A DNA stretch of 64,000 nt, taken from the NCBI GenBank assembly GCA_021108415.1, contig JAIOQX010000003.1, forward strand, positions 1 through 64,000. Reading direction: 5' to 3'. A model generated the notes under the pieces. It had not been told where the DNA came from, ran no database searches, and saw nothing but the letters and a program-made list of their open reading frames with translations. Below, piece after piece: positions 1-64,000 of this stretch (positions are counted from its first letter, which is position 1; every line of letters starts with the position of its first letter). Source of the DNA: Acholeplasmataceae bacterium. GTDB lineage: Bacteria > Bacillota_I > Bacilli_A > Acholeplasmatales > Acholeplasmataceae. A program made the position numbers and the translations under genes.

Positions 1-129
1 GACTGCTTGTCCATGAAGATTAAATATTCTTCATTTCATTACAGCTCCTTTTTTTCTGAAAAAAATAGTTAAATTATGTGATTTTTGATACAAATAATCA
101 AATATGAAATAAGTATGAATAAAAACAAT

Positions 130-144
130 ATGCAAACGGTACCA
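130..144. promoter_or_regulatory. cre-type (LacI/CcpA family) operator
   Basis: The bases from 130 match WTGNAANCGNWNNCA at every constrained position (ATGCAAACGGTACCA). This is the catabolite-responsive-element consensus of CcpA and related LacI-family regulators. It lies just upstream of the promoter of the glycogen phosphorylase operon. A second, equally good site is at 10576-10589. The likely binder is the LacI-family protein encoded at 7761-8732 or a CcpA elsewhere in the genome; the sequence cannot tell which. Confidence 0.7.
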
Positions 145-147
145 AGG

Positions 148-176
148 CTTCAAAAATAGTTATTTTGTGGTAAAAT
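148..176 (+). promoter_or_regulatory. Probable promoter of the glycogen phosphorylase operon
   Basis: A -10-like TAAAAT (171-176) follows a weak -35-like CTTCAA (148-153) with 17 nt between them. The cre-type operator abuts the upstream edge. The -35 is poor, so the promoter may depend on an activator or on the operator protein. Bases 1-130 hold no gene; an inverted repeat ATGAAGA/TCTTCAT lies at 13-34. Confidence 0.45.
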
Positions 177-211
177 ATAATAGATAAACTATGTAAGGAG
201 ACATACATGAT

Positions 212-2596
212 ATGAATACAATATTTCGAGATAAAGATAGTTTTAAAAAGGCTTACCAAGAGAGATTAAACGCATTATTTCAAGTTGAAATTAAAGACTC
301 GACAGTCTTTCAAAGATATAGTGTTTTAGCACATTTACTTGATGAATCATTAAAAGAAAAATTCGAGGAAACAAATGCTTTTGTTAAGGATAATAATCTT
401 AAGAAAACAATTTATTTTTCTATGGAATTTTTAATGGGACGATTGATTACTAATAATTTACAAAACAGTGGATATTACGACATCGTTAAAACAGCATTTA
501 AAGATTTAAATATCGATTTAAATGAAGTTGAACACGCAGAAGAAGATGCTGGTTTAGGAAATGGTGGTCTTGGTAGACTTGCTGCATGTTTTCTAGATTC
601 ATCTGCATCACTTGGTCTTCCATTATATGGAAACTCATTGCGTTATAAAGAAGGATTCTTTGTTCAAGAGATAAAAAATCATAAACAAGTTGAACACCCA
701 GATCCATGGTTAGATAAAGAATTTATTTGGGAAGAAAAAGATGAAGCTAATGCGATAGATATTCCATTATTTGGATATGTAGAGCATACAAAATTAATTA
801 ATCCAATGTGGATAAAAGCAGTTCCTTACAATGTTAAAATTGTAGGAGATAAAAATGGGGTTGTTACTTCTCTAAGATTATGGTCAACAGAGGTATCATC
901 ACGACAAGCCCATCAAGGAAATCATTATTTAAAATTAGTTCATGGTGTTGATCGTCAACTTTATCCTGATGATTCAACAGAAGATGGAAAGACTTTAAGG
1001 CTGTTGCAATCTTATGTATTTAGTGCAGCGGGTGTTAAACAAGCCATTAAAGAGCATAAAGATTTAAATAGAAATCCTAGAGATTTCCACAAGTATTATA
1101 CATTCCAAATCAATGATACACATCCAACACTTGTGATTCCAGAGATGATGCGTATTTTAATGGATGAAGAAAAGATAGGATACGATGAAGCATGGTCAAT
1201 AACAACGCAAACATGTGCATTTACAAATCATACGATTTTATCTGAAGCATTAGAAAAATGGAATATCGGTATATTTAGAAATTTACTTCCAAGAATATAT
1301 GAAATTGTTCAAGAGATGAATCGCAGATTCAAACATATTTTAGAATCTGATGGTAGATTTAATAGAGAACAAGTTTATTTAATGGGTCTTATTGGCCAAA
1401 ACCATGTACGTATGGCTCATATTTGTATTTATGGCTCATTTAGTGTTAATGGGGTTGCGGCACTTCACACGGATATTTTAAAAAATGAAGAAATGAAAGA
1501 TTTCTTTACGCTATATCCAAACAAGTTCAATAATAAAACAAATGGGATTACCCATCGTCGTTGGTTGATTCATACCAATGAAGAGTTAACAAAAATCTTA
1601 GATGATACCATTGGTGATGTTTGGAGAGATGATTTAACCAAATTAGAATTACTTGATGCATATAAAAATGATTCAAAAACACAAAACTTAATTGATCAAA
1701 TGAAAACTGCTAAGAAACAAGCACTAGCAGATCATATTTTTGCACAACAAGGCATTAAATTAGATGTTAGATCTATTTTTGATATCCAAGTTAAACGTCT
1801 TCATGAATATAAACGTCAATTAATGAATATTCTACATATTATTTATGTGTATCAAAGATTAAAATCTGATCCAATCTTTAAAGAAAACTATTATCCACAT
1901 TCATTTATATTTGGTGCTAAAGCAGCTCCAAGTTATCATATGGCTAAACAAGTCATTGAATTAATCGATACAGTAGCTGATGTGATTAATAAGGATGAAT
2001 CTACAAATGCACTTTTAAAAGTTGTGTTTGTCAGAAATTACAATGTGACTTATGCAGAATATATTATGCCAGCAGCTGATCTATCAGAGCAGATTTCTAC
2101 TGCAACTAAAGAAGCAAGTGGAACAGGTAATATGAAGTTTATGATGAACGGTGCTTTAACCATTGGTACAATGGATGGAGCAAACGTTGAAATCGTAAGA
2201 GAAGCTGGATTAGATAATAATATCATCTTTGGTTTAACTGCACCTGAAGTATCTGAATTATACGCAAAAAATGGATATAAACCAAGAGAAATATATGAAA
2301 AAGACCAAAGATTAAAAGATATCTTTAACTACATTAGAACACTACATAAAAATCCAGGACATTTTGATTACATTTTAAATAACTTACTAAATAGTGATCA
2401 CTTCTTAATTTTTAAAGATTTTGATGGTTATGTTAAAGCACATGAAATCGCAAATGAATACTATAAAGATAGAAGTGGTTGGCTACATAAATCAATTATG
2501 AATATCGCACATTCTGGATTCTTTACTTCAGATCGCACGATTGAAAACTATAACAATGATATTTGGCATTTAGATAAAATAGAATTAAATAAATAA
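212..2596 (+). CDS. glgP: Glycogen/maltodextrin phosphorylase
   Basis: GT35 phosphorylase that releases glucose-1-phosphate from the non-reducing ends of alpha-1,4-glucans using phosphate and pyridoxal phosphate. The 794 residues are full length for the family. The PLP-lysine motif EASGTGNMKFMMNGALTIGT is intact, with the Schiff-base lysine at residue 642. AAGGAG lies about a dozen bases before the ATG; an ATG five bases upstream is out of frame. It is the first gene of an operon with a GH13 enzyme, pullulanase and branching enzyme, so it probably degrades the same polymer. Whether it prefers glycogen or maltodextrin cannot be read from sequence. Confidence 0.95.
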   Translation: MNTIFRDKDSFKKAYQERLNALFQVEIKDSTVFQRYSVLAHLLDESLKEKFEETNAFVKDNNLKKTIYFSMEFLMGRLITNNLQNSGYYDIVKTAFKDLNIDLNEVEHAEEDAGLGNGGLGRLAACFLDSSASLGLPLYGNSLRYKEGFFVQEIKNHKQVEHPDPWLDKEFIWEEKDEANAIDIPLFGYVEHTKLINPMWIKAVPYNVKIVGDKNGVVTSLRLWSTEVSSRQAHQGNHYLKLVHGVDRQLYPDDSTEDGKTLRLLQSYVFSAAGVKQAIKEHKDLNRNPRDFHKYYTFQINDTHPTLVIPEMMRILMDEEKIGYDEAWSITTQTCAFTNHTILSEALEKWNIGIFRNLLPRIYEIVQEMNRRFKHILESDGRFNREQVYLMGLIGQNHVRMAHICIYGSFSVNGVAALHTDILKNEEMKDFFTLYPNKFNNKTNGITHRRWLIHTNEELTKILDDTIGDVWRDDLTKLELLDAYKNDSKTQNLIDQMKTAKKQALADHIFAQQGIKLDVRSIFDIQVKRLHEYKRQLMNILHIIYVYQRLKSDPIFKENYYPHSFIFGAKAAPSYHMAKQVIELIDTVADVINKDESTNALLKVVFVRNYNVTYAEYIMPAADLSEQISTATKEASGTGNMKFMMNGALTIGTMDGANVEIVREAGLDNNIIFGLTAPEVSELYAKNGYKPREIYEKDQRLKDIFNYIRTLHKNPGHFDYILNNLLNSDHFLIFKDFDGYVKAHEIANEYYKDRSGWLHKSIMNIAHSGFFTSDRTIENYNNDIWHLDKIELNK

Positions 2597-2612
2597 AAAA
2601 GGACTGATAAAT

Positions 2613-3908
2613 ATGGCTAAGCAAACAAATATAGACATGCGAGGGTTAACAATTTATCAAGTGTTTCCTAGACAACACTCTCAAAAACAAAATTTTGAAG
2701 GTGTTAGAGATGATCTAGATAGAATTGCAAATATGGGAGTAGATATTATATATTTACTTCCTTTTCATCCTATCGGTAAAGTAGAAAGAAAAGGATTAAA
2801 AGGAAGCCCTTATTCGATTGTTGATTTCTATAAAATTGATGAAGATTTAGGAACACTTAAAGATTTAAAGACATTAATTAAAAAAGCACATGATAAAGGC
2901 ATGAAAGTAATGATGGATATTGTTTTCAATCATACATCAAAAGATTCTGTTTTGACAGTAGAGCATCCAGATTGGTTTTACAGAAAACCAGATGGAAGTC
3001 TAGCAAATAGAGTTGGTGATTGGAGTGATATCACTGATCTAAACTATGAACTACCTGAAGTAGCTTCATATTTTACTGACGTCTTAATTTATTGGGCTCA
3101 AATAGTTGATGGATTTAGATGTGATGTTGCACCTTTATTACCTATTGATTTTTGGGTCAATGCAAGAGTTGCTGTAGAGAAAGTTAATCCAAATATGATT
3201 TGGTTAACAGAATCTGTTCATCCTGAATTTATTAAATATATTAGAGACCTAGGTTACGATTGTTCATCAGATGGCCAAATGTATGAGGCCTTTGATATGG
3301 CTTATGAATATGATATATTTGATTTTATGGATGCATATTTACTTAAAGATTCTAAAAATTTAAGTAGATGGTTAAAAGAAATATATCGACAAGAAATGAT
3401 TTATCCTAAAAATTACATTAAAATAAGAGGGTTTGAAAATCACGATCAAAAACGCATCAGAGAAAAAGTAAGGGATCATGATCATTTTATCAATATGATT
3501 ACCATGATGTTCTTCTTAAAGGGAACTGCATTTATATATGCAGGTGTTGAACATGAGATTGATCATCTTCCAAATCTATTTGAAGATGATTTAATTGTAT
3601 GGAATGAGAAAAAATCATTAGAAAGTTATTTAAAAAAACTGATACATATGAAAAAAGATCCAATTTTTTCACATGGATCATTTGAACTAAACGCACATGA
3701 ACAGGCTGCAGTATTTTCATATACATTTAAAGATGAGTTTGTTTTAGGTATATTTAATTTAGAAAACATAGATCAAATAGATCTACCCCTACAAGATGGT
3801 ATATATGAAGATTTTCTATCAAAAGATAGAATAGAAGTTAAACATGGTAAAATAGCATTAGGCAAGAAGCCATTGATAATAAAGACAGATAAAGGACGTA
3901 GAAGATGA
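2613..3908 (+). CDS. Short GH13 alpha-amylase-family glycosidase
   Basis: A GH13 (beta/alpha)8-barrel enzyme of 431 residues, compact for the family. The catalytic set is complete: Asp171 in DGFRCDVAPL, Glu200 in WLTESVHP and Asp278 in FENHDQKR. Region I DIVFNHTS is also present. There is no signal peptide, so it acts in the cytosol. It follows glgP after 16 bp with AAAGGA before the ATG, and overlaps the pullulanase gene by 4 bp, so translation is probably coupled. The Cys between Arg and Asp of region II is unusual. Exact specificity (alpha-amylase, maltodextrin glucosidase or transferase) is not resolved. Confidence 0.85.
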   Translation: MAKQTNIDMRGLTIYQVFPRQHSQKQNFEGVRDDLDRIANMGVDIIYLLPFHPIGKVERKGLKGSPYSIVDFYKIDEDLGTLKDLKTLIKKAHDKGMKVMMDIVFNHTSKDSVLTVEHPDWFYRKPDGSLANRVGDWSDITDLNYELPEVASYFTDVLIYWAQIVDGFRCDVAPLLPIDFWVNARVAVEKVNPNMIWLTESVHPEFIKYIRDLGYDCSSDGQMYEAFDMAYEYDIFDFMDAYLLKDSKNLSRWLKEIYRQEMIYPKNYIKIRGFENHDQKRIREKVRDHDHFINMITMMFFLKGTAFIYAGVEHEIDHLPNLFEDDLIVWNEKKSLESYLKKLIHMKKDPIFSHGSFELNAHEQAAVFSYTFKDEFVLGIFNLENIDQIDLPLQDGIYEDFLSKDRIEVKHGKIALGKKPLIIKTDKGRRR

Positions 3909-5863
3909 ATATTTTTATAGATGATTTTAGGTTAATTCGTATTGAAAGCGATCAATATATTCATTCAATTGAATTGGCTGATCATAATATAAGTTGGCTT
4001 AAAAATGAAGGTATAAATCAGTATTTTGTAACAGAGCATGATATTGATTTACAAAAATATGACAAGATCTCGATTAACCATGAGTCTTTTTTCATGCAAA
4101 TTGGATTAGTCACATTAACTGAGAGTTTTGAAAAAAGATTTAGATATGATGGTCCTCTAGGCTTTGTCTATACAAGTGAGTCAACATCGTTTTACTTGTT
4201 TTCACCAGTAGCAAAACAAGTGAATCTTGTCCTAGGTGATGACATATATGAAATGGCCTATCATGAGCCAATTTGGACAGTAAAAGTAGATGGTGACATG
4301 CATTTAAAAACATATCATTATCAAATTAGATTATCAGATTCATTTAAGGATGTAAAAGATCCATATACAGTTGGTGCATCTACAAAAGGATCACATATTG
4401 TTGATTTTAATAAAGCTATACCTTTATCAAAAACTCCAATTAAGTTAAAAAATTATGTAGATGCAGTCATTTATGAAGGACATGTAAGAGATATGTCTAT
4501 TAATTTAGATGTCAATCATAAAGGTTTATATGATGGTTTGTTAGAAGAAAGTAAAATACTAGGTAGCAACGTATTAACATATATTAAAAAATTAGGCATG
4601 ACACATTTACAATTTTTACCGATATTTGATTTTGATGATGTATTTGATGAAGATAAGAAACTCAAATATAATTGGGGATACAATCCAAGTCAATACTTTT
4701 CACTTGAAGGCTGGTTTTCTAAAAACCCAGAAGATCCATATGATCGTATCAATAGTGTAAGATCTATTGTTGAACATGCTCATCAAATGAAGCTTGGTAT
4801 AAATATGGATGTTGTTTATAATCATGTTTATCAATTTAGAACGTTTCCCTATGATGATATCGTGCCAGGATATTTCTATAGACATGATCAATCTTATAAG
4901 ATGACAGATAATTCTTATTGTGGTAATGACGTAGAAACTAGAAATTATATGGTTAGAAAATTGATTGTTGATTCACTAGCTCATCTACAAAAAACATATC
5001 AATTAGACGGATTTAGATTTGATTTAATGGGACTTTTAGATATAGATACGATGTTATTGATAGAAAAATCATTAAAAAAACAAAATCCTTATATTATGTT
5101 GTATGGTGAAGGATGGAACATGCAAACCGAAATTACTCGTAAGAAACAAGCAAATATGAGTAACCAATCACAGTTTAAAGGTTATGCTCATTTTAATGAT
5201 TTTTATAGAAATACAATGAAGGGTGAACTACACGGTGAAGGTTTAGGCTTTACAATGGGAAACCATAAATTACAAAAAGCCGCAATGGATGGTATTGTTG
5301 GATCTAAAAAAATGTTTAGCTCACCAAACCAAAGCATCAATTATGTAGAATGTCATGATAATTTAACATTTTATGACAAAATGGTTTTATCTCATGGTCT
5401 ACAATTACCAGATTTTAAAATAGCTCAAGATTTAGCAAATCATTTAATTGCAATCTCACAAGGTATCCCTTTTTATCATGCTGGACAAGAGTTTTATAGA
5501 AGTAAAAAAGGTGTTGAAAACTCATATAATCATCCAGATGAGATCAATCAAATCACTTGGAGAGTTAATGAAGATGCAGTTAAGAAATTAAAAACATTAC
5601 TTAAACTTAGAAAGAAATATAAATTATATCGTCAAACCACTTATAGTGATCAAGTAAGCATTAAAAAGCTAAATAAACTTATTGTTTATCGCTTGGAAGA
5701 TGAAAAAAATATTTTAATTCACTATGTAAAAAACTACTTTGATTTAGAAAAACTGCCTTTAGAAGAAGGAAAACTAATTTTCCCTTCTCAAAAAGCGCTA
5801 ACTGAAAATCATAGTGTATATGTAGATCAACCGGGGATTTATATCATACACATTAAAAAATAA
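3905..5863 (+). CDS. pulA: Type I pullulanase (debranching enzyme)
   Basis: Hydrolyses alpha-1,6 branch points of glycogen, pullulan or limit dextrins. The type I pullulanase signature YNWGYNP lies at residues 255-261 (consensus YNWGYDP). The GH13 catalytic residues are Asp373 (DGFRFDLMG), Glu402 (YGEGWN) and Asp485 (ECHDN). About 200 residues precede the barrel and look like N-terminal beta-sandwich domains. There is no signal peptide, so the enzyme is cytosolic and suited to stored or imported glucan. The start overlaps the previous stop by 4 bp. It supplies linear chains to the phosphorylase encoded two genes upstream. Confidence 0.93.
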   Translation: MNIFIDDFRLIRIESDQYIHSIELADHNISWLKNEGINQYFVTEHDIDLQKYDKISINHESFFMQIGLVTLTESFEKRFRYDGPLGFVYTSESTSFYLFSPVAKQVNLVLGDDIYEMAYHEPIWTVKVDGDMHLKTYHYQIRLSDSFKDVKDPYTVGASTKGSHIVDFNKAIPLSKTPIKLKNYVDAVIYEGHVRDMSINLDVNHKGLYDGLLEESKILGSNVLTYIKKLGMTHLQFLPIFDFDDVFDEDKKLKYNWGYNPSQYFSLEGWFSKNPEDPYDRINSVRSIVEHAHQMKLGINMDVVYNHVYQFRTFPYDDIVPGYFYRHDQSYKMTDNSYCGNDVETRNYMVRKLIVDSLAHLQKTYQLDGFRFDLMGLLDIDTMLLIEKSLKKQNPYIMLYGEGWNMQTEITRKKQANMSNQSQFKGYAHFNDFYRNTMKGELHGEGLGFTMGNHKLQKAAMDGIVGSKKMFSSPNQSINYVECHDNLTFYDKMVLSHGLQLPDFKIAQDLANHLIAISQGIPFYHAGQEFYRSKKGVENSYNHPDEINQITWRVNEDAVKKLKTLLKLRKKYKLYRQTTYSDQVSIKKLNKLIVYRLEDEKNILIHYVKNYFDLEKLPLEEGKLIFPSQKALTENHSVYVDQPGIYIIHIKK

Positions 5864-5879
5864 TTAAAGGGGTGTTAAG

Positions 5880-7727
5880 ATGCGACTTATTCCAGATCAT
5901 GATGTCAATATGTTTTTAAATGGATTGCATGACCATGCATTTAAAATGTTTGGTGCGCATTTGTTAAGAGATGAGAACAATGAGATTTATGCGACAGAGT
6001 ATACATTATATGCACCTAATGCTAAAGAAGTCAGATTGATTGCTGATTTTAATAATTATGAAGGTTGGAAACATGTCTTAACTAAGATTCATTATCAAGG
6101 TATTTATAGAATAGAAATACCAGGCAATCATGAATGGGCTATCTATAAATTTGAAATACATACTTTTGATCAAAAGATTTTATATAAATCAGATCCTTTC
6201 GCCTATTTCGCTGAAGTTAGACCAAATACAGGTTCTAAGGTTTATGACATTGATTTTTATCATTGGAATGACGAAAAATGGTTCTATGAAAAGAAAAAAG
6301 TATATAAACAACCATTGCTAATTTATGAGGTTCATATTGGATCTTGGATGAGAAAATTTGGTGATTTTAAACAATATAACGAGATTGTAGATGATCTGAT
6401 CAACCATGTTCTAAGTCATGGATTTACACATGTGGAATTTTTACCAGTCTACGAACATCCACTTGATGATTCATGGGGATATCAAGGCACTGGATATTTT
6501 GCAGCAACCTCAAGATATGGATCACCAAAGGATTATATGTATTTAATTGATCGATTACATCAAGCAGGTATTGGTGTGATTATGGATTGGGTATTAGGTC
6601 ACATATGTAAAGATGCACATGGATTAAGTTATCTAGACGGCACACCTTTATATGAGTTCAATGATGCAAAAAGAAGAGAAAATATCACTTGGGGAACAAA
6701 TAATCTTGATTTTTCTAAAGGAATCACAAGAAGCTTTATGTTATCTGCACTTACCTTTTGGATGGATTATTTCCATGTTGATGGGTATAGAATAGATGCA
6801 GTATCTTATTTGATATATTATTTAGGTAATAAAGATGAAGGCGTTAATCATGATGCAATTAATTTTTTAAGACAAGCATCATATCATTTATTTGGTAAAG
6901 ATGACAGATTCTTATTTATGGCAGAAGACTCAACTGATTATCCACAAGTCACACATCCTGTAGATGTTGGTGGTATTGGATTTAATTATAAATGGAACAT
7001 GGGATTTATGAATGATGTTTTAAAGTATTTTAAAGAAGATTCAATCAATAGAAAGTATCATCACGATCAAATCACATTTGGCCTAGTTTACGCCTTTAAT
7101 GAACAATTTGTCCTACCTTTTTCACATGATGAAGTTGTTCATATGAAGGGCTCTCTAGTTAATAAAATGCCTGGTGATTATTGGCAAAAGCTAGCAAATT
7201 GGAGATTGTTATTAACATTATGGATGACACACCCAGGAAAGAAATTACTATTTATGGGACAAGAATTCGCATCATTTAGTGAATGGGCATTTAAAAAAGA
7301 ACTAGACTGGCATTTACTAGATATCAAAGCGCATCAAGAGCAAAATAGATTCTTTAAAGACTTAGCTTTGGTTTATCGTCATCATGATGCATTGTTTCAA
7401 TATGATCATCATCCAAAAGGATTTAAATGGTTAGTTGCAGATGATAAAAACCAATCATTATTTGCATATGCTAGATTTTCTGATCAAGAGATCGTTATTG
7501 TGATTCTGAATATGACACCTAACGTACATAACACCTATGAAATAGGTGTACCAAGAGCAGGCAGATATCAAGAGATCTTAAATAGTGATAAGGCTATATA
7601 TCATGGCTCTGATCAATTTAACGGAACTCAACTTCATACTCATAAAGGTGATAGAAATGGGTTTAAATATTATATTAAACCAAAGATAGGCCCATTTACA
7701 GGCATCATCTTACAATATAAAAAATAA
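5880..7727 (+). CDS. glgB: 1,4-alpha-glucan branching enzyme
   Basis: Transfers segments of alpha-1,4 chains to form alpha-1,6 branches. An N-terminal CBM48-like domain (about residues 25-120) precedes the GH13 barrel. Catalytic residues are Asp306 (DGYRIDAVSYLIY), Glu349 (MAEDST) and Asp417 (FSHDEVVH); the latter context is diagnostic for GlgB. Length 615 residues is normal for the short bacterial type. AAAGGGGTG precedes the ATG. It is the last gene of the operon, before a shared terminator. A branching enzyme implies that the cell makes, not only degrades, branched glucan, yet no glgA or glgC is in the window. Confidence 0.94.
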   Translation: MRLIPDHDVNMFLNGLHDHAFKMFGAHLLRDENNEIYATEYTLYAPNAKEVRLIADFNNYEGWKHVLTKIHYQGIYRIEIPGNHEWAIYKFEIHTFDQKILYKSDPFAYFAEVRPNTGSKVYDIDFYHWNDEKWFYEKKKVYKQPLLIYEVHIGSWMRKFGDFKQYNEIVDDLINHVLSHGFTHVEFLPVYEHPLDDSWGYQGTGYFAATSRYGSPKDYMYLIDRLHQAGIGVIMDWVLGHICKDAHGLSYLDGTPLYEFNDAKRRENITWGTNNLDFSKGITRSFMLSALTFWMDYFHVDGYRIDAVSYLIYYLGNKDEGVNHDAINFLRQASYHLFGKDDRFLFMAEDSTDYPQVTHPVDVGGIGFNYKWNMGFMNDVLKYFKEDSINRKYHHDQITFGLVYAFNEQFVLPFSHDEVVHMKGSLVNKMPGDYWQKLANWRLLLTLWMTHPGKKLLFMGQEFASFSEWAFKKELDWHLLDIKAHQEQNRFFKDLALVYRHHDALFQYDHHPKGFKWLVADDKNQSLFAYARFSDQEIVIVILNMTPNVHNTYEIGVPRAGRYQEILNSDKAIYHGSDQFNGTQLHTHKGDRNGFKYYIKPKIGPFTGIILQYKK

Positions 7728-7737
7728 TATAAAAAAA

Positions 7738-7764
7738 ACAGAAAATTTTATTTTCTGTTTTTAT
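7738..7764. terminator. Bidirectional intrinsic terminator
   Basis: An 8-bp stem ACAGAAAA/TTTTCTGT with a 5-nt loop sits between the convergent glgB and LacI-family genes. A-rich flank on one side and T-rich on the other let it serve both strands. Confidence 0.8.
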
Positions 7765-8732
7765 TTTGTAGAATTTCTCTCTATGAGTCGAACATCAATG
7801 ATATCATGTAAACTATCAAGTTCGACATCTCTGATTAATCTAGTCAAATTAATAAAAGATTGTTTACCCATGAAGAAGACTGATTGATGAATGGTTGTAA
7901 TTGAAGGTGTTGACCATTTTGCATAAGGCGTATCATCATAACCAACTAAAGATACATCTTGCGGTACTTTTTTTCCTAATTTTTGCAAGATATTTAATGT
8001 TGCAATAGCTAGAGTATCACTAAATGTGAAGATGCCATCAACTTGTGGATTGCTTTTTAAGATTTGTTCTATAAGTTTAATATCAGGATTTAATAAATCA
8101 AAATCAAAAATATCGGCATACATTTTTTTACTTTTTAAAACATTTAAAAAACCTATTGTACGCTCCATGGTTGTTAATAGGAATGATGGGCCTCTAAATA
8201 CTAAAATGTTTTTAGCACCAGATTCAATCAATCGATGTGCAGCTAATCCGCCACCTTTTACGTTATCTGATGTAATAGAAGGAATATTTTCATCTAAAAT
8301 GTGGTCAACGGTAACAACCGGTATTTTTAAATCAGCTAGTTTATCCCTATTTGAAAAGTTAGATGCAATGATCAAACCTTCAATGTTATACTGTTCAAAA
8401 AAATTTAAATATTCTAATTCTCTATCAGGATCATCATGTGTATGACAGAAAATAATTTTATATCCATAAGCTGCAGCTTGAGATTCTATACCTTCTAGGA
8501 GTTCACCATAAAAACTAGGGCCAATATGTGGAACAATCACACCAATAATCTTAGAAGATCTTGAAGTCAGTGATCTTGCAAGTTGGTTTGGAATAAATCC
8601 GAGCTCTTTGATCGTATTTTCAACAATGATGCGTGTTGCATCATGGACGTATCCTTTTTTATTTATAACTCTAGATACTGTTGATACACTAACATTTGCT
8701 TTTTTTGCTACATCTCTAATGGTAGATTTCAT
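7761..8732 (-). CDS. LacI-family transcriptional regulator
   Basis: DNA-binding repressor of 323 residues. The N-terminal LacI helix-turn-helix is clear (TIRDVAKKANVSVSTVSRVI, about residues 3-22), followed by the hinge region and a periplasmic-binding-protein-like sensor domain (about 60-320). AAAGGAAGG precedes the ATG, and it follows the neopullulanase-type gene by only 3 bp, so both are one transcript. Position inside the glucan cluster and the two cre-type sites upstream of both glucan operons make it the likely local regulator (MalR-like), probably responding to a maltodextrin or glucose derivative. It could instead be the global CcpA, but its placement argues for a pathway-specific role. 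Confidence 0.88.
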   Translation of the reverse strand: MKSTIRDVAKKANVSVSTVSRVINKKGYVHDATRIIVENTIKELGFIPNQLARSLTSRSSKIIGVIVPHIGPSFYGELLEGIESQAAAYGYKIIFCHTHDDPDRELEYLNFFEQYNIEGLIIASNFSNRDKLADLKIPVVTVDHILDENIPSITSDNVKGGGLAAHRLIESGAKNILVFRGPSFLLTTMERTIGFLNVLKSKKMYADIFDFDLLNPDIKLIEQILKSNPQVDGIFTFSDTLAIATLNILQKLGKKVPQDVSLVGYDDTPYAKWSTPSITTIHQSVFFMGKQSFINLTRLIRDVELDSLHDIIDVRLIERNSTK

Positions 8733-8735
8733 AGA

Positions 8736-10529
8736 TTAACCTTCCTTTGATAAAATTAAGAACCCATAGGTTTCTATATCCATTTTATCACGAATGTCAA
8801 TAGTTTCTAAGTTAAATAAATTTTTATATCTACCCGTAACTTCTTTTGGAAGTGATATTTGAGTTTGTTCTCCATTATTAATTAAAACTAAAATGGAATC
8901 ATTTTTACTTTGTTTTTCAAAAACTAAGATATTTGAATTAATAAAATCATAGTCATATGTTTTAAATGACAGATGATCATTTCTCAACGCAATCAAACGA
9001 GAAGTAAATGCTTTAAAATCTAAATCTTGATCATTTTCATTCCATAACATGCATCGTCTATTATCAGGATCATGATCGCCTGTCATACCAATTTCATCAC
9101 CATAGTAAATATTTGGTGCACCACTTGATAGAAACATAAAGACATAACTTAACTTCATACGTCTTGTATCATCATTTAAGCGTCTTTTAATCCGAACTGT
9201 ATCATGACATCCAACTAGGTTGAACATATTTTCCATAACGTTTTTTGGAGTTTTAGCTAAATAATTTGTAATTAAGTCTTTGAATGTTGATAAATCTATT
9301 TTATGCTCTAAATATTTCCATAACGGATAACTTAAATCATAGTTCATGACTGAATCAAGTTGATCGCCTTGTAACCATGGCATTGAAGAGTCCCAGTTTT
9401 CTCCTAAAATAAAAGTGTCTTTTTTAGTTTCTCTACTTGCTTTTTTAATTTGTCTTAAAAAATCATGACTAATCTCATTAGAAACATCAAGTCTCCACCC
9501 ATCAATGTCATACTCTTTAATCCAGAATTTAATTACATCAAGTAAGTGAGATGACGTTATTGGATGAGAAGTATTCCATTTAGGCATATAAGGTGTAAAC
9601 GCAAAGGTTTTTAAATTTAGTTTTTGTCCATGATAATTAATTGGTTTTTGTTTTTCGTTTAAAGGAAAATTTATGACGGGAAACTCATCGATATAAAAAC
9701 AATCTTTGTAGATGCTAGATTCACCATTTTTTATGACATCCTGAAAAAATGGATGATCATAGCCGCAATGATTAAAAACACCATCTAACATGACTTTTAT
9801 ATCTAATTGATGTGCGTGATCTACAAGGTTTTTAAAATCTTCATTTGTACCAAATTGAGGATCAATTAAGTAGTAGTCAGTTGTATCATATTTATGAGCT
9901 GAAGGAGATTTAAATAATGGCGTAAAATAGATACCAGATATTCCTAGATCTTTAAGGTATGGTAGTTTTTCAATGATGCCTTTTAAGTTGCCACCATATA
10001 GCTCATGATTATTAACAGGAAGTTTACCCCATTCTAAATGACTGTTCTTCTTATTTGCATAAAAACGATCAGGAAATATTTGATACCATACAGTATCTTT
10101 AACCCAAGTTGGAGTATGATGCAAATCCTCATGATTTAAGTATGGATAGTTAAAATATTCACTTAAATCAAAAGTTTCATAAAACTCATTTTCCTTAGAT
10201 AAGACTCTGGCATGTCTTGCTCCAAATAAGTATTTTTTGTCATCATCATAAAGTAAAAAAGCATACTTAGTACGTAAATAAGGCGGTTTTATTTCAATAA
10301 AATAATAATCAAAGTCTGCACTTTGATATCTCACTTGAAGAGTTTCTATATTATTTTTCCAGTAGGGTTTATGATCTTTGTCACCGACCCAGTTAAAAGG
10401 ATCACCATAGATGATTTCTACCTTTTTTATATCGTCTTTTGCAGTTCTTAATGTAATGTGTAATGTTTCTTGATCATAGGCATAAGCATATTCAGATTTT
10501 GCTTGATGCAATAAGGCACTTTTATTCAT
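8736..10529 (-). CDS. Neopullulanase / cyclomaltodextrinase-type GH13 enzyme
   Basis: Cytosolic maltodextrin-degrading enzyme. About 130 N-terminal residues look like the CBM34-type sandwich domain of neopullulanases and maltogenic amylases, followed by the GH13 barrel. Numbered from the start chosen here, catalytic residues are Asp348 (DGWRLDVSNEISHDF), Glu377 (LGENWDSS) and Asp443 (GCHDTVR). The ATG at 10529 is preferred because GGTG lies about 6 nt upstream; a TTG four codons earlier has no ribosome binding site. A -10-like TATAAT (complement of 10547-10552) would give a very short leader. Neopullulanase, cyclomaltodextrinase and maltogenic amylase cannot be separated here. Confidence 0.87.
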   Translation of the reverse strand: MNKSALLHQAKSEYAYAYDQETLHITLRTAKDDIKKVEIIYGDPFNWVGDKDHKPYWKNNIETLQVRYQSADFDYYFIEIKPPYLRTKYAFLLYDDDKKYLFGARHARVLSKENEFYETFDLSEYFNYPYLNHEDLHHTPTWVKDTVWYQIFPDRFYANKKNSHLEWGKLPVNNHELYGGNLKGIIEKLPYLKDLGISGIYFTPLFKSPSAHKYDTTDYYLIDPQFGTNEDFKNLVDHAHQLDIKVMLDGVFNHCGYDHPFFQDVIKNGESSIYKDCFYIDEFPVINFPLNEKQKPINYHGQKLNLKTFAFTPYMPKWNTSHPITSSHLLDVIKFWIKEYDIDGWRLDVSNEISHDFLRQIKKASRETKKDTFILGENWDSSMPWLQGDQLDSVMNYDLSYPLWKYLEHKIDLSTFKDLITNYLAKTPKNVMENMFNLVGCHDTVRIKRRLNDDTRRMKLSYVFMFLSSGAPNIYYGDEIGMTGDHDPDNRRCMLWNENDQDLDFKAFTSRLIALRNDHLSFKTYDYDFINSNILVFEKQSKNDSILVLINNGEQTQISLPKEVTGRYKNLFNLETIDIRDKMDIETYGFLILSKEG

Positions 10530-10575
10530 ATTTATCACCAAGAATATTATATCATATAGAATATTTTTTATATTG

Positions 10576-10589
10576 TGAAACCGCTAACA
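10576..10589. promoter_or_regulatory. cre-type operator between divergent glucan genes
   Basis: TGAAACCGCTAACA matches the Bacillus cre consensus TGWAANCGNTNWCA at every constrained position. It lies between the leftward neopullulanase-regulator operon and the rightward alpha-glucosidase-malQ operon, upstream of both -10 regions, so one protein could control both transcripts. Confidence 0.75.
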
Positions 10590-10612
10590 TTATAACAACT
10601 TAACATTAACTA

Positions 10613-10621
10613 TGATACAAT
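10613..10621 (+). promoter_or_regulatory. Extended -10 promoter of the alpha-glucosidase operon
   Basis: TGATACAAT is an extended -10 element (TGN plus TACAAT, 10616-10621). The start codon is 29 nt downstream. No good -35 is present at 17 nt, which is usual for extended -10 promoters. The operator centred near 10582 lies just upstream. Confidence 0.6.
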
Positions 10622-10649
10622 ATATGTAAGACATTAAGGGGCTTTTAAC

Positions 10650-12347
10650 ATGCAGAAAAAATGGTGGATGGAAAGTGTTGGATATCAGATATATCCAAAA
10701 ACTTTTTATGATAGTAATCACGATGGTTTTGGTGATATACTAGGTATTTATGAAAAATTAGAATACTTAAATGACTTAGGTGTAAATCTGATATGGATTT
10801 GCCCATTTTATGATTCTCCAATGGATGATAATGGATATGATGTTAGAGATTTCTTTAAGGTTTATGAAAGTTTTGGGAAATTAGAAGATGTCAAAAAATT
10901 GTTAGATAGAGCACATGAATTAGGCATTAAGGTAATTATGGATTTTGTTTTAAATCACACTTCTGATGAACATCCATGGTTTATTGAATCAAGAAAATCA
11001 AAAGATAATCCTTATAGAGATTATTATATTTGGCATGATGGAAAAGTCATAAACGATAAAAAAGTAGAACCAACCAATTGGGGATCGTTTTTTGGTGGTA
11101 GTTGCTGGAATTATGACGAGCTTACAGATAGTTATTATATGAAAATATTTTCAAATAAAATGCCGGATCTTAATTGGAAAAATCCAAAAGTCCAACAAGA
11201 AATTGTTGATGTTGGTAAATGGTGGTTAGATTTTGGGATGGATGGATTTAGAATCGATGCTGTTTCACATCTAGATAGGGATTCATTTGTAGATATTAAA
11301 AATGCTAAAGACAAATATCCTCTTGATTGGCATAAGTTTTCTAATCTTCCAAAGGTACATGATTATCTTAAGATGTTAAATAAATCTTTATTTACAACCA
11401 ATGATGCTTTAACCATAGGTGAAGTGGGTGGACAAGCTACGATTAAAGAAGCGATAAAATATGCTGGATTTAACTCAAATGAGTTATCTATGGTTTTTAA
11501 CTTTGATCATAACTGGTGCAATAATTTATTTGACATAACAAACCCTAAAAAATTAAAAACAAATGTCGTCGACTTAAAAAAGACTTTTAATAAATGGCAA
11601 CATGCATTTAAAGATAATGGTTGGGTACCACTCAATTGGCTAAATCATGATCAGCCAAGACTCATGAGTCAATATGGAGACTATAAGTTCCCACTTCAAT
11701 CAGGAAAAATGTTAGCAACAGCTCTGTATTTAATGAGAGGAACACCATTTATTTATCAAGGTGAAGAGATTGGTATGACAAACTATCCATTTGAAGATGT
11801 AAATGATTTTGATGATATATCATCAAGAGCAACTTATACCTATGAACTAGAAAAAACACCTGATGATCCAGTAAGAGCATTAAAAGTTGCGTCTCTAAGA
11901 TCTAGGGATAACGCAAGAACTGCAATGCAATGGAATAAGGAAGAATTTGCAGGATTTTCTGATGAAAATCCTAAAGTATTGGTAAACAGAAATTATAAGA
12001 AAATTAATGTTGAGACGCAATTAAATGATCAAAAGTCTTTATTAAATCATTATAAAAAAATCATTCATTTAAGAAGATTTAGTGAATTTAAAGACCTCAT
12101 CGTTTATGGTTCATATGAACAAATTGATATTGAAAATGAATATATTTATGTTTATAAGCGAATCTATGAGCATCAAACATTACTTGTGATTAATTCATTT
12201 AGTAGGAAAAAACAAGTTTATCAATTAAATCATTATGATATAAAAAATATAGTCATATCAAATTATGATAAACAAAAAATTAAAAATCAAGAACTCACAC
12301 TAAGACCATTCGAATCCATTGTATTCGAAGTGAAGGAGAAATTATGA
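10650..12347 (+). CDS. Alpha-glucosidase / oligo-1,6-glucosidase (GH13)
   Basis: Cytosolic enzyme that releases glucose from the non-reducing end of malto- or isomalto-oligosaccharides. The 565-residue length and N-terminal signature (WWMESVGYQIYPKTFYDSNH) are typical of the MalL/DexB/TreC group. Catalytic residues are Asp203 (DGFRIDAVSHL), Glu258 (IGEVGG) and Asp334 (LNHDQPR). The residue after the nucleophile is Ala rather than the Val common in strict alpha-1,6 enzymes, so alpha-1,4 activity is possible (inference). Trehalose-6-phosphate hydrolase is an alternative, but the malQ neighbour favours maltodextrins. AAGGGG precedes the ATG. Confidence 0.87.
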   Translation: MQKKWWMESVGYQIYPKTFYDSNHDGFGDILGIYEKLEYLNDLGVNLIWICPFYDSPMDDNGYDVRDFFKVYESFGKLEDVKKLLDRAHELGIKVIMDFVLNHTSDEHPWFIESRKSKDNPYRDYYIWHDGKVINDKKVEPTNWGSFFGGSCWNYDELTDSYYMKIFSNKMPDLNWKNPKVQQEIVDVGKWWLDFGMDGFRIDAVSHLDRDSFVDIKNAKDKYPLDWHKFSNLPKVHDYLKMLNKSLFTTNDALTIGEVGGQATIKEAIKYAGFNSNELSMVFNFDHNWCNNLFDITNPKKLKTNVVDLKKTFNKWQHAFKDNGWVPLNWLNHDQPRLMSQYGDYKFPLQSGKMLATALYLMRGTPFIYQGEEIGMTNYPFEDVNDFDDISSRATYTYELEKTPDDPVRALKVASLRSRDNARTAMQWNKEEFAGFSDENPKVLVNRNYKKINVETQLNDQKSLLNHYKKIIHLRRFSEFKDLIVYGSYEQIDIENEYIYVYKRIYEHQTLLVINSFSRKKQVYQLNHYDIKNIVISNYDKQKIKNQELTLRPFESIVFEVKEKL

Positions 12348-13828
12348 GAAGAAGTGGAATATTATGTCACATATCTAGTCTGCCAAGTTCACATGGTATC
12401 GGAACTTTTGGAAAAGCAGCATATGATTTTGTAGACTTTCTTGTGGCATCAAAACAATCTTATTGGCAAATATTACCATTAGGTCCAACATCATATGGTG
12501 ATTCACCATATCAGACTTTTTCAGCATTTGCGAACAATCCTTATTTCATTGATCTAGATTTTTTAGTAGAAGAAAATCTACTTAAAAAATCCGATATAAA
12601 ATCCAAGTTTGATAGCCCAAGATATGTAGATTATCATGACTTATACGAAATAAGATTTGATATATTAAAAATTGCATATCATAATTTTGATCAAAACAAT
12701 ACTGAATATCAAGATTTTTTAAATAACGAAAGTTATTGGGTTTATGATTATGCATTATTTATGGCATTAAAGGTTATGTATAAAGGACAATCATGGTTAT
12801 ATTGGAATGAAAACATTAGACTAAGAGATGATCAAACATTAACGCATTATAAAACCTTATTAAAAGAAGATATTGAGTTTTATCAATTTTTGCAATTTAA
12901 ATCTTATCAACAGTGGATGAACTTAAAAGCATATGCAAACAAAAACAATGTTGAAATTATAGGTGATATGCCTATATATGTTTCTTATGATAGTAGTGAT
13001 GTATGGGCTAATCCAAAAATGTTTGATCTTGATCAAGATCGAAATCCGCGTCATGTAGCTGGTGTTCCACCAGATAACTATGCACTAGATGGACAATTAT
13101 GGGGAAATCCACTTTATAATTGGGATGTATTAGAGAAAGATCATTTTTCATGGTGGGTCAAACGTGTTCGTTCATCTATGGAATTATTTGATATGATTCG
13201 AATAGATCATTTTATTGGATTTGTAAATTTCTTTAGTATTACATATGGAGAAAAAACAGCTAGAAATGGAGTTTGGAAAAAAGGTCCTGGTAAGAAATTC
13301 TTTGATGTCATTAAAGAACAATTAGGTGACGTGAATATTATTGCAGAAGATTTAGGGGTTCTAACTGATGATGTTAGAAAACTAGTTAAAGATACAGGTT
13401 TTCCTGGCATGAAATTGCTACAATTTGCCTTTGATTCAAGAGAAGAAAGTGATTATATTCCTCACTTATATCCTAGAAATGTTATCGCCTATACAGGAAC
13501 ACATGATAACCAAACGACAGCATCTTGGTTTGATTTCATCCCTGAAGAAGATTTGAAATATTGTCTTGATTACATTAATCATCACAGTGATTCATCACCG
13601 GTAGATAGCCTTATTAAGACAACTCTTGGGTGTGTAGCAGATACTGCGATTATACCGATTCAAGATTATCTTCACTTAAAAGATGAAGGTAGAATGAATG
13701 TTCCATCTACACTTGGGAATAATTGGAGATGGAGATTATTACCAAATGAAATCAATGAAACACTCGCAAAAAAAATTAAAGGATTTACCGAATTATATGG
13801 TAGAGTATATGATAAAAAGGATAGTTAA
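12344..13828 (+). CDS. malQ: 4-alpha-glucanotransferase (amylomaltase)
   Basis: GH77 disproportionating enzyme that recombines maltodextrins so that the phosphorylase can use them, releasing glucose. The 494 residues are full length. Catalytic residues are Asp288 (RIDHFIG), Glu335 (IAEDLGVLT) and Asp388 (GTHDNQTT). The starting motif RRSGILCHISSLPSSHGIGT is typical of bacterial MalQ. The ATG overlaps the stop of the alpha-glucosidase gene (ATGA) and has AAGGAG 5 nt upstream, so the two are co-transcribed and probably translationally coupled. Confidence 0.95.
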   Translation: MRRSGILCHISSLPSSHGIGTFGKAAYDFVDFLVASKQSYWQILPLGPTSYGDSPYQTFSAFANNPYFIDLDFLVEENLLKKSDIKSKFDSPRYVDYHDLYEIRFDILKIAYHNFDQNNTEYQDFLNNESYWVYDYALFMALKVMYKGQSWLYWNENIRLRDDQTLTHYKTLLKEDIEFYQFLQFKSYQQWMNLKAYANKNNVEIIGDMPIYVSYDSSDVWANPKMFDLDQDRNPRHVAGVPPDNYALDGQLWGNPLYNWDVLEKDHFSWWVKRVRSSMELFDMIRIDHFIGFVNFFSITYGEKTARNGVWKKGPGKKFFDVIKEQLGDVNIIAEDLGVLTDDVRKLVKDTGFPGMKLLQFAFDSREESDYIPHLYPRNVIAYTGTHDNQTTASWFDFIPEEDLKYCLDYINHHSDSSPVDSLIKTTLGCVADTAIIPIQDYLHLKDEGRMNVPSTLGNNWRWRLLPNEINETLAKKIKGFTELYGRVYDKKDS

Positions 13829-13842
13829 TCTATCCTTTTTTT
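13814..13842 (+). terminator. Intrinsic terminator of the malQ operon
   Basis: AAAAAGGATAG/CTATCCTTTTT stem with a 5-nt loop, then a T run. The stem overlaps the last codons of malQ. Confidence 0.85.
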
Positions 13843-13848
13843 ATGCAT

Positions 13849-13872
13849 AAAAAAAGACCCTATGGTCTTTTT
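13849..13872 (-). terminator. Intrinsic terminator of the amino-acid ABC operon
   Basis: AAAAGACC/GGTCTTTT stem with a 4-nt loop; read leftward it is followed by a T run. It is separate from the rightward terminator of malQ. Confidence 0.8.
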
Positions 13873-14638
13873 AAATGACAGATACTCTTTTTAGAAATGT
13901 TTGTGTGCGATTCTCTTTTGGTTTTGTAAATAACTGATCAGGTTCACCAATTTCTACTACCATGCCTTCCGCCATAAAGATAACTCTATCTGAAACATCC
14001 TTAGCAAAATTCATTTCATGTGTAACAATAACCATTGTCATTCCTTGATTTGCAAGTTCTCTCATAACTTGTAGAACTTCACCAACCATCTCAGGATCAA
14101 GTGCACTTGTGGGTTCATCAAAAAGCATCACATCTGGATTCATCGCAAGTGCTCTTGCGATAGCAACTCTTTGTTTTTGTCCACCAGATAATTGATTTGG
14201 ATAACTATCGATTTTGTCACTCAACCCAACTCTCTTTAATAAATCTGCACCTAATTGTTTTGCATCTTCGTCAGTCATTTTTAAAACTAGTTTTGGTGAT
14301 AAAGTGATGTTGTCTAAAACACTTAAATGTGGAAATAAGTTAAATGATTGAAAAACCATACCCATTTTTTCTCTTAAGTGATTAATGTTTTTGTCTTTGA
14401 TACTTAAAAGTTGACCTTTAAACAAAACATGACCTGAAGTAGGAACTTCCATTAAATTCATACATCTTAATAAAGTAGACTTTCCAGAACCAGAAGGACC
14501 TATGATTGTTACAACTTCACCTTTTGTAATAGAGATATTTACACCATTTAATGCATGAATATCATCATTAAATGTTTTATACAAATCATTAACTTTAATG
14601 ATTGTTTTATCATCAATTTGATTATCTTTGGTCTGCAT
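13871..14638 (-). CDS. Polar amino-acid ABC transporter, ATPase
   Basis: ATP-hydrolysing subunit of a PAAT-type (GlnQ/ArtP/HisP-like) importer. Visible motifs are Walker [10 protein letters not shown], signature [15 protein letters not shown], Walker [14 protein letters not shown] and the H-loop histidine in VTHEM. The ATG at 14638 gives 255 residues and has AAAGGAG 8 nt upstream; a start seven codons earlier lacks one. It overlaps the permease gene by 17 bp. It is the last gene of a three-gene operon with one permease and one binding protein, so the permease is probably a homodimer. Confidence 0.93.
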
Positions 14639-15311
14639 AGCGTAATCTCCTTTCAACACGATTCATTAATTTAGATAAAGGGAAAGTTAAGGATAAATAT
14701 AACAATCCAGCAACAATATATAGTTCAGTAACAGCAGGAGAACTTGATTTAATAATACCTACTTGATACATTAACTCTGCAATACCTAAATACATAAAAA
14801 TAGATGTCTCTTTAATAATGGTTACAAACTCATTTCCTAAAGATGGGAATATATTTTTGATTGCTTGCGGTAAGACGACTCTAAACATCGTTTGTTTTTG
14901 AGATAGACCTAAAGATCGAGCAGCTTCGCTTTGACCTTTATCTACAGCTAAAATACCACCTCTAATGATTTCAGAAATGTATGCTGAACTATTAATCAAT
15001 AATGCAACCAATCCGGGAACAAAACTACCCATGTCCATTCCACCAATTAAAAATAGTGGAATATTTAAGATTTGATAAATCAATAGAACTTGGACGAGCA
15101 TAGGTGTACCTCGTATAATTTCTACATAAAAAACAGCTGGAGTTGATATAATTTTATTATTTGATAATCTCATAAATGCTGGAATCAGAGCAAGTATACT
15201 CCCAAAGATGACTGCTAAAAATGCTAGGATTAAAGTTAACAGTAAACCCTGTAGTAGTAAACTTACACTATACCAATCAAATAAAAATGAGAAGTTTAAA
15301 AAAATTGTCAT
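14622..15311 (-). CDS. Polar amino-acid ABC transporter, permease
   Basis: Membrane subunit of 229 residues with about five transmembrane helices. The EAA loop that docks the ATPase is clear ([20 protein letters not shown]). The [14 protein letters not shown] segment is the typical His/Glu/Gln/Arg-family signature. The start overlaps the binding-protein stop by 4 bp, which suggests coupled translation. Substrate specificity cannot be read from the permease. Confidence 0.92.
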
Positions 15312-16117
15312 GAATTAGAAAACTCTGTTAACCATTCTGTGATACTACCATCTTCTAATAATTCATCAATCACTTCGTTAATAATAGCTAATAAATCTGT
15401 ATTCCCTTTTTGTACACCAACTGCATTACCTTCATAACCTTCAAGTGCTGATAACTCAATTTTAATGAAGTCATCATAACCACTATTCATTTGTGTCGTT
15501 GCGACTTCATCTTCAGTAAATAGAGCATCAATTTGTTTATTATCAAGGTTGTTTAATAATTCTTTTAAATCTTGAATAATTTTTGCAGTTGCATTTGGAG
15601 TGAAGATTTCTGCAAACTCTTGTTGAATAGATCCTGTTTGAGCACCTACTCTAACAGTATTTTGATTTAAATCTTCAATTGATTGATACAGATTTACATT
15701 ATCTTTATGAATTAAAACAACTTGGACAATACTCTCTTCTGTATAATAAGATTTAGAAAAATCAATAATTTCTTTTCTTGAAGGTGTTGGTGTAATTCCA
15801 GCGATAATAAAATCAATTTTACCTGATCTAACATCTTCAACTAAGAAATCAAAGCCTTTGTGTACAACTCTTAAGTTTTTTTCCAAACGAGTTGCAATTG
15901 CCTTTGCAATTTCTATATCAACACCAACGACTGTATTTTTACCATCTTCACCTTCAACTATATTTTCATAAGGTGGGTAATCTGCAGACGTAGCCATGGT
16001 CACAAAACCATCATAACTTTCATCTAAAATGAACTCAAAAACATTTGAACTGTTTGTACATCCACTTGCTAAGAATAGAACAAGTCCCAAAAAGATAACA
16101 CTTAATAATTTTTTCAT
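15308..16117 (-). CDS. Amino-acid ABC transporter, substrate-binding lipoprotein
   Basis: Extracellular binding protein of the importer. From the ATG at 16117 it begins MKKLLSVIFLGLVLFLASGC, a lipoprotein signal with its lipobox cysteine at residue 20. The rest is a type II periplasmic-binding fold (SBP_bac_3), with the family motifs DVEIA-like (VGVDIEIAKAIA) and DFIIAGITPTPSRKEIIDFS. AAAGGAG precedes 16117; a start 7 codons earlier would overlap the leader terminator's T run. In a wall-less cell the lipid anchor keeps it on the membrane. Ligand unknown; Gln, Arg, Cys or His are all possible. Confidence 0.92.
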   Translation of the reverse strand: MKKLLSVIFLGLVLFLASGCTNSSNVFEFILDESYDGFVTMATSADYPPYENIVEGEDGKNTVVGVDIEIAKAIATRLEKNLRVVHKGFDFLVEDVRSGKIDFIIAGITPTPSRKEIIDFSKSYYTEESIVQVVLIHKDNVNLYQSIEDLNQNTVRVGAQTGSIQQEFAEIFTPNATAKIIQDLKELLNNLDNKQIDALFTEDEVATTQMNSGYDDFIKIELSALEGYEGNAVGVQKGNTDLLAIINEVIDELLEDGSITEWLTEFSNS

Positions 16118-16138
16118 TTTCTTTCTCCTTTTCTCCAT

Positions 16139-16223
16139 AAAAAAAAGCCACTGGTGGCTTGTCCATAGTTATACTCAGGAGCAAATGCTCCATCTTGGAA
16201 GTAGCCATACTTTTTTTATTGAT
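16139..16223 (-). promoter_or_regulatory. Structured 5' leader with intrinsic terminator (candidate riboswitch/attenuator)
   Basis: The transcript starting near 16223 contains a hairpin GGAGC-ATTT-GCTCC (complement of 16178-16191). It then has a terminator AAGCCA-CCAG-TGGCTT with eight Us (16139-16160), immediately before the ribosome binding site of the binding-protein gene. A segment at the leader's 5' end (TGGCT within GTATGGCTAC) could pair with the AGCCA half of the terminator, giving an antiterminator. The leader is visibly more GC-rich than its surroundings. It lacks the T-box consensus and I do not recognise it as a known riboswitch class. Confidence 0.5.
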
Positions 16224-16229
16224 GAAATC

Positions 16230-16257
16230 ATTGTAGCACATCACAAAAATATAGCAA
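16230..16257 (-). promoter_or_regulatory. Promoter of the amino-acid ABC operon
   Basis: Read leftward: -35 TTGCTA (16257-16252), 16-nt spacer, -10 TACAAT (16235-16230). An operator-like AGTAAACGTTATCA at 16279-16292 matches the cre consensus at 13 of 14 positions and lies upstream. Confidence 0.65.
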
Positions 16258-16344
16258 TACTTTTTTACAAAAAAATAAAGTAAACGTTATCATTACAAAA
16301 TATCACATAATACTTTGAACTTCAAAAAATATAGTAATTAATAA

Positions 16345-16373
16345 TTGACAAACATATAAAAATATCTTATAAT
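16345..16373 (+). promoter_or_regulatory. Promoter of acpP
   Basis: Consensus vegetative promoter: TTGACA (16345-16350), 17-nt spacer, TATAAT (16368-16373), 29 nt before the start codon. Confidence 0.88.
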
Positions 16374-16402
16374 GAACATGCTATATAAAGGAGGATTTAA
16401 CT

Positions 16403-16630
16403 ATGGTATTTGCAAGAGTAAAAGAAATGATTGTTGAAGAATTAAGTGTAGAAGCAGAAAAGGTGACTTTAGAGTCAAGATTGTCAGAAGATTTAGGAGC
16501 AGATTCTATTGATGCTGTAGAACTAATCATGAATATAGAAGATGAATTCAATATTCAAGTTAGTGATGAAGAAGCACAAAACATGAAAACTGTTGGAGAT
16601 TTAGTTAAGTATATCGAAGCTACAAAGTAA
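16403..16630 (+). CDS. acpP: Acyl carrier protein
   Basis: Carries acyl chains on a phosphopantetheine arm during fatty-acid and lipid synthesis. The 75-residue protein has the attachment motif GADSIDAVEL, the Ser of DSI being the modification site. AAAGGAGG precedes the ATG. It is transcribed alone from a consensus promoter and ends in its own terminator. No fatty-acid synthesis genes are adjacent. Confidence 0.93.
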   Translation: MVFARVKEMIVEELSVEAEKVTLESRLSEDLGADSIDAVELIMNIEDEFNIQVSDEEAQNMKTVGDLVKYIEATK

Positions 16631-16635
16631 AAAAA

Positions 16636-16667
16636 TGAGGGTTATATCATATATGCCCTTTTTTTAT
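16636..16667 (+). terminator. Terminator after acpP
   Basis: An AGGG-TATAT / ATATA-CCCT imperfect stem followed by seven Ts. Confidence 0.65.
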
Positions 16668-16695
16668 TGGAAAAAATCATATTTTTAGTTATAAT
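16667..16695 (+). promoter_or_regulatory. Promoter of leuS
   Basis: TTGGAA (16667-16672), 17-nt spacer, TATAAT (16690-16695). It rules out any leuS start upstream of about 16700. Confidence 0.8.
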
Positions 16696-16720
16696 AGATG
16701 TAAGTGAAAGAGGTATTGAC

Positions 16721-19132
16721 ATGATATATTATGATTATAAAGAAATAGAAAAAAAATGGCAGAATTACTGGCATGAACATAAACTTTTTAAAACTCAAGA
16801 AGATCGATTTAAAGAAAAATACTATGTCTTAGATATGTTTCCATATCCAAGTGCTAATGGTCTTCACGTAGGTCATATAGAAGGATACACAGCAACTGAT
16901 ATTATCAGTCGCTTTAAGCGTATGCAAGGCTATAACGTGCTCCATCCAATGGGATGGGATGCTTTTGGTCTTCCTGCTGAACAATATGCACTATCTACAG
17001 GTAAAGATCCAAGAGAATTTACATATCAAAATATAGGTAATTTTAAGCGTCAAATTATTGAAGCTGGCAAAGGCATAGATTGGGATAGAGAATTTGCGAC
17101 TGCAGATCCTAATTACTTTAAATGGACTCAATGGATATTTAAAAAAATGTATGAAAAAGGATTGGCTGTTTTAAAAGATGTTGAAGTGAATTGGTGCGAA
17201 GGATTAGGCACTGTATTAGCAAATGATGAAATTGAGTTAGTAGATGGAAGAATGGTTTCTGAAAGAGGAGGCTATCCAGTAAGTAAAAAAGCCATGAGAC
17301 AATGGGTTTTAAGAATTACTGAGTATGCTGATCGTCTATTAGAAGATCTTGATTTAGTTGATTGGCCAGAGCATTTAAAAGAGATGCAAAGAAATTGGAT
17401 TGGGAAATCTGATGGTGCAATGATGACTTTTAAAGTAGATCAAGCAGATCAATCATTTGAAGTCTTCACCACAAGACCTGATACGATCTATGGTGCAACT
17501 TATTGTGTGTTAGCACCAGAACATCCACTTGTTTTAGAGATTACTACAGAAGATGAACTTAAAGATGTAAAAGCTTATATTAATATAACAAAACAAAAAA
17601 CTGAAATTGATCGATCTATGGATAAAACAAAAACCGGTGTCTTTACTGGTGCTTATGGGATCAATCCACTAAATCAGAAAAAAGTTCCGATTTGGATATC
17701 AGATTACGTATTACCACAATATGGAACAGGAGCTGTGATGGCCGTACCGGCACACGATGAGAGAGATTTTGAGTTCGCACAAAAATTCGGACTTGATATC
17801 ATTGAAGTCGTTAGAGGAGAAGCTGAAGGTGCATTTACTGGAGATGGTATACATTTTAACAGTGGAATCATTGATGGATTATATAATGATGATGCTAAAT
17901 ATAAAATTGTTGAATTCTTAGAAAAAACAAATCAAGGATATCTGCATTCGACATATCGCTTAAGAGATTGGGTATTTTCTAGACAAAGATATTGGGGAGA
18001 ACCATTCCCAGTCATTTTTGATGAGGAAGAAGGTATACATCTATTACATGATGAAGATCTTCCATTAGAATTACCAACATTAAAAAACATTAGACCTAGT
18101 GGAACAGGTGAATCACCACTTGCTAATGCTTATGATTGGCTAAATGTTAAATATGATGGCATTAATGGTAGAAGAGACACCAATACAATGCCACAATTAG
18201 CAGGTAGTTCTTGGTATTTTATGGGCTATATTCTAAAAAATCATTTATCTATAGTCCCACTTGATTCAGATGAAGCAAAAGTCTTATTAGACAAATGGTT
18301 ACCTGTTGATTTATACGTGGGTGGTACAGAACATGCAGTAGGGCATTTACTTTATGCACGTTTTTGGACTAAATTCTTATATGACTTAGGACTAGTTTCA
18401 CACAAAGAACCATTTAAAAAATTATTTAATCAAGGTATGATTTTAGGTGATGATCATTCTAAGATGAGTAAATCAAAAGGAAATGTTGTCAATCCTGATG
18501 TCGTGATAGAATCTCATGGTGCTGATGCACTTCGTCTATATGAAATGTTTATGGGTCCATTAGAATCTGAAAAACCTTGGTCAACTGAAAGTCTAAACGG
18601 CGCTAAGAAATTTTTAGACAGAGTTTGGCGTATGTTTGACTTTGAAATTGTCACTGATGAAGTTAAGGCATTAAGAGTGGTATATCATCAAACGATAAAA
18701 AAAGTAACTGATGATTATGAAAAATTAGCATTTAATACCGCAATTAGTCAAATGATGATCTTTGTAAATGAAGTCTATAAAACACAAAAAATATCAAAAG
18801 ATCAAGCTAGAGGATTTTTAAAACTCTTAAATCCAATCGCACCACATATTACAGAAGAAATTAATAAAAACGTATTGAAACAAAATGAACAATTAATTTA
18901 TTCTGATTGGCCAATATATAATGAATCATATTTATTAGTCGATGAACTAGAATTTGTAGTTCAAATTAATGGAAAATTAAGAGCTAAATTTACAGATAGT
19001 AGAAACATATCACAAGAAGATTTAAAGGCTAGAGCTTTAGCTGAAGAAAATGTGATTAAATATTTAGAAGGACTTACAATTCGAAAAGTAATTGTCATTA
19101 AAGGAAAACTTGTTAATATTGTCGCAAATTAA
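16721..19132 (+). CDS. leuS: Leucyl-tRNA synthetase
   Basis: Charges tRNA-Leu. Class I signatures are present: the HIGH-type motif HVGH (in [10 protein letters not shown]) and KMSKS ([12 protein letters not shown]). The CP1 editing domain includes TTRPDTIYG and the [15 protein letters not shown] segment. The ATG at 16721 ([14 protein letters not shown]) gives 803 residues, has GAAAGAGGT upstream and lies downstream of a clear promoter; an open reading frame extending to 16667 overlaps the -35 and is not used. It is monocistronic with its own terminator. Confidence 0.96.
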
Positions 19133-19135
19133 GAT

Positions 19136-19162
19136 AAGATGCTCATTTGAGCATCTTTTTTT
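19136..19162 (+). terminator. Terminator of leuS
   Basis: Perfect AAGATGCTC/GAGCATCTT stem with a 4-nt loop and a T run. Confidence 0.9.
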
Positions 19163-19273
19163 AATTTTTTGGTGTTTATATAACGATAAGTCAAAAGTAA
19201 TGATAAAATGAAATTAACAAAAACACCAATAATTTATAGATGTTATTTGTATAGATAGTGTAAGGGGACAATT

Positions 19274-19798
19274 ATGGAACAAAATATGGATACTTTTATT
19301 CAAGAATTTAGAGAAAAAAATTATCAAAACTTTGATGATTTTTACATGCTTACAAATCGAAAAGTATATTATGCAATTATATCTATCGTCAAAGATGATC
19401 AAATTGCAGCTGACCTGTTACAAGATACTTTTATGAATTTTTTAAATAAGATTGATCAATATAAGCCTGGATCAAACATCTATGCATATCTTTCTAGAAT
19501 AGGAAGAAACTTAAGTATCAATTATTACAATAAATACAAAAAAGAAATTCATTCAGATCTCATCTTAGATTCAATCCAATCTGATGAAATCATAGACCAA
19601 AAAGATAAATTAGATATTTTAAAAATACTAAATTATCTTAATAAAGATCAAAGAGAAGTTATTGTGCTTCATGTTATTAATGAGTTCAAATTCAGAGAAA
19701 TTGCAGATATTATGGATAAACCCATTGGAACTATATTATGGATTTATAGTAAGGCAATAAAAATATTAAAAGAAAAGGTAGGTGTTTCATATGAATAA
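19274..19798 (+). CDS. ECF-type RNA polymerase sigma factor
   Basis: Alternative sigma factor of 174 residues with region 2 (about 20-90, including ADLLQDTFMNFLNKIDQYKP and SRIGRNLSINYYNK) and region 4 (about 115-165, LNKDQREVIVLHVINEFKFREIAD). It directs polymerase to a stress- or envelope-type regulon not visible here. AAGGGGAC precedes the ATG. It overlaps the following membrane-protein gene by 8 bp, the usual arrangement for a sigma factor with its anti-sigma factor. The third gene carries an RsgI-type domain, so the signalling logic resembles SigI/RsgI, although the sigma factor itself looks ECF-like. Confidence 0.82.
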   Translation: MEQNMDTFIQEFREKNYQNFDDFYMLTNRKVYYAIISIVKDDQIAADLLQDTFMNFLNKIDQYKPGSNIYAYLSRIGRNLSINYYNKYKKEIHSDLILDSIQSDEIIDQKDKLDILKILNYLNKDQREVIVLHVINEFKFREIADIMDKPIGTILWIYSKAIKILKEKVGVSYE

Positions 19799-20864
19799 AA
19801 AAGAAGTTATCAATATCATAAAAACTAAAGCAGATGAAAAACAAATACCTAATCTTTCTATGCAAATACTAGAAAAAATGGAAAATCAGAGCGAATATGT
19901 ACAACAAGAAACAGTAATAACTCCTATACCTAGTAAGACTCGCAGACCAGTATTTGCAGCATTAACAACTGTTTTTGCATTACTTATATTGTTTCTTGCA
20001 TTTTCAGTTGCAAGATCAAATAGTGTAGATTTATTTTCAGATTCTAATTTTAGTGATTCAGTTGCACTATCTGCAGTCACTACGCTAAACTATATTTCAC
20101 AAGATAATCTTTTAGATGCAAGTGATAGCTATACAATGTTATTAGCTAATGAAGAAACTGAAGATCTTGTTGAAGATCAAATAGATGATGTTATGACATA
20201 TGCTCATTTGATGGAAGTACTATTAAGCAATGGTGATGATTATGATAAAGAGATAACCCAATCAAATTTAGATGGGTACGAAAAATGTATTACATTCACA
20301 CTTAATACACTTTTAGACGAACAAATGATTTATCAACTACATTACAATGAAGACATTAATTTGAATAAAGAGACTTATCAAGTAGAAGGATTATTAGTTG
20401 ATGGACTCGAATCTTATGAAATAAATATTGAAGGATCATTTAATGAAAAACAGTACACGCTGACATATCAACAAAATGCACAAAATTATATTCAAGTTAA
20501 ATATCAAGTTGAAAACTTAGATCAAGAACTATCCATAAATATTTATCGAAACAGTATATTAAATCAAGAAATAGCAATTACCTATAATAATTATCAAAAA
20601 GCAACCTTATCATTTATCTCAGGTCAAACTAAAGGGCAATATCAATTTGAAATCGAAACAATGCAGAATATGAAAATGATGAAAGTTAATTACATGATAG
20701 GTCAATCTGATCAAGGTTCTATAGATTTTAATTTTTCAGATGATGATGAAAGAAATTTTATTCTTACGATTAGACCAGCCAATAGAGCAGCATTTATCAT
20801 AGAAAAAATTAGAGAAAAACGAGAAAACCAAAGTCCCGGACAACAACAAAATGGAAAAAATTAA
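19791..20864 (+). CDS. Single-pass membrane protein, putative anti-sigma factor
   Basis: From the ATG at 19791 the protein has a cytoplasmic N-terminus of about 50 residues, one membrane helix (VFAALTTVFALLILFLAFSV) and a roughly 285-residue external domain rich in Gln, Asn and acidic residues, with repeated beta-like segments. Topology, and the overlap with the sigma gene, suggest an anti-sigma factor; no zinc-binding HxxxCxxC motif is seen. AGGTAGGTG precedes the ATG. I do not recognise the external domain. The call rests on context and topology. Confidence 0.55.
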   Translation: MNKKEVINIIKTKADEKQIPNLSMQILEKMENQSEYVQQETVITPIPSKTRRPVFAALTTVFALLILFLAFSVARSNSVDLFSDSNFSDSVALSAVTTLNYISQDNLLDASDSYTMLLANEETEDLVEDQIDDVMTYAHLMEVLLSNGDDYDKEITQSNLDGYEKCITFTLNTLLDEQMIYQLHYNEDINLNKETYQVEGLLVDGLESYEINIEGSFNEKQYTLTYQQNAQNYIQVKYQVENLDQELSINIYRNSILNQEIAITYNNYQKATLSFISGQTKGQYQFEIETMQNMKMMKVNYMIGQSDQGSIDFNFSDDDERNFILTIRPANRAAFIIEKIREKRENQSPGQQQNGKN

Positions 20865-20925
20865 AAAATAACCAATAAAAATGTATTCTAAATTGTATAT
20901 AGAGTGAACAAGGAGGAATTAAAAA

Positions 20926-21957
20926 ATGAAAAATTTAAAATTTGTATTAAGCTTTGTAGTATTATTTGCGGTTGTAGCAACCATGATCGGGTGTGAGACA
21001 GCTCTTCAGGCTGAAGAGTTAAGTTATGTAACAATAGATATCAACCCAAGTGTTGAACTCATTGTTTCACCTAATGATAAAGTCATTGAAGCGAATGCTT
21101 TAAATGAAGATGCGGAAGTTCTACTTTCAGAACTTGACTTAATCGGTATGGATTTAGAAGTTGCAATTGATTTAATTATCCAAACATCAATAGAATTAGG
21201 ATATATTTCAGTTGATGAAGATGTAGAAACATTTGTTGAAGTTTCAACAATCTCATGTGATGAAGCAATTAGAAATCAAATTCATGAAAAAGTTAAAGAA
21301 CAAATCAATCTAGCATTTCAAAAAAGAGGAATGTTAGGCAGATCACAAGAAAAGACTTTTGATCAAGCATTTATTGATGAAGCAGCTAGTTATGGTGTAA
21401 CACCAGAATTTCTATTTCTTGCATATAAAGTTGTAGAACTTGATGACACATATACTATAGAACAAGCAGTAGCTTTAACTGATGAAGAAGTTTTTGAAAT
21501 TGTAAAATATGCAAGAGAACAAAAACAAGGATTAGTAGTAGAAGTTAGAAATCAATTTTTCGAAGACAGACAAGAACTATTTGATACATATCTTCCACAA
21601 ATTCAAAGTATTGAAGCACAAATCATTGATATTCAAGCACAAATTGATGCTTTAGAAGAAGGTGCAGATGCATCTACACTTCAAGCAACACTTGATGATT
21701 TAAATGTTCAATTATTAGCATTAAAAGATACTTTCCATGGTGAAGTTGCGTTGTTAAGAGAATCTTTTCAAGCTCAAAGAAGCGCTTATCAAGAACAATT
21801 TAAACAAGAAAAACAACAAAGAAAAGAACAACACCAAGAACTAGTGAATCAATTTAATGAAGAAAAAGCAGAACGCATCAATCGTATGCAAGATAGAATT
21901 GATCAATTCCAAGGTAAATCAGATAATAATAACGGATCATCTAATGGTAAATCATAA
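20926..21957 (+). CDS. Lipoprotein with RsgI-like DINPS domain and coiled-coil tail
   Basis: A 343-residue lipoprotein (signal MKNLKF to ATMIGC, lipid Cys23). Residues 33-90 (SYVTIDINPSVELIVSP, then NALNEDAEVLL) closely resemble the conserved extracellular domain of RsgI anti-sigma factors, which in clostridia is cut autoproteolytically at Asn-Pro (here Asn40-Pro41). The C-terminal part from about residue 200 is a charged Gln/Glu/Lys-rich coiled coil. A strong AAGGAGG precedes the ATG. In known RsgI proteins this domain sits on the anti-sigma itself; here it is a separate secreted protein, 61 bp after the putative anti-sigma gene. Confidence 0.7.
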   Translation: MKNLKFVLSFVVLFAVVATMIGCETALQAEELSYVTIDINPSVELIVSPNDKVIEANALNEDAEVLLSELDLIGMDLEVAIDLIIQTSIELGYISVDEDVETFVEVSTISCDEAIRNQIHEKVKEQINLAFQKRGMLGRSQEKTFDQAFIDEAASYGVTPEFLFLAYKVVELDDTYTIEQAVALTDEEVFEIVKYAREQKQGLVVEVRNQFFEDRQELFDTYLPQIQSIEAQIIDIQAQIDALEEGADASTLQATLDDLNVQLLALKDTFHGEVALLRESFQAQRSAYQEQFKQEKQQRKEQHQELVNQFNEEKAERINRMQDRIDQFQGKSDNNNGSSNGKS

Positions 21958-21978
21958 TACCCCTTATGATAGATAAAG

Positions 21979-22017
21979 AAAAGGAACTTGACGCTTTATG
22001 CGTTAAGCTCCTTTTTT
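21979..22017. terminator. Bidirectional terminator
   Basis: AAGGAACTTGACGC pairs with GCGTTAAGCTCCTT across a 4-nt loop (two mismatches), flanked by A and T runs, between convergent genes. Confidence 0.8.
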
Positions 22018-22554
22018 GTATATGGTTATTAAATAAGGTGGCATGTGTTCTTGGAAAGGTAGGTAAGTCTTAATAACTTTAAACTGTTCATGATCTATGC
22101 TTTCTAGATACTGTTCAATAGAGAGACTTTCTATTTTCCCTGCTTCATGTGCTGGATATATCATCATAAAGACCATGCCTTTTTCATCTACATGAGTTAA
22201 AACAGTCTTTAAAGATGATAACGTCGACTCTTTTTTAGTAGTTATATGTTTATCACCGTTAGGTAGATATCCAAGATTATAGACCACATATTTAAATTTT
22301 TTAACATACGATAATATGTTTTCATGAGAGTCAAGAATGAGTTTATAATTTGATAATTGATTATCAAATAATTTTTTATGAGTATGTTCTAAAGCAGTTT
22401 CTTGAATATCAAATGCATAGACAAATTTGGAAAGACCAGCTAAATAAAGAGTGTCAAATCCGTTTCCCATGGTCATATCGATAACAACATCATCTTTAGT
22501 GATGTAATTCTTCATTTGCAAGTGAGCTATGTCTAGTATTTGATGATCACTCAT
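22003..22554 (-). CDS. mnmM: MnmM-like tRNA U34 methyltransferase (YtqB family)
   Basis: Class I SAM-dependent methyltransferase of 183 residues. The SAM-binding loop DMTMGNGFDT and the family motif NLGYLPNGDKHITT are diagnostic for YtqB/MnmM, which methylates nm5s2U34 to mnm5s2U34 in tRNA. It overlaps by 8 bp the gene for a YtqA-type radical SAM protein, the same pairing as ytqA-ytqB in Bacillus. AAGGAG precedes the ATG. Function is assigned by family knowledge. Confidence 0.85.
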   Translation of the reverse strand: MSDHQILDIAHLQMKNYITKDDVVIDMTMGNGFDTLYLAGLSKFVYAFDIQETALEHTHKKLFDNQLSNYKLILDSHENILSYVKKFKYVVYNLGYLPNGDKHITTKKESTLSSLKTVLTHVDEKGMVFMMIYPAHEAGKIESLSIEQYLESIDHEQFKVIKTYLPFQEHMPPYLITIYKKGA

Positions 22555-23476
22555 TATAATCTCCTTGATATAAATTAAGACGTCTTAATTTCTTATCGAT
22601 TTCATTGGTTACAATAAACTTTTTTTTAGTCCATAAAGGTGCAATCAACATAGATGTAGGAGCATCTCCTGTTAATCTGTGAATGATGATATCTTTTCTT
22701 AACCATAAAATCTGATCTACCGTAATATCTACATATGAAGCCTGAGATAGGATATCCCAAGGATTTTTTTTATAATCATAGCCCATTTTTGTTTTTTCCA
22801 TAATATGCAACATATGGATTTTGATACCTTGGATGTCTAATGTATTGACGTGTTTAACTGTTTCAATCATCATTTCTTTAGTTTCAAAAGGTAGGCCATT
22901 AATGATATGAACAACGACTTCAATGCCTCTTTTTCTAAGATTTAAAACAGCCTGATCAAAACAATTTAAATCATGTGCTCTATTGATTAAAATAGAAGTT
23001 TTTTCATGAATCGTTTGCAAGCCTAACTCAACTTGAACAGGCATCCTTTTATTCAAGTCTTCTAAATAGTCTAAAACGTCAGAAGGCAAGCTGTCTGGGC
23101 GTGTACCAATAGATAACATCACAATGTTAGGATCAAGTGTTATAGCTTCTTCAAAGAGCTCCTTTAGTCTTTTTAAAGGTGCATGTGTGTTTGTGTTAGC
23201 TTGGAAATAAGCGATAAAGTATCCATCACTCCATTTTAATTGCATCATATCTTTGATATGATCAAATTGTGATTTTAAACTTTCTTTTTTATCACCAGCA
23301 AAATCGCCACTTCCCATGAAAGAGCAAAAAGTACAACCACCGGTTGCAACCGTACCATCTATGTTTGGACATGTAAATCCACCGTTAAGAGCTATTTTAT
23401 AGACTTTTTTATGATATTTGTTTTTATAATAATTATTAAGGGTATTATAATGCTTTTCATGATTCATTAAATTCAT
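22547..23476 (-). CDS. Radical SAM protein, YtqA/MnmL family
   Basis: Radical SAM enzyme with a Cys-rich N-terminus: CPNIDGTVATGGCTFC contains the cluster cysteines in the CxxxxxxxxxxxCxxC spacing typical of the YtqA/YhcC (TIGR01212) family. YtqA has been linked to an alternative route to the mnm5U34 tRNA modification, which fits the adjacent MnmM gene. The ATG at 23476 (MNLMNHEKHYNTLNNYYKNK) is chosen: GGTG lies upstream and the family starts here. A longer frame up to 23626 would run across the divergent promoter and the next gene's start. Confidence 0.83.
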   Translation of the reverse strand: MNLMNHEKHYNTLNNYYKNKYHKKVYKIALNGGFTCPNIDGTVATGGCTFCSFMGSGDFAGDKKESLKSQFDHIKDMMQLKWSDGYFIAYFQANTNTHAPLKRLKELFEEAITLDPNIVMLSIGTRPDSLPSDVLDYLEDLNKRMPVQVELGLQTIHEKTSILINRAHDLNCFDQAVLNLRKRGIEVVVHIINGLPFETKEMMIETVKHVNTLDIQGIKIHMLHIMEKTKMGYDYKKNPWDILSQASYVDITVDQILWLRKDIIIHRLTGDAPTSMLIAPLWTKKKFIVTNEIDKKLRRLNLYQGDYNE

Positions 23477-23515
23477 ATATTTCACCAAATTCATTTTATC
23501 ATAAAAGCTTAAATA

Positions 23516-23524
23516 TGATATAAT
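23516..23524 (+). promoter_or_regulatory. Extended -10 promoter of the DUF1189-polC operon
   Basis: TGATATAAT, 22 nt before the start codon. The same TGATATAAT element recurs before the genes at 56855, 60283 and 61389. Confidence 0.65.
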
Positions 23525-23546
23525 AATATGAAAAGGAGTTAGAGAT

Positions 23547-24323
23547 ATGTTTAAGAAATTCACGACAAGTTTATCCAAGCCACCTTTAACGATTTTTTTT
23601 ATGCGAGATTCGTGGTTTAAGATCATTTTATACGTTATTTTTGTAACGTTTTTAATGACGACACCTACCTTGATAAAAACAATTATTAATCCAACAATGG
23701 ATTTGAATAGATATCAAGAGATGCAATCTACAATCAAAACAGATTTCATCGTGCAAAATGCACAGATTACTGATGGCACATTAACTTTTGAAGCATTTGA
23801 CTCATTTACATTCGATTATTTTAATGTTTATTTAGGCAATCATGATTTAGATAGTAATTCGATTAATTTTGTTTTTGAAGAAAGTGATTTAGCGATTTAT
23901 GTTGTAGATATAGAAATTGATCGACAAAGTTATGCATCATTAAATTTAGAAAACTATGATTTTAGTTCGACTGATGATAATGACATCGTTAAACTAAGTG
24001 TTGCGATTAAAAAAATGTATGAAGCACAATCATTTATTTGGTCGACAGAAGTACTAGCAACTTACTTTTTATCACTTTTTGATTATATTTTAATATCATT
24101 ACTGATGGCAACACTGATGTTCTTTTTCGTAAATAGAATACCTGTTCCATTTGGATTGAGATTAAAATTATCATTTTATTTAACTACTGTTTATGGGGTT
24201 ATACAACTTATCTTAGTTTTATTTAATGCGACATATTTAAGTTTTCTTGCATTATTTGTCGTATATATATACAATATTTGGACGTATAAGAGTATTAAAA
24301 TCATGCCGAAGGGAGTTATTTGA
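23547..24323 (+). CDS. DUF1189-family membrane protein
   Basis: A 258-residue membrane protein with one N-terminal helix (about 25-45), an extracytoplasmic segment of roughly 120 residues, then three to four helices (about 165-250). The N-terminal SLSKPPLTIFFM and the overall plan match DUF1189 proteins of Firmicutes, whose function is not established. AAAGGAG precedes the ATG. It lies directly upstream of polC, with adjoining stop and start codons, so the two are co-transcribed. Confidence 0.7.
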   Translation: MFKKFTTSLSKPPLTIFFMRDSWFKIILYVIFVTFLMTTPTLIKTIINPTMDLNRYQEMQSTIKTDFIVQNAQITDGTLTFEAFDSFTFDYFNVYLGNHDLDSNSINFVFEESDLAIYVVDIEIDRQSYASLNLENYDFSSTDDNDIVKLSVAIKKMYEAQSFIWSTEVLATYFLSLFDYILISLLMATLMFFFVNRIPVPFGLRLKLSFYLTTVYGVIQLILVLFNATYLSFLALFVVYIYNIWTYKSIKIMPKGVI

Positions 24324-27300
24324 GTGAAAAAAGATAAATTTCAATTATTTCTAGAACAGTCAAAATTTTCATCTCCAATCCTCAATAATGCTAACCTCGA
24401 GCATGTTTTAGTCGATGATAAATCCAAAAAATGGACATTTTCTTTAATCTTGAGTGAAATGATAGAACCTGAAGTTTTAATTCCATTTGTTGAGCAATTA
24501 AAAAGTTATTTTAGGATACCAAAAATAGTTTCTAAAATTGATATAGACTTATCATATAAAGACCACCAAAAATTAAACGAGCTTGCTTGTAAATACTATG
24601 ACTATGCAGTCATAGAATTATCTAAAGAAAAAGCAAGTTTTTTAGTGTTAAAAAACTTCAAGACTATATTTGAAGAAGGTGAAGTTGTTGTTTTAATTGA
24701 TAAAGATAGCACGTATGTGAAATCATATTTTAGAGAAATCATTAAACATTTAAAACCCTTAGGTATAAATTTAAAGATTAACTATAAAATATCAGATGCA
24801 TTAGAACCAACTAAAGACATGATATCAAAATCTATTAAAGCTCAAGAAAAGGTTATTAAGCAAAGAGAACAATACGTTCAAAAAGCAAGTGAACCTGTTA
24901 AAAAGACTTTTACGAGAAAAAGCAGTCCTAAAGCCATTGCGATTAAAGAAATACCAATGGATTTATATCGACTCGATCAATACAAAAATCAAAAAGGAGA
25001 TACTAACTTTTTGATTGAAGGCAAAATCTCTAAACTTGAAATCAGACAACTAACAACCACAAAACTACTTAGTTTTGTACTTTATGATGACGATGATGCA
25101 ATTCATGTCAAGAATTTCTTAAGTCGTAAAAAAGATATAAGTGTTGCAGAATCCCTTCATGATGGTGATGTGGTTCAAGTTGAAGGTAGAGCACAATTTG
25201 ATACCTATCAAAAAGATGTTGTAGTTTTTGCCAATGCAATTAATTTCTTAGAGAAAACTAAAAAACTAGAACGCTTAGATAAAGCAAAAGAAAAAAGAAT
25301 TGAATTTCATACACACACTAAGATGAGTAACATGGATGGCATAGGTGATGTAGATCAATACATCGATCAAGCAATCAAATGGGGTCATGAAGCGATAGCT
25401 TTTACAGATCATAATGCACTTTATGCTTATCCAGAAATATATAAACAAACTAAAAATAAAAACATAAAACCTATATATGGTGTTGAACTAGATTTTGTTG
25501 ATGAAAAAGCTTTTAAAATTACATCTGATTCAGACCTAGATCTACCATTAAAAGATCAAAGTTACGTCGTTTTTGATATTGAAACGACAGGTCTTTCTGC
25601 GACTAGAGATAAAATTATTGAAATTGGTGCAGTTAAAGTGACTGCAACTTCAGTTGTTGAAAAGTTCCAAAGATTTGTGAATCCAAATGAATTTTTATCT
25701 GAGTTTACAACCAAATTAACGAGCATCACAGATGAAATGATTGCTAATGCACCATCAATAGACGATGTATTGCCAGAATTCTTAGATTTTTGTAATGGCT
25801 CTATCTTGGTTGCCCATAATGCAATTTTTGATGTGGGACATATAAGAGAAAATGCTAAAAAATTAAATCTTGAATTTGATGAATCACTTTATATAGACAC
25901 ATTGAATTTAGCTCGATATTTTTATTCTGATAAATTAAAGCGATTTAATTTAAAAGCAGTTGCAAAATATTTCAAAGTTAAACAAGAAAATCACCATAGA
26001 GCAGATGATGATGCATATGTAACAGCGCAAATTTGGCAATCTATGCTTCAAGATTTAAGTGGTAAAGATATTAAGTCATTTAAAGAGATTAACGAAGCGA
26101 TAGATTTAAAAGAATCATGGAAACATGTGATGCCTTATCATTTAAATGTACTGACGCAAACCCAAGAAGGATATAAGAACTTATTTAAAATTATTAGTGA
26201 TGCACTAACAGATCATTTTTATGGCGGACCAAGAACTCTAAAATCAGTTTTAGAAAAATATAGAACTGGATTACTAGTAGGTAGCGGTTGTGCCAACGGG
26301 GATGTGTTTGAGATTGCACTAAATAGAGGAGACGAAGCTTTAAAAGAAGCGATAGAGTTCTATGATTATATAGAAGTTCAGCCGCCTCAAGCATATAATC
26401 ATTTAAAAGAAGGTCTTGGCCAATATGCAGATGAGATTATTGAAGCAGTCATCACAAAGATTATTAAATACGCAAAAGAAAAAAATAAAATAGTAATCGC
26501 AACTGGTGATGTGCATTATTTAGAGAAAAAAGATGTTTTATATCGAGAAATGTATATTAGAACACCATTAGTAGGTGGAGGTATTCATCAATTAAACAAA
26601 TACAATGAAATGCCTGAGCAGTTCTTTTTAACTACAGATGAAATGTTAAAATCATTTAAGTTTTTAGATAAGGATTTGGCACAAGAAATAGTTGTCAAAA
26701 ACACACATTTATTAAATGATAAAATTGAACATATCACAGCATTTACAAATAAACTATACGCCCTACCAGATGATGCATTTGTTGAACAATTAGGGATTAG
26801 TTCAATTGCAGAAGAAGTGAAGCGATTGGTTTATGATAAAATGGCACAATCATATGGGCATAACCCACATCCGATTGTCACAAAAAGAGTAACAAAAGAA
26901 TTAACAAGTATCATTGGCAACGAGTTTGCAGCCAATTATTATATTTCACATTTACTGGTAAAAAAATCATTAGAAGATGGATATTTAGTTGGCTCACGTG
27001 GATCTGTCGGATCATCTCTTGTCGCAACGCTTTTAGAGGTTACAGAAGTTAACCCCTTAAAACCTCATTATCGTTGTCCAAATGGAGATTTTACTGTATT
27101 TCATTTAACAGATGAAGAAAAATTAGAGTATGGGTTAACCCCAGAAGAAAAAGAATTTCAACCATATTTTCATAAGATTCAATGCGGATATGATTTACCA
27201 ACACATGTATGTCCTGTCTGTGGAGCTAAACTGATTAAAGATGGACATGATATTCCATTTGAAACTTTCTTAGGTTTTGAAGGGGAGAAAGTTCCAGATA

Positions 27301-28778
27301 TTGACCTAAACTTTTCAGGAGACTACCAATCCAAAGCACATGATTATGTTAGAGAATTAATCGGAGAAGATCATACCTTTAGAGCAGGGACAATTCAAAC
27401 TGTTGCTGAACGCAATGCTTTTGGATATGTTAAAGGATATCTAGAAGATAAAAAATTAGAAAAAAGAAATGCACAAATTGAAAGATTAGCTAAGAAAATA
27501 GAAGGCGTAAAACGCTCTACTGGACAACATCCAGGTGGTATTGTTGTAGTGCCAAAATCAAAAACAATTTATGATGTTACGCCTATTCAATATCCAGCTG
27601 ATGATACTTCAAGTGAATGGAAAACAACACATTTTGATTATCACTCTTTTGAAGATAACTTACTAAAACTTGATATTTTAGGACATGATGATCCAACGAT
27701 GATTAAGTTTTTAACAGATTATGTCAGTGAACATCCAGATGAGTTTCCATTTGATAAAGCACAAGATATTCCACTTGATGATCCAGAAGTTTATCGACTA
27801 TTTTCAGGAACTGATGTTATTGGTGTTAAACCTATAGAGATCAAAAGTGAAGTAGCATCTTATGCTATTCCAGAATTTGGAACAGCATTTACTAGACAGA
27901 TGTTAGTAGATACTAAACCAAATACATTTGCTGGTTTAGTTAAAATATCAGGATTATCTCATGGGACTGATGTTTGGCTTAAAAATGCACAATCACTTAT
28001 TAATAATCAAACAGAATATGGCAAAATATCATTTGAAGACATCATTGGGTGTAGAGATGATATTATGGTTCAATTAACTGATTTTGGATTACTACCCATT
28101 AAAGCATTTGAGATTATGGAGTTTGTTAGAAAAGGCAAACCGAGTAAAGATCCAGCTAAATGGTTAATGTATGAACAAGAAATGCGTACACACAATGTGC
28201 CAGAGTGGTATATTTGGTCAGCAAGTCAAATTAAGTATATGTTTCCTAAAGCACATGCTGCTGCATATGTGATTATGGCAATGCGCATTGCATGGTTTAA
28301 AGTGCATCAGCCATTATTATTTTATTCAGGTTTCTTTTCAAAAAGAGCTACCCAATTTGATTATGAAATGATGGTAGCTGGACCTAACGCTATTTATAAT
28401 AAATTAAATGAGTTGTCAGCACAATATAATTTAAAGGCAAAAGATGAATCATTACTTGTAACACTAGGCGCAGCCTTAGAGATGACAAAAAGAGGATTTT
28501 CATTTCTTCCTGTAAATATCCATCTATCTGATGCAACAACCTTTATCATGGAAGATAAAGGATTAAGAATGCCATTTAATTCTATAGATGGATTAGGTGT
28601 GCAAGTTGCAATCGATATTGTTGCTAAAAGAACACAAAAGGCTTTCACTTCAAGAGATGATGTAAAAAATAGAACAAAGATTAATAAAACAGTCTTTGAA
28701 AAGATGGAATCATATGGTGCATTTAAGGATTTAATTTCGGAAAATCGTGTGATTGAATCTGGTTTATTTGCACTTTAA
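24324..28778 (+). CDS. polC: DNA polymerase III alpha subunit, PolC type
   Basis: Replicative polymerase of low-GC Gram-positive bacteria and Mollicutes. In order: N-terminal and OB domains (to about 320), split PHP domain (HTHTKMSNMDGIG near 330), inserted DEDDh exonuclease (FDIETTGL, Asp418 and Glu420) and the C-family polymerase core with catalytic Asp992 and Asp994 (PDIDLNFSGD). A zinc-finger CPVCGAKL with upstream cysteines precedes the catalytic motif. Length 1484 residues is usual. Translation starts at GTG, with AGGGAG upstream and an in-frame stop adjacent. Confidence 0.97.
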   Translation: MKKDKFQLFLEQSKFSSPILNNANLEHVLVDDKSKKWTFSLILSEMIEPEVLIPFVEQLKSYFRIPKIVSKIDIDLSYKDHQKLNELACKYYDYAVIELSKEKASFLVLKNFKTIFEEGEVVVLIDKDSTYVKSYFREIIKHLKPLGINLKINYKISDALEPTKDMISKSIKAQEKVIKQREQYVQKASEPVKKTFTRKSSPKAIAIKEIPMDLYRLDQYKNQKGDTNFLIEGKISKLEIRQLTTTKLLSFVLYDDDDAIHVKNFLSRKKDISVAESLHDGDVVQVEGRAQFDTYQKDVVVFANAINFLEKTKKLERLDKAKEKRIEFHTHTKMSNMDGIGDVDQYIDQAIKWGHEAIAFTDHNALYAYPEIYKQTKNKNIKPIYGVELDFVDEKAFKITSDSDLDLPLKDQSYVVFDIETTGLSATRDKIIEIGAVKVTATSVVEKFQRFVNPNEFLSEFTTKLTSITDEMIANAPSIDDVLPEFLDFCNGSILVAHNAIFDVGHIRENAKKLNLEFDESLYIDTLNLARYFYSDKLKRFNLKAVAKYFKVKQENHHRADDDAYVTAQIWQSMLQDLSGKDIKSFKEINEAIDLKESWKHVMPYHLNVLTQTQEGYKNLFKIISDALTDHFYGGPRTLKSVLEKYRTGLLVGSGCANGDVFEIALNRGDEALKEAIEFYDYIEVQPPQAYNHLKEGLGQYADEIIEAVITKIIKYAKEKNKIVIATGDVHYLEKKDVLYREMYIRTPLVGGGIHQLNKYNEMPEQFFLTTDEMLKSFKFLDKDLAQEIVVKNTHLLNDKIEHITAFTNKLYALPDDAFVEQLGISSIAEEVKRLVYDKMAQSYGHNPHPIVTKRVTKELTSIIGNEFAANYYISHLLVKKSLEDGYLVGSRGSVGSSLVATLLEVTEVNPLKPHYRCPNGDFTVFHLTDEEKLEYGLTPEEKEFQPYFHKIQCGYDLPTHVCPVCGAKLIKDGHDIPFETFLGFEGEKVPDIDLNFSGDYQSKAHDYVRELIGEDHTFRAGTIQTVAERNAFGYVKGYLEDKKLEKRNAQIERLAKKIEGVKRSTGQHPGGIVVVPKSKTIYDVTPIQYPADDTSSEWKTTHFDYHSFEDNLLKLDILGHDDPTMIKFLTDYVSEHPDEFPFDKAQDIPLDDPEVYRLFSGTDVIGVKPIEIKSEVASYAIPEFGTAFTRQMLVDTKPNTFAGLVKISGLSHGTDVWLKNAQSLINNQTEYGKISFEDIIGCRDDIMVQLTDFGLLPIKAFEIMEFVRKGKPSKDPAKWLMYEQEMRTHNVPEWYIWSASQIKYMFPKAHAAAYVIMAMRIAWFKVHQPLLFYSGFFSKRATQFDYEMMVAGPNAIYNKLNELSAQYNLKAKDESLLVTLGAALEMTKRGFSFLPVNIHLSDATTFIMEDKGLRMPFNSIDGLGVQVAIDIVAKRTQKAFTSRDDVKNRTKINKTVFEKMESYGAFKDLISENRVIESGLFAL

Positions 28779-28796
28779 AAAATAAAGAGATATAAT
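28768..28796 (+). promoter_or_regulatory. Promoter of the Bax-inhibitor-like gene
   Basis: TTGCAC (28768-28773), 17-nt spacer, TATAAT (28791-28796). The -35 lies within the last codons of polC. Confidence 0.75.
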
Positions 28797-28820
28797 ATCA
28801 AATGTGAAGGAGTGATATTT

Positions 28821-29567
28821 ATGAGAAGTTCAAACCCCGTATTTAGTAAAATTCAAAGAGATGACACTTATGTAGATGCAGCAGAAGCAACATATGGTGG
28901 CATTACTTTAAAAACGTTAGTATTACTTTTACTAGCTGTTGCTAGTGGATTTACAGTTGTATTTTTAGCTTTCGAAGGTTATATTGGTGCAGACTCATTT
29001 ATAGGTCTTTTAATAGGATCAATGATCATTGCATTTATATCAGTCATGGTCGCTTCATTTAGTCCAAGACTTGCGATGCCGTTTTCAATCATATATGCAT
29101 TATCAGAAGGCGTCTTGTTAGGATTCATCACCGCTATATTTGAAGCAATGTATGCGGGTGTTGCAGTCACTGCTGTTGTTGCTACAATTACCATATTTGG
29201 TGTGATGTTATTCTTGTATTCAAGTAGAACAATCAGAGTCACATCAAGATTTAGAAAGATTATGTATACAGCATTATTTTCTATTTTAATTCTAGCTATT
29301 TTATTTGGATTGTTTTCATGGATTGCACCTAATTTAATTGCAAGCGTACAATTAAATGGATCTATTGCATTACTGATTACCGGAGTATTAGTTGTCTTTG
29401 GAGCATTAATGTTAACCCTTGATTTTGATCGAGCTGAATCAATTGTTGAAGGTGGCGCATCAAAACAATATGAATGGGTAGTAGCAATCGGCCTTATGGT
29501 TACAATCGTTTGGATTTATATTGAATTATTAAGATTCTTAGCAATCTTAGCTTCAAGAAGAAATTAA
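28821..29567 (+). CDS. Bax inhibitor-1-like / YccA-family membrane protein
   Basis: A 248-residue protein with about seven transmembrane helices after a 35-residue cytosolic N-terminus. The segment FSKIQRDDTYVDAAEATYGG before the first helix is typical of the bacterial Bax1-I (YccA-like) family. The ATG at 28821 is used because AAGGAGTG lies 7-8 nt upstream. It may act as a channel or modulate membrane proteases, but its role in bacteria is poorly known. It is transcribed from its own promoter. Confidence 0.8.
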   Translation: MRSSNPVFSKIQRDDTYVDAAEATYGGITLKTLVLLLLAVASGFTVVFLAFEGYIGADSFIGLLIGSMIIAFISVMVASFSPRLAMPFSIIYALSEGVLLGFITAIFEAMYAGVAVTAVVATITIFGVMLFLYSSRTIRVTSRFRKIMYTALFSILILAILFGLFSWIAPNLIASVQLNGSIALLITGVLVVFGALMLTLDFDRAESIVEGGASKQYEWVVAIGLMVTIVWIYIELLRFLAILASRRN

Positions 29568-29631
29568 ACTAAAATTACATTAAATAAAATATTAAATTTT
29601 TGATAGAACATAGTAATAAAATTTAAATTTA

Positions 29632-29810
29632 TAAGAGAGAGTGTAGGCTGGTGGAATCTACATATAAACCAATTTTATGAATTCATTCTAGAAAGATGCT
29701 AATCACATCCGTTTAATCTGCGTTAAAGATATCAAGTGCTAGGGAAACCTAGAACTAAGGTGGTACCGCGAATTTTCGTCCTTAGACATTGTCTAGGGAC
29801 TTTTATTTTT
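29632..29810 (+). promoter_or_regulatory. T-box riboswitch (tRNA-Phe), pheST leader
   Basis: The T-box sequence AAGGTGGTACCGCG lies at 29757-29770. It is followed by a terminator hairpin GTCCTTAGAC/GTCTAGGGAC (29778-29800) and a T run. Upstream stem I contains GAATTCATTC with a UUC Phe codon (29682-29684, or 29686-29688) in specifier position, followed by a purine at the first of these. Uncharged tRNA-Phe would stabilise the antiterminator and switch on pheST. Confidence 0.95.
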
Positions 29811-29829
29811 ATATAAGGAGAAAGAAAAA

Positions 29830-30849
29830 ATGAAAGAAGTATTAAGCAAACTAAAACATGAAGCATTAGAACAAATCAAAGAGATTAAAACCTTAATCAA
29901 TCTTGAAGATATCAGAGTTACTTATTTAAGTAAAAAAGGTCATATATCTTTAATGATGGGCAAGCTTAGAGAACTACCTAATGAAGAACGTCCTTCATTT
30001 GGTCAAATGGTTAATTCTGTTAAACAAGAAGTAGAATTAGCTATTTATAACAAGAAACAAATGCTAGAAGAAAAAGCACTTTTAGAAACTTTGAAAAACG
30101 AACACATCGATCCAACACTTGACGGATATCTTTATTATCAAGGGTCAACACATCCACTTAACCAAGTCATTCAAGATGTAGAAGATCTATTTGTTGGGAT
30201 GGGTTATACCGTTGAAGAAGGACCAGAATTAGAAAATGATCTATATAATTTTGAAATGATGAACTTAGATAAAGATCATCCTGCAAGAGATATGCAAGAT
30301 ACATTTTTTATTGATGATACGATGTTACTTAGAACACATACATCACCAGTTCAAGCAAGAACAATGTTAAAGATGAAAGGTAAACCTTTATCGATCATAT
30401 GTCCTGGTAAAGTTTATAGAAGAGATGATGATGATCCAACCCATTCGCATCAATTTATGCAAATTGAAGGATTAGTCATAGATACAAATATTACATTTGC
30501 ACATTTAAAAGATGCACTTTTAACAATGTGCCAACATCTATTTGGGCATGATCGTGAAATTAGATTAAGACCATCTTATTTTCCTTTTACTGAACCAAGT
30601 GTAGAAGTTGATGTTTCTTACATCAAAAAAGATGGGACAAAAGGATATATAGAAATATTAGGTGCAGGTTTAGTTCATCCAAATGTCTTAAAAATGGGTG
30701 GGTATGATCCAAAAGTTTATAAAGGCTATGCATTTGGAATCGGTGTAGAAAGAATTGCGATTCTAAAATATAAGATAGATGATATTAGACATTTTTATAT
30801 GAATGATATTAGATTTTTAAACCAGTTTAAAGGAGTTGACAAATCATGA
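29830..30849 (+). CDS. pheS: Phenylalanyl-tRNA synthetase alpha subunit
   Basis: Catalytic subunit of the class II heterotetramer that charges tRNA-Phe. An N-terminal coiled coil (about 1-85) precedes the catalytic domain, with motifs [27 protein letters not shown] and [12 protein letters not shown]. Length 339 is standard. AAGGAG precedes the ATG. It is under T-box control and overlaps pheT by 4 bp. Confidence 0.97.
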
Positions 30850-33203
30850 TTATTACACAAAATATGCTTAAAAACTGGATTGAAATTCCTGAAAACATTC
30901 TTGAGTTAACCAATCAAAAAATTATTGAAGTTGAAAATTTTGAGATGTTAAACACATCTACAAATCTAGTTGTAGGAAAAGTTTTAACCTGCACGCCTCA
31001 TCCAAATTCTGATCATTTAAACTTAACGACAGTAGATCTTGGAGATAGAATCGAAAAAATTGTATGTGGTGCACCTAACGTTGCAAAAGATCAATACGTA
31101 ATTGTTGCACAAGTAGGTAGTGTACTTCCTGGTGATTTTGTAATCAAAAAATCAGTCATTAGAGGAGAAGAATCTAATGGGATGATCTGTTCGCTTAAAG
31201 AATTAGGCATTGATGAATCTTTAATTCCAGATGATTTTAGTGATGGTATTTATAACTTTAATTCACCTAAAAAAATTGGATCTCATGCCCTAGAAGCACT
31301 TAGCTTAGAAGGATGGACAATGACTTTAGGTTTAACGCCTAATCGTGGAGATTTATTATCAATTTATGGATTTGCATTAGACCTTGGATCACTTACCAAT
31401 CAAAAAGTAAAAGAACCTAAATTTAATATTGTTGAATCAAGTAAAGAAAACAAAGTAAAAGTAGAGATAAAAACAGAGGGATGCTTAAGATATCATGCTA
31501 GAGAGTTTTCTAATTTAAACATTAAAGAATCACCATGGTGGTTAAAATCAGCATTATTAGCACATGATATTAAACCAATTAATAATGTAGTAGATATATC
31601 AAATTATGTCTTAATTGAATATGGTACGCCTCTACATATGTTTGATCAAAATAAAGTTAAAACAGATCATATCATTGTAAGAGATGCAAATGAAGGCGAG
31701 AAAGTGACTACATTAGATGAAGTCAAAAGAGTTTTATCAAAAGATGATGTCGTCATTACCAATGGTTTAGAAGTCATTGCCATAGGTGGCGTGATGGGTC
31801 TAGAAAACTCAATGATAGATGATCAAACAACTCAAGTAATCTTAGAAGCAGCTTTATTTGATCCTAAACAAATTGCAAAAACATCTAAAAGATTAAATCT
31901 AAAAAGTGATTCATCTTTAAGATTTGAACGAGGTATCGATGAAAATCGTGTCATCCAAGGATTAGAGCGTGCAAGCGAGTTGTTAGTAGAATTAGCAGAT
32001 GCAGTCGTATCTAAAGGCATAACGACTGTGATTAAGAGTAAACAAAAACATGCAGTCATTAAAGTTGATAAAAACTACTTTAATGAATCTCTTGGTGTAG
32101 ATATAAAAGAAAAAGAATTATTAACGTATTTTAAAAATTATCATTATGAAGTTAAACAAGAAGACAACATATATATCATCACACCACCAACTTATCGTCT
32201 AGATTTAGAAATAGATGCAGATATTTTAGAAGAAGTTGCAAGAATGTTTGGTCTAAATAATATTCCAATGACAAAACATTTAAGTAAAACAAGTGGTTCA
32301 CTAACGCATAAACAAAAATTAACAAGATCATTTAGACATGATCTAGCAGCAATCGGTTTAAATGAAATCATCTCATATACATTAATTGATCCCAATGATG
32401 TTTATAGATATGCACAATTAGGTAAACCCGTTTCAATTTTAATGCCGTTATCAGAAGATAAAAAAACATTAAGACAAAGCTTAGCACACGGCCTATTACA
32501 AACGATTGCTTATAATCAAAAACGTCAAATGGAGTCTGTCCATATATTTGAAATCGGACATGTCTTTGCACAAGGCTTAGAAAAGACTCATATAGGTATT
32601 GCGATGAGTGGTGTTTGGCATCAATCTTATTGGCAAAAAGAAAGTTTAAAAACAGATTTTTACGTCTTAAAAGGTATCTTAGATAAACTTACTCAACAAA
32701 TAGGTATCAATTTAACATACCAAGCATCTGATGTACATGAAAAACTACATCCATATAGACAAGCTGATATTCTTTTAAATGATAAAGTTATTGGATATAT
32801 GGGACAAGTTCATCCAAGTGAACAAAAAGCATTAGATATTAATCAAACTTATATTGCTGAACTTGATTTTGAAGAACTATTAAAGACAAACTTAAATGTA
32901 GAATTTGAAACTATTTCTAAATATCCTAATATTTCAAGAGATCTTGCAATAGTAGTTGATCAAAGCATAAGTGCTCAAAGTCTAAAGGATATGATCGCAC
33001 AAACACTTAGAAAACAATTAGTATCTCTTCATGTATTTGATGTCTATGAAGGATCTCATATCCAAAAAGGAATGAAATCTATTGCATTTAATTTAGTGTT
33101 TAATGATCCAACAAAAACACTAGAGACAGATGAAGTAGATAAAATGATGAAAAAAGTGATATCAAGACTTAGCTATGAATTCAAAGCTGAGGTAAGAAAA
33201 TAA
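30846..33203 (+). CDS. pheT: Phenylalanyl-tRNA synthetase beta subunit
   Basis: Structural and editing subunit of PheRS. Domains in order: EMAP-type tRNA-binding fold (about 39-145, [20 protein letters not shown]), B3/B4 editing domain, B5, catalytic-like core and a C-terminal anticodon-binding FDX-ACB domain (about 695-785, [14 protein letters not shown]). The 785 residues are full length. AAAGGAG precedes the start inside pheS, indicating coupled translation. Confidence 0.97.
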
Positions 33204-33226
33204 ACCTAAATCTTTTAGGTTTTTTT
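33202..33226 (+). terminator. Terminator of pheST
   Basis: AAACCTAAA/TTTTAGGTTT stem followed by a T run, starting at the pheT stop. Confidence 0.85.
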
Positions 33227-33270
33227 CTTGTTTAAACAAAAATCGTGTATAATACATAGTAGGTGATAAC

Positions 33271-34287
33271 ATGTTAATTTATGATTTAACAAAAGAAGAA
33301 ATAATTACATTTTTAAAAGACAATGGCTATAAAAAATATAGAGCTGAACAGCTCTGGCATTGGCTTTATATTCAAAAGATTCAAAATTTTAATGAGATCA
33401 ATAATATGCCTAAAGAAATCATTGAGCTTGTCAGCAAAACTTACACTTTAAGTGCATTAGAACTTGTTCTAAAGCATGAAAGTCAAGATGGCACGCTTAA
33501 ATGCTTATATAGTTTGCATGATGGCCATTTGATTGAATCTGTGTTAATGAGACAGCATTATGGCAACAGCATTTGTGTAACTACACAAGTTGGGTGCAAT
33601 ATTGGATGTTCTTTTTGTGCATCTGGACAATTAAAGAAGAAAAGAGATTTAACCGCTGGTGAAATCATTGCACAAGTGATTCAAACAGAGTTATTATTAA
33701 AGGAACGTATTAATTATATTGTAGTGATGGGTATTGGTGAACCATTTGATAATTACGATAATCTTTTAAAGTTTTTTAAGACCATTAATGATCCAAAGGG
33801 ATTATCAATTGGGGCAAGACATATCACAGTTTCAACAAGTGGTATCGTCGATAAGATTAAAGAGTTTGCTCACTTTGATATGCAAGTTAATTTAGCAATT
33901 AGTTTACATGCTCCAAATAATGAAATTCGAACAAAACTAATGAAAATTAATCAAGCATTTCCAATTGAAGATGTTATTGAAGCAATCAAATACTATCTAA
34001 AACAAACCAATCGAAGAGTAACCATTGAATACATCATGATTGATGGATTAAATGATACGCCTAAAGTGGCTTTAGAGCTTGTTCAAAGACTTAGGGGACT
34101 TAATGTGTATGTGAACTTGATTCCGTATAACGAAGTCTTAGAAGCACCATATAAGCGTTCTGAAAGAGAAGCACAATTAAGATTTTATGATATATTAAAA
34201 CAACACAATATCCAAGTGACTTTAAGAAAAGAACAAGGGCATGATATTAATGCAGCTTGTGGCCAATTAAGAAGTCAACATTTATAG
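33271..34287 (+). CDS. rlmN: 23S rRNA / tRNA adenine C2-methyltransferase
   Basis: Radical SAM enzyme that methylates A2503 of 23S rRNA and A37 of some tRNAs. The cluster motif CNIGCSFC gives Cys109, Cys113 and Cys116. The C-terminal NAACGQLR carries the catalytic cysteine. Length 338 is usual. A -10-like TATAAT is at 33248-33253. It heads a group with rsgA, rpe and thiN; in Bacillus and many relatives the phosphatase-kinase pair prpC-prkC lies between rlmN and rsgA, but here only 9 bp separate them. Confidence 0.96.
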   Translation: MLIYDLTKEEIITFLKDNGYKKYRAEQLWHWLYIQKIQNFNEINNMPKEIIELVSKTYTLSALELVLKHESQDGTLKCLYSLHDGHLIESVLMRQHYGNSICVTTQVGCNIGCSFCASGQLKKKRDLTAGEIIAQVIQTELLLKERINYIVVMGIGEPFDNYDNLLKFFKTINDPKGLSIGARHITVSTSGIVDKIKEFAHFDMQVNLAISLHAPNNEIRTKLMKINQAFPIEDVIEAIKYYLKQTNRRVTIEYIMIDGLNDTPKVALELVQRLRGLNVYVNLIPYNEVLEAPYKRSEREAQLRFYDILKQHNIQVTLRKEQGHDINAACGQLRSQHL

Positions 34288-34296
34288 GAGGATCTA

Positions 34297-35253
34297 TTGA
34301 AAAAAGGATTTATAAAAAAACAAATCGCAAATCAATATACAGTCATTGATGACGTGACTCAATCTGAAATTATATGTCAAGCAAGAGGTAAATTCAGATA
34401 TATGAAAGTCAATGAGGAAAGTCAGTTTAATAAACAACTTACTAAACGAACTAAAAAAGAGACTAAAGTATTACAAATTAGTCCTAAAGTAGGGGATCAA
34501 GTTTATTATGATGATAGAGAAGATCAAGTTTTAATTACTGAAATTCTACCTCGCAAAAATGAACTGATTAGACCTGATGTCGCAAATATCGACCAAGTTT
34601 TATTGGTGTTTTCAGCGGTTAATCCTGATTTTAGTTTTAATTTATTAGATAAATTTTTAATCATTTTAAATCAAGAAAATTTAACACCAGTACTTATTAT
34701 TTCAAAAATCGATTTAATTGAGGAAACTCAATTAGACCAATTAAAAAAAGATATGCTATATTATGAAAGCATGGGATATGATGTTTATTATGTCAATAGT
34801 AAACAAGCTATTGGTATTGATGTCCTAGCTCATATATTTAAAGATAAAATAACAGTTTTAGCAGGACAAACAGGTGTTGGTAAATCGACGCTTTTAAATG
34901 CTTTAATGCCTGAATTAGGCTTAAAAACACAAGAGATATCTAAAGCTTTAGGTAGAGGTAAACATACAACTAGACATACTGAATTATATGAATATAATCA
35001 AGGGTTTATTGTTGATACACCAGGTTTTTCAAAAATAGAATTTAAAATCTTTCATAAAGAAGATTTAAAATCTTTTTATCCTGATTTTGTAGATTACTCT
35101 AAAAACTGCAAGTTTAAAGGAAATTGTAATCATATACATGAGCCTGGATGCATGGTCAAACAAGCTGTAGAAGATGATGAGATATTGTTTTCTAGATATG
35201 AAAATTATTTAAAGTTTTATAAAGAAATCGAGACACAAAAAGATAAATATTAA
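34297..35253 (+). CDS. rsgA: Ribosome small-subunit-dependent GTPase A
   Basis: Circularly permuted GTPase that helps mature the 30S subunit. An N-terminal OB domain is followed by G4 (ISKIDL), G1 (GQTGVGKSTLLN) and G3 (DTPGFS), in the permuted order, then a zinc site (CKFKGNCNHIHEPGC). The start is TTG, chosen because AGGAGG lies 5-6 nt upstream and no ATG fits. The 318 residues are slightly longer than usual. Confidence 0.95.
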   Translation: MKKGFIKKQIANQYTVIDDVTQSEIICQARGKFRYMKVNEESQFNKQLTKRTKKETKVLQISPKVGDQVYYDDREDQVLITEILPRKNELIRPDVANIDQVLLVFSAVNPDFSFNLLDKFLIILNQENLTPVLIISKIDLIEETQLDQLKKDMLYYESMGYDVYYVNSKQAIGIDVLAHIFKDKITVLAGQTGVGKSTLLNALMPELGLKTQEISKALGRGKHTTRHTELYEYNQGFIVDTPGFSKIEFKIFHKEDLKSFYPDFVDYSKNCKFKGNCNHIHEPGCMVKQAVEDDEILFSRYENYLKFYKEIETQKDKY

Positions 35254-35266
35254 AGGAAGTGAAGAG

Positions 35267-35896
35267 ATGTTAATTGCACCCTCTATATTAACTGCTAATT
35301 TTGCTAAATTAGAAGAAGAACTGATAAAAATAGAAACAGCTGATAAAATCCATTTAGATGTTATGGATGGACATTTTGTCCCAAATATATCGTTTGGACC
35401 ACATATCGCAAGATCTATCTCAAAGGTGTCTAAGCTACCATTAGATATTCATTTAATGGTCACAGATCCCCTTTTTTGGATTGATCAATTCGTGTTTTCA
35501 AACACAGAATATTTAACCATTCATGTGGAAGCAAACGATGTGAAAGAGACTATTAAAAAGATAAAACAAGCAAATGTAAAGGTAGGTATATCTTTAAAAC
35601 CAAAAACTAAAGTATACGATATAATCCCTTATTTAAGCCAATGTGATTTAGTGTTGGTAATGACTGTAGAGCCTGGATTTGGTGGACAATCGTTTATGAC
35701 TGAGATGATGGATAAAGTCGTTGAATTGGTTAAATTGAGAGAAGAAAAAGGATTAGATTTCTTAATTGAAGTTGATGGTGGAATTTCTGATCAAACGATA
35801 GACATATGTAAAAAAAGTGGAGTCGATATGGCTGTAGCGGGTTCTTATATCTTTAATCATAAAGATCCAATAGAAGCTATCAAATCACTTAAATGA
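35267..35896 (+). CDS. rpe: Ribulose-phosphate 3-epimerase
   Basis: Interconverts ribulose-5-phosphate and xylulose-5-phosphate in the pentose phosphate pathway. TIM barrel of 209 residues with metal-binding motifs HLDVMDGHFVPN and DIHLMV, and the phosphate-binding VDGGI. AAAGGAAG precedes the ATG. The stop overlaps the start of thiN by 4 bp. Confidence 0.96.
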   Translation: MLIAPSILTANFAKLEEELIKIETADKIHLDVMDGHFVPNISFGPHIARSISKVSKLPLDIHLMVTDPLFWIDQFVFSNTEYLTIHVEANDVKETIKKIKQANVKVGISLKPKTKVYDIIPYLSQCDLVLVMTVEPGFGGQSFMTEMMDKVVELVKLREEKGLDFLIEVDGGISDQTIDICKKSGVDMAVAGSYIFNHKDPIEAIKSLK

Positions 35897-36501
35897 GAGT
35901 CTTAATTGTTGTACATCCGGTGCCTAAGGATATAAAAAAAATCATCTCATTAAATGATGATGATTATATCATTGCAGTCGATCAAGCAGTGCTTGCTTTA
36001 TACAAACAAAGAATCAATATAGATCTTGCGATTGGTGATTTTGATTCCTTGACCAATGATGGTGTACTTACTAAACTAAATGTTAAAAGATTAAATCCTA
36101 TTAAAGATGAAACAGACACCTTTGCAGCTCTTGTTGAAGCAGAAAAGCTAAACCCAGATCAAATGATTATGATTGGTGGTATCGGTGGTAACAGAATAGA
36201 ACATTTTATGGCACATTTGTTGTTATTTGATAGATTTAATAAATTAAAAATCATCAATGATCTTAGTGAAATATTTATGCTTGAAAACGAGAATAAAAAA
36301 ATCGACTATAAAGGGTATATATCCATTTTTGCATATGATCATGCAGTTATAACTTTAAAGGGGTTTAAGTATCCTTTAGATGCTTATGAACTTACAGCAT
36401 ATGATCCACTTGGCATCAGTAATGAAATTATAGATGATCATGCGAGTATTTGTGTTAAAGAAGGACGTGTGATTGTTGTTTTATCAAAAGTCGATAGATA
36501 A
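35893..36501 (+). CDS. thiN: Thiamine pyrophosphokinase
   Basis: Converts thiamine plus ATP to thiamine diphosphate, the cofactor of transketolase. The N-terminal catalytic domain shows AIGDFDSL and DETDTFAAL, typical of the family, followed by a small C-terminal thiamine-binding domain. Length 202 is normal. It overlaps rpe by 4 bp, as in other Firmicutes, so the genes are coupled. Confidence 0.93.
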   Translation: MRVLIVVHPVPKDIKKIISLNDDDYIIAVDQAVLALYKQRINIDLAIGDFDSLTNDGVLTKLNVKRLNPIKDETDTFAALVEAEKLNPDQMIMIGGIGGNRIEHFMAHLLLFDRFNKLKIINDLSEIFMLENENKKIDYKGYISIFAYDHAVITLKGFKYPLDAYELTAYDPLGISNEIIDDHASICVKEGRVIVVLSKVDR

Positions 36502-36507
36502 AAAAAT

Positions 36508-36530
36508 AAAAGGCTAATAGCCTTTTTATT
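36508..36530. terminator. Bidirectional terminator between thiN and rpmB
   Basis: AAAAGGCT/AGCCTTTT stem with a 3-nt loop between convergent genes, T-rich on both outgoing strands. Confidence 0.8.
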
Positions 36531-36532
36531 TT

Positions 36533-36721
36533 TTAAACGCGCTCTAAATTATTCTTTTTTAACGCTCTTGCAGACACTTTAACTTTTATGATCTTGCCAT
36601 TTTCGTCTTTAATACGAACTGTTTGAAGATTACTCTTCCAAGTACGGCGAGTTGCATTTAAAGCATGACTGCGTTTGTTTCCAAAAACTGTCTTTTTTCC
36701 TGTTACATAACATGTAGCCAT
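36533..36721 (-). CDS. rpmB: 50S ribosomal protein L28
   Basis: A 62-residue ribosomal protein starting [20 protein letters not shown]. The ATG at 36721 has TAGGAGTGAG upstream; a frame extending nine codons further has no good start context. The zinc-type Cys pattern is absent, as in many L28 proteins of this group. Divergent from the fakA gene. Confidence 0.94.
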
Positions 36722-36988
36722 ATTCTCACTCCTAACTGCACAATTCAATTTAACATATAATGATTAAAATTGCAACAACTAAGTGCATAAAAATGTGATT
36801 TTTACGTAATTAATAGTATTATATGAATATATGATATAATATAAGTGATTTTAAATAGACTTTATAGCGTTGCTTTTTGGTTTCAATGATGCTATACTGT
36901 TAAAGTATTTATTTGAATTATGAAATAAAAATGAAATTAATTGAAACATATAGATAAGCATTTTACCAAAAATATGAGGAGGATCAAT

Positions 36989-38641
36989 ATGGCAAATAAA
37001 ACAGTCAGTGGATCTCTATTTAAAAAAATGGTAACTAACGGAGCAGTTAACTTAAAAAACAATCACAAAGAAATTGATCATTTAAATGTATTCCCAGTCC
37101 CTGATGGAGATACTGGAACGAACATGCAAATGACCATGATGGCCGGCGTTAAAGAAGTAAACAATTTAGAGAGTCAATCGATAATCGATATATCTAAAAT
37201 TTTATCTCGTGGATTATTAATGGGAGCAAGAGGTAACTCAGGTGTTATACTTTCCCAATTTTTCCGCGGAGTTTACTCTGAAATCGCTAAAATTGATAAT
37301 GGATCAGCAACAGTTCAAGAATTTATTCAAGCACTTGTTGGTGGATATCAAATGGCATATCGAGCAGTGATGGATCCTGTTGAAGGAACTATATTAACAG
37401 TTGTACGTGAATCAGCTGAAAAAGTTCTCCGTGAACAACCAAATTTAAATAGTGTTGAAGAAGTATTAAAGATGTATTTAGAACAAGCAAATGAAACGTT
37501 AATTAAAACCCCAGAATTATTACCAGTCTTAAAAGAAGCTGGTGTAGTTGACAGTGGTGGAGCAGGATTTATTAAAATCATTGAAGGATGGATGATGGCA
37601 CTTAATGGTCAAATGTTAAGTGAAGCTGAAGTTCAAGCACAAACCCCTACAATGGAACATTTCCATGGTGCAGAAAATTTAGGTGCTGTAGATATTAAAT
37701 ATGGCTATTGCACAGAGTTTATAGTCAAGTTACACAATCCAGAAAAATTTAGTGAAGACTTTATGAAAAATCCATTATCACAAATGGGAGACTCTTTGGT
37801 TGTAGTTACAGATGATGACTTATTAAAAATCCATGTGCATACTAACCAACCAGGCGTTGCGTTAACACTTGCTCAAAAATATGGTGATTTACAAACCATG
37901 AAAATTGAAAACATGAGATTACAACATTCAACAATTATGAATGTAGAAGCAACACAACCTAATAAGGTAGCAAAACCAAAAGCAAAATTTGGAATTATTG
38001 CAGTCGCATCAGGTGAAGGTATTCATGAAGCATTTAAAGAATTAGGTGTTCACACGATTATTGATGGTGGACAAACAATGAATCCATCAACAGAAGCTTT
38101 TGTTAAAGCTGTTGAAGAATTAAATGCAGATCATATTATCATCTTACCAAATAATAAGAATATTATTCTATCAGCTGAGCAAACATTAGATATTTGCCAA
38201 GATCGTTCAATTAGAGTCTTAAAGACAAAGAGTATTGCTCAAGGTTATTCATCATTGATGGCTTTTGATCCTACTCAAGAGTTAGATATTAATATTGAAG
38301 AAATGTCAGCGATCGTATCAAACATGCGTTCTGCAGAGATTACTTATGCTGTAAGAGATACTGAAATTAATGGTGTAAAGATTAAAAACGGAGATTTTAT
38401 CGGAATTACAAAAGGCGAAATCTTAGTTTCAACACCTTCTAGAATCGAAACAGCACATAAACTATTAGATGACATGATTGATGAAGATAGAGAAATTATC
38501 ACAATCTTCCATGGCGTAGATGCAACTGAAGAAGAAGTTTTAGCAGTTGTAGAATATGCGAAGAAATTAAATCCAGATATTGAAGTAGATTTAATTAGTG
38601 GTAAACAAGAAATTTATTCATTTATAATTGCAGTAGAATAA
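36989..38641 (+). CDS. fakA: Fatty acid kinase, catalytic subunit (DAK2/DhaL domain)
   Basis: Phosphorylates fatty acids bound to a FakB (DegV-family) protein, so that exogenous fatty acids enter phospholipids. The N-terminal DhaL domain shows FPVPDGDTGTNMQMTM and GARGNSGVILSQFFRG, both nucleotide-site motifs; a long C-terminal region (about 330-550) belongs to the FakA type. AGGAGGATCAAT precedes the ATG at 36989; a frame starting at 36941 lacks a ribosome site. The usual upstream yloU (Asp23-like) gene is missing: the 267 bp before it hold only AT-rich sequence with -10-like elements. Confidence 0.9.
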   Translation: MANKTVSGSLFKKMVTNGAVNLKNNHKEIDHLNVFPVPDGDTGTNMQMTMMAGVKEVNNLESQSIIDISKILSRGLLMGARGNSGVILSQFFRGVYSEIAKIDNGSATVQEFIQALVGGYQMAYRAVMDPVEGTILTVVRESAEKVLREQPNLNSVEEVLKMYLEQANETLIKTPELLPVLKEAGVVDSGGAGFIKIIEGWMMALNGQMLSEAEVQAQTPTMEHFHGAENLGAVDIKYGYCTEFIVKLHNPEKFSEDFMKNPLSQMGDSLVVVTDDDLLKIHVHTNQPGVALTLAQKYGDLQTMKIENMRLQHSTIMNVEATQPNKVAKPKAKFGIIAVASGEGIHEAFKELGVHTIIDGGQTMNPSTEAFVKAVEELNADHIIILPNNKNIILSAEQTLDICQDRSIRVLKTKSIAQGYSSLMAFDPTQELDINIEEMSAIVSNMRSAEITYAVRDTEINGVKIKNGDFIGITKGEILVSTPSRIETAHKLLDDMIDEDREIITIFHGVDATEEEVLAVVEYAKKLNPDIEVDLISGKQEIYSFIIAVE

Positions 38642-38664
38642 AAAAAAGGGGAAACCCTTTTTTT
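38641..38664 (+). terminator. Terminator of fakA
   Basis: AAAAAAAGGG-GAAA-CCCTTTTTTT hairpin with a GNRA-type loop, just before the tRNA gene. Confidence 0.85.
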
Positions 38665-38667
38665 AAA

Positions 38668-38753
38668 GCGGGAGTGGTGGAATGGTAGACACGCATGCTT
38701 GAGGGGCATGTGGCTTTAGGGTCGTGTGAGTTCAAATCTCATCTTCCGCACCA
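38668..38753 (+). tRNA. tRNA-Leu (anticodon GAG)
   Basis: Complete class II cloverleaf. The acceptor GCGGGAG pairs with CTTCCGC; the anticodon stem CATGC/GCATG holds loop TTGAGGG with anticodon GAG; a long variable arm is followed by a T-arm with GTTCAAATC. CCA is encoded at 38751-38753. Everything downstream to about 56 kb looks accessory, so the 3' end is a probable integration site. Confidence 0.95.
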
Positions 38754-39146
38754 TCTTAATTATACCAAGTTTATTTCTATTTCAAAAAGTGGCTTAAGCG
38801 CGCCACTTAGCGAATAAGTGGAGATAAACTTTTTTCTTTTTGTAGGTATTTTAATGCGAATTCAGTGATTTTTCTTTATTGTTAACAGTAATTTATAGTG
38901 ATTTTGTATGTGCTTTAATGCTATGTGTCATAGGGGGTTTGAACTTTTGCGAAATTCAAGTTTTTCGTGCGGTTGATGAGATTTGAACTTTTAATATTAT
39001 ACTAGTTTTGTGCAATAGAAAAGAACCACATCTCTGCGGTTCTTAGGAAGGGGATGTGTGCCGAATTGCACACATGCTATGTAAGGGATAAGTTGCGACA
39101 ATGTCGCACTTTTATTATAATACAAAGGTTTATCAGATTCAATAAT
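38754..39146. other. Non-coding segment with hairpins after tRNA-Leu
   Basis: No gene is visible in these 393 bases. Inverted repeats occur in a row: AAGTGGC/GCCACTT (38787-38808), AAGAACC/GGTTCTT (39021-39044), ATGTGTG/CACACAT (39054-39075) and GCGAC/GTCGC followed by TTTTATT (39092-39115). A copy of TTTGAACTTTT occurs twice (38938-38948 and 38983-38992). The cluster looks like the end region of an integrated element. Confidence 0.5.
38967..38989 (-). repeat. Inverted partial copy of the tRNA-Leu 3' end
   Basis: The complement of 38967-38989 matches tRNA positions 38729-38751 at 21 of 23 bases, covering most of the T-arm and the acceptor strand. It is inverted relative to the gene. It may be a remnant attachment site or an old tRNA fragment carried by an element. 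Confidence 0.55.
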
Positions 39147-39779
39147 TTAATAAAGGTTAATCACACTTTGTGCTTTGTGTTTAGTCTTGCGAATTATATA
39201 TTCAGTCTCAATTGATGGAAAAGAATACACACTTTTCTGGTAGGGGCTCTGAAATGCATTTATCACAAATTCAATATGATCTCTATCGTGCACTATAACC
39301 TTTGTAAATAAATCTCTAAATGAAAAATCTGTTATGCTTTCTATCGGTACTTTATGCGTATTAAGCAAAGCCTTAATTTTTTTAATAACAGATGAAATAT
39401 TGTGAGTTGTTAATAAAGCGTTCTTACTTTTAAGTAGATCTAATTCAGTCTCATTCTTAAGTGATATTATCTCATCTCGTACAAGCTTATCTAAATCATC
39501 AGAAGAAGACATGAGATTCCTTAACTTCGCGTCATACTCGTCTAATTTTTCCTGTGCTTGCTGCAAACGGGAGTTGAGGTCAATGATAGCAGGATGAATC
39601 AATAAAGCCTTACGAAGGCTATTTAGGAACTCATCTTTATGCTTTAAGATATTGTTTATTTGCGAGATAAGCATTTCATCAAAGGTTTCAATAAATAAAG
39701 CATCATTATCACATTTCTTATTTACTTTGTTTGAAAAACATACAAGGATTTCTTGCTCTGCCATGAAAAAACAGGACAC
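39147..39779 (-). pseudogene. Truncated serine recombinase (C-terminal part)
   Basis: The frame encodes a long coiled-coil stretch (about residues 60-125) followed by DFSFRDLFTKVIVHDRDHIEFVI. This is the pattern seen at the C-terminus of large serine recombinases (Recombinase family). The N-terminal resolvase domain with its catalytic serine is missing: the frame runs into the left end of the IS3 element at about 39774, and no matching upstream half is seen beyond the IS. The few codons before MAEQEILVCF derive from the IS end. Probably an inactivated integrase of the element next to tRNA-Leu; the family assignment is tentative. Confidence 0.5.
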
Positions 39780-39876
39780 GTATCCCCCCTCTATGGTTTA
39801 AAAAAGAGGATATAATTAATAATCTTAAATATATTATATCAAATGTTTAGCTTGTTTTATATAGATGCTTTGATAT

Positions 39877-40779
39877 TTATTTAACTCCATTCATCATTCT
39901 GTATTCTACAGGACTTAAGTAATTTAATTTCCAAGATGGTCTTTTGTTATTGAAGTAATTCACATAGATTTCAATAGCTTTCCATGGATCTTGAAAATCA
40001 TCAATTCTCAAGTTCTTTTTAATTTCTGCTTTAATCCATCCATTAAGTGATTCTATAACTGCGTTATCAGTTGGTGTAGCCACTCTTGACATGCTTCTTG
40101 TAATTGGATAGCTCTTATGTGCTTTTTCAAACTTGCTTGATGCATAAATATTGCCTTGATCACTATGCAAGATTGTATTTAAATCACCATATCCTCTTTG
40201 TTCTTTAATCTTAAGAAAGTCATTTAAAGAATGAAGATGATTCATAACACCCATACCATGTTTGTAGTTGGCAAGATTCCAACCGACCATTTCGTTATTA
40301 TAAACATCTATATGATAGTTCCAATCATATTTCTTACCATTTATAACCAACATGGTTGTATCTGAGCAGACAACTTCAAATGGTCTTGAGGTTAACCAAT
40401 TGTTATTGACTAAATTAGGAAACTTATCAGATTGATGTTTTGGCCTTCTAAAAGCCTTCCTTCTTGCTTTAGAAGAGATGCCCATCTCTTTAAAGCAGCG
40501 ATACATTAAGTAATAACTTACAATCCAGCCTGTTTCATCTCTAATATCTTTTCTTATGGATCTGTATCCTTTAGTTGGATACATTTCATGATAGTTCTTG
40601 ATTAACATCTTTAGATGGGTTTTAGTTTGCTCCTGATGTGTTAAGTAGGTCTTGCGCTTAAGATACCTGTAATAGCTTGACCTATGAAGGTCTAAATACT
40701 TACATAGATCTTTTATATAGAATCTTGATTTGAATTTATCTATCAGCTCAAACTCATATTGTTTTATGAGTTTTTTTTT
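39877..40779 (-). CDS. IS3 transposase OrfB (DDE catalytic part, made by frameshift)
   Basis: Integrase-core transposase. The DDE triad is visible in CSDTTML, HSDQGNIYAS and DNAVIESLNGWIKAE, and the C-terminal YVNYFNNKRPSWKLNYLSPV is typical of the IS150 group. An ATG occurs at 40608, but the frame is open upstream through an HTH_21-like stretch (KFKSRFYIKDLCKYLDLHRS) to the A9 run at about 40771-40779, where orfA ends. This is the usual programmed -1 frameshift signal giving the OrfAB fusion. The gene looks intact. Confidence 0.88.
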   Translation of the reverse strand, partial: KKKLIKQYEFELIDKFKSRFYIKDLCKYLDLHRSSYYRYLKRKTYLTHQEQTKTHLKMLIKNYHEMYPTKGYRSIRKDIRDETGWIVSYYLMYRCFKEMGISSKARRKAFRRPKHQSDKFPNLVNNNWLTSRPFEVVCSDTTMLVINGKKYDWNYHIDVYNNEMVGWNLANYKHGMGVMNHLHSLNDFLKIKEQRGYGDLNTILHSDQGNIYASSKFEKAHKSYPITRSMSRVATPTDNAVIESLNGWIKAEIKKNLRIDDFQDPWKAIEIYVNYFNNKRPSWKLNYLSPVEYRMMNGVK

Positions 40780-41081
40780 ATATATTTTACATCTTCTTTA
40801 GAATAACCTTTTTTAAGACGTTCTATTTCTATTTTCAATAAGAAGATTTGATGTTTCAAATCATCTATTGAATCTTCTACATGATCTGTTGGGATTTTAT
40901 CTCTTTGTTTATTTTTGTTTATTAAGCCTGTTATACCCTCTTGTTCATATTTACGTACCCAGTCTCTTTGAGTCTTTCTGGCGACATTATATTGTCTTTC
41001 TAACTCATGTTTCGATAGATGATCCTCTAGAATCATTTTAACAATCTTAAGCTTAAAGTCCGTTGTATAGTGGTTTGTCAT
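40764..41081 (-). CDS. IS3 transposase OrfA (helix-turn-helix)
   Basis: A 105-residue DNA-binding protein with a helix-turn-helix (FKLKIVKMILEDHLSKHELERQYNVARKTQRDWV) and a C-terminal leucine-zipper-like segment (VEDSIDDLKHQIFLLKIEIE). The frame ends just after an A9 run, the slippage site for entering orfB. AAGGAG precedes the ATG. Confidence 0.88.
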   Translation of the reverse strand: MTNHYTTDFKLKIVKMILEDHLSKHELERQYNVARKTQRDWVRKYEQEGITGLINKNKQRDKIPTDHVEDSIDDLKHQIFLLKIEIERLKKGYSKEDVKYIKKNS

Positions 41082-41198
41082 CCTTTTTCTCCTTATATAT
41101 TTATATTATACATCATTATCTATAAAGGGGGGGGCGTGTGTCTCACTTTTTCATAGCAGTGCAGTAAATCTTGGTTCGTTTTATATAAGTTTTATGAA

Positions 41199-41426
41199 TT
41201 GGAAGATAAAAGTGTATTGGAATGGCAAAAATGTAAAACAGTAAATATGCGAAAAAGCATTTATGAAAGAACTAGACAGTATCACTTGGAATGGTTGAAA
41301 TACATAATTTTTGCTAATGAGAAAAAAATGGAAACAAACAAAATGGGAGCCTTAGGATTTGATATAACAACTATGGCTTGCATTGTTCATGATAAATTAG
41401 CAGGAATAAATGTAGGAAATGAATAA
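41199..41426 (+). pseudogene. Unrecognised protein fragment
   Basis: A 75-codon open frame with no ATG and no ribosome binding site at its head. The frame stays open upstream to about 41155, where it meets the IS3 flank. The predicted sequence (for example RTRQYHLEWLKYIIFANEKK) looks protein-like, with balanced composition, so it may be the tail of a gene broken by the IS. I do not recognise the family. Confidence 0.25.
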
Positions 41427-41526
41427 TTGTGTTTGATTGGCATGGATTTTTATGAGTGGTCTACAGTACCATATGTATAGGTAGGAGAATAGATAGCCGT
41501 GCCAAGTATCAATTCAACGAACACTG

Positions 41527-41820
41527 AACTTGGTATAACTCCAGAGTAAAACACGCTATTTTTTTAGTGAAAAACATGATAAACTTAGTAATGACATGAC
41601 ATATAAAAAGCATTGGTTTGATACAATTGTATCAGGCTTTTTTTTTGTGCAGAAAGGGCGTTTTCTCCCTATATTCCAAATTCCATATGTCCTGAGAAGA
41701 TTAAATATAGAACTTTTTCAGGTCTTTTTTGTATTCTACGTTCAACCTTTTAACGATTACCTAACTATTTACACTATTACCCAACCATTTACACGATTAC
41801 TCAACCATTTACACGATTAC
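41527..41820 (+). repeat. Flanking repeat A (core, terminators, iterons)
   Basis: Within the 555-bp non-coding stretch before the metal-resistance genes. The core 41527-41602 matches 52330-52405 at 73 of 76 bases, same orientation. It contains a -10-like TGATAAACT. Then follows a terminator-like hairpin around TTTGATACAATTGTATCA with nine Ts (to about 41647), a second hairpin CCTGAGAAG/CTTTTTCAGG with T run (41691-41730), and four ~20-nt iterons (consensus CAACCATTTACACGATTAC) at 41742-41820. The architecture recurs at 52330-52595. Confidence 0.75.
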
Positions 41821-41910
41821 ATTAATGCAATGATTAACTTTGAGATTATATATAAGTTTTATACATATTAATGGACTGCTATATATTCAAACCAATAATA
41901 ATCAAAAAAA

Positions 41911-41965
41911 TTGACAAAAAGAATGAGATTTGATAATATGTATCATATGTGAGCAACTTCTCACA
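41911..41965 (+). promoter_or_regulatory. Promoter and ArsR-type operator of cadC-cadA
   Basis: TTGACA (41911-41916), 17-nt spacer, TAATAT (41934-41939). A perfect inverted repeat ATGTGAG-N6-CTCACAT (about 41946-41965) covers the transcription start, ideal for repression by the metalloregulator encoded just downstream. Confidence 0.85.
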
Positions 41966-41981
41966 TAGATTGGAGCGTTTT

Positions 41982-42347
41982 ATGTCTAAAACAAATGTAA
42001 ATGATGTTTGCACGTGTAATGTTGTTCATCCAGAAAAAGTTAGCAAAGCAATTGAAACACTTCCTGAAGATCAGATTATCTTTGATCTAGCAGATTTTTT
42101 CAAATCTTTTAGTGATTCTACTCGAATGAAAATAATTCTTGCTTTGGAAGAGACTGAACTTTGTGTTTGTGATTTATCGACAGTGATTAATATTTCTCGC
42201 TCTGCAGTATCTCATCAGCTTAGGGTCCTAAGACAAGCAAGACTAGTTAAATTTCGTAAAGAAGGAAATGTTGTTTATTACTCATTAGATGATGAGCATG
42301 TACATACAGTGATAAAACAAGGGTTAAATCATATAACTCATAAATAG
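41982..42347 (+). CDS. cadC: CadC-like ArsR-family metalloregulator
   Basis: Metal-sensing repressor. From the ATG at 41982 (GGAG upstream) it has 121 residues, with a winged helix-turn-helix (about 38-105). Cysteines in the N-terminal VCTCN and in ELCVCDL of the helix before the recognition helix are the CadC-type site for Cd, Pb or Zn. The recognition helix region is SRSAVSHQLRVLRQARLV. A longer GTG-initiated frame starts inside the operator and is not likely. It sits 13 bp upstream of its ATPase and behind a palindromic operator. Confidence 0.88.
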   Translation: MSKTNVNDVCTCNVVHPEKVSKAIETLPEDQIIFDLADFFKSFSDSTRMKIILALEETELCVCDLSTVINISRSAVSHQLRVLRQARLVKFRKEGNVVYYSLDDEHVHTVIKQGLNHITHK

Positions 42348-42360
42348 AATGGAGAAAAAA

Positions 42361-44709
42361 ATGAGAGATATTAAATACAGTTTATCCGATTTGAGTTGTG
42401 CAAGTTGCGCAGATAGAATTGAAAGAAAAGTGAATAAACTAGATGATGTTGAGGTGGCTTCAGTGAACTTTGTCACAAAAGAAATCACGATCACACCGAA
42501 AAAATCATATGATTCTGAAACTCTTTTCAGCAAAATAAAGAAAATAGTAAAAGACGAAGAAAGTAGCACTGAAGTTTGTGAAATTAGCACAAATCTATTA
42601 TTTGCGATAGAAGGTCTTGATTGTGCAAATTGCGCTGCTAAAATCGAAGATAAATTAATTAAAACAGATGGCATAATAGATGCCAGCGTTGACTTCATGT
42701 CTAAAAAATTAAAATTAGTGTTATCTAACGTGTCAGAGAAAAATAAAATTATAGACATCACTCAAAGAATAATTAGTAAGTTGGAACCTGGGGTTACCAT
42801 CAGTGAGATAAATCAAGGTGGCGATAGTGATGTTGAAGAAGTTGATGAATCTACATTAAAAAAAGATTTTATTATTTTTGGTGTAGGAATATTGTTATTT
42901 ATTAGTGCTTTGTTTGTTAAAGAAGACACCCTGCCACATTATGTACTTCTTATATTAAGTTATTTTATTATAGGTGGGGAAGTTGTACTCAAGGCGTTTA
43001 AAAATATTTTCAGAGGAAAAGTTTTTGATGAAAATTTTCTGATGACAATTGCTACAGTAGGTGCTTTTATTATTGGAGAGCATCCTGAAGCTGTGGCTGT
43101 TATGATTTTCTTTCAAATTGGAGAGTTCTTTCAAGATATTGCAGTGAACCGTTCAAGAAGATCTATAAAGAAATTGTTGGATATAAGACCTGATACAGCA
43201 ATGATACAAAATGGGAAGAACTCAGTGGAAATGCGTATTGAAGAAGTAGGAATCGGCGAGATCATGATTATTAGACCTGGTGAGAGAATTCCACTTGATG
43301 GAGAAGTTATAACAGGCAAATCAACAATAGATACGAAGGTCTTAACTGGTGAATCTGTTCCAACAAGTGTATTTCCGGGTGAACAAGTACTCTCAGGTTG
43401 TATTAATATTAATGGGGTGCTAACAGTGATGGTTACTAAATTATCTAGTGAATCCACAGTTTCGAAAGTACTTGAGCTTGTTGAAAACGCATCAAGTAAA
43501 AAAGCGCCAACTGAAAAATTCATCACAAAATTTGCTAGAGTCTATACTCCAATTGTAGTTATAATTGCAGCCCTTCTAGCATTCATTCCACCATTGCTAA
43601 TTGAAGGAGCTACATTTGATGAGTGGATTTATAGAGCACTTATTTTCTTGGTTATCTCATGCCCATGTGCGCTGGTTGTTTCTATTCCTCTAGGATTTTT
43701 CGGTGGTATAGGAGCTGCGTCTAGAAACGGTATTTTAGTAAAAGGTGGGAATTTCTTAGAAGCACTAAATGATATAGAGATTGCAGTATTTGATAAAACT
43801 GGTACATTAACAGAAGGAACGTTTACTGTTACTGAAATCAATACGATGAATGGATTGTCTAATGAGGAATTATTAGAAAAAGCTGCTTATGTTGAAAGTT
43901 ATTCTAATCATCCTATAGCTGTATCTGTTGTAAGTAAATATAATAAAGAAATCAATCAAAATCTTCTATCAAAAGTTGAAGAAATTTCAGGACATGGTGT
44001 AAAAGCAACGTATCAAGGTGCGGAAATTTTGATTGGGAATGCAAGACTTATGGATAAAGAAGGCATTGATTTTCAAGAGTCGAAATCACTTGGATCAATT
44101 CTTTATATTGCAATTGACGAGCAATATGCAGGAAATATCGTAGTATCTGACCAAATCAAGAAGGATTCCAAAACAGCTATTCAAATGCTTAAATCCTTTG
44201 GAATAAAAAAGATTGTGATGTTGACAGGTGATAAGAAATTAGTGGCAGATTCTGTAGGTAAAGAACTTATGATTGATGAAGTTTATAGTGAGTTATTACC
44301 AGAAGATAAACTTATCATAGTTGAAGAATTATTAAAACAAAAATCAAAAAAAGGTAAACTATTTTTTGCTGGAGATGGAATTAATGACACGCCAGTCTTA
44401 GCTAGATCTGATATTGGTATTGCCATGGGTGGACTTGGTGCTGATGCTGCAATAGACGTTGCTGATGTTGTAATCATGAATGATGAACCATCGAAAATTG
44501 GGACTGCCGTATTTGTGGCTAAGAGAACCCGTAAAATTGTCTGGCAAAATATTTATTTTGCATTAGGAATCAAATTCATGTTTTTGGCTTTAGGAGCTTT
44601 AGGCATAGCAACTATGTGGGAGGCCGTAATCGCCGATGTAGGTGTTTCGTTATTAGCTGTTTTAAATGCAATGAGAGTGTTAAACTATAAGTATGATAAA
44701 TCACTTTAA
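42361..44709 (+). CDS. cadA: Cd/Zn/Pb-exporting P1B-type ATPase
   Basis: Heavy-metal efflux pump of 782 residues. Two N-terminal HMA domains carry metal motifs CASCADR and CANCAAK. The membrane part has the CPC motif (ISCPCALVVSIPLGF), the phosphorylation site DKTGTLTEG, HP-containing YSNHPIA and hinge GDGINDTPVLARSDIGIAMG. The CPCALV context with C-terminal LAVLNAMRVL is typical of CadA/ZntA rather than CopA. The ATG at 42361 is preferred: GGAG lies 8 nt upstream; the ATG at 42349 contributes the GGAG itself. Controlled by the adjacent repressor. Confidence 0.93.
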   Translation: MRDIKYSLSDLSCASCADRIERKVNKLDDVEVASVNFVTKEITITPKKSYDSETLFSKIKKIVKDEESSTEVCEISTNLLFAIEGLDCANCAAKIEDKLIKTDGIIDASVDFMSKKLKLVLSNVSEKNKIIDITQRIISKLEPGVTISEINQGGDSDVEEVDESTLKKDFIIFGVGILLFISALFVKEDTLPHYVLLILSYFIIGGEVVLKAFKNIFRGKVFDENFLMTIATVGAFIIGEHPEAVAVMIFFQIGEFFQDIAVNRSRRSIKKLLDIRPDTAMIQNGKNSVEMRIEEVGIGEIMIIRPGERIPLDGEVITGKSTIDTKVLTGESVPTSVFPGEQVLSGCININGVLTVMVTKLSSESTVSKVLELVENASSKKAPTEKFITKFARVYTPIVVIIAALLAFIPPLLIEGATFDEWIYRALIFLVISCPCALVVSIPLGFFGGIGAASRNGILVKGGNFLEALNDIEIAVFDKTGTLTEGTFTVTEINTMNGLSNEELLEKAAYVESYSNHPIAVSVVSKYNKEINQNLLSKVEEISGHGVKATYQGAEILIGNARLMDKEGIDFQESKSLGSILYIAIDEQYAGNIVVSDQIKKDSKTAIQMLKSFGIKKIVMLTGDKKLVADSVGKELMIDEVYSELLPEDKLIIVEELLKQKSKKGKLFFAGDGINDTPVLARSDIGIAMGGLGADAAIDVADVVIMNDEPSKIGTAVFVAKRTRKIVWQNIYFALGIKFMFLALGALGIATMWEAVIADVGVSLLAVLNAMRVLNYKYDKSL

Positions 44710-44926
44710 GAGATTAAACTCAGTTTTATTTGAAATAATATGAAATATAGGAGACTTGATTCCTCAATCCTTTACACTTATTATATGTTTCTTATGATTG
44801 ATCAAATATCAAGAATTTTAATTGTAAATAATCTAAATCTATATGAAGAGATCAATGTCAATTTTTTTAAGTGGAAAAATGAAGAATTCGTTAATGACAA
44901 GATAATATTATAAGGTGGGTGACCAA

Positions 44927-45835
44927 ATGCTTAGGAATAAAAGTGTAAGATACATAGCTATTGTATATGCCATATTGGCGGCATTATTTTATGGGTTTGG
45001 AACACCACTCTCAAAACTTTTGCTCTTACATATTTCACCATATCTATTGTCATCCTTATTGTATTTTGGAGCGGGTATAGGAATGCTATTTGTAGTCTTG
45101 TTCACCAAATCACAAAGAAAATCAAGGTTTGTCAATGAATTTAAGAAAAGAGACCTAAAATTCATCATACTAATGATTGCCCTAGATATTATTGCCCCAA
45201 TATTATTAATGATTGGGTTAACAACAACTAACGCATCTACAGCGTCGTTGCTAAATAATTTTGAGATTGTCTTTACAGGTATCATAGCAATGATTTTTTT
45301 TAAAGAAATTGTTGGGAGAAAAATGTGGGTTGCGATATCTCTTATCGTACTTGCGGGGGCTCTGCTTACATTTGAAGATTTTACCGGATTTCATATATCA
45401 ATTGGAGCGCTTTTTGTATTAGGAGCAAGTTTAAGCTGGGGTTTGGAAAACAATTGTACTAGAATGTTATCAAAAGGTAACCCTCTACATGTTGTTGTTA
45501 TTAAAGGTCTAGGCTCAGGTTTGGGGTCGTTGATTATCGCATTAGTAGTGAATCAAGCATCTGTAGTATGGTATTTTGTTATACTGGCGTTATTACTTGG
45601 ATTCGTTTCTTACGGAATGAGTTTATACTATTATATTAGTGCACAAAGACAACTTGGGGCAGCTAGAACCAGTGCATTCTATGCTATTGCACCTTTTGTT
45701 GGATCCATTTTCTCTTTTATTGTGCTAAAAGATTCGTTGTCTATAGTTTTTGGGATAGCGTTTATATTAATGATTTTCGGAACATACTTGGCAATCAAAG
45801 AAAACAATTCTCATCAAAATAACTCAACAAATTGA
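44927..45835 (+). CDS. EamA-family (DMT superfamily) permease
   Basis: A 302-residue protein with ten predicted membrane helices in two EamA repeats (about 10-140 and 155-295). Motifs such as YLLSSLLYFGAGIG and GAARTSAFYAIAPFVGSIFSF are usual for drug/metabolite transporters. AAGGTGG precedes the ATG at 44927. It lies 217 bp after cadA; substrate unknown, though its place in a metal island suggests a metal or metal-complex exporter (inference). Confidence 0.8.
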   Translation: MLRNKSVRYIAIVYAILAALFYGFGTPLSKLLLLHISPYLLSSLLYFGAGIGMLFVVLFTKSQRKSRFVNEFKKRDLKFIILMIALDIIAPILLMIGLTTTNASTASLLNNFEIVFTGIIAMIFFKEIVGRKMWVAISLIVLAGALLTFEDFTGFHISIGALFVLGASLSWGLENNCTRMLSKGNPLHVVVIKGLGSGLGSLIIALVVNQASVVWYFVILALLLGFVSYGMSLYYYISAQRQLGAARTSAFYAIAPFVGSIFSFIVLKDSLSIVFGIAFILMIFGTYLAIKENNSHQNNSTN

Positions 45836-46359
45836 TTCGCATATTTTTTGAAATATTATAATTTTTGAACAATAGTCATTATTTCATATGTTTAGCGAGA
45901 GAAGAGGTGCACAGATTTTTAATAATGGTGCGTAATTGAAGCAAAATAGGTCATTTAACACACACATCAAACTAAGTGGTCTTAGAAATTACTTGTTTTG
46001 GATGTAAGGATTACTTATCAACATAAAAAAACCGGACACAAACAGATGTGTATTAGAATAACCAATTTATTTTCTATTTTTGATGAAACTTTTACTTTTT
46101 TTGGAAATATCATATAAAAATTTATCGTGAATAGCACTTTTTATTGAGAATCAAACGTAATCATTAATGATGAAAAGACAAATATAATCAAGAATACAAT
46201 ATGGAATTAATCATACAAAATATGGTTGATTCCATTTTTTAACAAACATATTACAAAATTAATAGAAAAAATGGAAATTTATTTCAAAATCTTCATAATT
46301 ATCTAGTCATTCATCTTGTATTCACATTGTTTTTGTATACTACGAGTGAGGTGAAAGAA
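45836..46359. other. Non-coding stretch with repeat D and a terminator
   Basis: No gene is visible. Bases 45927-45953 match 55917-55943 at 25 of 27 positions (GGTGCGTAATTG..GCAAAATAGGTCA). A long hairpin lies at 46201-46241: ATGGAATTAATCAT pairs with ATGGTTGATTCCAT (12 of 14 by strict complement), followed by six Ts, a terminator with no gene immediately before it. A promoter-like TATACT is at 46336-46341. Confidence 0.55.
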
Positions 46360-46686
46360 ATGAAAAAGACGAATATAGTATTATTGATATTAGGAATAGT
46401 GGTTTTCTTATTTGTAGTAGGGTTAACTTTTTTTGGTTCTAATTATTATGGATCGAATCATATGTGGAATCAAGGGTACTTTTTTTCAGGTTGGATGATG
46501 CCATTAGGCATGATTGGTATGGTTGCGTTTTGGATTTTCATTGCATATGTATTGTTTAGATGGACTGGAACATCTATCAATAACAGCGAAAATGCAGAAA
46601 CACATTTAAAAGAAAGATTATCCAGAGGAGAAATCACGATTCAAGAATATGAAGAAATTCTAAAAAAAATAAAGGAGAATAAGTAG
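46360..46686 (+). CDS. SHOCT-domain membrane protein
   Basis: A 108-residue protein with two helices (about 4-25 and 42-65) around a Gly/Tyr/Met-rich loop (SNYYGSNHMWNQGYFFSGWMMP), then a SHOCT-type tail LKERLSRGEITIQEYEEILKKI. AGGTG precedes the ATG at 46360. Such small SHOCT proteins are often found beside copper-export genes. It adjoins the next gene with no gap, so it is first in the copper operon. Confidence 0.7.
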   Translation: MKKTNIVLLILGIVVFLFVVGLTFFGSNYYGSNHMWNQGYFFSGWMMPLGMIGMVAFWIFIAYVLFRWTGTSINNSENAETHLKERLSRGEITIQEYEEILKKIKENK

Positions 46687-47127
46687 ATGAAAACAAGAAC
46701 ACTAATTGTAATAGGAGTACTGCTAGTAGCTATATTTTTTGCAGCAAAATCGAATTTTGTACAAGCTTCATTTAATAGTGGATTACCTACAAGTAACGAT
46801 GAAAACAATTATGGGTATGGAATGATGGGTGGATATGGGTATGGAATGATGGGTGGATATGGTTATGGAATGATGGGTGGATATTATGATGAGGATGACT
46901 TCTGCTTCAATATTGATGACAATACACCATCTTATGAATGGTTGTATGCACATCTTAATGTAGAAGATCAAGCCTTGGTTGACGCTAAATACATAGATTT
47001 GGTTTCAGCGGTTGACTTTTCCAAAATGACGCTTGATGAGCAACAAACTGCAATCGATGATATCAAAGTTGCCCTCGTTACCTTTATTGAAGATAGTGGC
47101 TTTACACTTACCCCTTTTAGACCATGA
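46687..47127 (+). CDS. Secreted Met-rich repeat protein (putative copper binder)
   Basis: A 146-residue exported protein. An N-terminal signal or anchor (LIVIGVLLVAIFFAA) is followed by three copies of GYGYGMMG (about residues 42-65) and a C-terminal helical domain (75-146) containing WLYAHLNVEDQALVDAKY. The repeats are rich in Met and Tyr; methionine clusters on exported proteins often bind Cu(I), so a copper-scavenging or storage role is inferred. I do not recognise the C-terminal domain. Its stop overlaps the CueP gene by 4 bp. Confidence 0.6.
   Translation: MKTRTLIVIGVLLVAIFFAAKSNFVQASFNSGLPTSNDENNYGYGMMGGYGYGMMGGYGYGMMGGYYDEDDFCFNIDDNTPSYEWLYAHLNVEDQALVDAKYIDLVSAVDFSKMTLDEQQTAIDDIKVALVTFIEDSGFTLTPFRP
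46810..46881 (+). repeat. Three tandem 24-bp coding repeats
   Basis: Unit TATGGGTATGGAATGATGGG plus TGGA, three times without gaps; copies differ at one base. Encodes YGYGMMGG units. The near identity suggests recent expansion or ongoing slippage. Confidence 0.95.
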
Positions 47128-47681
47128 AATACATCATTTCAGGAGTTACGTTAATACTCCTGGTCGTAGGGGCATTCTTATTATTTAAATCACCAAGTTC
47201 AATAGATCCATTGGTCGCATATGGAATGGATCAATTGTCGGTGACGGAGCTTGTGGCACAACTTGAGAACAGAACAGACGAGCCTAAAACCTTGAAAGCA
47301 AATATTGATAGTTCTGGACTGAATATCACCGCAAATGGTCAATCAGTGAAGGTTGACCTGCCATCTGACATGTTTTATTTGTCATTCGCTCCATATATCA
47401 ATACAACACATCCTTGTGGCATTCATAATTTGATCTCTTGTCGTGGGGAATTAAAACAAGAAGAATTTCATGTCTTAATCTCAGATGATTTAGGAAATAT
47501 CATCATCGATGAATATATGGAGTCTTTCGCCAATGGCTTTTTAGGTGTGTGGATACCTTCTAATATGAACGGAACTATATCCATCACGTATCAAGGATTA
47601 ATCGCAACAACTTTAATCTCGTCTTTTTCAGGCGATAATACATGTCTTACTACATTGGAGTTAACAAATGAAATCAATTAA
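47124..47681 (+). CDS. cueP: CueP-family copper-binding protein
   Basis: Extracytoplasmic copper-binding protein, anchored here by an N-terminal helix (about 4-22). The three cysteines Cys98, Cys106 (THPCGIHNLISC) and Cys174 (NTC) have spacings of 8 and 68, the same as Cys96, Cys104 and Cys172 of Salmonella CueP. The PCxxHxLxSCxGEL motif is diagnostic. Length 185. It overlaps its neighbours on both sides, in an operon with a chaperone, a two-component system and a copper ATPase. CueP takes over periplasmic copper handling in enterics; here the site would be the outer membrane face. Confidence 0.88.
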   Translation: MKYIISGVTLILLVVGAFLLFKSPSSIDPLVAYGMDQLSVTELVAQLENRTDEPKTLKANIDSSGLNITANGQSVKVDLPSDMFYLSFAPYINTTHPCGIHNLISCRGELKQEEFHVLISDDLGNIIIDEYMESFANGFLGVWIPSNMNGTISITYQGLIATTLISSFSGDNTCLTTLELTNEIN

Positions 47682-47895
47682 AATTAGCATAAAAGGGATC
47701 CACTGCGGAGGGTGTCTAAATCGGATTAATCAGATTATTACAATTCAGGGAGGGGATCGGTTTGATTTTGATTTTGCAACCATGACAGGAACCATTGCTT
47801 ATGAAGGTAATTTAGAGCATGTTTCCGATTTTTCAAATGCAATTGAAAATGCTGGATATCAAGTACATATATTATCGGTTCAAGAAGAAGATTGA
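47668..47895 (+). CDS. HMA-domain copper chaperone (CopZ-like)
   Basis: A 75-residue single heavy-metal-associated domain with the metal site GIHCGGC. It would carry Cu(I) in the cytosol to the ATPase. The predicted ferredoxin-like strands and helices fit the length. The start overlaps the CueP stop by 14 bp, and no strong ribosome site is seen, implying coupled translation. The second half is acidic and diverges from typical CopZ. Confidence 0.8.
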   Translation: MKSIKISIKGIHCGGCLNRINQIITIQGGDRFDFDFATMTGTIAYEGNLEHVSDFSNAIENAGYQVHILSVQEED

Positions 47896-47931
47896 AATTA
47901 CTCGTTTCTTCTTGACTATAAGTTTGTCTAA

Positions 47932-47960
47932 TTGTGGAATAGAAAGTTATCGAGTATAAT
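47932..47960 (+). promoter_or_regulatory. Probable promoter of the two-component system
   Basis: TTGTGG (47932-47937), 17-nt spacer, TATAAT (47955-47960), 22 nt before the response-regulator start. Confidence 0.65.
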
Positions 47961-47982
47961 GTATACGTTAGGTGGTGATTTC

Positions 47983-48666
47983 ATGAACTTATTGATTGTA
48001 GAAGACAATCGAAAAATCAATGATCTTTTAGCAGTGTTTTCAAGACAAGACAGTCATAATGTAACTCAAACCTTTTCGGCAGAAGAAGCCTTAAATGTTC
48101 TTTCATTAAAATCATATGATGTCATACTAACTGATTTGATGCTGCCAAAGATGCAAGGTGAAGAGTTTGTTAAAAAGATTAGAAGTATTAGTGATATTTA
48201 TATTATTGTAATTACTGCTAAGATTGAGATTAATGAAAAATTAGATCTACTTTCATTAGGTGCAGATGATTATATAACAAAACCATTTTCAGTTGAAGAA
48301 GTTATGCTCAAACTTAAGAATGTTGATAAAAGATTACTAGCGACATTACCACTTATACATTCATATGAGAAGGGTTTATTAAAAATAATGCCATTGAATA
48401 GAGAAGTATACGTTCAGAGTAAGATAGTAAATCTTACTAAATATGAATATGATCTTCTATGGTATTTAGCAACCAATAGAAATCGAATTTTCAATCGAGA
48501 TCAACTCATCGAAATTTGCTTTTCTGATAGTGAAGCTTTTGATAGAGTAATTGATGCATATATTAAAAATATACGTAGGAAACTTCAAGACGATGCCAAT
48601 AACCCAAAATACATCAAGACTCACTATGGTATTGGATATGAGTTTGTAGGTGAGTTAGATGATTAG
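47983..48666 (+). CDS. OmpR-family response regulator
   Basis: Two-component regulator of 227 residues. The receiver domain shows LIVEDN, phosphoacceptor Asp in TDLMLPKM and Lys in ITKPFS; the C-terminal winged helix shows RDQLIEICF and DAYIKNIRRKLQDD. GGTGGTG precedes the ATG at 47983. It overlaps the kinase gene by 8 bp. Placement in the copper module suggests CopR/CusR-like control of copper genes. Confidence 0.92.
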   Translation: MNLLIVEDNRKINDLLAVFSRQDSHNVTQTFSAEEALNVLSLKSYDVILTDLMLPKMQGEEFVKKIRSISDIYIIVITAKIEINEKLDLLSLGADDYITKPFSVEEVMLKLKNVDKRLLATLPLIHSYEKGLLKIMPLNREVYVQSKIVNLTKYEYDLLWYLATNRNRIFNRDQLIEICFSDSEAFDRVIDAYIKNIRRKLQDDANNPKYIKTHYGIGYEFVGELDD

Positions 48667-49891
48667 TTTTAAAATATTTTTCAAACAAAGAATGGCGAGA
48701 TTTCTAATCGTAATGTTTGCAAGTTTATTATTACTTTCCAATCTTTCAGTCTACCTGATTGCAAATGTTCAATCAACAAGACAGATCGAACGTCAAGATG
48801 CAGCTTTTGCTACATTGTTAGAACACCTAATAATTTATGAGAGCGTGGACACATCAATAGTCTATGCAGAGCATTATACACATGCACATCGCATAAATCT
48901 TATTTATAAAGATGAAAACAATAATATCCTTTATCAAAGCGATGTACTACCCAATAATGGAAAACAAATCAATCTTTACAATGACGCAAATGAAAAAATA
49001 GGTGAAGTTACTTTAGATTATCAACCGTCATTTATTAGTGCTGAAGTGACAGTTGGGTTGATTGTTTATAATGTATTTTCGTTAATGCTATTTTCAAGCA
49101 TACTTATCATCCTTTTTAAGTATCTGAACAAGCAAAATGCGATTTTACAAAAGGACATGAACAACATTGGGAAGGAACAAGAAGTATTTACATTTAAAGA
49201 CATATCAAATATAAACGAACGATATGTAAAAGCCTTGAAAATTGAAAAAGATTTGATAGAAATGCAGAAGCACTATGTACAATTACTAGCTCATGATGTG
49301 AAGACTCCTTTAACCGTTATGAAAGCATATCTTGAAGGAGTTAAATTAGGAAGGCTTAAGTTTGATGAAAAAATTAATGAGGACTTGCTTTCAGAGATAG
49401 ATTCAATAGAAAAATTAGTTCCCCAAATTATTGCTATGGATATAATACAGATTGAAAAAACGCAGAATATTGCACCAATAATTGAAAACCAACTTAAAAA
49501 ATTACAAGAAGTTTTTATGACAAAAAATATTACTTTGAATTATAGTTTAGACAATTTTGAAATGAAAGTATCCGAATATGATATTACAAGAATTATTGAA
49601 CATCTCGTATTCAACGCATTCTATTATAGTAATGCTAAAAGCTCAGTACAAGTAACATTGGATGCTTCAAGTCATATGTTAACAGTAGCTGATACTGGAA
49701 TAGGCATGACTCAAAAAACAATTAACGAAATATATAATGGACCACACAGAAGCGAGTCATCTGCTAAATACAATAAAAAAGGAAATGGCATTGGTCTTCA
49801 AATTGTATTTGAGATTATAAAAAGAATGAATGCAAGTATTGCAATTGAAAGTGAGATTGGAATAGGAACAAAAATATCAATCAGTTTCTAA
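48659..49891 (+). CDS. Sensor histidine kinase
   Basis: Membrane kinase of 410 residues: helix 1 (about 13-35), a 90-residue extracellular sensor, helix 2 (about 130-152), then a HisKA domain with the phosphorylated His in LLAHDVKTPLTVMKAYLEG and a HATPase with N box (IIEHLVFNAFYYSN) and G boxes (ADTGIGMT, GNGIGL). The partner is the overlapping response regulator. The sensor contains several His residues (AEHYTHAHR) that could bind metal (inference). Confidence 0.9.
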   Translation: MISFKIFFKQRMARFLIVMFASLLLLSNLSVYLIANVQSTRQIERQDAAFATLLEHLIIYESVDTSIVYAEHYTHAHRINLIYKDENNNILYQSDVLPNNGKQINLYNDANEKIGEVTLDYQPSFISAEVTVGLIVYNVFSLMLFSSILIILFKYLNKQNAILQKDMNNIGKEQEVFTFKDISNINERYVKALKIEKDLIEMQKHYVQLLAHDVKTPLTVMKAYLEGVKLGRLKFDEKINEDLLSEIDSIEKLVPQIIAMDIIQIEKTQNIAPIIENQLKKLQEVFMTKNITLNYSLDNFEMKVSEYDITRIIEHLVFNAFYYSNAKSSVQVTLDASSHMLTVADTGIGMTQKTINEIYNGPHRSESSAKYNKKGNGIGLQIVFEIIKRMNASIAIESEIGIGTKISISF

Positions 49892-49916
49892 TAATAATGT
49901 TTTGAAAGGAAATGAA

Positions 49917-52088
49917 ATGAAAAAAGAAGAAAAAGAAAAAACAAAAAATAGTAAAACAAATGAGAATTATAAAATGAAGACACATGTTTCTATAGATCAT
50001 AAACAAATGGATCACGAACACATGAATCATAATAAAGATAATCACGAACACATGAATCATAGTAAAGATAACCACGAACATATGGATCATAACCAAATGG
50101 ATCATGAACATATGAATCACAATAAGGAAGAACATTCACATCATAATCATCATGCACATATGGTTAAGGATTTTAAAAAGAGATTTTTTATTTCTCTAAT
50201 TATTATGGTTCCTATTCTTGCTTTATCGCCAATGATCCAAACGTTTCTAAATGTCGATTTGCGTTTCCCGGGAGATTCATATATATTGTTGTTTTTAGCA
50301 ACTTTCTTATTTATATATGGTGGTAAACCATTTTTCGTAGGAGCCGTATCTGAAATTAAACAGAAATCTCCAGCAATGATGATGCTGGTTGCTTTAGCTA
50401 TTTCTGTAGCGTATATTTACAGCACATTCACAGTATTTGGATTAGCTGGCAGTGATTTCTTTTGGGAGCTTTCTACCCTCATAGTTATTATGTTGCTAGG
50501 TCATTGGCTTGAAATGAAGTCTGCTATGGGAGCATCAAAAGCGCTTGAAGCACTGATTAACCTAATGCCAGCAGAAGCACATCTTCTGATTGACGACATT
50601 AATACAAAAGATGTTTTAGTTAAAGATCTTAAAGTTGGAGATGTTGTTTTAGTTAAACCAGGAGAAAAAATTCCAGTGGATGGTATTGTTATCAAAGGGG
50701 TATCATCTGTAAATGAATCAATGGTAACAGGAGAATCAATCCCGTCTAATAAATCTGTAAAAATGGATGTGATTGGTGGGTCTATTAATGGTGATGGTGT
50801 ATTAACAGTCAAAGTTAACAAAGTTGGAGAAGATACTTTTCTTTCACAAGTAATTAAACTTGTTCAAGAAGCTCAAAATTCTAAATCAAAGACACAGAGA
50901 TTAGCAGATAAGGCAGCAAAATGGTTATTTTACATAGCTATCATCGCAGGTACATTAACATTCACATATTGGATGTTAGCTGGCTATGGACTTGCATTTG
51001 CAATGGAAAGAGCAGTAACAGTTATTATTATTGCGTGTCCTCATGCATTAGGGCTTGCTGTACCTCTAGTAACAAGCGTATCAACGAGCATTGCTGCTCA
51101 AAAGGGACTTCTAATTCGTAATAGAACAGCTTTTGAAGAAGCAAGAAAAATTGACACTGTCGTCTTTGATAAAACAGGAACGCTGACAGAGGGAAAATTT
51201 GGAGTTACAAATATAATGGCTAATTCAATTGAAAATAAAGAGTTATTACAACTTGCGCTTTCACTAGAAGCTAATTCCGAACATCCAATTGCACTTGGAA
51301 TCGTTGAGGAAGGCAAGAAACAAAATCTTTCATTATTGACAGTTGAAGATTATCAAAATATACCAGGACAAGGATTACAGGGAACTATTGAAAAACGTGT
51401 GGTCATGGTAGTTAGCCCAGGATATATGGATTTACATCAAATAGACTATGATAAATCAGAATATCAAAAGTTAGCTAATCAAGGAAGAACGATTGTATTC
51501 GTATTAAGAGATAATGTGTATTTAGGATTCATTGCCTTATCAGATATTATTAAGACAACAGCCAAAGAAGCTATTATTGCTCTTAGAGAAATGAATATAA
51601 CTTCAATTATGCTAACAGGTGATAATAAAATCGTTGCAAAAATGGTTGGAGATGCAGTTGGAATTGATCAAGTTATTGCCGAAGTGTTACCGCATGAGAA
51701 GCAAAATAAGATTCAGGAATTAATAAGCCAAAATAAAAAAGTTGTCATGACAGGTGACGGAGTCAATGATGCACCAGCACTTGCAATTGCTGATTTAGGT
51801 GTTGCCATTGGTGCAGGAACAGATGTGGCTATAGAAACCGCTGATGTCATTTTAGTCAGAAGTAATCCACTTGATGTTGTATCAATTGTAAAACTCTCAA
51901 AAGCAACACATAAAAAGATGGTACAAAATCTATTTTTAGGTACTGGTTACAACTTGATTGCTCTACCATTAGCAGCAGGTGTTTTATCTGGGATAGGTAT
52001 TATTTTATCTCCAGCAGTTGGAGCAGTTTTGATGTCATTAAGTGCGATTGTAGTTTCGATTAATGCAAAACTCCTTAAATTGAAATAG
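49917..52088 (+). CDS. copB: CopB-type copper/silver P1B ATPase with His/Met-rich N-terminus
   Basis: Copper-exporting ATPase of 723 residues. The N-terminal ~75 residues form a metal-binding tail of repeated DHEHMNH-type units instead of HMA domains. The membrane motif is CPH (IIACPHALGLAVPLV), which defines the CopB/P1B-3 group. DKTGTLTEG, SEHPIA and GDGVNDAPALAIADLG are intact. The ATG at 49917 has AAAGGA upstream; a TTG at 49902 has none. It lies 25 bp after the sensor kinase, and is followed by a strong terminator. Confidence 0.94.
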   Translation: MKKEEKEKTKNSKTNENYKMKTHVSIDHKQMDHEHMNHNKDNHEHMNHSKDNHEHMDHNQMDHEHMNHNKEEHSHHNHHAHMVKDFKKRFFISLIIMVPILALSPMIQTFLNVDLRFPGDSYILLFLATFLFIYGGKPFFVGAVSEIKQKSPAMMMLVALAISVAYIYSTFTVFGLAGSDFFWELSTLIVIMLLGHWLEMKSAMGASKALEALINLMPAEAHLLIDDINTKDVLVKDLKVGDVVLVKPGEKIPVDGIVIKGVSSVNESMVTGESIPSNKSVKMDVIGGSINGDGVLTVKVNKVGEDTFLSQVIKLVQEAQNSKSKTQRLADKAAKWLFYIAIIAGTLTFTYWMLAGYGLAFAMERAVTVIIIACPHALGLAVPLVTSVSTSIAAQKGLLIRNRTAFEEARKIDTVVFDKTGTLTEGKFGVTNIMANSIENKELLQLALSLEANSEHPIALGIVEEGKKQNLSLLTVEDYQNIPGQGLQGTIEKRVVMVVSPGYMDLHQIDYDKSEYQKLANQGRTIVFVLRDNVYLGFIALSDIIKTTAKEAIIALREMNITSIMLTGDNKIVAKMVGDAVGIDQVIAEVLPHEKQNKIQELISQNKKVVMTGDGVNDAPALAIADLGVAIGAGTDVAIETADVILVRSNPLDVVSIVKLSKATHKKMVQNLFLGTGYNLIALPLAAGVLSGIGIILSPAVGAVLMSLSAIVVSINAKLLKLK

Positions 52089-52131
52089 ATAGTTTTAAAT
52101 TTGTAGAAAGTATTAGACTTAATATCGACAC

Positions 52132-52165
52132 AAAAAGATGGAATTTTTATGTTTCATCTTTTTAA
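52132..52165 (+). terminator. Terminator of the copper operon
   Basis: Perfect 9-bp stem AAAAAGATG/CATCTTTTT with a 14-nt AT-rich loop. Confidence 0.75.
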
Positions 52166-52329
52166 ATATTTAAATTCGAACAAGATTTATGTATAGGAGT
52201 ATTATCAAATGATATTTGTTATATATTTTTGTGAAATCTAGAATGAAAACAATAAAAAGTTGTCAAGTGGTTACTTAGTTTTTGTGATGATTGTGCTAAA
52301 AGCTGTAAGCTTCTAGTGCACAAAAAGTA

Positions 52330-52595
52330 AACTTGGCATAACTCCAGAGTAAAACATGCTATTTTTTTAGTGAAAAACATGATAAACTTAGTAATGACAA
52401 GACATCGATAGAGCATTGGTCTAATACGATTTGTATAAGGCCTTTTTTGTCTTAATAGAGCCTTTTCGATTTTTGACCATGTGTTAAAATGTGTTGCCAT
52501 GTAGATGTTGAATGACCCATTTTAAGACAATATACATTTTCTTTTACACGATTACAATTAGAATTACACGATTTAAGGAACTTTTACATGATTAC
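52330..52595 (+). repeat. Flanking repeat B (core, terminator, iterons)
   Basis: Part of a 635-bp gene-free stretch. The core 52330-52405 is 73/76 identical to 41527-41602. It continues with a hairpin GGTCTAATAC/GTATAAGGCC and six Ts (52417-52448). Three TTACACGATT-type iterons follow at 52542-52555, 52563-52575 and 52581-52595, about 20 nt apart, at the same distance from the core as in repeat A. The rest of 52166-52723 shows nothing else. Confidence 0.75.
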
Positions 52596-52723
52596 ATAAA
52601 ATTATATAAGGATGCATTTTTGCACTGCCTCGAAAAAGTGGGATACACAATATCCATCTTGACACACAAATTATTCTGTGATAAAGTACTGATTATAAAC
52701 AAACTAGATCTCGGGAGGGAATT

Positions 52724-54292
52724 ATGAGACAATATTTAGTTAGAAAATCAACTATTGTTATTTTAGTGGTTTTTGTATGTGTTGGCTTTTCTATTTTCAT
52801 TAGAGGAAATGATTTAAAGCCGTTAGAAAGAACAGTTGATGTTAATTTATTGGCAAATCAGCAATCAGGAATTGATTATTTAGAAACTTTTGATAACGCA
52901 GAGTTAAAAAACGGTATAGATGAAATTACCTACATAGGATATAAGAATATCAAAGATTTTTATACTGTTGATTATTTATCAGAGACAAATGATGATTTAT
53001 CTGAATATAGAATTTCTTTTGAAGTGCTCTATATAAAATCATTGGATTTACTATATATAGATGTTAGTTTGATTGACACATATAACAATATTGTAGATAC
53101 AATGACATTAAATGGATATGCATTTAAAGACACTGATGAGATTAGAAATGTAGAATTTGACTTGTATGGCTACTCATTTTATGCAACAGATTTGTTATCA
53201 GACGACACAATTGATGAAGTTGCTATAAACAGTAATTTTGTATTAGCTATTATGACTGGTGATGGTGGAGTTAGTGGTGGAATTGTTTATCCCATTGTTA
53301 ATGTTAGTAATTCAATTGTAGGTATCGATGATGCGATAAACAATGCAGAAGCATATCTTAATCCACCTGACATTTGGTATGATGGACCAATGAAGTATTT
53401 TATGTGGAAAGTCAAATTAGAAATGGCTAAAGATGATTTTATAATTAATTCTGCATTAGAAACAGAAGCTATTGAGGATGGTAAATTAGTTGGATCAAAT
53501 GGATATATCGGTAATCAAAGTAATTCTACATGGGATTCATGGGAGTATGGATTATCAAATTTAGGAGATGCTGGTTGTGGTATTTTTGCTATGTTTAACT
53601 TTTTAAAAGATACCGGATACGATCCACATTTATCGACTTTGATCGCATTGACACAATTAATGAATGCTGATGTTGCGTTTGGCCTATTTGGTACAAACGC
53701 ATATCCAGACGACATGTTATTTATGGAGACAACAGTTTTTGATTCAATCATCCAAAATTATATAATACCAATCGCCGTAGATGTGATTCCTAAAATTGCA
53801 GCTACATTGATTAACACACAGTTCGAAAATGCAAGTGACTGGTGGTTGAGATGGTTTGGATGGACATATGATGTGCAAGTTGTTGCAACAACTGCAGTTA
53901 TTGAAACCGCATTTTTTGCACTTTTTGTAACTGCTGATGCTTTAGTAGAATGGTATTGGAGTTCGACTAGTAGCGTAACTGAAGTATTATCGCTTTATGG
54001 ATTTAATGATATGTCAAACACAACAAACCTAGATTCCTTTATTACAAATTCTGAAGGATCACAGTATTTCATTGTTAGTTTTTGGTATGATATTGAATCT
54101 TCTACAAATACAATCGATTTTACTGGGAGTGCTCACACTGTATTTGTTAGAAGACTTAGTACAGGAAATTTTAGAGTATTTAATTTATATGGAAATGGTA
54201 TTTATTATGATTATACTGATTTATATAAAGTTATTGATAGCGATTTAAACTACGCAAGAATCAAACTGCTATCTGGAATAGGATTTTATTGA
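52724..54292 (+). CDS. Exported protein with possible papain-like cysteine peptidase domain
   Basis: A 522-residue protein with an N-terminal membrane helix (about 8-27) and a largely extracellular body. I do not recognise the family. LSNLGDAGCGIFAMFNFL places Cys285 in a context resembling the catalytic Cys of C39-like/papain-fold peptidases (GCGPTA-type), GSAHTVFVRR provides His471 and NLYG a possible third residue (Asn487). The first 250 residues look like an independent beta-rich domain. GGGAGGG precedes the ATG. The stop overlaps or abuts the lipoprotein gene. Neighbouring protease and lipoprotein suggest an extracellular proteolytic unit. Confidence 0.5.
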   Translation: MRQYLVRKSTIVILVVFVCVGFSIFIRGNDLKPLERTVDVNLLANQQSGIDYLETFDNAELKNGIDEITYIGYKNIKDFYTVDYLSETNDDLSEYRISFEVLYIKSLDLLYIDVSLIDTYNNIVDTMTLNGYAFKDTDEIRNVEFDLYGYSFYATDLLSDDTIDEVAINSNFVLAIMTGDGGVSGGIVYPIVNVSNSIVGIDDAINNAEAYLNPPDIWYDGPMKYFMWKVKLEMAKDDFIINSALETEAIEDGKLVGSNGYIGNQSNSTWDSWEYGLSNLGDAGCGIFAMFNFLKDTGYDPHLSTLIALTQLMNADVAFGLFGTNAYPDDMLFMETTVFDSIIQNYIIPIAVDVIPKIAATLINTQFENASDWWLRWFGWTYDVQVVATTAVIETAFFALFVTADALVEWYWSSTSSVTEVLSLYGFNDMSNTTNLDSFITNSEGSQYFIVSFWYDIESSTNTIDFTGSAHTVFVRRLSTGNFRVFNLYGNGIYYDYTDLYKVIDSDLNYARIKLLSGIGFY

Positions 54293-54294
54293 AA

Positions 54295-55053
54295 ATGAAA
54301 AATAAAATATTATTGATTACAGTTTTATTTATTTCAATTTGTATGCTATCATCATGTTTATCATACAAAACGTATATATATGATGAAAATGTTAAGTGGC
54401 AAACTGAAAATGATCGACTATTCATATTCATTCAAGGACCATCAAACGAGCACTCAGGTTTTTCTAGAATAATGATCAATGGTGAATTTATTGATGCCTA
54501 TGTACAGTTTGGGGGAAACATTCCACGAATAACTCTATATTTAGAGGATGCAATTGATAGCCAAACAATAAATATTGAACAGGATTCTTTGATACATTTT
54601 AGAATGAATATTATTGATAAAACAACGATTGAGCTTTCGGTTGAATATAATAATACTAATGACAGTTTTTTCGACAATTTACTCTTTAAAATCTATCGCA
54701 GCAATATCTCAGAAGATGAATTAAATGCAAGATACTATTTTAATGAAATTGCCTCTGACAATATAAAATTTTATAATATCTCTAATGATATGACTATCGA
54801 ACATGATAAACATACTATTTTTGATGGTGAAGCAAAAGGAACTATCAACTTTAATAATCAAGTTTTTGACATTAGAATAGACTATTTAGATGATGACAAA
54901 TTTGAGATCTATGATAGCAATAACAATGAGCTACTTTTTAGCGGACAATATATATCTACAAAAGAATATATAGATTTAATATTGGATTCAAATGATTTTT
55001 ATCCAAGTAGTTTGAGTTCAATTAAATTAGAAATTGTCCAACCTGGTCTATGA
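54295..55053 (+). CDS. Lipoprotein of unknown function
   Basis: A 252-residue lipoprotein (MKNKILLITVLFISICMLSS, then the lipid Cys in LSSCLS). The mature part is rich in Asp, Asn, Ile and Tyr, and looks beta-rich, with no recognised domain. The start could instead be the TTG two codons earlier, which is closer to AGGA and overlaps the upstream stop. It overlaps the serine-protease gene by 4 bp, so it belongs to a three-gene operon and may be a substrate, inhibitor or partner of the proteases. Confidence 0.6.
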   Translation: MKNKILLITVLFISICMLSSCLSYKTYIYDENVKWQTENDRLFIFIQGPSNEHSGFSRIMINGEFIDAYVQFGGNIPRITLYLEDAIDSQTINIEQDSLIHFRMNIIDKTTIELSVEYNNTNDSFFDNLLFKIYRSNISEDELNARYYFNEIASDNIKFYNISNDMTIEHDKHTIFDGEAKGTINFNNQVFDIRIDYLDDDKFEIYDSNNNELLFSGQYISTKEYIDLILDSNDFYPSSLSSIKLEIVQPGL

Positions 55054-55754
55054 AAAAAGCATTTATAGGAACATTTACAGGAATAGCCATATTGACTGTA
55101 TCACTTGTTACTCTAGTACTGGTTGATCACTTTAAGTCTCCCAAAGAAATTTTCAATAAAAATATTCAAAGCATTGTAGAAGTTATATCAACTACAAATG
55201 AATTTGAATCATATGGGACAGCTGTCGTGATCAATAATCAAGGAGAACTTATCACTAATTATCATGTCGTTAGTTATACACAAAATAATGAGAAATACAT
55301 CCATGAAGTCATATTAATTAGACTGTCTACACAAGAGACTTATATTGAAGTAGAAGTGACCAAATTTGATGAGTATAATGATTTAGCTATTATAAAGATT
55401 ATAGATTCAGAACAGTATAGTGAATTTAAACCGATTGAACTTGGTAATTCTGATGATTTGTCAATCGGTGATGTATGCTATGCAATTGGAAATGCAGGTA
55501 ATCTGAGCATTAGTATGAGTCAAGGCATTATTGGCAGTCCTAGTATAAAACTGGTTATTGATGATGAAGAAAAAACATATATTCAATCTGATATAAGTAT
55601 TACGAGTGGTTCAAGTGGTGGTGCTTTAGTTGATGAGTGGGGGAAATTAATTGGTATTACGACGCTAAGATTAAAAGATAATACTGGAGCAGTCATATAT
55701 GGATATGGGTATTCAATCGCTGTTAATCAAATTAAACAATTTTTAGGATCATAA
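55050..55754 (+). CDS. HtrA-like trypsin-fold serine protease without PDZ
   Basis: A 234-residue membrane-anchored protease. Helix about 5-25 is followed by a trypsin-like domain with the full triad: His72 (ITNYHVV), Asp111 (EYNDLAIIKI) and Ser189 (TSGSSGGALVD). HtrA-type features include VVINNQGELITNYHVV and IQSDISITSGSSGG. No PDZ domain follows, so it is a minimal protease. It is the third gene of an overlapping operon with the cysteine-peptidase-like protein and lipoprotein. Confidence 0.85.
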   Translation: MKKAFIGTFTGIAILTVSLVTLVLVDHFKSPKEIFNKNIQSIVEVISTTNEFESYGTAVVINNQGELITNYHVVSYTQNNEKYIHEVILIRLSTQETYIEVEVTKFDEYNDLAIIKIIDSEQYSEFKPIELGNSDDLSIGDVCYAIGNAGNLSISMSQGIIGSPSIKLVIDDEEKTYIQSDISITSGSSGGALVDEWGKLIGITTLRLKDNTGAVIYGYGYSIAVNQIKQFLGS

Positions 55755-55916
55755 CATATAAAAGGATTGATACTATCATATCCAATTTACTATTTATAAT
55801 AGAATAATTTGTCTGATATAAACGAATTACTATTGGATTGTATGGGGTTAATGCAATAGTCATTTTCGAAAAACCAGGTTATCAAAATAAAGGTCTTTAC
55901 TGAGATATAATTGAGG

Positions 55917-56145
55917 GGTGCGTAATTGTATCAAAATAGGTCAAGCAACACATATTGAAAGCATAGGTTTGATACAATAAAGCGATTCTCTAATCGCCTA
56001 TAGTATCTGACCTTTTTTTCATAGCAGTTTAGATGCTTGTTTAATCTGGATTCTTGATACTGGTCATCATGACATATTGAAAAGGATATAATTGTAACTC
56101 TAAAGAAAAACCGCTATTTTTTTAAAATACAATGATATAATTAAA
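55917..56145 (+). repeat. Repeat C with alternative hairpins
   Basis: In the 434-bp gene-free stretch after the protease operon. 55917-55943 matches repeat D. AGGTTTGATAC (55965-55975) can pair downstream with GTATCTGACCT (56003-56013), enclosing GCGATT/AATCGC and followed by seven Ts (a terminator), or upstream with TTGTATCAAA near 55928. TTTTTCATAGCAGT (56015-56028) also flanks the IS3 element at 41147-41160. Further on, AACTCTAAAG..CCGCTATTTTTTT resembles the start of the A/B core, followed by TGATATAAT. Confidence 0.6.
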
Positions 56146-56188
56146 GATGAAAAGAGTAATCTTATATAATGGAATGTGGGAGAGATTT

Positions 56189-56707
56189 ATGAACACTAGA
56201 AAATTTTTAAAAACAGTATCATACGTTTTAACTGGGATCACATTTATTTTTAGCATTGTAACATTAGTTTTTGGTACATTTTTGTTGTCATTTGCACAAG
56301 ATTATGATGATTTTGATGATTATCAAACATATATAATCATTATTGATTCGATAACTTTTAATGAAGATTCTATTTATATAACAAGTACTGAAAACAGATC
56401 ATATTTTCTTGATGATCAAAATTTTATTGAGGTTATGAATCACGATATTCAATCCAATGTGCAAATCAATGATCAAGTCACAATTATAGTAGGAAAAAAA
56501 GGATGGGGAGATTCTTGGGATTATCCTATAGTCATGATAGAAAAGGAAAATACGGTATATCTAGATTATGAAACTGGTATATCTAGTATTAATGATCAAG
56601 TCGCTAGACTTGAAAAAGAGTTTATTAAATCATTAATCTTGCCAATAAGCTTGTTTTTAATAACAGGTGGGTTTAGTTTGTATTTCTTTTTCACAAGAAA
56701 AAAATAA
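56189..56707 (+). CDS. Small two-helix membrane protein, unknown
   Basis: A 172-residue protein with an N-terminal helix (about 8-35), an extracytoplasmic region of about 110 residues with a short beta-rich look, and a C-terminal helix (about 147-168) ending in a Lys/Arg tail. GGGAGAG precedes the ATG at 56189; an earlier ATG at 56147 gives a frame without a good ribosome site. A TATAAT lies at about 56133. No family recognised. Confidence 0.6.
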   Translation: MNTRKFLKTVSYVLTGITFIFSIVTLVFGTFLLSFAQDYDDFDDYQTYIIIIDSITFNEDSIYITSTENRSYFLDDQNFIEVMNHDIQSNVQINDQVTIIVGKKGWGDSWDYPIVMIEKENTVYLDYETGISSINDQVARLEKEFIKSLILPISLFLITGGFSLYFFFTRKK

Positions 56708-56854
56708 TTTCAATTTTTAAATAAATATTAACAGCGAGATTGGCCAAAAGATTTTAAGTCAATTGATGATTATTTTAATATGATATAATTTCAACTACAA
56801 AACTCTATGATATAATGTAGATAAGATTAAAATAATAAGAAGAGGTGGTTTTGT

Positions 56855-58387
56855 ATGAATGAGGTATTAGTTATATTGCTGATTATTGCATCCATAGTTT
56901 CATTTATTCCTGTAGTCAATATGATTAAAAACAAAAGAGATCAAAACTATCGATGTCTTAAATATTTGATGTTTAGTACATTTGCTTGGTCAGTATTGAT
57001 TTTGCTTGAAAGAATGTCTACTACAAATATCGTGGTTTATTATGCTCATATGATAGGATATCCTCTTAAATTCTTAGTTGCATCTTTTATGTTTTGTACC
57101 ATTTTTGATTATGTTGATCAGAGATTACCTAAAGGTGTTTTTGGTTTGTTGGCGGGTTTGTTTATTGCTGAGATTTTGATCGCAATGTCCAATTCAACTA
57201 GCGGATATTTTCTAAGTTTGTCTTTAAGTGAATTAAATAGTTTTAATGATTTATATACAGCTAGTAACGGACCGTTATTCATTTATCATTTAGTCATGAC
57301 CTATTTAGTTTTAGTTATTTCTGTCGCTTTTTTATTTTATTATTTAATCAAGAAAAAAGACGTGAGACGCTATCGTGCCGTCACAAGAACAATGGTTGTC
57401 TCAATTTGTATTGTTTTAGGATTTAATTTATTGCAGCTATTTATCATTGAAACAAATGTAGATTTAACTTATATCTCATTAGTAATTGTTACTTATGGTC
57501 TTTATTTAGTAATTTATTCAAAAGATATGGTCTTTAATCTATTGACTAGTGGTAGAGGAAAAATTCTCACAAATATGAGAGAATTATATATTTTGACCGA
57601 CTCTGAAAGACGTATTATAGATTTTAGTGAACTCTTAAGTTCGAAGTATAATGTGGATTTGTCAAACTTTATTGGAAAAGATTTAGACGTATTACTAAAT
57701 AGTTTATCTGATCAAGTCATGTTTTATATAGACTATGAAGTTGACAAAGAAGTCTCAAATGAAAAAGATCATTATCACTTAAGAGAGAGAAAATTCTTTA
57801 TTCAAGGTAATAATTATGGATATATGATTTTACTATATGATGAAACACAAGTTTTCAAACTCTTACGAGAACTTAATCAACTATCGAATTATGATACAAT
57901 GACCGGGCTAAATAATCGTAATTACATTGAAGATAAACTAAAGCAATATAATCATAAGAAAAATATAGGTATCATTTCTCTAGATTTGAATGGTTTGAAA
58001 ATCAATAACGATTATTTAGGGCATGAGCGTGGAGATTATTTATTAAAAACGCTAGCTAATAACTTAAAATCAGTCATGGCTGATGTTAAGGTTAAAGAGA
58101 TTGCACGTATTGGTGGAGATGAATTTATTGTTATCCTGCCTTCTGCTACACTCAAACAAGTTGAAGGTATTAAAAATGACATCCTTTCTAAATGTGAAAA
58201 TAAGGACTTCATTAATTCTATTAGTGTATCCATTGGATTATCATTTGATGAAACAGGATTAGTTGACATTTATCAACTCATTCAACAAGCAGACAAAGAT
58301 ATGTATGATATGAAAAATGTAACAAGTAAGCAATACACAAAAGAAGTTATTGCGTATGTTCAAAAACTAGAAGAGTATATTAGATAG
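56855..58387 (+). CDS. Membrane-bound GGDEF protein (putative diguanylate cyclase)
   Basis: A 510-residue protein: about seven helices (1-225) resembling the 7TM sensor of histidine kinases, a PAS-like linker (about 240-330), then a GGDEF domain (345-505). The active-site motif RIGGDEF is intact, as are the metal and substrate residues in SLDLNGLKINNDYLGHERGD, so c-di-GMP synthesis is plausible. No RxxD inhibitory site precedes GGDEF. AGAGGTGG precedes the ATG, and TGATATAAT lies about 40 nt upstream. No c-di-GMP effector or EAL protein is in the window. Confidence 0.87.
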   Translation: MNEVLVILLIIASIVSFIPVVNMIKNKRDQNYRCLKYLMFSTFAWSVLILLERMSTTNIVVYYAHMIGYPLKFLVASFMFCTIFDYVDQRLPKGVFGLLAGLFIAEILIAMSNSTSGYFLSLSLSELNSFNDLYTASNGPLFIYHLVMTYLVLVISVAFLFYYLIKKKDVRRYRAVTRTMVVSICIVLGFNLLQLFIIETNVDLTYISLVIVTYGLYLVIYSKDMVFNLLTSGRGKILTNMRELYILTDSERRIIDFSELLSSKYNVDLSNFIGKDLDVLLNSLSDQVMFYIDYEVDKEVSNEKDHYHLRERKFFIQGNNYGYMILLYDETQVFKLLRELNQLSNYDTMTGLNNRNYIEDKLKQYNHKKNIGIISLDLNGLKINNDYLGHERGDYLLKTLANNLKSVMADVKVKEIARIGGDEFIVILPSATLKQVEGIKNDILSKCENKDFINSISVSIGLSFDETGLVDIYQLIQQADKDMYDMKNVTSKQYTKEVIAYVQKLEEYIR

Positions 58388-58453
58388 AATACATATTTAA
58401 TGATTACGATGTTCTTTGTAAATACGTTGCTAAATTTGTGTAGAGGTGTCTTT

Positions 58454-58993
58454 ATGAAAAAAATAAGCTTAATCATCTTCTTTGTACTAGTTTTAGCGTT
58501 GTCAAGTTGTTCATCACAAAATACAGAAGATATACTTGATGATTTATTATTGCATAGTAATTTTGAATATCAGTTAAACTCAATTGTTACAGATGAGATA
58601 AAAGCTGAATTTTCTGAATTTCCTGGTTTTGGGATGTATATTTTAGTAGATTCTAGGATTGACATTTTTGAAGATGATATTAATGTGTTTATGGAAGAGA
58701 ACCCTACAACCTATTATGATGTAAGTGGGTATCCAAATTGTTTAGATGAATATGTTATTACAAGAATTTACACATCTGACCCGGCGATATCTGTTTATGA
58801 TTATTCAGTAGGTGATTCTTATGATGAGGAAAGCACCATTGCATTTATGGATACAATTGGATTTATTAAATCAGATAAATCGCGATTTACCTTTGAGAAT
58901 GGAGACGTCTACATCAGACTTTATTATGATGATGAAAATATGATCTATCAAATAGTAGTTGGGTTGGTATCTAGGTGTAATGTTATTTTTTAA
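58454..58993 (+). CDS. Lipoprotein of unknown function
   Basis: A 179-residue lipoprotein; MKKISLIIFFVLVLALSSC ends in a clear lipobox. The ATG at 58454 follows AGAGGTG; upstream frame from 58400 lacks a ribosome site. The mature domain is acidic and Tyr-rich, with two Cys (YPNCLDEY and SRCNV). It starts 66 bp after the GGDEF gene. No domain recognised. Confidence 0.65.
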   Translation: MKKISLIIFFVLVLALSSCSSQNTEDILDDLLLHSNFEYQLNSIVTDEIKAEFSEFPGFGMYILVDSRIDIFEDDINVFMEENPTTYYDVSGYPNCLDEYVITRIYTSDPAISVYDYSVGDSYDEESTIAFMDTIGFIKSDKSRFTFENGDVYIRLYYDDENMIYQIVVGLVSRCNVIF

Positions 58994-59029
58994 TTTTTAA
59001 AACATGTATGAATTATAAGAGGAAATCTT

Positions 59030-59686
59030 ATGAAATTATCATCTTCATATTATAAATTGCCTATAATCGAGATAGACAAGAATAATCAAAATATGGAATC
59101 ACAAATTCAAAATGCTCTAGATAGAATCAAGGCTTTTGTTGATGCAAATCATCTATCTACTGGTGGAGTTAAACAATTGGTAACCAATGCAATCATTTAT
59201 GATACATATGATTTATTCTTAAAACATGTGATTCCCTTACTTGATCTACCAAAGGATGTAATTGCACAAGCCTCTATTTCTGGAACTATTATCAATAGAG
59301 TTCTTTATATAGTGAGTCCTAGATTATATACTGATATCTATCCGATAGAAGGACAAACAGAAACAGGATATGAAAAACTGATTACACATGAATTAGCTCA
59401 TCAATTACACATAGATATCTTAAATGGTGATGAAGATAAGATGGGACCTAGATGGTTTTATGAAGGGTTTGCGATTTATGTTGCTCATCAATTTGTAGAT
59501 AAAAAAGCACTTGATAAAAAACAGATGATTAAAATCATAGAAAATGAGTTATATGTGTCCTATGATCAATATGCTGGTCTATTTGAAGAAGTACTTAAAA
59601 TCTATGATTTTAAAGAAATTGTTAAAAGAGCAGATACAGAAAGTTTCAAAAATGAATTAATCAAAAAAATAAGCCAAAACATCTAA
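59030..59686 (+). CDS. HExxH zinc metalloprotease-like protein
   Basis: A 218-residue cytosolic protein with THELAHQLH (HExxH, about 128-132) and a downstream Glu in WFYEGFAIYVAHQ, the gluzincin arrangement seen in MA-clan peptidases. No signal peptide. The N-terminal half is helical. AGAGGAAA precedes the ATG. Substrate unknown. Confidence 0.7.
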   Translation: MKLSSSYYKLPIIEIDKNNQNMESQIQNALDRIKAFVDANHLSTGGVKQLVTNAIIYDTYDLFLKHVIPLLDLPKDVIAQASISGTIINRVLYIVSPRLYTDIYPIEGQTETGYEKLITHELAHQLHIDILNGDEDKMGPRWFYEGFAIYVAHQFVDKKALDKKQMIKIIENELYVSYDQYAGLFEEVLKIYDFKEIVKRADTESFKNELIKKISQNI

Positions 59687-59711
59687 TATCAAGTGATGTT
59701 TGGCTTTTTTT
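59671..59711. terminator. Bidirectional terminator
   Basis: AAGCCAAAACATC pairs with GATGTTTGGCTT (one bulge), with A/T runs on both sides, between convergent genes. Confidence 0.85.
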
Positions 59712-59715
59712 ATGA

Positions 59716-60069
59716 TTAAATCTTATTTCTTTTGATGACTGATAAGGCTTTTCCCTTTGCTAGTTCATCAATGAGTTTATCTAGATATCTTATTTTTTTC
59801 ATTAAGGGATCTTTAATGTCATCAATGACTACTCCACATATTTTTCCAGTTATATATATTGATAATTCATTGAAATCAATAGCTTGATTAAAAAAATCAG
59901 CTACAGTAACTTCGTTTTTTATAGCTTTATCGATATCATTTAGGCTATATCCTGTTAACCAAGAAATGAGTTCATCAACTTCTTGTTTCGATCTTCCTTT
60001 TTTATTTGCTTTTGCGATATAAAGCAAATATAATTTGGAAAATGGCATCGCATACAATTTTTCATTCAT
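59716..60069 (-). CDS. DUF2200-family protein
   Basis: A 117-residue protein matching DUF2200: PFSKLYLLYIAKANKKGRSK, then DELISWLTGY. Function unknown in the family. The ATG at 60069 gives the family's normal N-terminus (MNEKLYAMPFSKLY). No Shine-Dalgarno lies directly upstream: an AAGGAG sits about 55 nt away beyond a 12-bp hairpin (described separately). It is transcribed alone, convergent with the metalloprotease-like gene. Confidence 0.8.
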   Translation of the reverse strand: MNEKLYAMPFSKLYLLYIAKANKKGRSKQEVDELISWLTGYSLNDIDKAIKNEVTVADFFNQAIDFNELSIYITGKICGVVIDDIKDPLMKKIRYLDKLIDELAKGKALSVIKRNKI

Positions 60070-60144
60070 CTATTTGTTTAAGATACAAAGTGTTTACTTG
60101 ATTTAATAACTTTGTATCTTTTCTCCTTATTTAATTCTATTATA
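60070..60144 (-). promoter_or_regulatory. Promoter and hairpin leader of the DUF2200 gene
   Basis: Read leftward: -10 TATAAT (60144-60139), then AAGGAG (complement of 60122-60127 region), then a perfect 12-bp stem AAGATACAAAGT/ACTTTGTATCTT (60120-60109 with 60091-60080) around a 17-nt loop, then 10 nt to the ATG. Folding would bring the ribosome site near the start codon, or the stem could be an operator. Confidence 0.55.
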
Positions 60145-60282
60145 CAACAAGTTATTTATAGTTTAATTAGAGTTGCTTGTATTAAAAAATGATAACAAGA
60201 ATAAACTGATATGTATCAGATGTTTTTTTCTTATCTATATTTTTGATATAATATAGTTAGAATATAGTTGGAGGGAACTTAA

Positions 60283-61302
60283 ATGAAACAGAATAAATTA
60301 AAAAAAGGACCACTCTTAGATAAAAATGGTAAACTGATTGAATCTGGATATGCCACTAGTTTAGTAAAGACCTATGATAAATCATTAGTTAAACATAAAC
60401 GCTTAAGACTTAAGGAATGGGATTACTATTATGTAGGTTCAAAAGATTATGGTCTGGCTATAACGGTTGCTGATAATGGCTATATGTGGCTATTAAGTGT
60501 TACACTTTTAGATTTTAATACAAAATCAGAAATATCAAAAACAAAGATGGGATGGGTACCGTTTAAAAGATTTGGTATGCCTGAATCTAGTGAAATAGGT
60601 GACATCATCATCCAAAAAGGATCATGGAAGGTATCATTTAAACACGAGAATGGACATAGACACATCGAAGCGCATATCCCAAATTTTAAAGGGAAATCTA
60701 CTTTAGCTGTTGACCTATACTTAGATCAAATGATTAAGGATTCGATGGTTATTGCAACACCTTTTGAATATGACACTAAATTTTATTACAATCAAAAAAT
60801 AAACCTATTAAGATCTACAGGACAGATTACTTTAGGGCTGTCAGTTTTTGATTTTAATGGTTCTTATGGTGTTCTTGATTGGGGTAGAGGCGCATGGACA
60901 TATCACAATATTTGGTATTGGGCTTCTTTATCAGGTATGATTGATGAGCATAAATTAGGATTTAATTTTGGGTATGGATTTGGAGATACTTCAAAAGCTA
61001 CTGAAAATATAATTTTCTATGATGATAAAACATATAAACTAGAAGATATTACATTTTATATTCCAAAGATAAATCAAGAATTAGATTATTTAAAGCCATG
61101 GACGTTTAAATCTAAAGATGGTAAAGTCAATCTTACATTTAATCCAATTTTAGATAGAAACTCATATACAAACATATGGATTTTAAAATCTTTGCAACAT
61201 CAAGTGTTCGGAAAGTTTGAAGGAACAATAGAAGTAGATAATAAAAAAATACAAGTCAAAGATATGATAGGATTCGCTGAACGCGTTGAAAATAAATGGT
61301 AA
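60283..61302 (+). CDS. DUF2804-family protein
   Basis: A 339-residue protein matching the DUF2804 family: N-terminal GPLLDKNGKLIESGYATSLVKTYD, then RLKEWDYYYV, and C-terminal DRGRGAW-like VLDWGRGAWTYHNIWYWASLSG. These proteins resemble the hydroxyneurosporene-synthase/lipocalin-like fold, but their function is not established. GGAGGG precedes the ATG, and TGATATAAT about 30 nt earlier. No signal peptide. Confidence 0.8.
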   Translation: MKQNKLKKGPLLDKNGKLIESGYATSLVKTYDKSLVKHKRLRLKEWDYYYVGSKDYGLAITVADNGYMWLLSVTLLDFNTKSEISKTKMGWVPFKRFGMPESSEIGDIIIQKGSWKVSFKHENGHRHIEAHIPNFKGKSTLAVDLYLDQMIKDSMVIATPFEYDTKFYYNQKINLLRSTGQITLGLSVFDFNGSYGVLDWGRGAWTYHNIWYWASLSGMIDEHKLGFNFGYGFGDTSKATENIIFYDDKTYKLEDITFYIPKINQELDYLKPWTFKSKDGKVNLTFNPILDRNSYTNIWILKSLQHQVFGKFEGTIEVDNKKIQVKDMIGFAERVENKW

Positions 61303-61388
61303 TTATGACTTTAATTAATTGAGATTTCATTTTACTCAAGAAAAAAAGAAATAAATGATATAATGATTACAACATTTGAGGTGGTTTT

Positions 61389-61919
61389 ATGAAATTATCA
61401 AAAGGGATGCATGTACCTATACATAGTTATAAGCATAATAAAAGATTACATAGAATTTGGAAAAAAACTGTAGTCATTGAAGAAAATCAACATGTTTTAG
61501 TTACCGGTCATCATCGCACAAGAGTCATTGAGCATGATGGTAGAAGCTGGCATACAAAAGAACCTGCGATTTGTTATTTTTATAACGATTTATGGTTTAA
61601 CATTATAGGTATGTTAAAAAAAGATGGAGTTTATTTTTATTGTAATTTATCAAGCCCATATCTATATGATGGTGAAGCAATTAAATATATAGACTATGAT
61701 TTAGATGTAAAAGTCTTTCCAGATGGATCATATATCGTATTAGATGAAAAAGAATATGATATGCATTCTGATAGAATGTGCTATCCTGATGACATACAAG
61801 AAATTATTCAAGATCAAATTGAGATATTGATTAATCGTGTTAAAGCTAAAGAAAAACCATTTGATTTATCTGATATCCATCAGTTTTATGATATTTATAA
61901 AAATATGAACAAAAGGTAG
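61389..61919 (+). CDS. DUF402 / YgaC-type nucleoside phosphatase-like protein
   Basis: A 176-residue protein of the DUF402 family. Members of this size in Staphylococcus and Bacillus (Ntdp) hydrolyse nucleoside tri- and diphosphates. Typical segments are present: WHTKEPAICYFY, FYCNLSSPYLYDGEAIKYIDYDLDVKVFPDG (acidic metal-binding cluster) and MCYPDDIQ. GAGGTGG precedes the ATG; an extended -10 TGATATAAT is at 61356-61364. The next gene follows after 3 bp. Confidence 0.8.
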   Translation: MKLSKGMHVPIHSYKHNKRLHRIWKKTVVIEENQHVLVTGHHRTRVIEHDGRSWHTKEPAICYFYNDLWFNIIGMLKKDGVYFYCNLSSPYLYDGEAIKYIDYDLDVKVFPDGSYIVLDEKEYDMHSDRMCYPDDIQEIIQDQIEILINRVKAKEKPFDLSDIHQFYDIYKNMNKR

Positions 61920-61922
61920 TTT

Positions 61923-62897
61923 ATGAGAATCGTACACACTGCTATAAAAATGACTCTAGTTACTTTAATTGCAGGACTTATCTCTAAGTGGATAGGTCTT
62001 GATTATTGGTTAACTGGAGGCGTTTTAGCTTTATTATCCATACAATTAACAAAAAGAGATTCACTAATCATCGCATTTAGGCGCATTATTGATGTGTTCT
62101 TTGGGATGGTTTTATCTGTTTTATTGTTTGTTATATTTGGATATGATTTTTGGGTGTTTATAATAATTGTTTTTATCTTTAGCCTATCTTCATTTAAGCT
62201 AAACATATCTGAAGGTATTGTTCCTGCGCTAGTTATTATTACGCATTTGTTAGTATATGGAGAATTCTCATTTCCTTTTATTTTAGAAGAATCATTATTA
62301 GTTATCATTTCAATATCAACTGCAGCAATCTTTAATACATTATATCCATCACTTGGTGAGTCAGAATTGATTAAATATACAAAAGAGATTGACCAATATA
62401 TTAGAGATCATTTATTAATGCTATCTTTTTTAATTAAAGATCCACAATATGCACAAACATATAATGATCATTACTTGAATTTAGGTAGAGAATTAAAAAA
62501 AGTCATTTTAAAAATCGAACTTTTAGATAAAGATTTGTTATTTCAAAATAATCAAAGCTATCTTTCCTATGCATATATGAGAAAGACACAAGCAACTTAT
62601 ATGAAGCATATGTATGATCAAGCATCAAAGATTACTTGTGTACATAAAAACGCAATAGAAATTTCAGAATTCATTAAAGATTTAAGTTATGATGTAGGTT
62701 TATATGATCAAAGTTTTAAATACATTAAAAACATAGATGCACTTTTAGAGAAATATAGATCATCAGAACTACCTAAGACCAGAGAAGAGTTTGAAAGTAG
62801 AGCAATTTTGTTTCAAATTCTAATTGAATTAGAATCACTTATACAAGTCAATTTAACTTTTTATGAAACACATCAAGATTTTTTAAGTAGCGTTTAG
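61923..62897 (+). CDS. Aromatic acid exporter-like membrane protein (DUF939/YqjA)
   Basis: A 324-residue protein: about six helices in the first 145 residues, then a long cytosolic helical domain. This plan and the N-terminal VHTAIKMTLVTLIAGLISKW match the ArAE_1/DUF939 family (YqjA). The GGVLALLSIQLTKRDSLIIAFRR region is the family's typical loop. Substrate unknown. AAAGGTAG precedes the ATG, and it is co-transcribed with the DUF402 gene. Confidence 0.8.
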   Translation: MRIVHTAIKMTLVTLIAGLISKWIGLDYWLTGGVLALLSIQLTKRDSLIIAFRRIIDVFFGMVLSVLLFVIFGYDFWVFIIIVFIFSLSSFKLNISEGIVPALVIITHLLVYGEFSFPFILEESLLVIISISTAAIFNTLYPSLGESELIKYTKEIDQYIRDHLLMLSFLIKDPQYAQTYNDHYLNLGRELKKVILKIELLDKDLLFQNNQSYLSYAYMRKTQATYMKHMYDQASKITCVHKNAIEISEFIKDLSYDVGLYDQSFKYIKNIDALLEKYRSSELPKTREEFESRAILFQILIELESLIQVNLTFYETHQDFLSSV

Positions 62898-62956
62898 TTT
62901 CATTTTTTATATAATTTTTGTATAATTAATATAAAAGAGTTGAAAGGAAGAGATAT

Positions 62957-63652
62957 ATGAATTGGATTAAGGGGTTAACTTCAAAGATTAATGAACTTGC
63001 TAGATTGATTATCTTTGTGATTATTGTAGGCTACATTATATTTACTAGATTTGTCAATTATGGAACTATTTTACCGACACTTGAGGCTGTTGTTCCATTT
63101 GCGATTATAGTTGTTGGGGTTTTATTTTTACAACTAAAGAAAAAAGAATTTGCAGCTCACTTTGCATTATTTGTTGGATTTTTCTTACAAGTAGGGAATA
63201 GTTTTATCAACAGTCTATTATCTTTAAGATTTAAGCCATTTGGATTTGCAATTCCACTTGATGGAGAATCATTTATTCAAGTTGTTGCATTCTTGTATTT
63301 GATTGCGATGCTTATTTCATTTTATTTTACAGATAAACCTAAAGCGAAGATCACAAGAAAAGACTTATTATTGACTACAATTATTGCAGGGACGTTCTTT
63401 TATTTAAGAGGTGGTATTTACTTGACAATTGCTAAATTGTTATTACCAGTGATTTCTCTATTATTTGGATTACCACTTGCAACTATATTGTTTTTAGTAG
63501 CTGGTGTAGCTGATGTTCCTTTTGATTTCTTATTTAGAATACTAAATCAAAATGTTTTATCAATTCCAATTAGTTATTACATATTCTCATTATTTGCATT
63601 TTATTTAATATATGGTGCTGTAAAAGGGATACTTGCAGAGTTAAAAAAATAA
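62957..63652 (+). CDS. Polytopic membrane protein, unknown
   Basis: A 231-residue hydrophobic protein with about six to seven helices. No family recognised. GAAAGGAAG precedes the ATG, and a TATAAT-like element lies about 25 nt earlier. A terminator follows, so it is probably monocistronic. Confidence 0.6.
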   Translation: MNWIKGLTSKINELARLIIFVIIVGYIIFTRFVNYGTILPTLEAVVPFAIIVVGVLFLQLKKKEFAAHFALFVGFFLQVGNSFINSLLSLRFKPFGFAIPLDGESFIQVVAFLYLIAMLISFYFTDKPKAKITRKDLLLTTIIAGTFFYLRGGIYLTIAKLLLPVISLLFGLPLATILFLVAGVADVPFDFLFRILNQNVLSIPISYYIFSLFAFYLIYGAVKGILAELKK

Positions 63653-63664
63653 ATAACTTATGTG

Positions 63665-63697
63665 AAAACCTAATTCTTATGGGATTAGGTTTTTTTT
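63665..63697 (+). terminator. Intrinsic terminator
   Basis: AAAACCTAAT/GATTAGGTTTT stem with an 8-nt loop and T run. Confidence 0.85.
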
Positions 63698-63747
63698 AGT
63701 TCTTTAACATGATAAAATATATATGTATTGATAAAGTAGGTGATTAG

Positions 63748-64000
63748 ATGAATTATGTTAAAAAGCTAAATGATAGAATACCAGTAAAAACACAAATTTT
63801 AATGATGATTGTTTTTATTGCGTTTTCAATCATAGAAACCATCCATACAACATTTGGATTTAACATGCTTACAGATATCCTTGTTAAGCTTTTAATTGGA
63901 TTAGCTGTTATATATCTATTTAGTGAAAAAAAGATTTTTGAGAGCTATCTAGTGTTGTTTATTGGTCTTTTTATTAAGTATATATATGATTTCATTTCAT
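63748..64000 (+). CDS. Membrane protein, cut by the window end
   Basis: An ATG at 63748, with AGGTG upstream, opens an 84-codon frame that runs off the window. It begins MNYVKKLNDRIPVKTQILMM, with at least three hydrophobic helices. Partial; function unknown. Confidence 0.6.
   Translation, partial: MNYVKKLNDRIPVKTQILMMIVFIAFSIIETIHTTFGFNMLTDILVKLLIGLAVIYLFSEKKIFESYLVLFIGLFIKYIYDFIS

Follow-up and report, generated by a model that had tools for sequence, protein, structure and literature searches.

A predicted three-component ECF sigma factor module with a SEAL-domain lipoprotein in a wall-less Acholeplasmataceae bacterium

We analysed a window of 64,000 nt from contig JAIOQX010000003.1 of an Acholeplasmataceae bacterium (assembly GCA_021108415.1). 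At positions 19274-21957 it carries three genes in the order SIG (ECF sigma factor, 174 aa; 19274..19798), MEM (single-pass membrane protein and predicted anti-sigma factor, 357 aa; 19791..20864) and RSG (lipoprotein with a SEAL domain and a helical coil, 343 aa; 20926..21957); these and all other features given below are on the forward strand. The start codon of MEM is the ATG at 19791, and the gene shares 8 nt with SIG. A first-pass annotation, made from the sequence alone, had placed the three genes at the same coordinates, with the sigma gene overlapping that of the membrane protein, and we confirm both statements. A ribosome-binding site, AAGGAGG, can be read from the sequence ahead of RSG at 20910..20916. 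Two predicted promoters share the form ACCAATAA-N16-GTATA: P1, the promoter of SIG (19225..19253), and P2, the promoter of RSG (20871..20899), which lies directly 3′ of the MEM stop codon.

The assignment of SIG comes from Pfam and NCBIfam. Both sigma-70 regions 2 and 4 were found (Pfam E-values of 3e-10 and 1e-8), and the protein scores above the cut-off of the ECF superfamily model (sigma70-ECF, E-value 3e-21), in agreement with the earlier description of SIG as an ECF-type sigma factor. On the same matches we reject an identification of SIG as SigI, whose model was absent among the best 25 of 83 NCBIfam matches for this protein. Another gene of the sigma-70 family lies elsewhere (L075:3508-4023; G000 contig C1, ∼598 kb), with secE/nusG-like genes and an rRNA-methyltransferase-like gene as neighbours.

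The AF2 model of MEM has two short N-terminal helices, one transmembrane helix (residues 54-75, 19950..20015, from AF2 secondary structure and sequence) and a large outer domain. The head (residues 1-53, 19791..19949), for which AF2 confidence is moderate (block means 63-77), is predicted to be cytoplasmic and to bind the sigma factor. Searches of Pfam and NCBIfam gave no family match for MEM, including no anti-sigma domain. Still, MEM lies next to SIG, passes the membrane once and has its N-terminus on the cytoplasmic side, the arrangement expected of an anti-sigma factor in an ECF module. Furthermore, its head aligns to the heads of transmembrane proteins with an RsgI_M domain that are encoded directly after ECF-like sigma factors (HHalign 93.5%, score 33.7); in a control with 30 column shuffles the score was at most 14.2. 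By this profile alignment the MEM head is homologous to the N-termini of RsgI_M-type anti-sigma factors, a result that supports the earlier proposal of the membrane protein as a likely anti-sigma factor.

We call the outer domain of MEM (residues 78-357, 20022..20861) ECTO. It consists of two helices and a 15-strand meander and has no Pfam entry. Pfam found no RsgI_M match in MEM, and comparison of profiles detected no sequence relation between ECTO and SEAL (0.1%), which leaves the idea of ECTO as a diverged SEAL domain without sequence support. The ECTO fold gave no confident structural match (best Foldseek E-value 0.05; best VIA Z 7.2, within the usual noise).

RSG begins with a signal peptide ending in a lipobox-like site at C23 (residues 1-23, 20926..20994), and a lipoprotein signal peptidase is encoded in the genome. 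The RsgI_M, or SEAL, domain follows at residues 33-161 (21022..21408; Pfam E-value 4e-25), and AF2 places two long helices, 204-242 and 250-328, in a predicted coiled coil (21535..21909). The AF2 model of RSG (pLDDT 88) matches the B. subtilis RsgI structure 8t9n with a Foldseek E-value of 7e-6 and a VIA-align Z of 12.3 (rmsd 2.1 over 105 residues). The SEAL domain is thus real, by sequence and by fold. The lack of a structural match of residues 33-90 to RsgI had been named beforehand as one of two outcomes that would refute the first-pass annotation, and the match was found; the description of RSG as a separate lipoprotein with an RsgI-type domain, an Asn-Pro and a long coil stands as well.

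When PDB sequences were searched by profile, the B chains of five solved RsgI entries from C. thermocellum were seen to start at the Pro aligned to P41 of RSG, as expected if the protein is cut ahead of this Pro, and the predicted cleavage bond therefore maps to N40-P41 (21043..21048). The SEAL domain of RSG probably cleaves itself at this position. In one RSG orthologue (L038:348-1397, G312) the Asn is missing and a Ser/Thr-rich stretch of ∼31 residues is inserted directly ahead of the conserved Pro; cleavage of RSG may therefore not be essential. Two further observations concern genes of this kind: the RSG gene of L059:439-1429 (G359) is in two overlapping frames, owing to a frameshift or a sequencing error, and one 895-residue open frame (G062 contig C7:108490-110571) encodes three consecutive RsgI_M domains.

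With RSG alone as the query there were no contig matches; its relatives were found by an alignment-based scan of contigs. The order SIG-MEM-RSG recurs in ∼30 Acholeplasmataceae genomes, among them those of Acholeplasma granularum ATCC 19168, Peloplasma aerotolerans and Tenericutes bacterium MO-XQ (L194, L177 and L169, respectively). Among 30 full-length RSG orthologues 29 have the lipobox-like Cys (the one in L056 has no lipobox) and 29 have the motif [DE]xNPS. Because the gene order is the same in so many related genomes and both RSG motifs are conserved, the operon is not a chance observation. No match to a penicillin-binding transpeptidase was found in the genome and the relatives are Acholeplasmataceae, in support of a wall-less host, as had been supposed.

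The promoter elements were derived from conserved sequence: the motif of P1 is common to the regions upstream of SIG orthologues. Exact matches to ACCAATA-N16-18-GTATA occur at three places in the genome, one before SIG, one between MEM and RSG and one ∼60 bp before a gene for a DUF2202 lipoprotein, and in the closest relative (G124) the DUF2202 lipoprotein gene is likewise the third target. RSG orthologues retain a promoter of their own; a strict pattern finds it in 24 of 31 (mean 0.01 after shuffling). Across 61 genomes of the family, CCAATAA-N16-GTATA has 81 matches (vs 14 for the reversed control) in the 26 operon-bearing genomes and 8 (vs 16) in the 35 genomes without the operon; the sites of the operon itself, which supplied the motif, are part of these counts. 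The conserved ECF-like motif before SIG thus tracks the presence of the operon, and P1 would be the autoregulated promoter of the SIG operon.

A further promoter site lies 42-75 bp before a subtilase gene in ten relatives (identified by Pfam in one of the ten, by phmmer in the others). The DUF2202 lipoprotein in this genome and the subtilase in the ten relatives are therefore predicted as further SIG targets. No exact promoter match belongs to the one subtilase of the window's genome (C2:142502, a 628-codon open frame), which is for this reason not claimed as a target. Where no plausible start followed closely, as in L152, L156, L161 and L162, a pattern match was left out of the target count. 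Genome G081 has a near-identical copy of the promoter of the G089 sigma operon (L130:420-470); no such operon was found in G081, and this promoter is probably a relic.

The first-pass annotation had read the operon as a split SigI/RsgI system. Its label does not hold: SIG is an ECF sigma factor, and no match to RsgI_N was found in MEM (Pfam) or anywhere in the genome, with a positive B. subtilis control. Nor is the operon a split RsgI, since MEM is a complete predicted anti-sigma factor with an outer domain of its own, one unrelated in sequence to SEAL. In SigI/RsgI the SEAL domain lies directly outside the transmembrane segment of the anti-sigma factor; here it is in a separate lipoprotein. 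A sensor in two parts is still plausible.

The three-gene layout extends beyond the ∼30 genomes. Of 296 genomes sampled from the class, 81 have ECTO, and 19 of 20 fetched ECTO loci encode a sigma factor and two ECTO proteins, a transmembrane anti-sigma factor and a lipoprotein; the remaining locus shows only the lipoprotein. A further 11 loci have SEAL in both proteins. Each has a sigma gene and two RsgI_M genes, the first of them for a transmembrane protein; the second is adjacent in ten of the loci and ∼4 kb away in L087, and where the N-terminus of its protein was read, it is lipobox-like. The layout is thus a general one: a sigma factor, a membrane anti-sigma factor and a lipoprotein, the last two usually with the same type of outer domain. 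In ECTO systems as in RsgI_M systems, the lipoprotein gene often has a separate promoter of a related type. The window's genome contains a second three-gene system (L074:2655-5527; G000 contig C1, ∼544-547 kb) with an ECTO lipoprotein, an ECF sigma factor and an ECTO anti-sigma factor; its lipoprotein gene has a similar promoter, with GTTTAT replacing GTATAT.

The operon in the window is a hybrid, with an ECTO anti-sigma factor and a SEAL (RsgI_M) lipoprotein. Its mirror image, an RsgI_M anti-sigma factor with an ECTO lipoprotein, was found on a contig of a Clostridia MAG (L213:4264-6925), where the lipoprotein matches a profile built from MEM orthologues only (E-value 5e-24). In the tree of sigma factors those of window-type hybrids group with ECTO-system sigmas (SH-aLRT 96) and that of the mirror hybrid groups with RsgI_M-system sigmas (SH-aLRT 97). 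On the simplest reading, the tree suggests two exchanges in opposite directions, both of the lipoprotein; the second exchange is the weaker case, because it involves a long branch and a single MAG contig. Exchange of outer domains points to a working relation between anti-sigma factor and lipoprotein. If the contact between them were homotypic, made by outer domains of one type, hybrids should not work; any contact is therefore of another kind.

Known systems resemble the module in parts. RsgI of B. subtilis and C. thermocellum shares with RSG the SEAL fold and the Asn-Pro motif, and RsgI systems likewise have an outward-facing domain within a sigma operon (PMC12203970). Autocleavage is the first step of RsgI signalling; RsgI8 has no Asn-Pro motif and does not cleave itself (PMC12203970). 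RsgI, which controls SigI, has RsgI_N, a transmembrane segment and SEAL in one protein (PMC12203970), whereas the present operon has SEAL on a lipoprotein, a sigma factor of ECF type, an anti-sigma factor with a different outer domain and no RsgI_N.

In the RpoE-RseA-RseB system of E. coli and AlgU-MucA-MucB of P. aeruginosa a sigma factor, a membrane anti-sigma factor and an extracytoplasmic protein are also encoded together, under an autoregulated promoter (here predicted from sequence). RseB is encoded in the rpoE operon, binds the outer domain of the anti-sigma factor and protects it against cleavage (PMC8103513, PMC7400510). As expected of a partner of the RseB/MucB kind, RSG is encoded with SIG and MEM and is predicted to be exported, and RseB is most likely its nearest functional analogue. 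The two differ in that RseB is not a SEAL protein and that anti-sigma factor and partner here usually have the same type of outer domain; binding of RSG to MEM is putative. RseB was absent among the structural matches listed for RSG, whose fold is SEAL plus coil, an absence that is no proof. Streptomyces SigE-CseA is similar in having a lipoprotein encoded beside an ECF sigma factor, and loss of CseA raises the sigma promoter; unlike the module described here, that system has no anti-sigma factor, and CseA acts together with a two-component system (PMC6767563).

Our preferred reading, to which we give a probability of about 60%, is an ECF sigma module of three components that monitors the cell surface, with RSG as a sigma-induced partner. 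We infer its working from the computed gene identities, SEAL fold, cleavage-bond position, conservation, promoter motif, architecture and outer-domain exchange. The cytoplasmic N-terminus of MEM would hold SIG, and ECTO would do the sensing. SIG would be freed once MEM is lost, most likely through regulated proteolysis (Peptidase_M50 matches in the genome, one of them strong, are site-2 protease candidates), and would then transcribe its own operon from P1 and, from the separate P2, RSG, plus a few other surface proteins. The lipid would hold RSG on the outer face of the membrane, where self-cleavage of SEAL, probably at N40-P41, would leave the coiled-coil part attached only non-covalently. 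In an RseB-like role, RSG would most likely feed back on MEM or share its signal.

This partner role is suggested by gene order, promoter and domain exchange, and an effector role would fit nearly as well. RSG could be a regulon output rather than a sensor: anchored by its lipid, it would serve as a surface or structural protein in the repair or covering of the membrane. Lipoprotein and anti-sigma factor would often have a domain in common because both recognize the same target, just as RsgI sensors have domain types in common with the enzymes they control. The sigma-type promoter and strong ribosome-binding site of RSG, the surface proteins among the other predicted SIG targets and the long coil, which sensing does not need, all suit such an output; we nevertheless consider it rather unlikely, as the lipoprotein stays beside sigma and anti-sigma factor in dozens of genomes and with two types of outer domain, whereas the other targets vary between genera.

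The two-part sensor of the first-pass annotation, in which detection falls primarily to RSG and the self-cleaved SEAL fragments, on coming apart, directly cause SIG to be released through MEM, draws on the conserved N40-P41 aligned with cleaved RsgIs, the separate lipid anchor and the conserved operon. It appears improbable given that MEM has a large outer domain of its own, that most modules of the class have an ECTO lipoprotein and do not need the Asn-Pro motif, that the L038 orthologue has no Asn and that a SIG-type promoter of RSG suits feedback better than primary detection. That MEM is no anti-sigma factor, with SIG under transcriptional control only and the operon a set of co-expressed surface genes, would accord with the missing Pfam anti-sigma domain and the short, moderately confident head, but is very improbable in view of the 8-nt overlap with SIG, the conserved head homologous to RsgI_M-type membrane proteins beside ECF-like sigmas and the same architecture in dozens of loci.

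The partner reading has a bolder form, which we offer tentatively and at less than even odds. In it, the modules would make a widespread class in which the anti-sigma factor has the sigma-induced lipoprotein as its obligate co-sensor and outer domains are interchangeable; the lipoprotein of the SEAL version would be a breakaway anchor that cleaves itself and signals mechanical or lipid stress in wall-less cells.

Open-licence literature naming Acholeplasma with an ECF sigma factor or anti-sigma factor contained no paper on such a system, and in open-licence papers we found no description of a sensor kind with this layout and exchangeable outer domains. Envelope-stress sensing by ECF sigma factors in wall-less bacteria is almost undescribed in this literature. 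The SEAL domain, so far described as a switch inside membrane anti-sigma factors, is here on a lipid anchor, and the exchange of outer domains can serve as a natural experiment in the passage of external signals to an anti-sigma factor. The operon offers a defined module, with a predicted promoter and predicted targets, that is testable in cultured relatives, for instance Acholeplasma granularum or Peloplasma aerotolerans.
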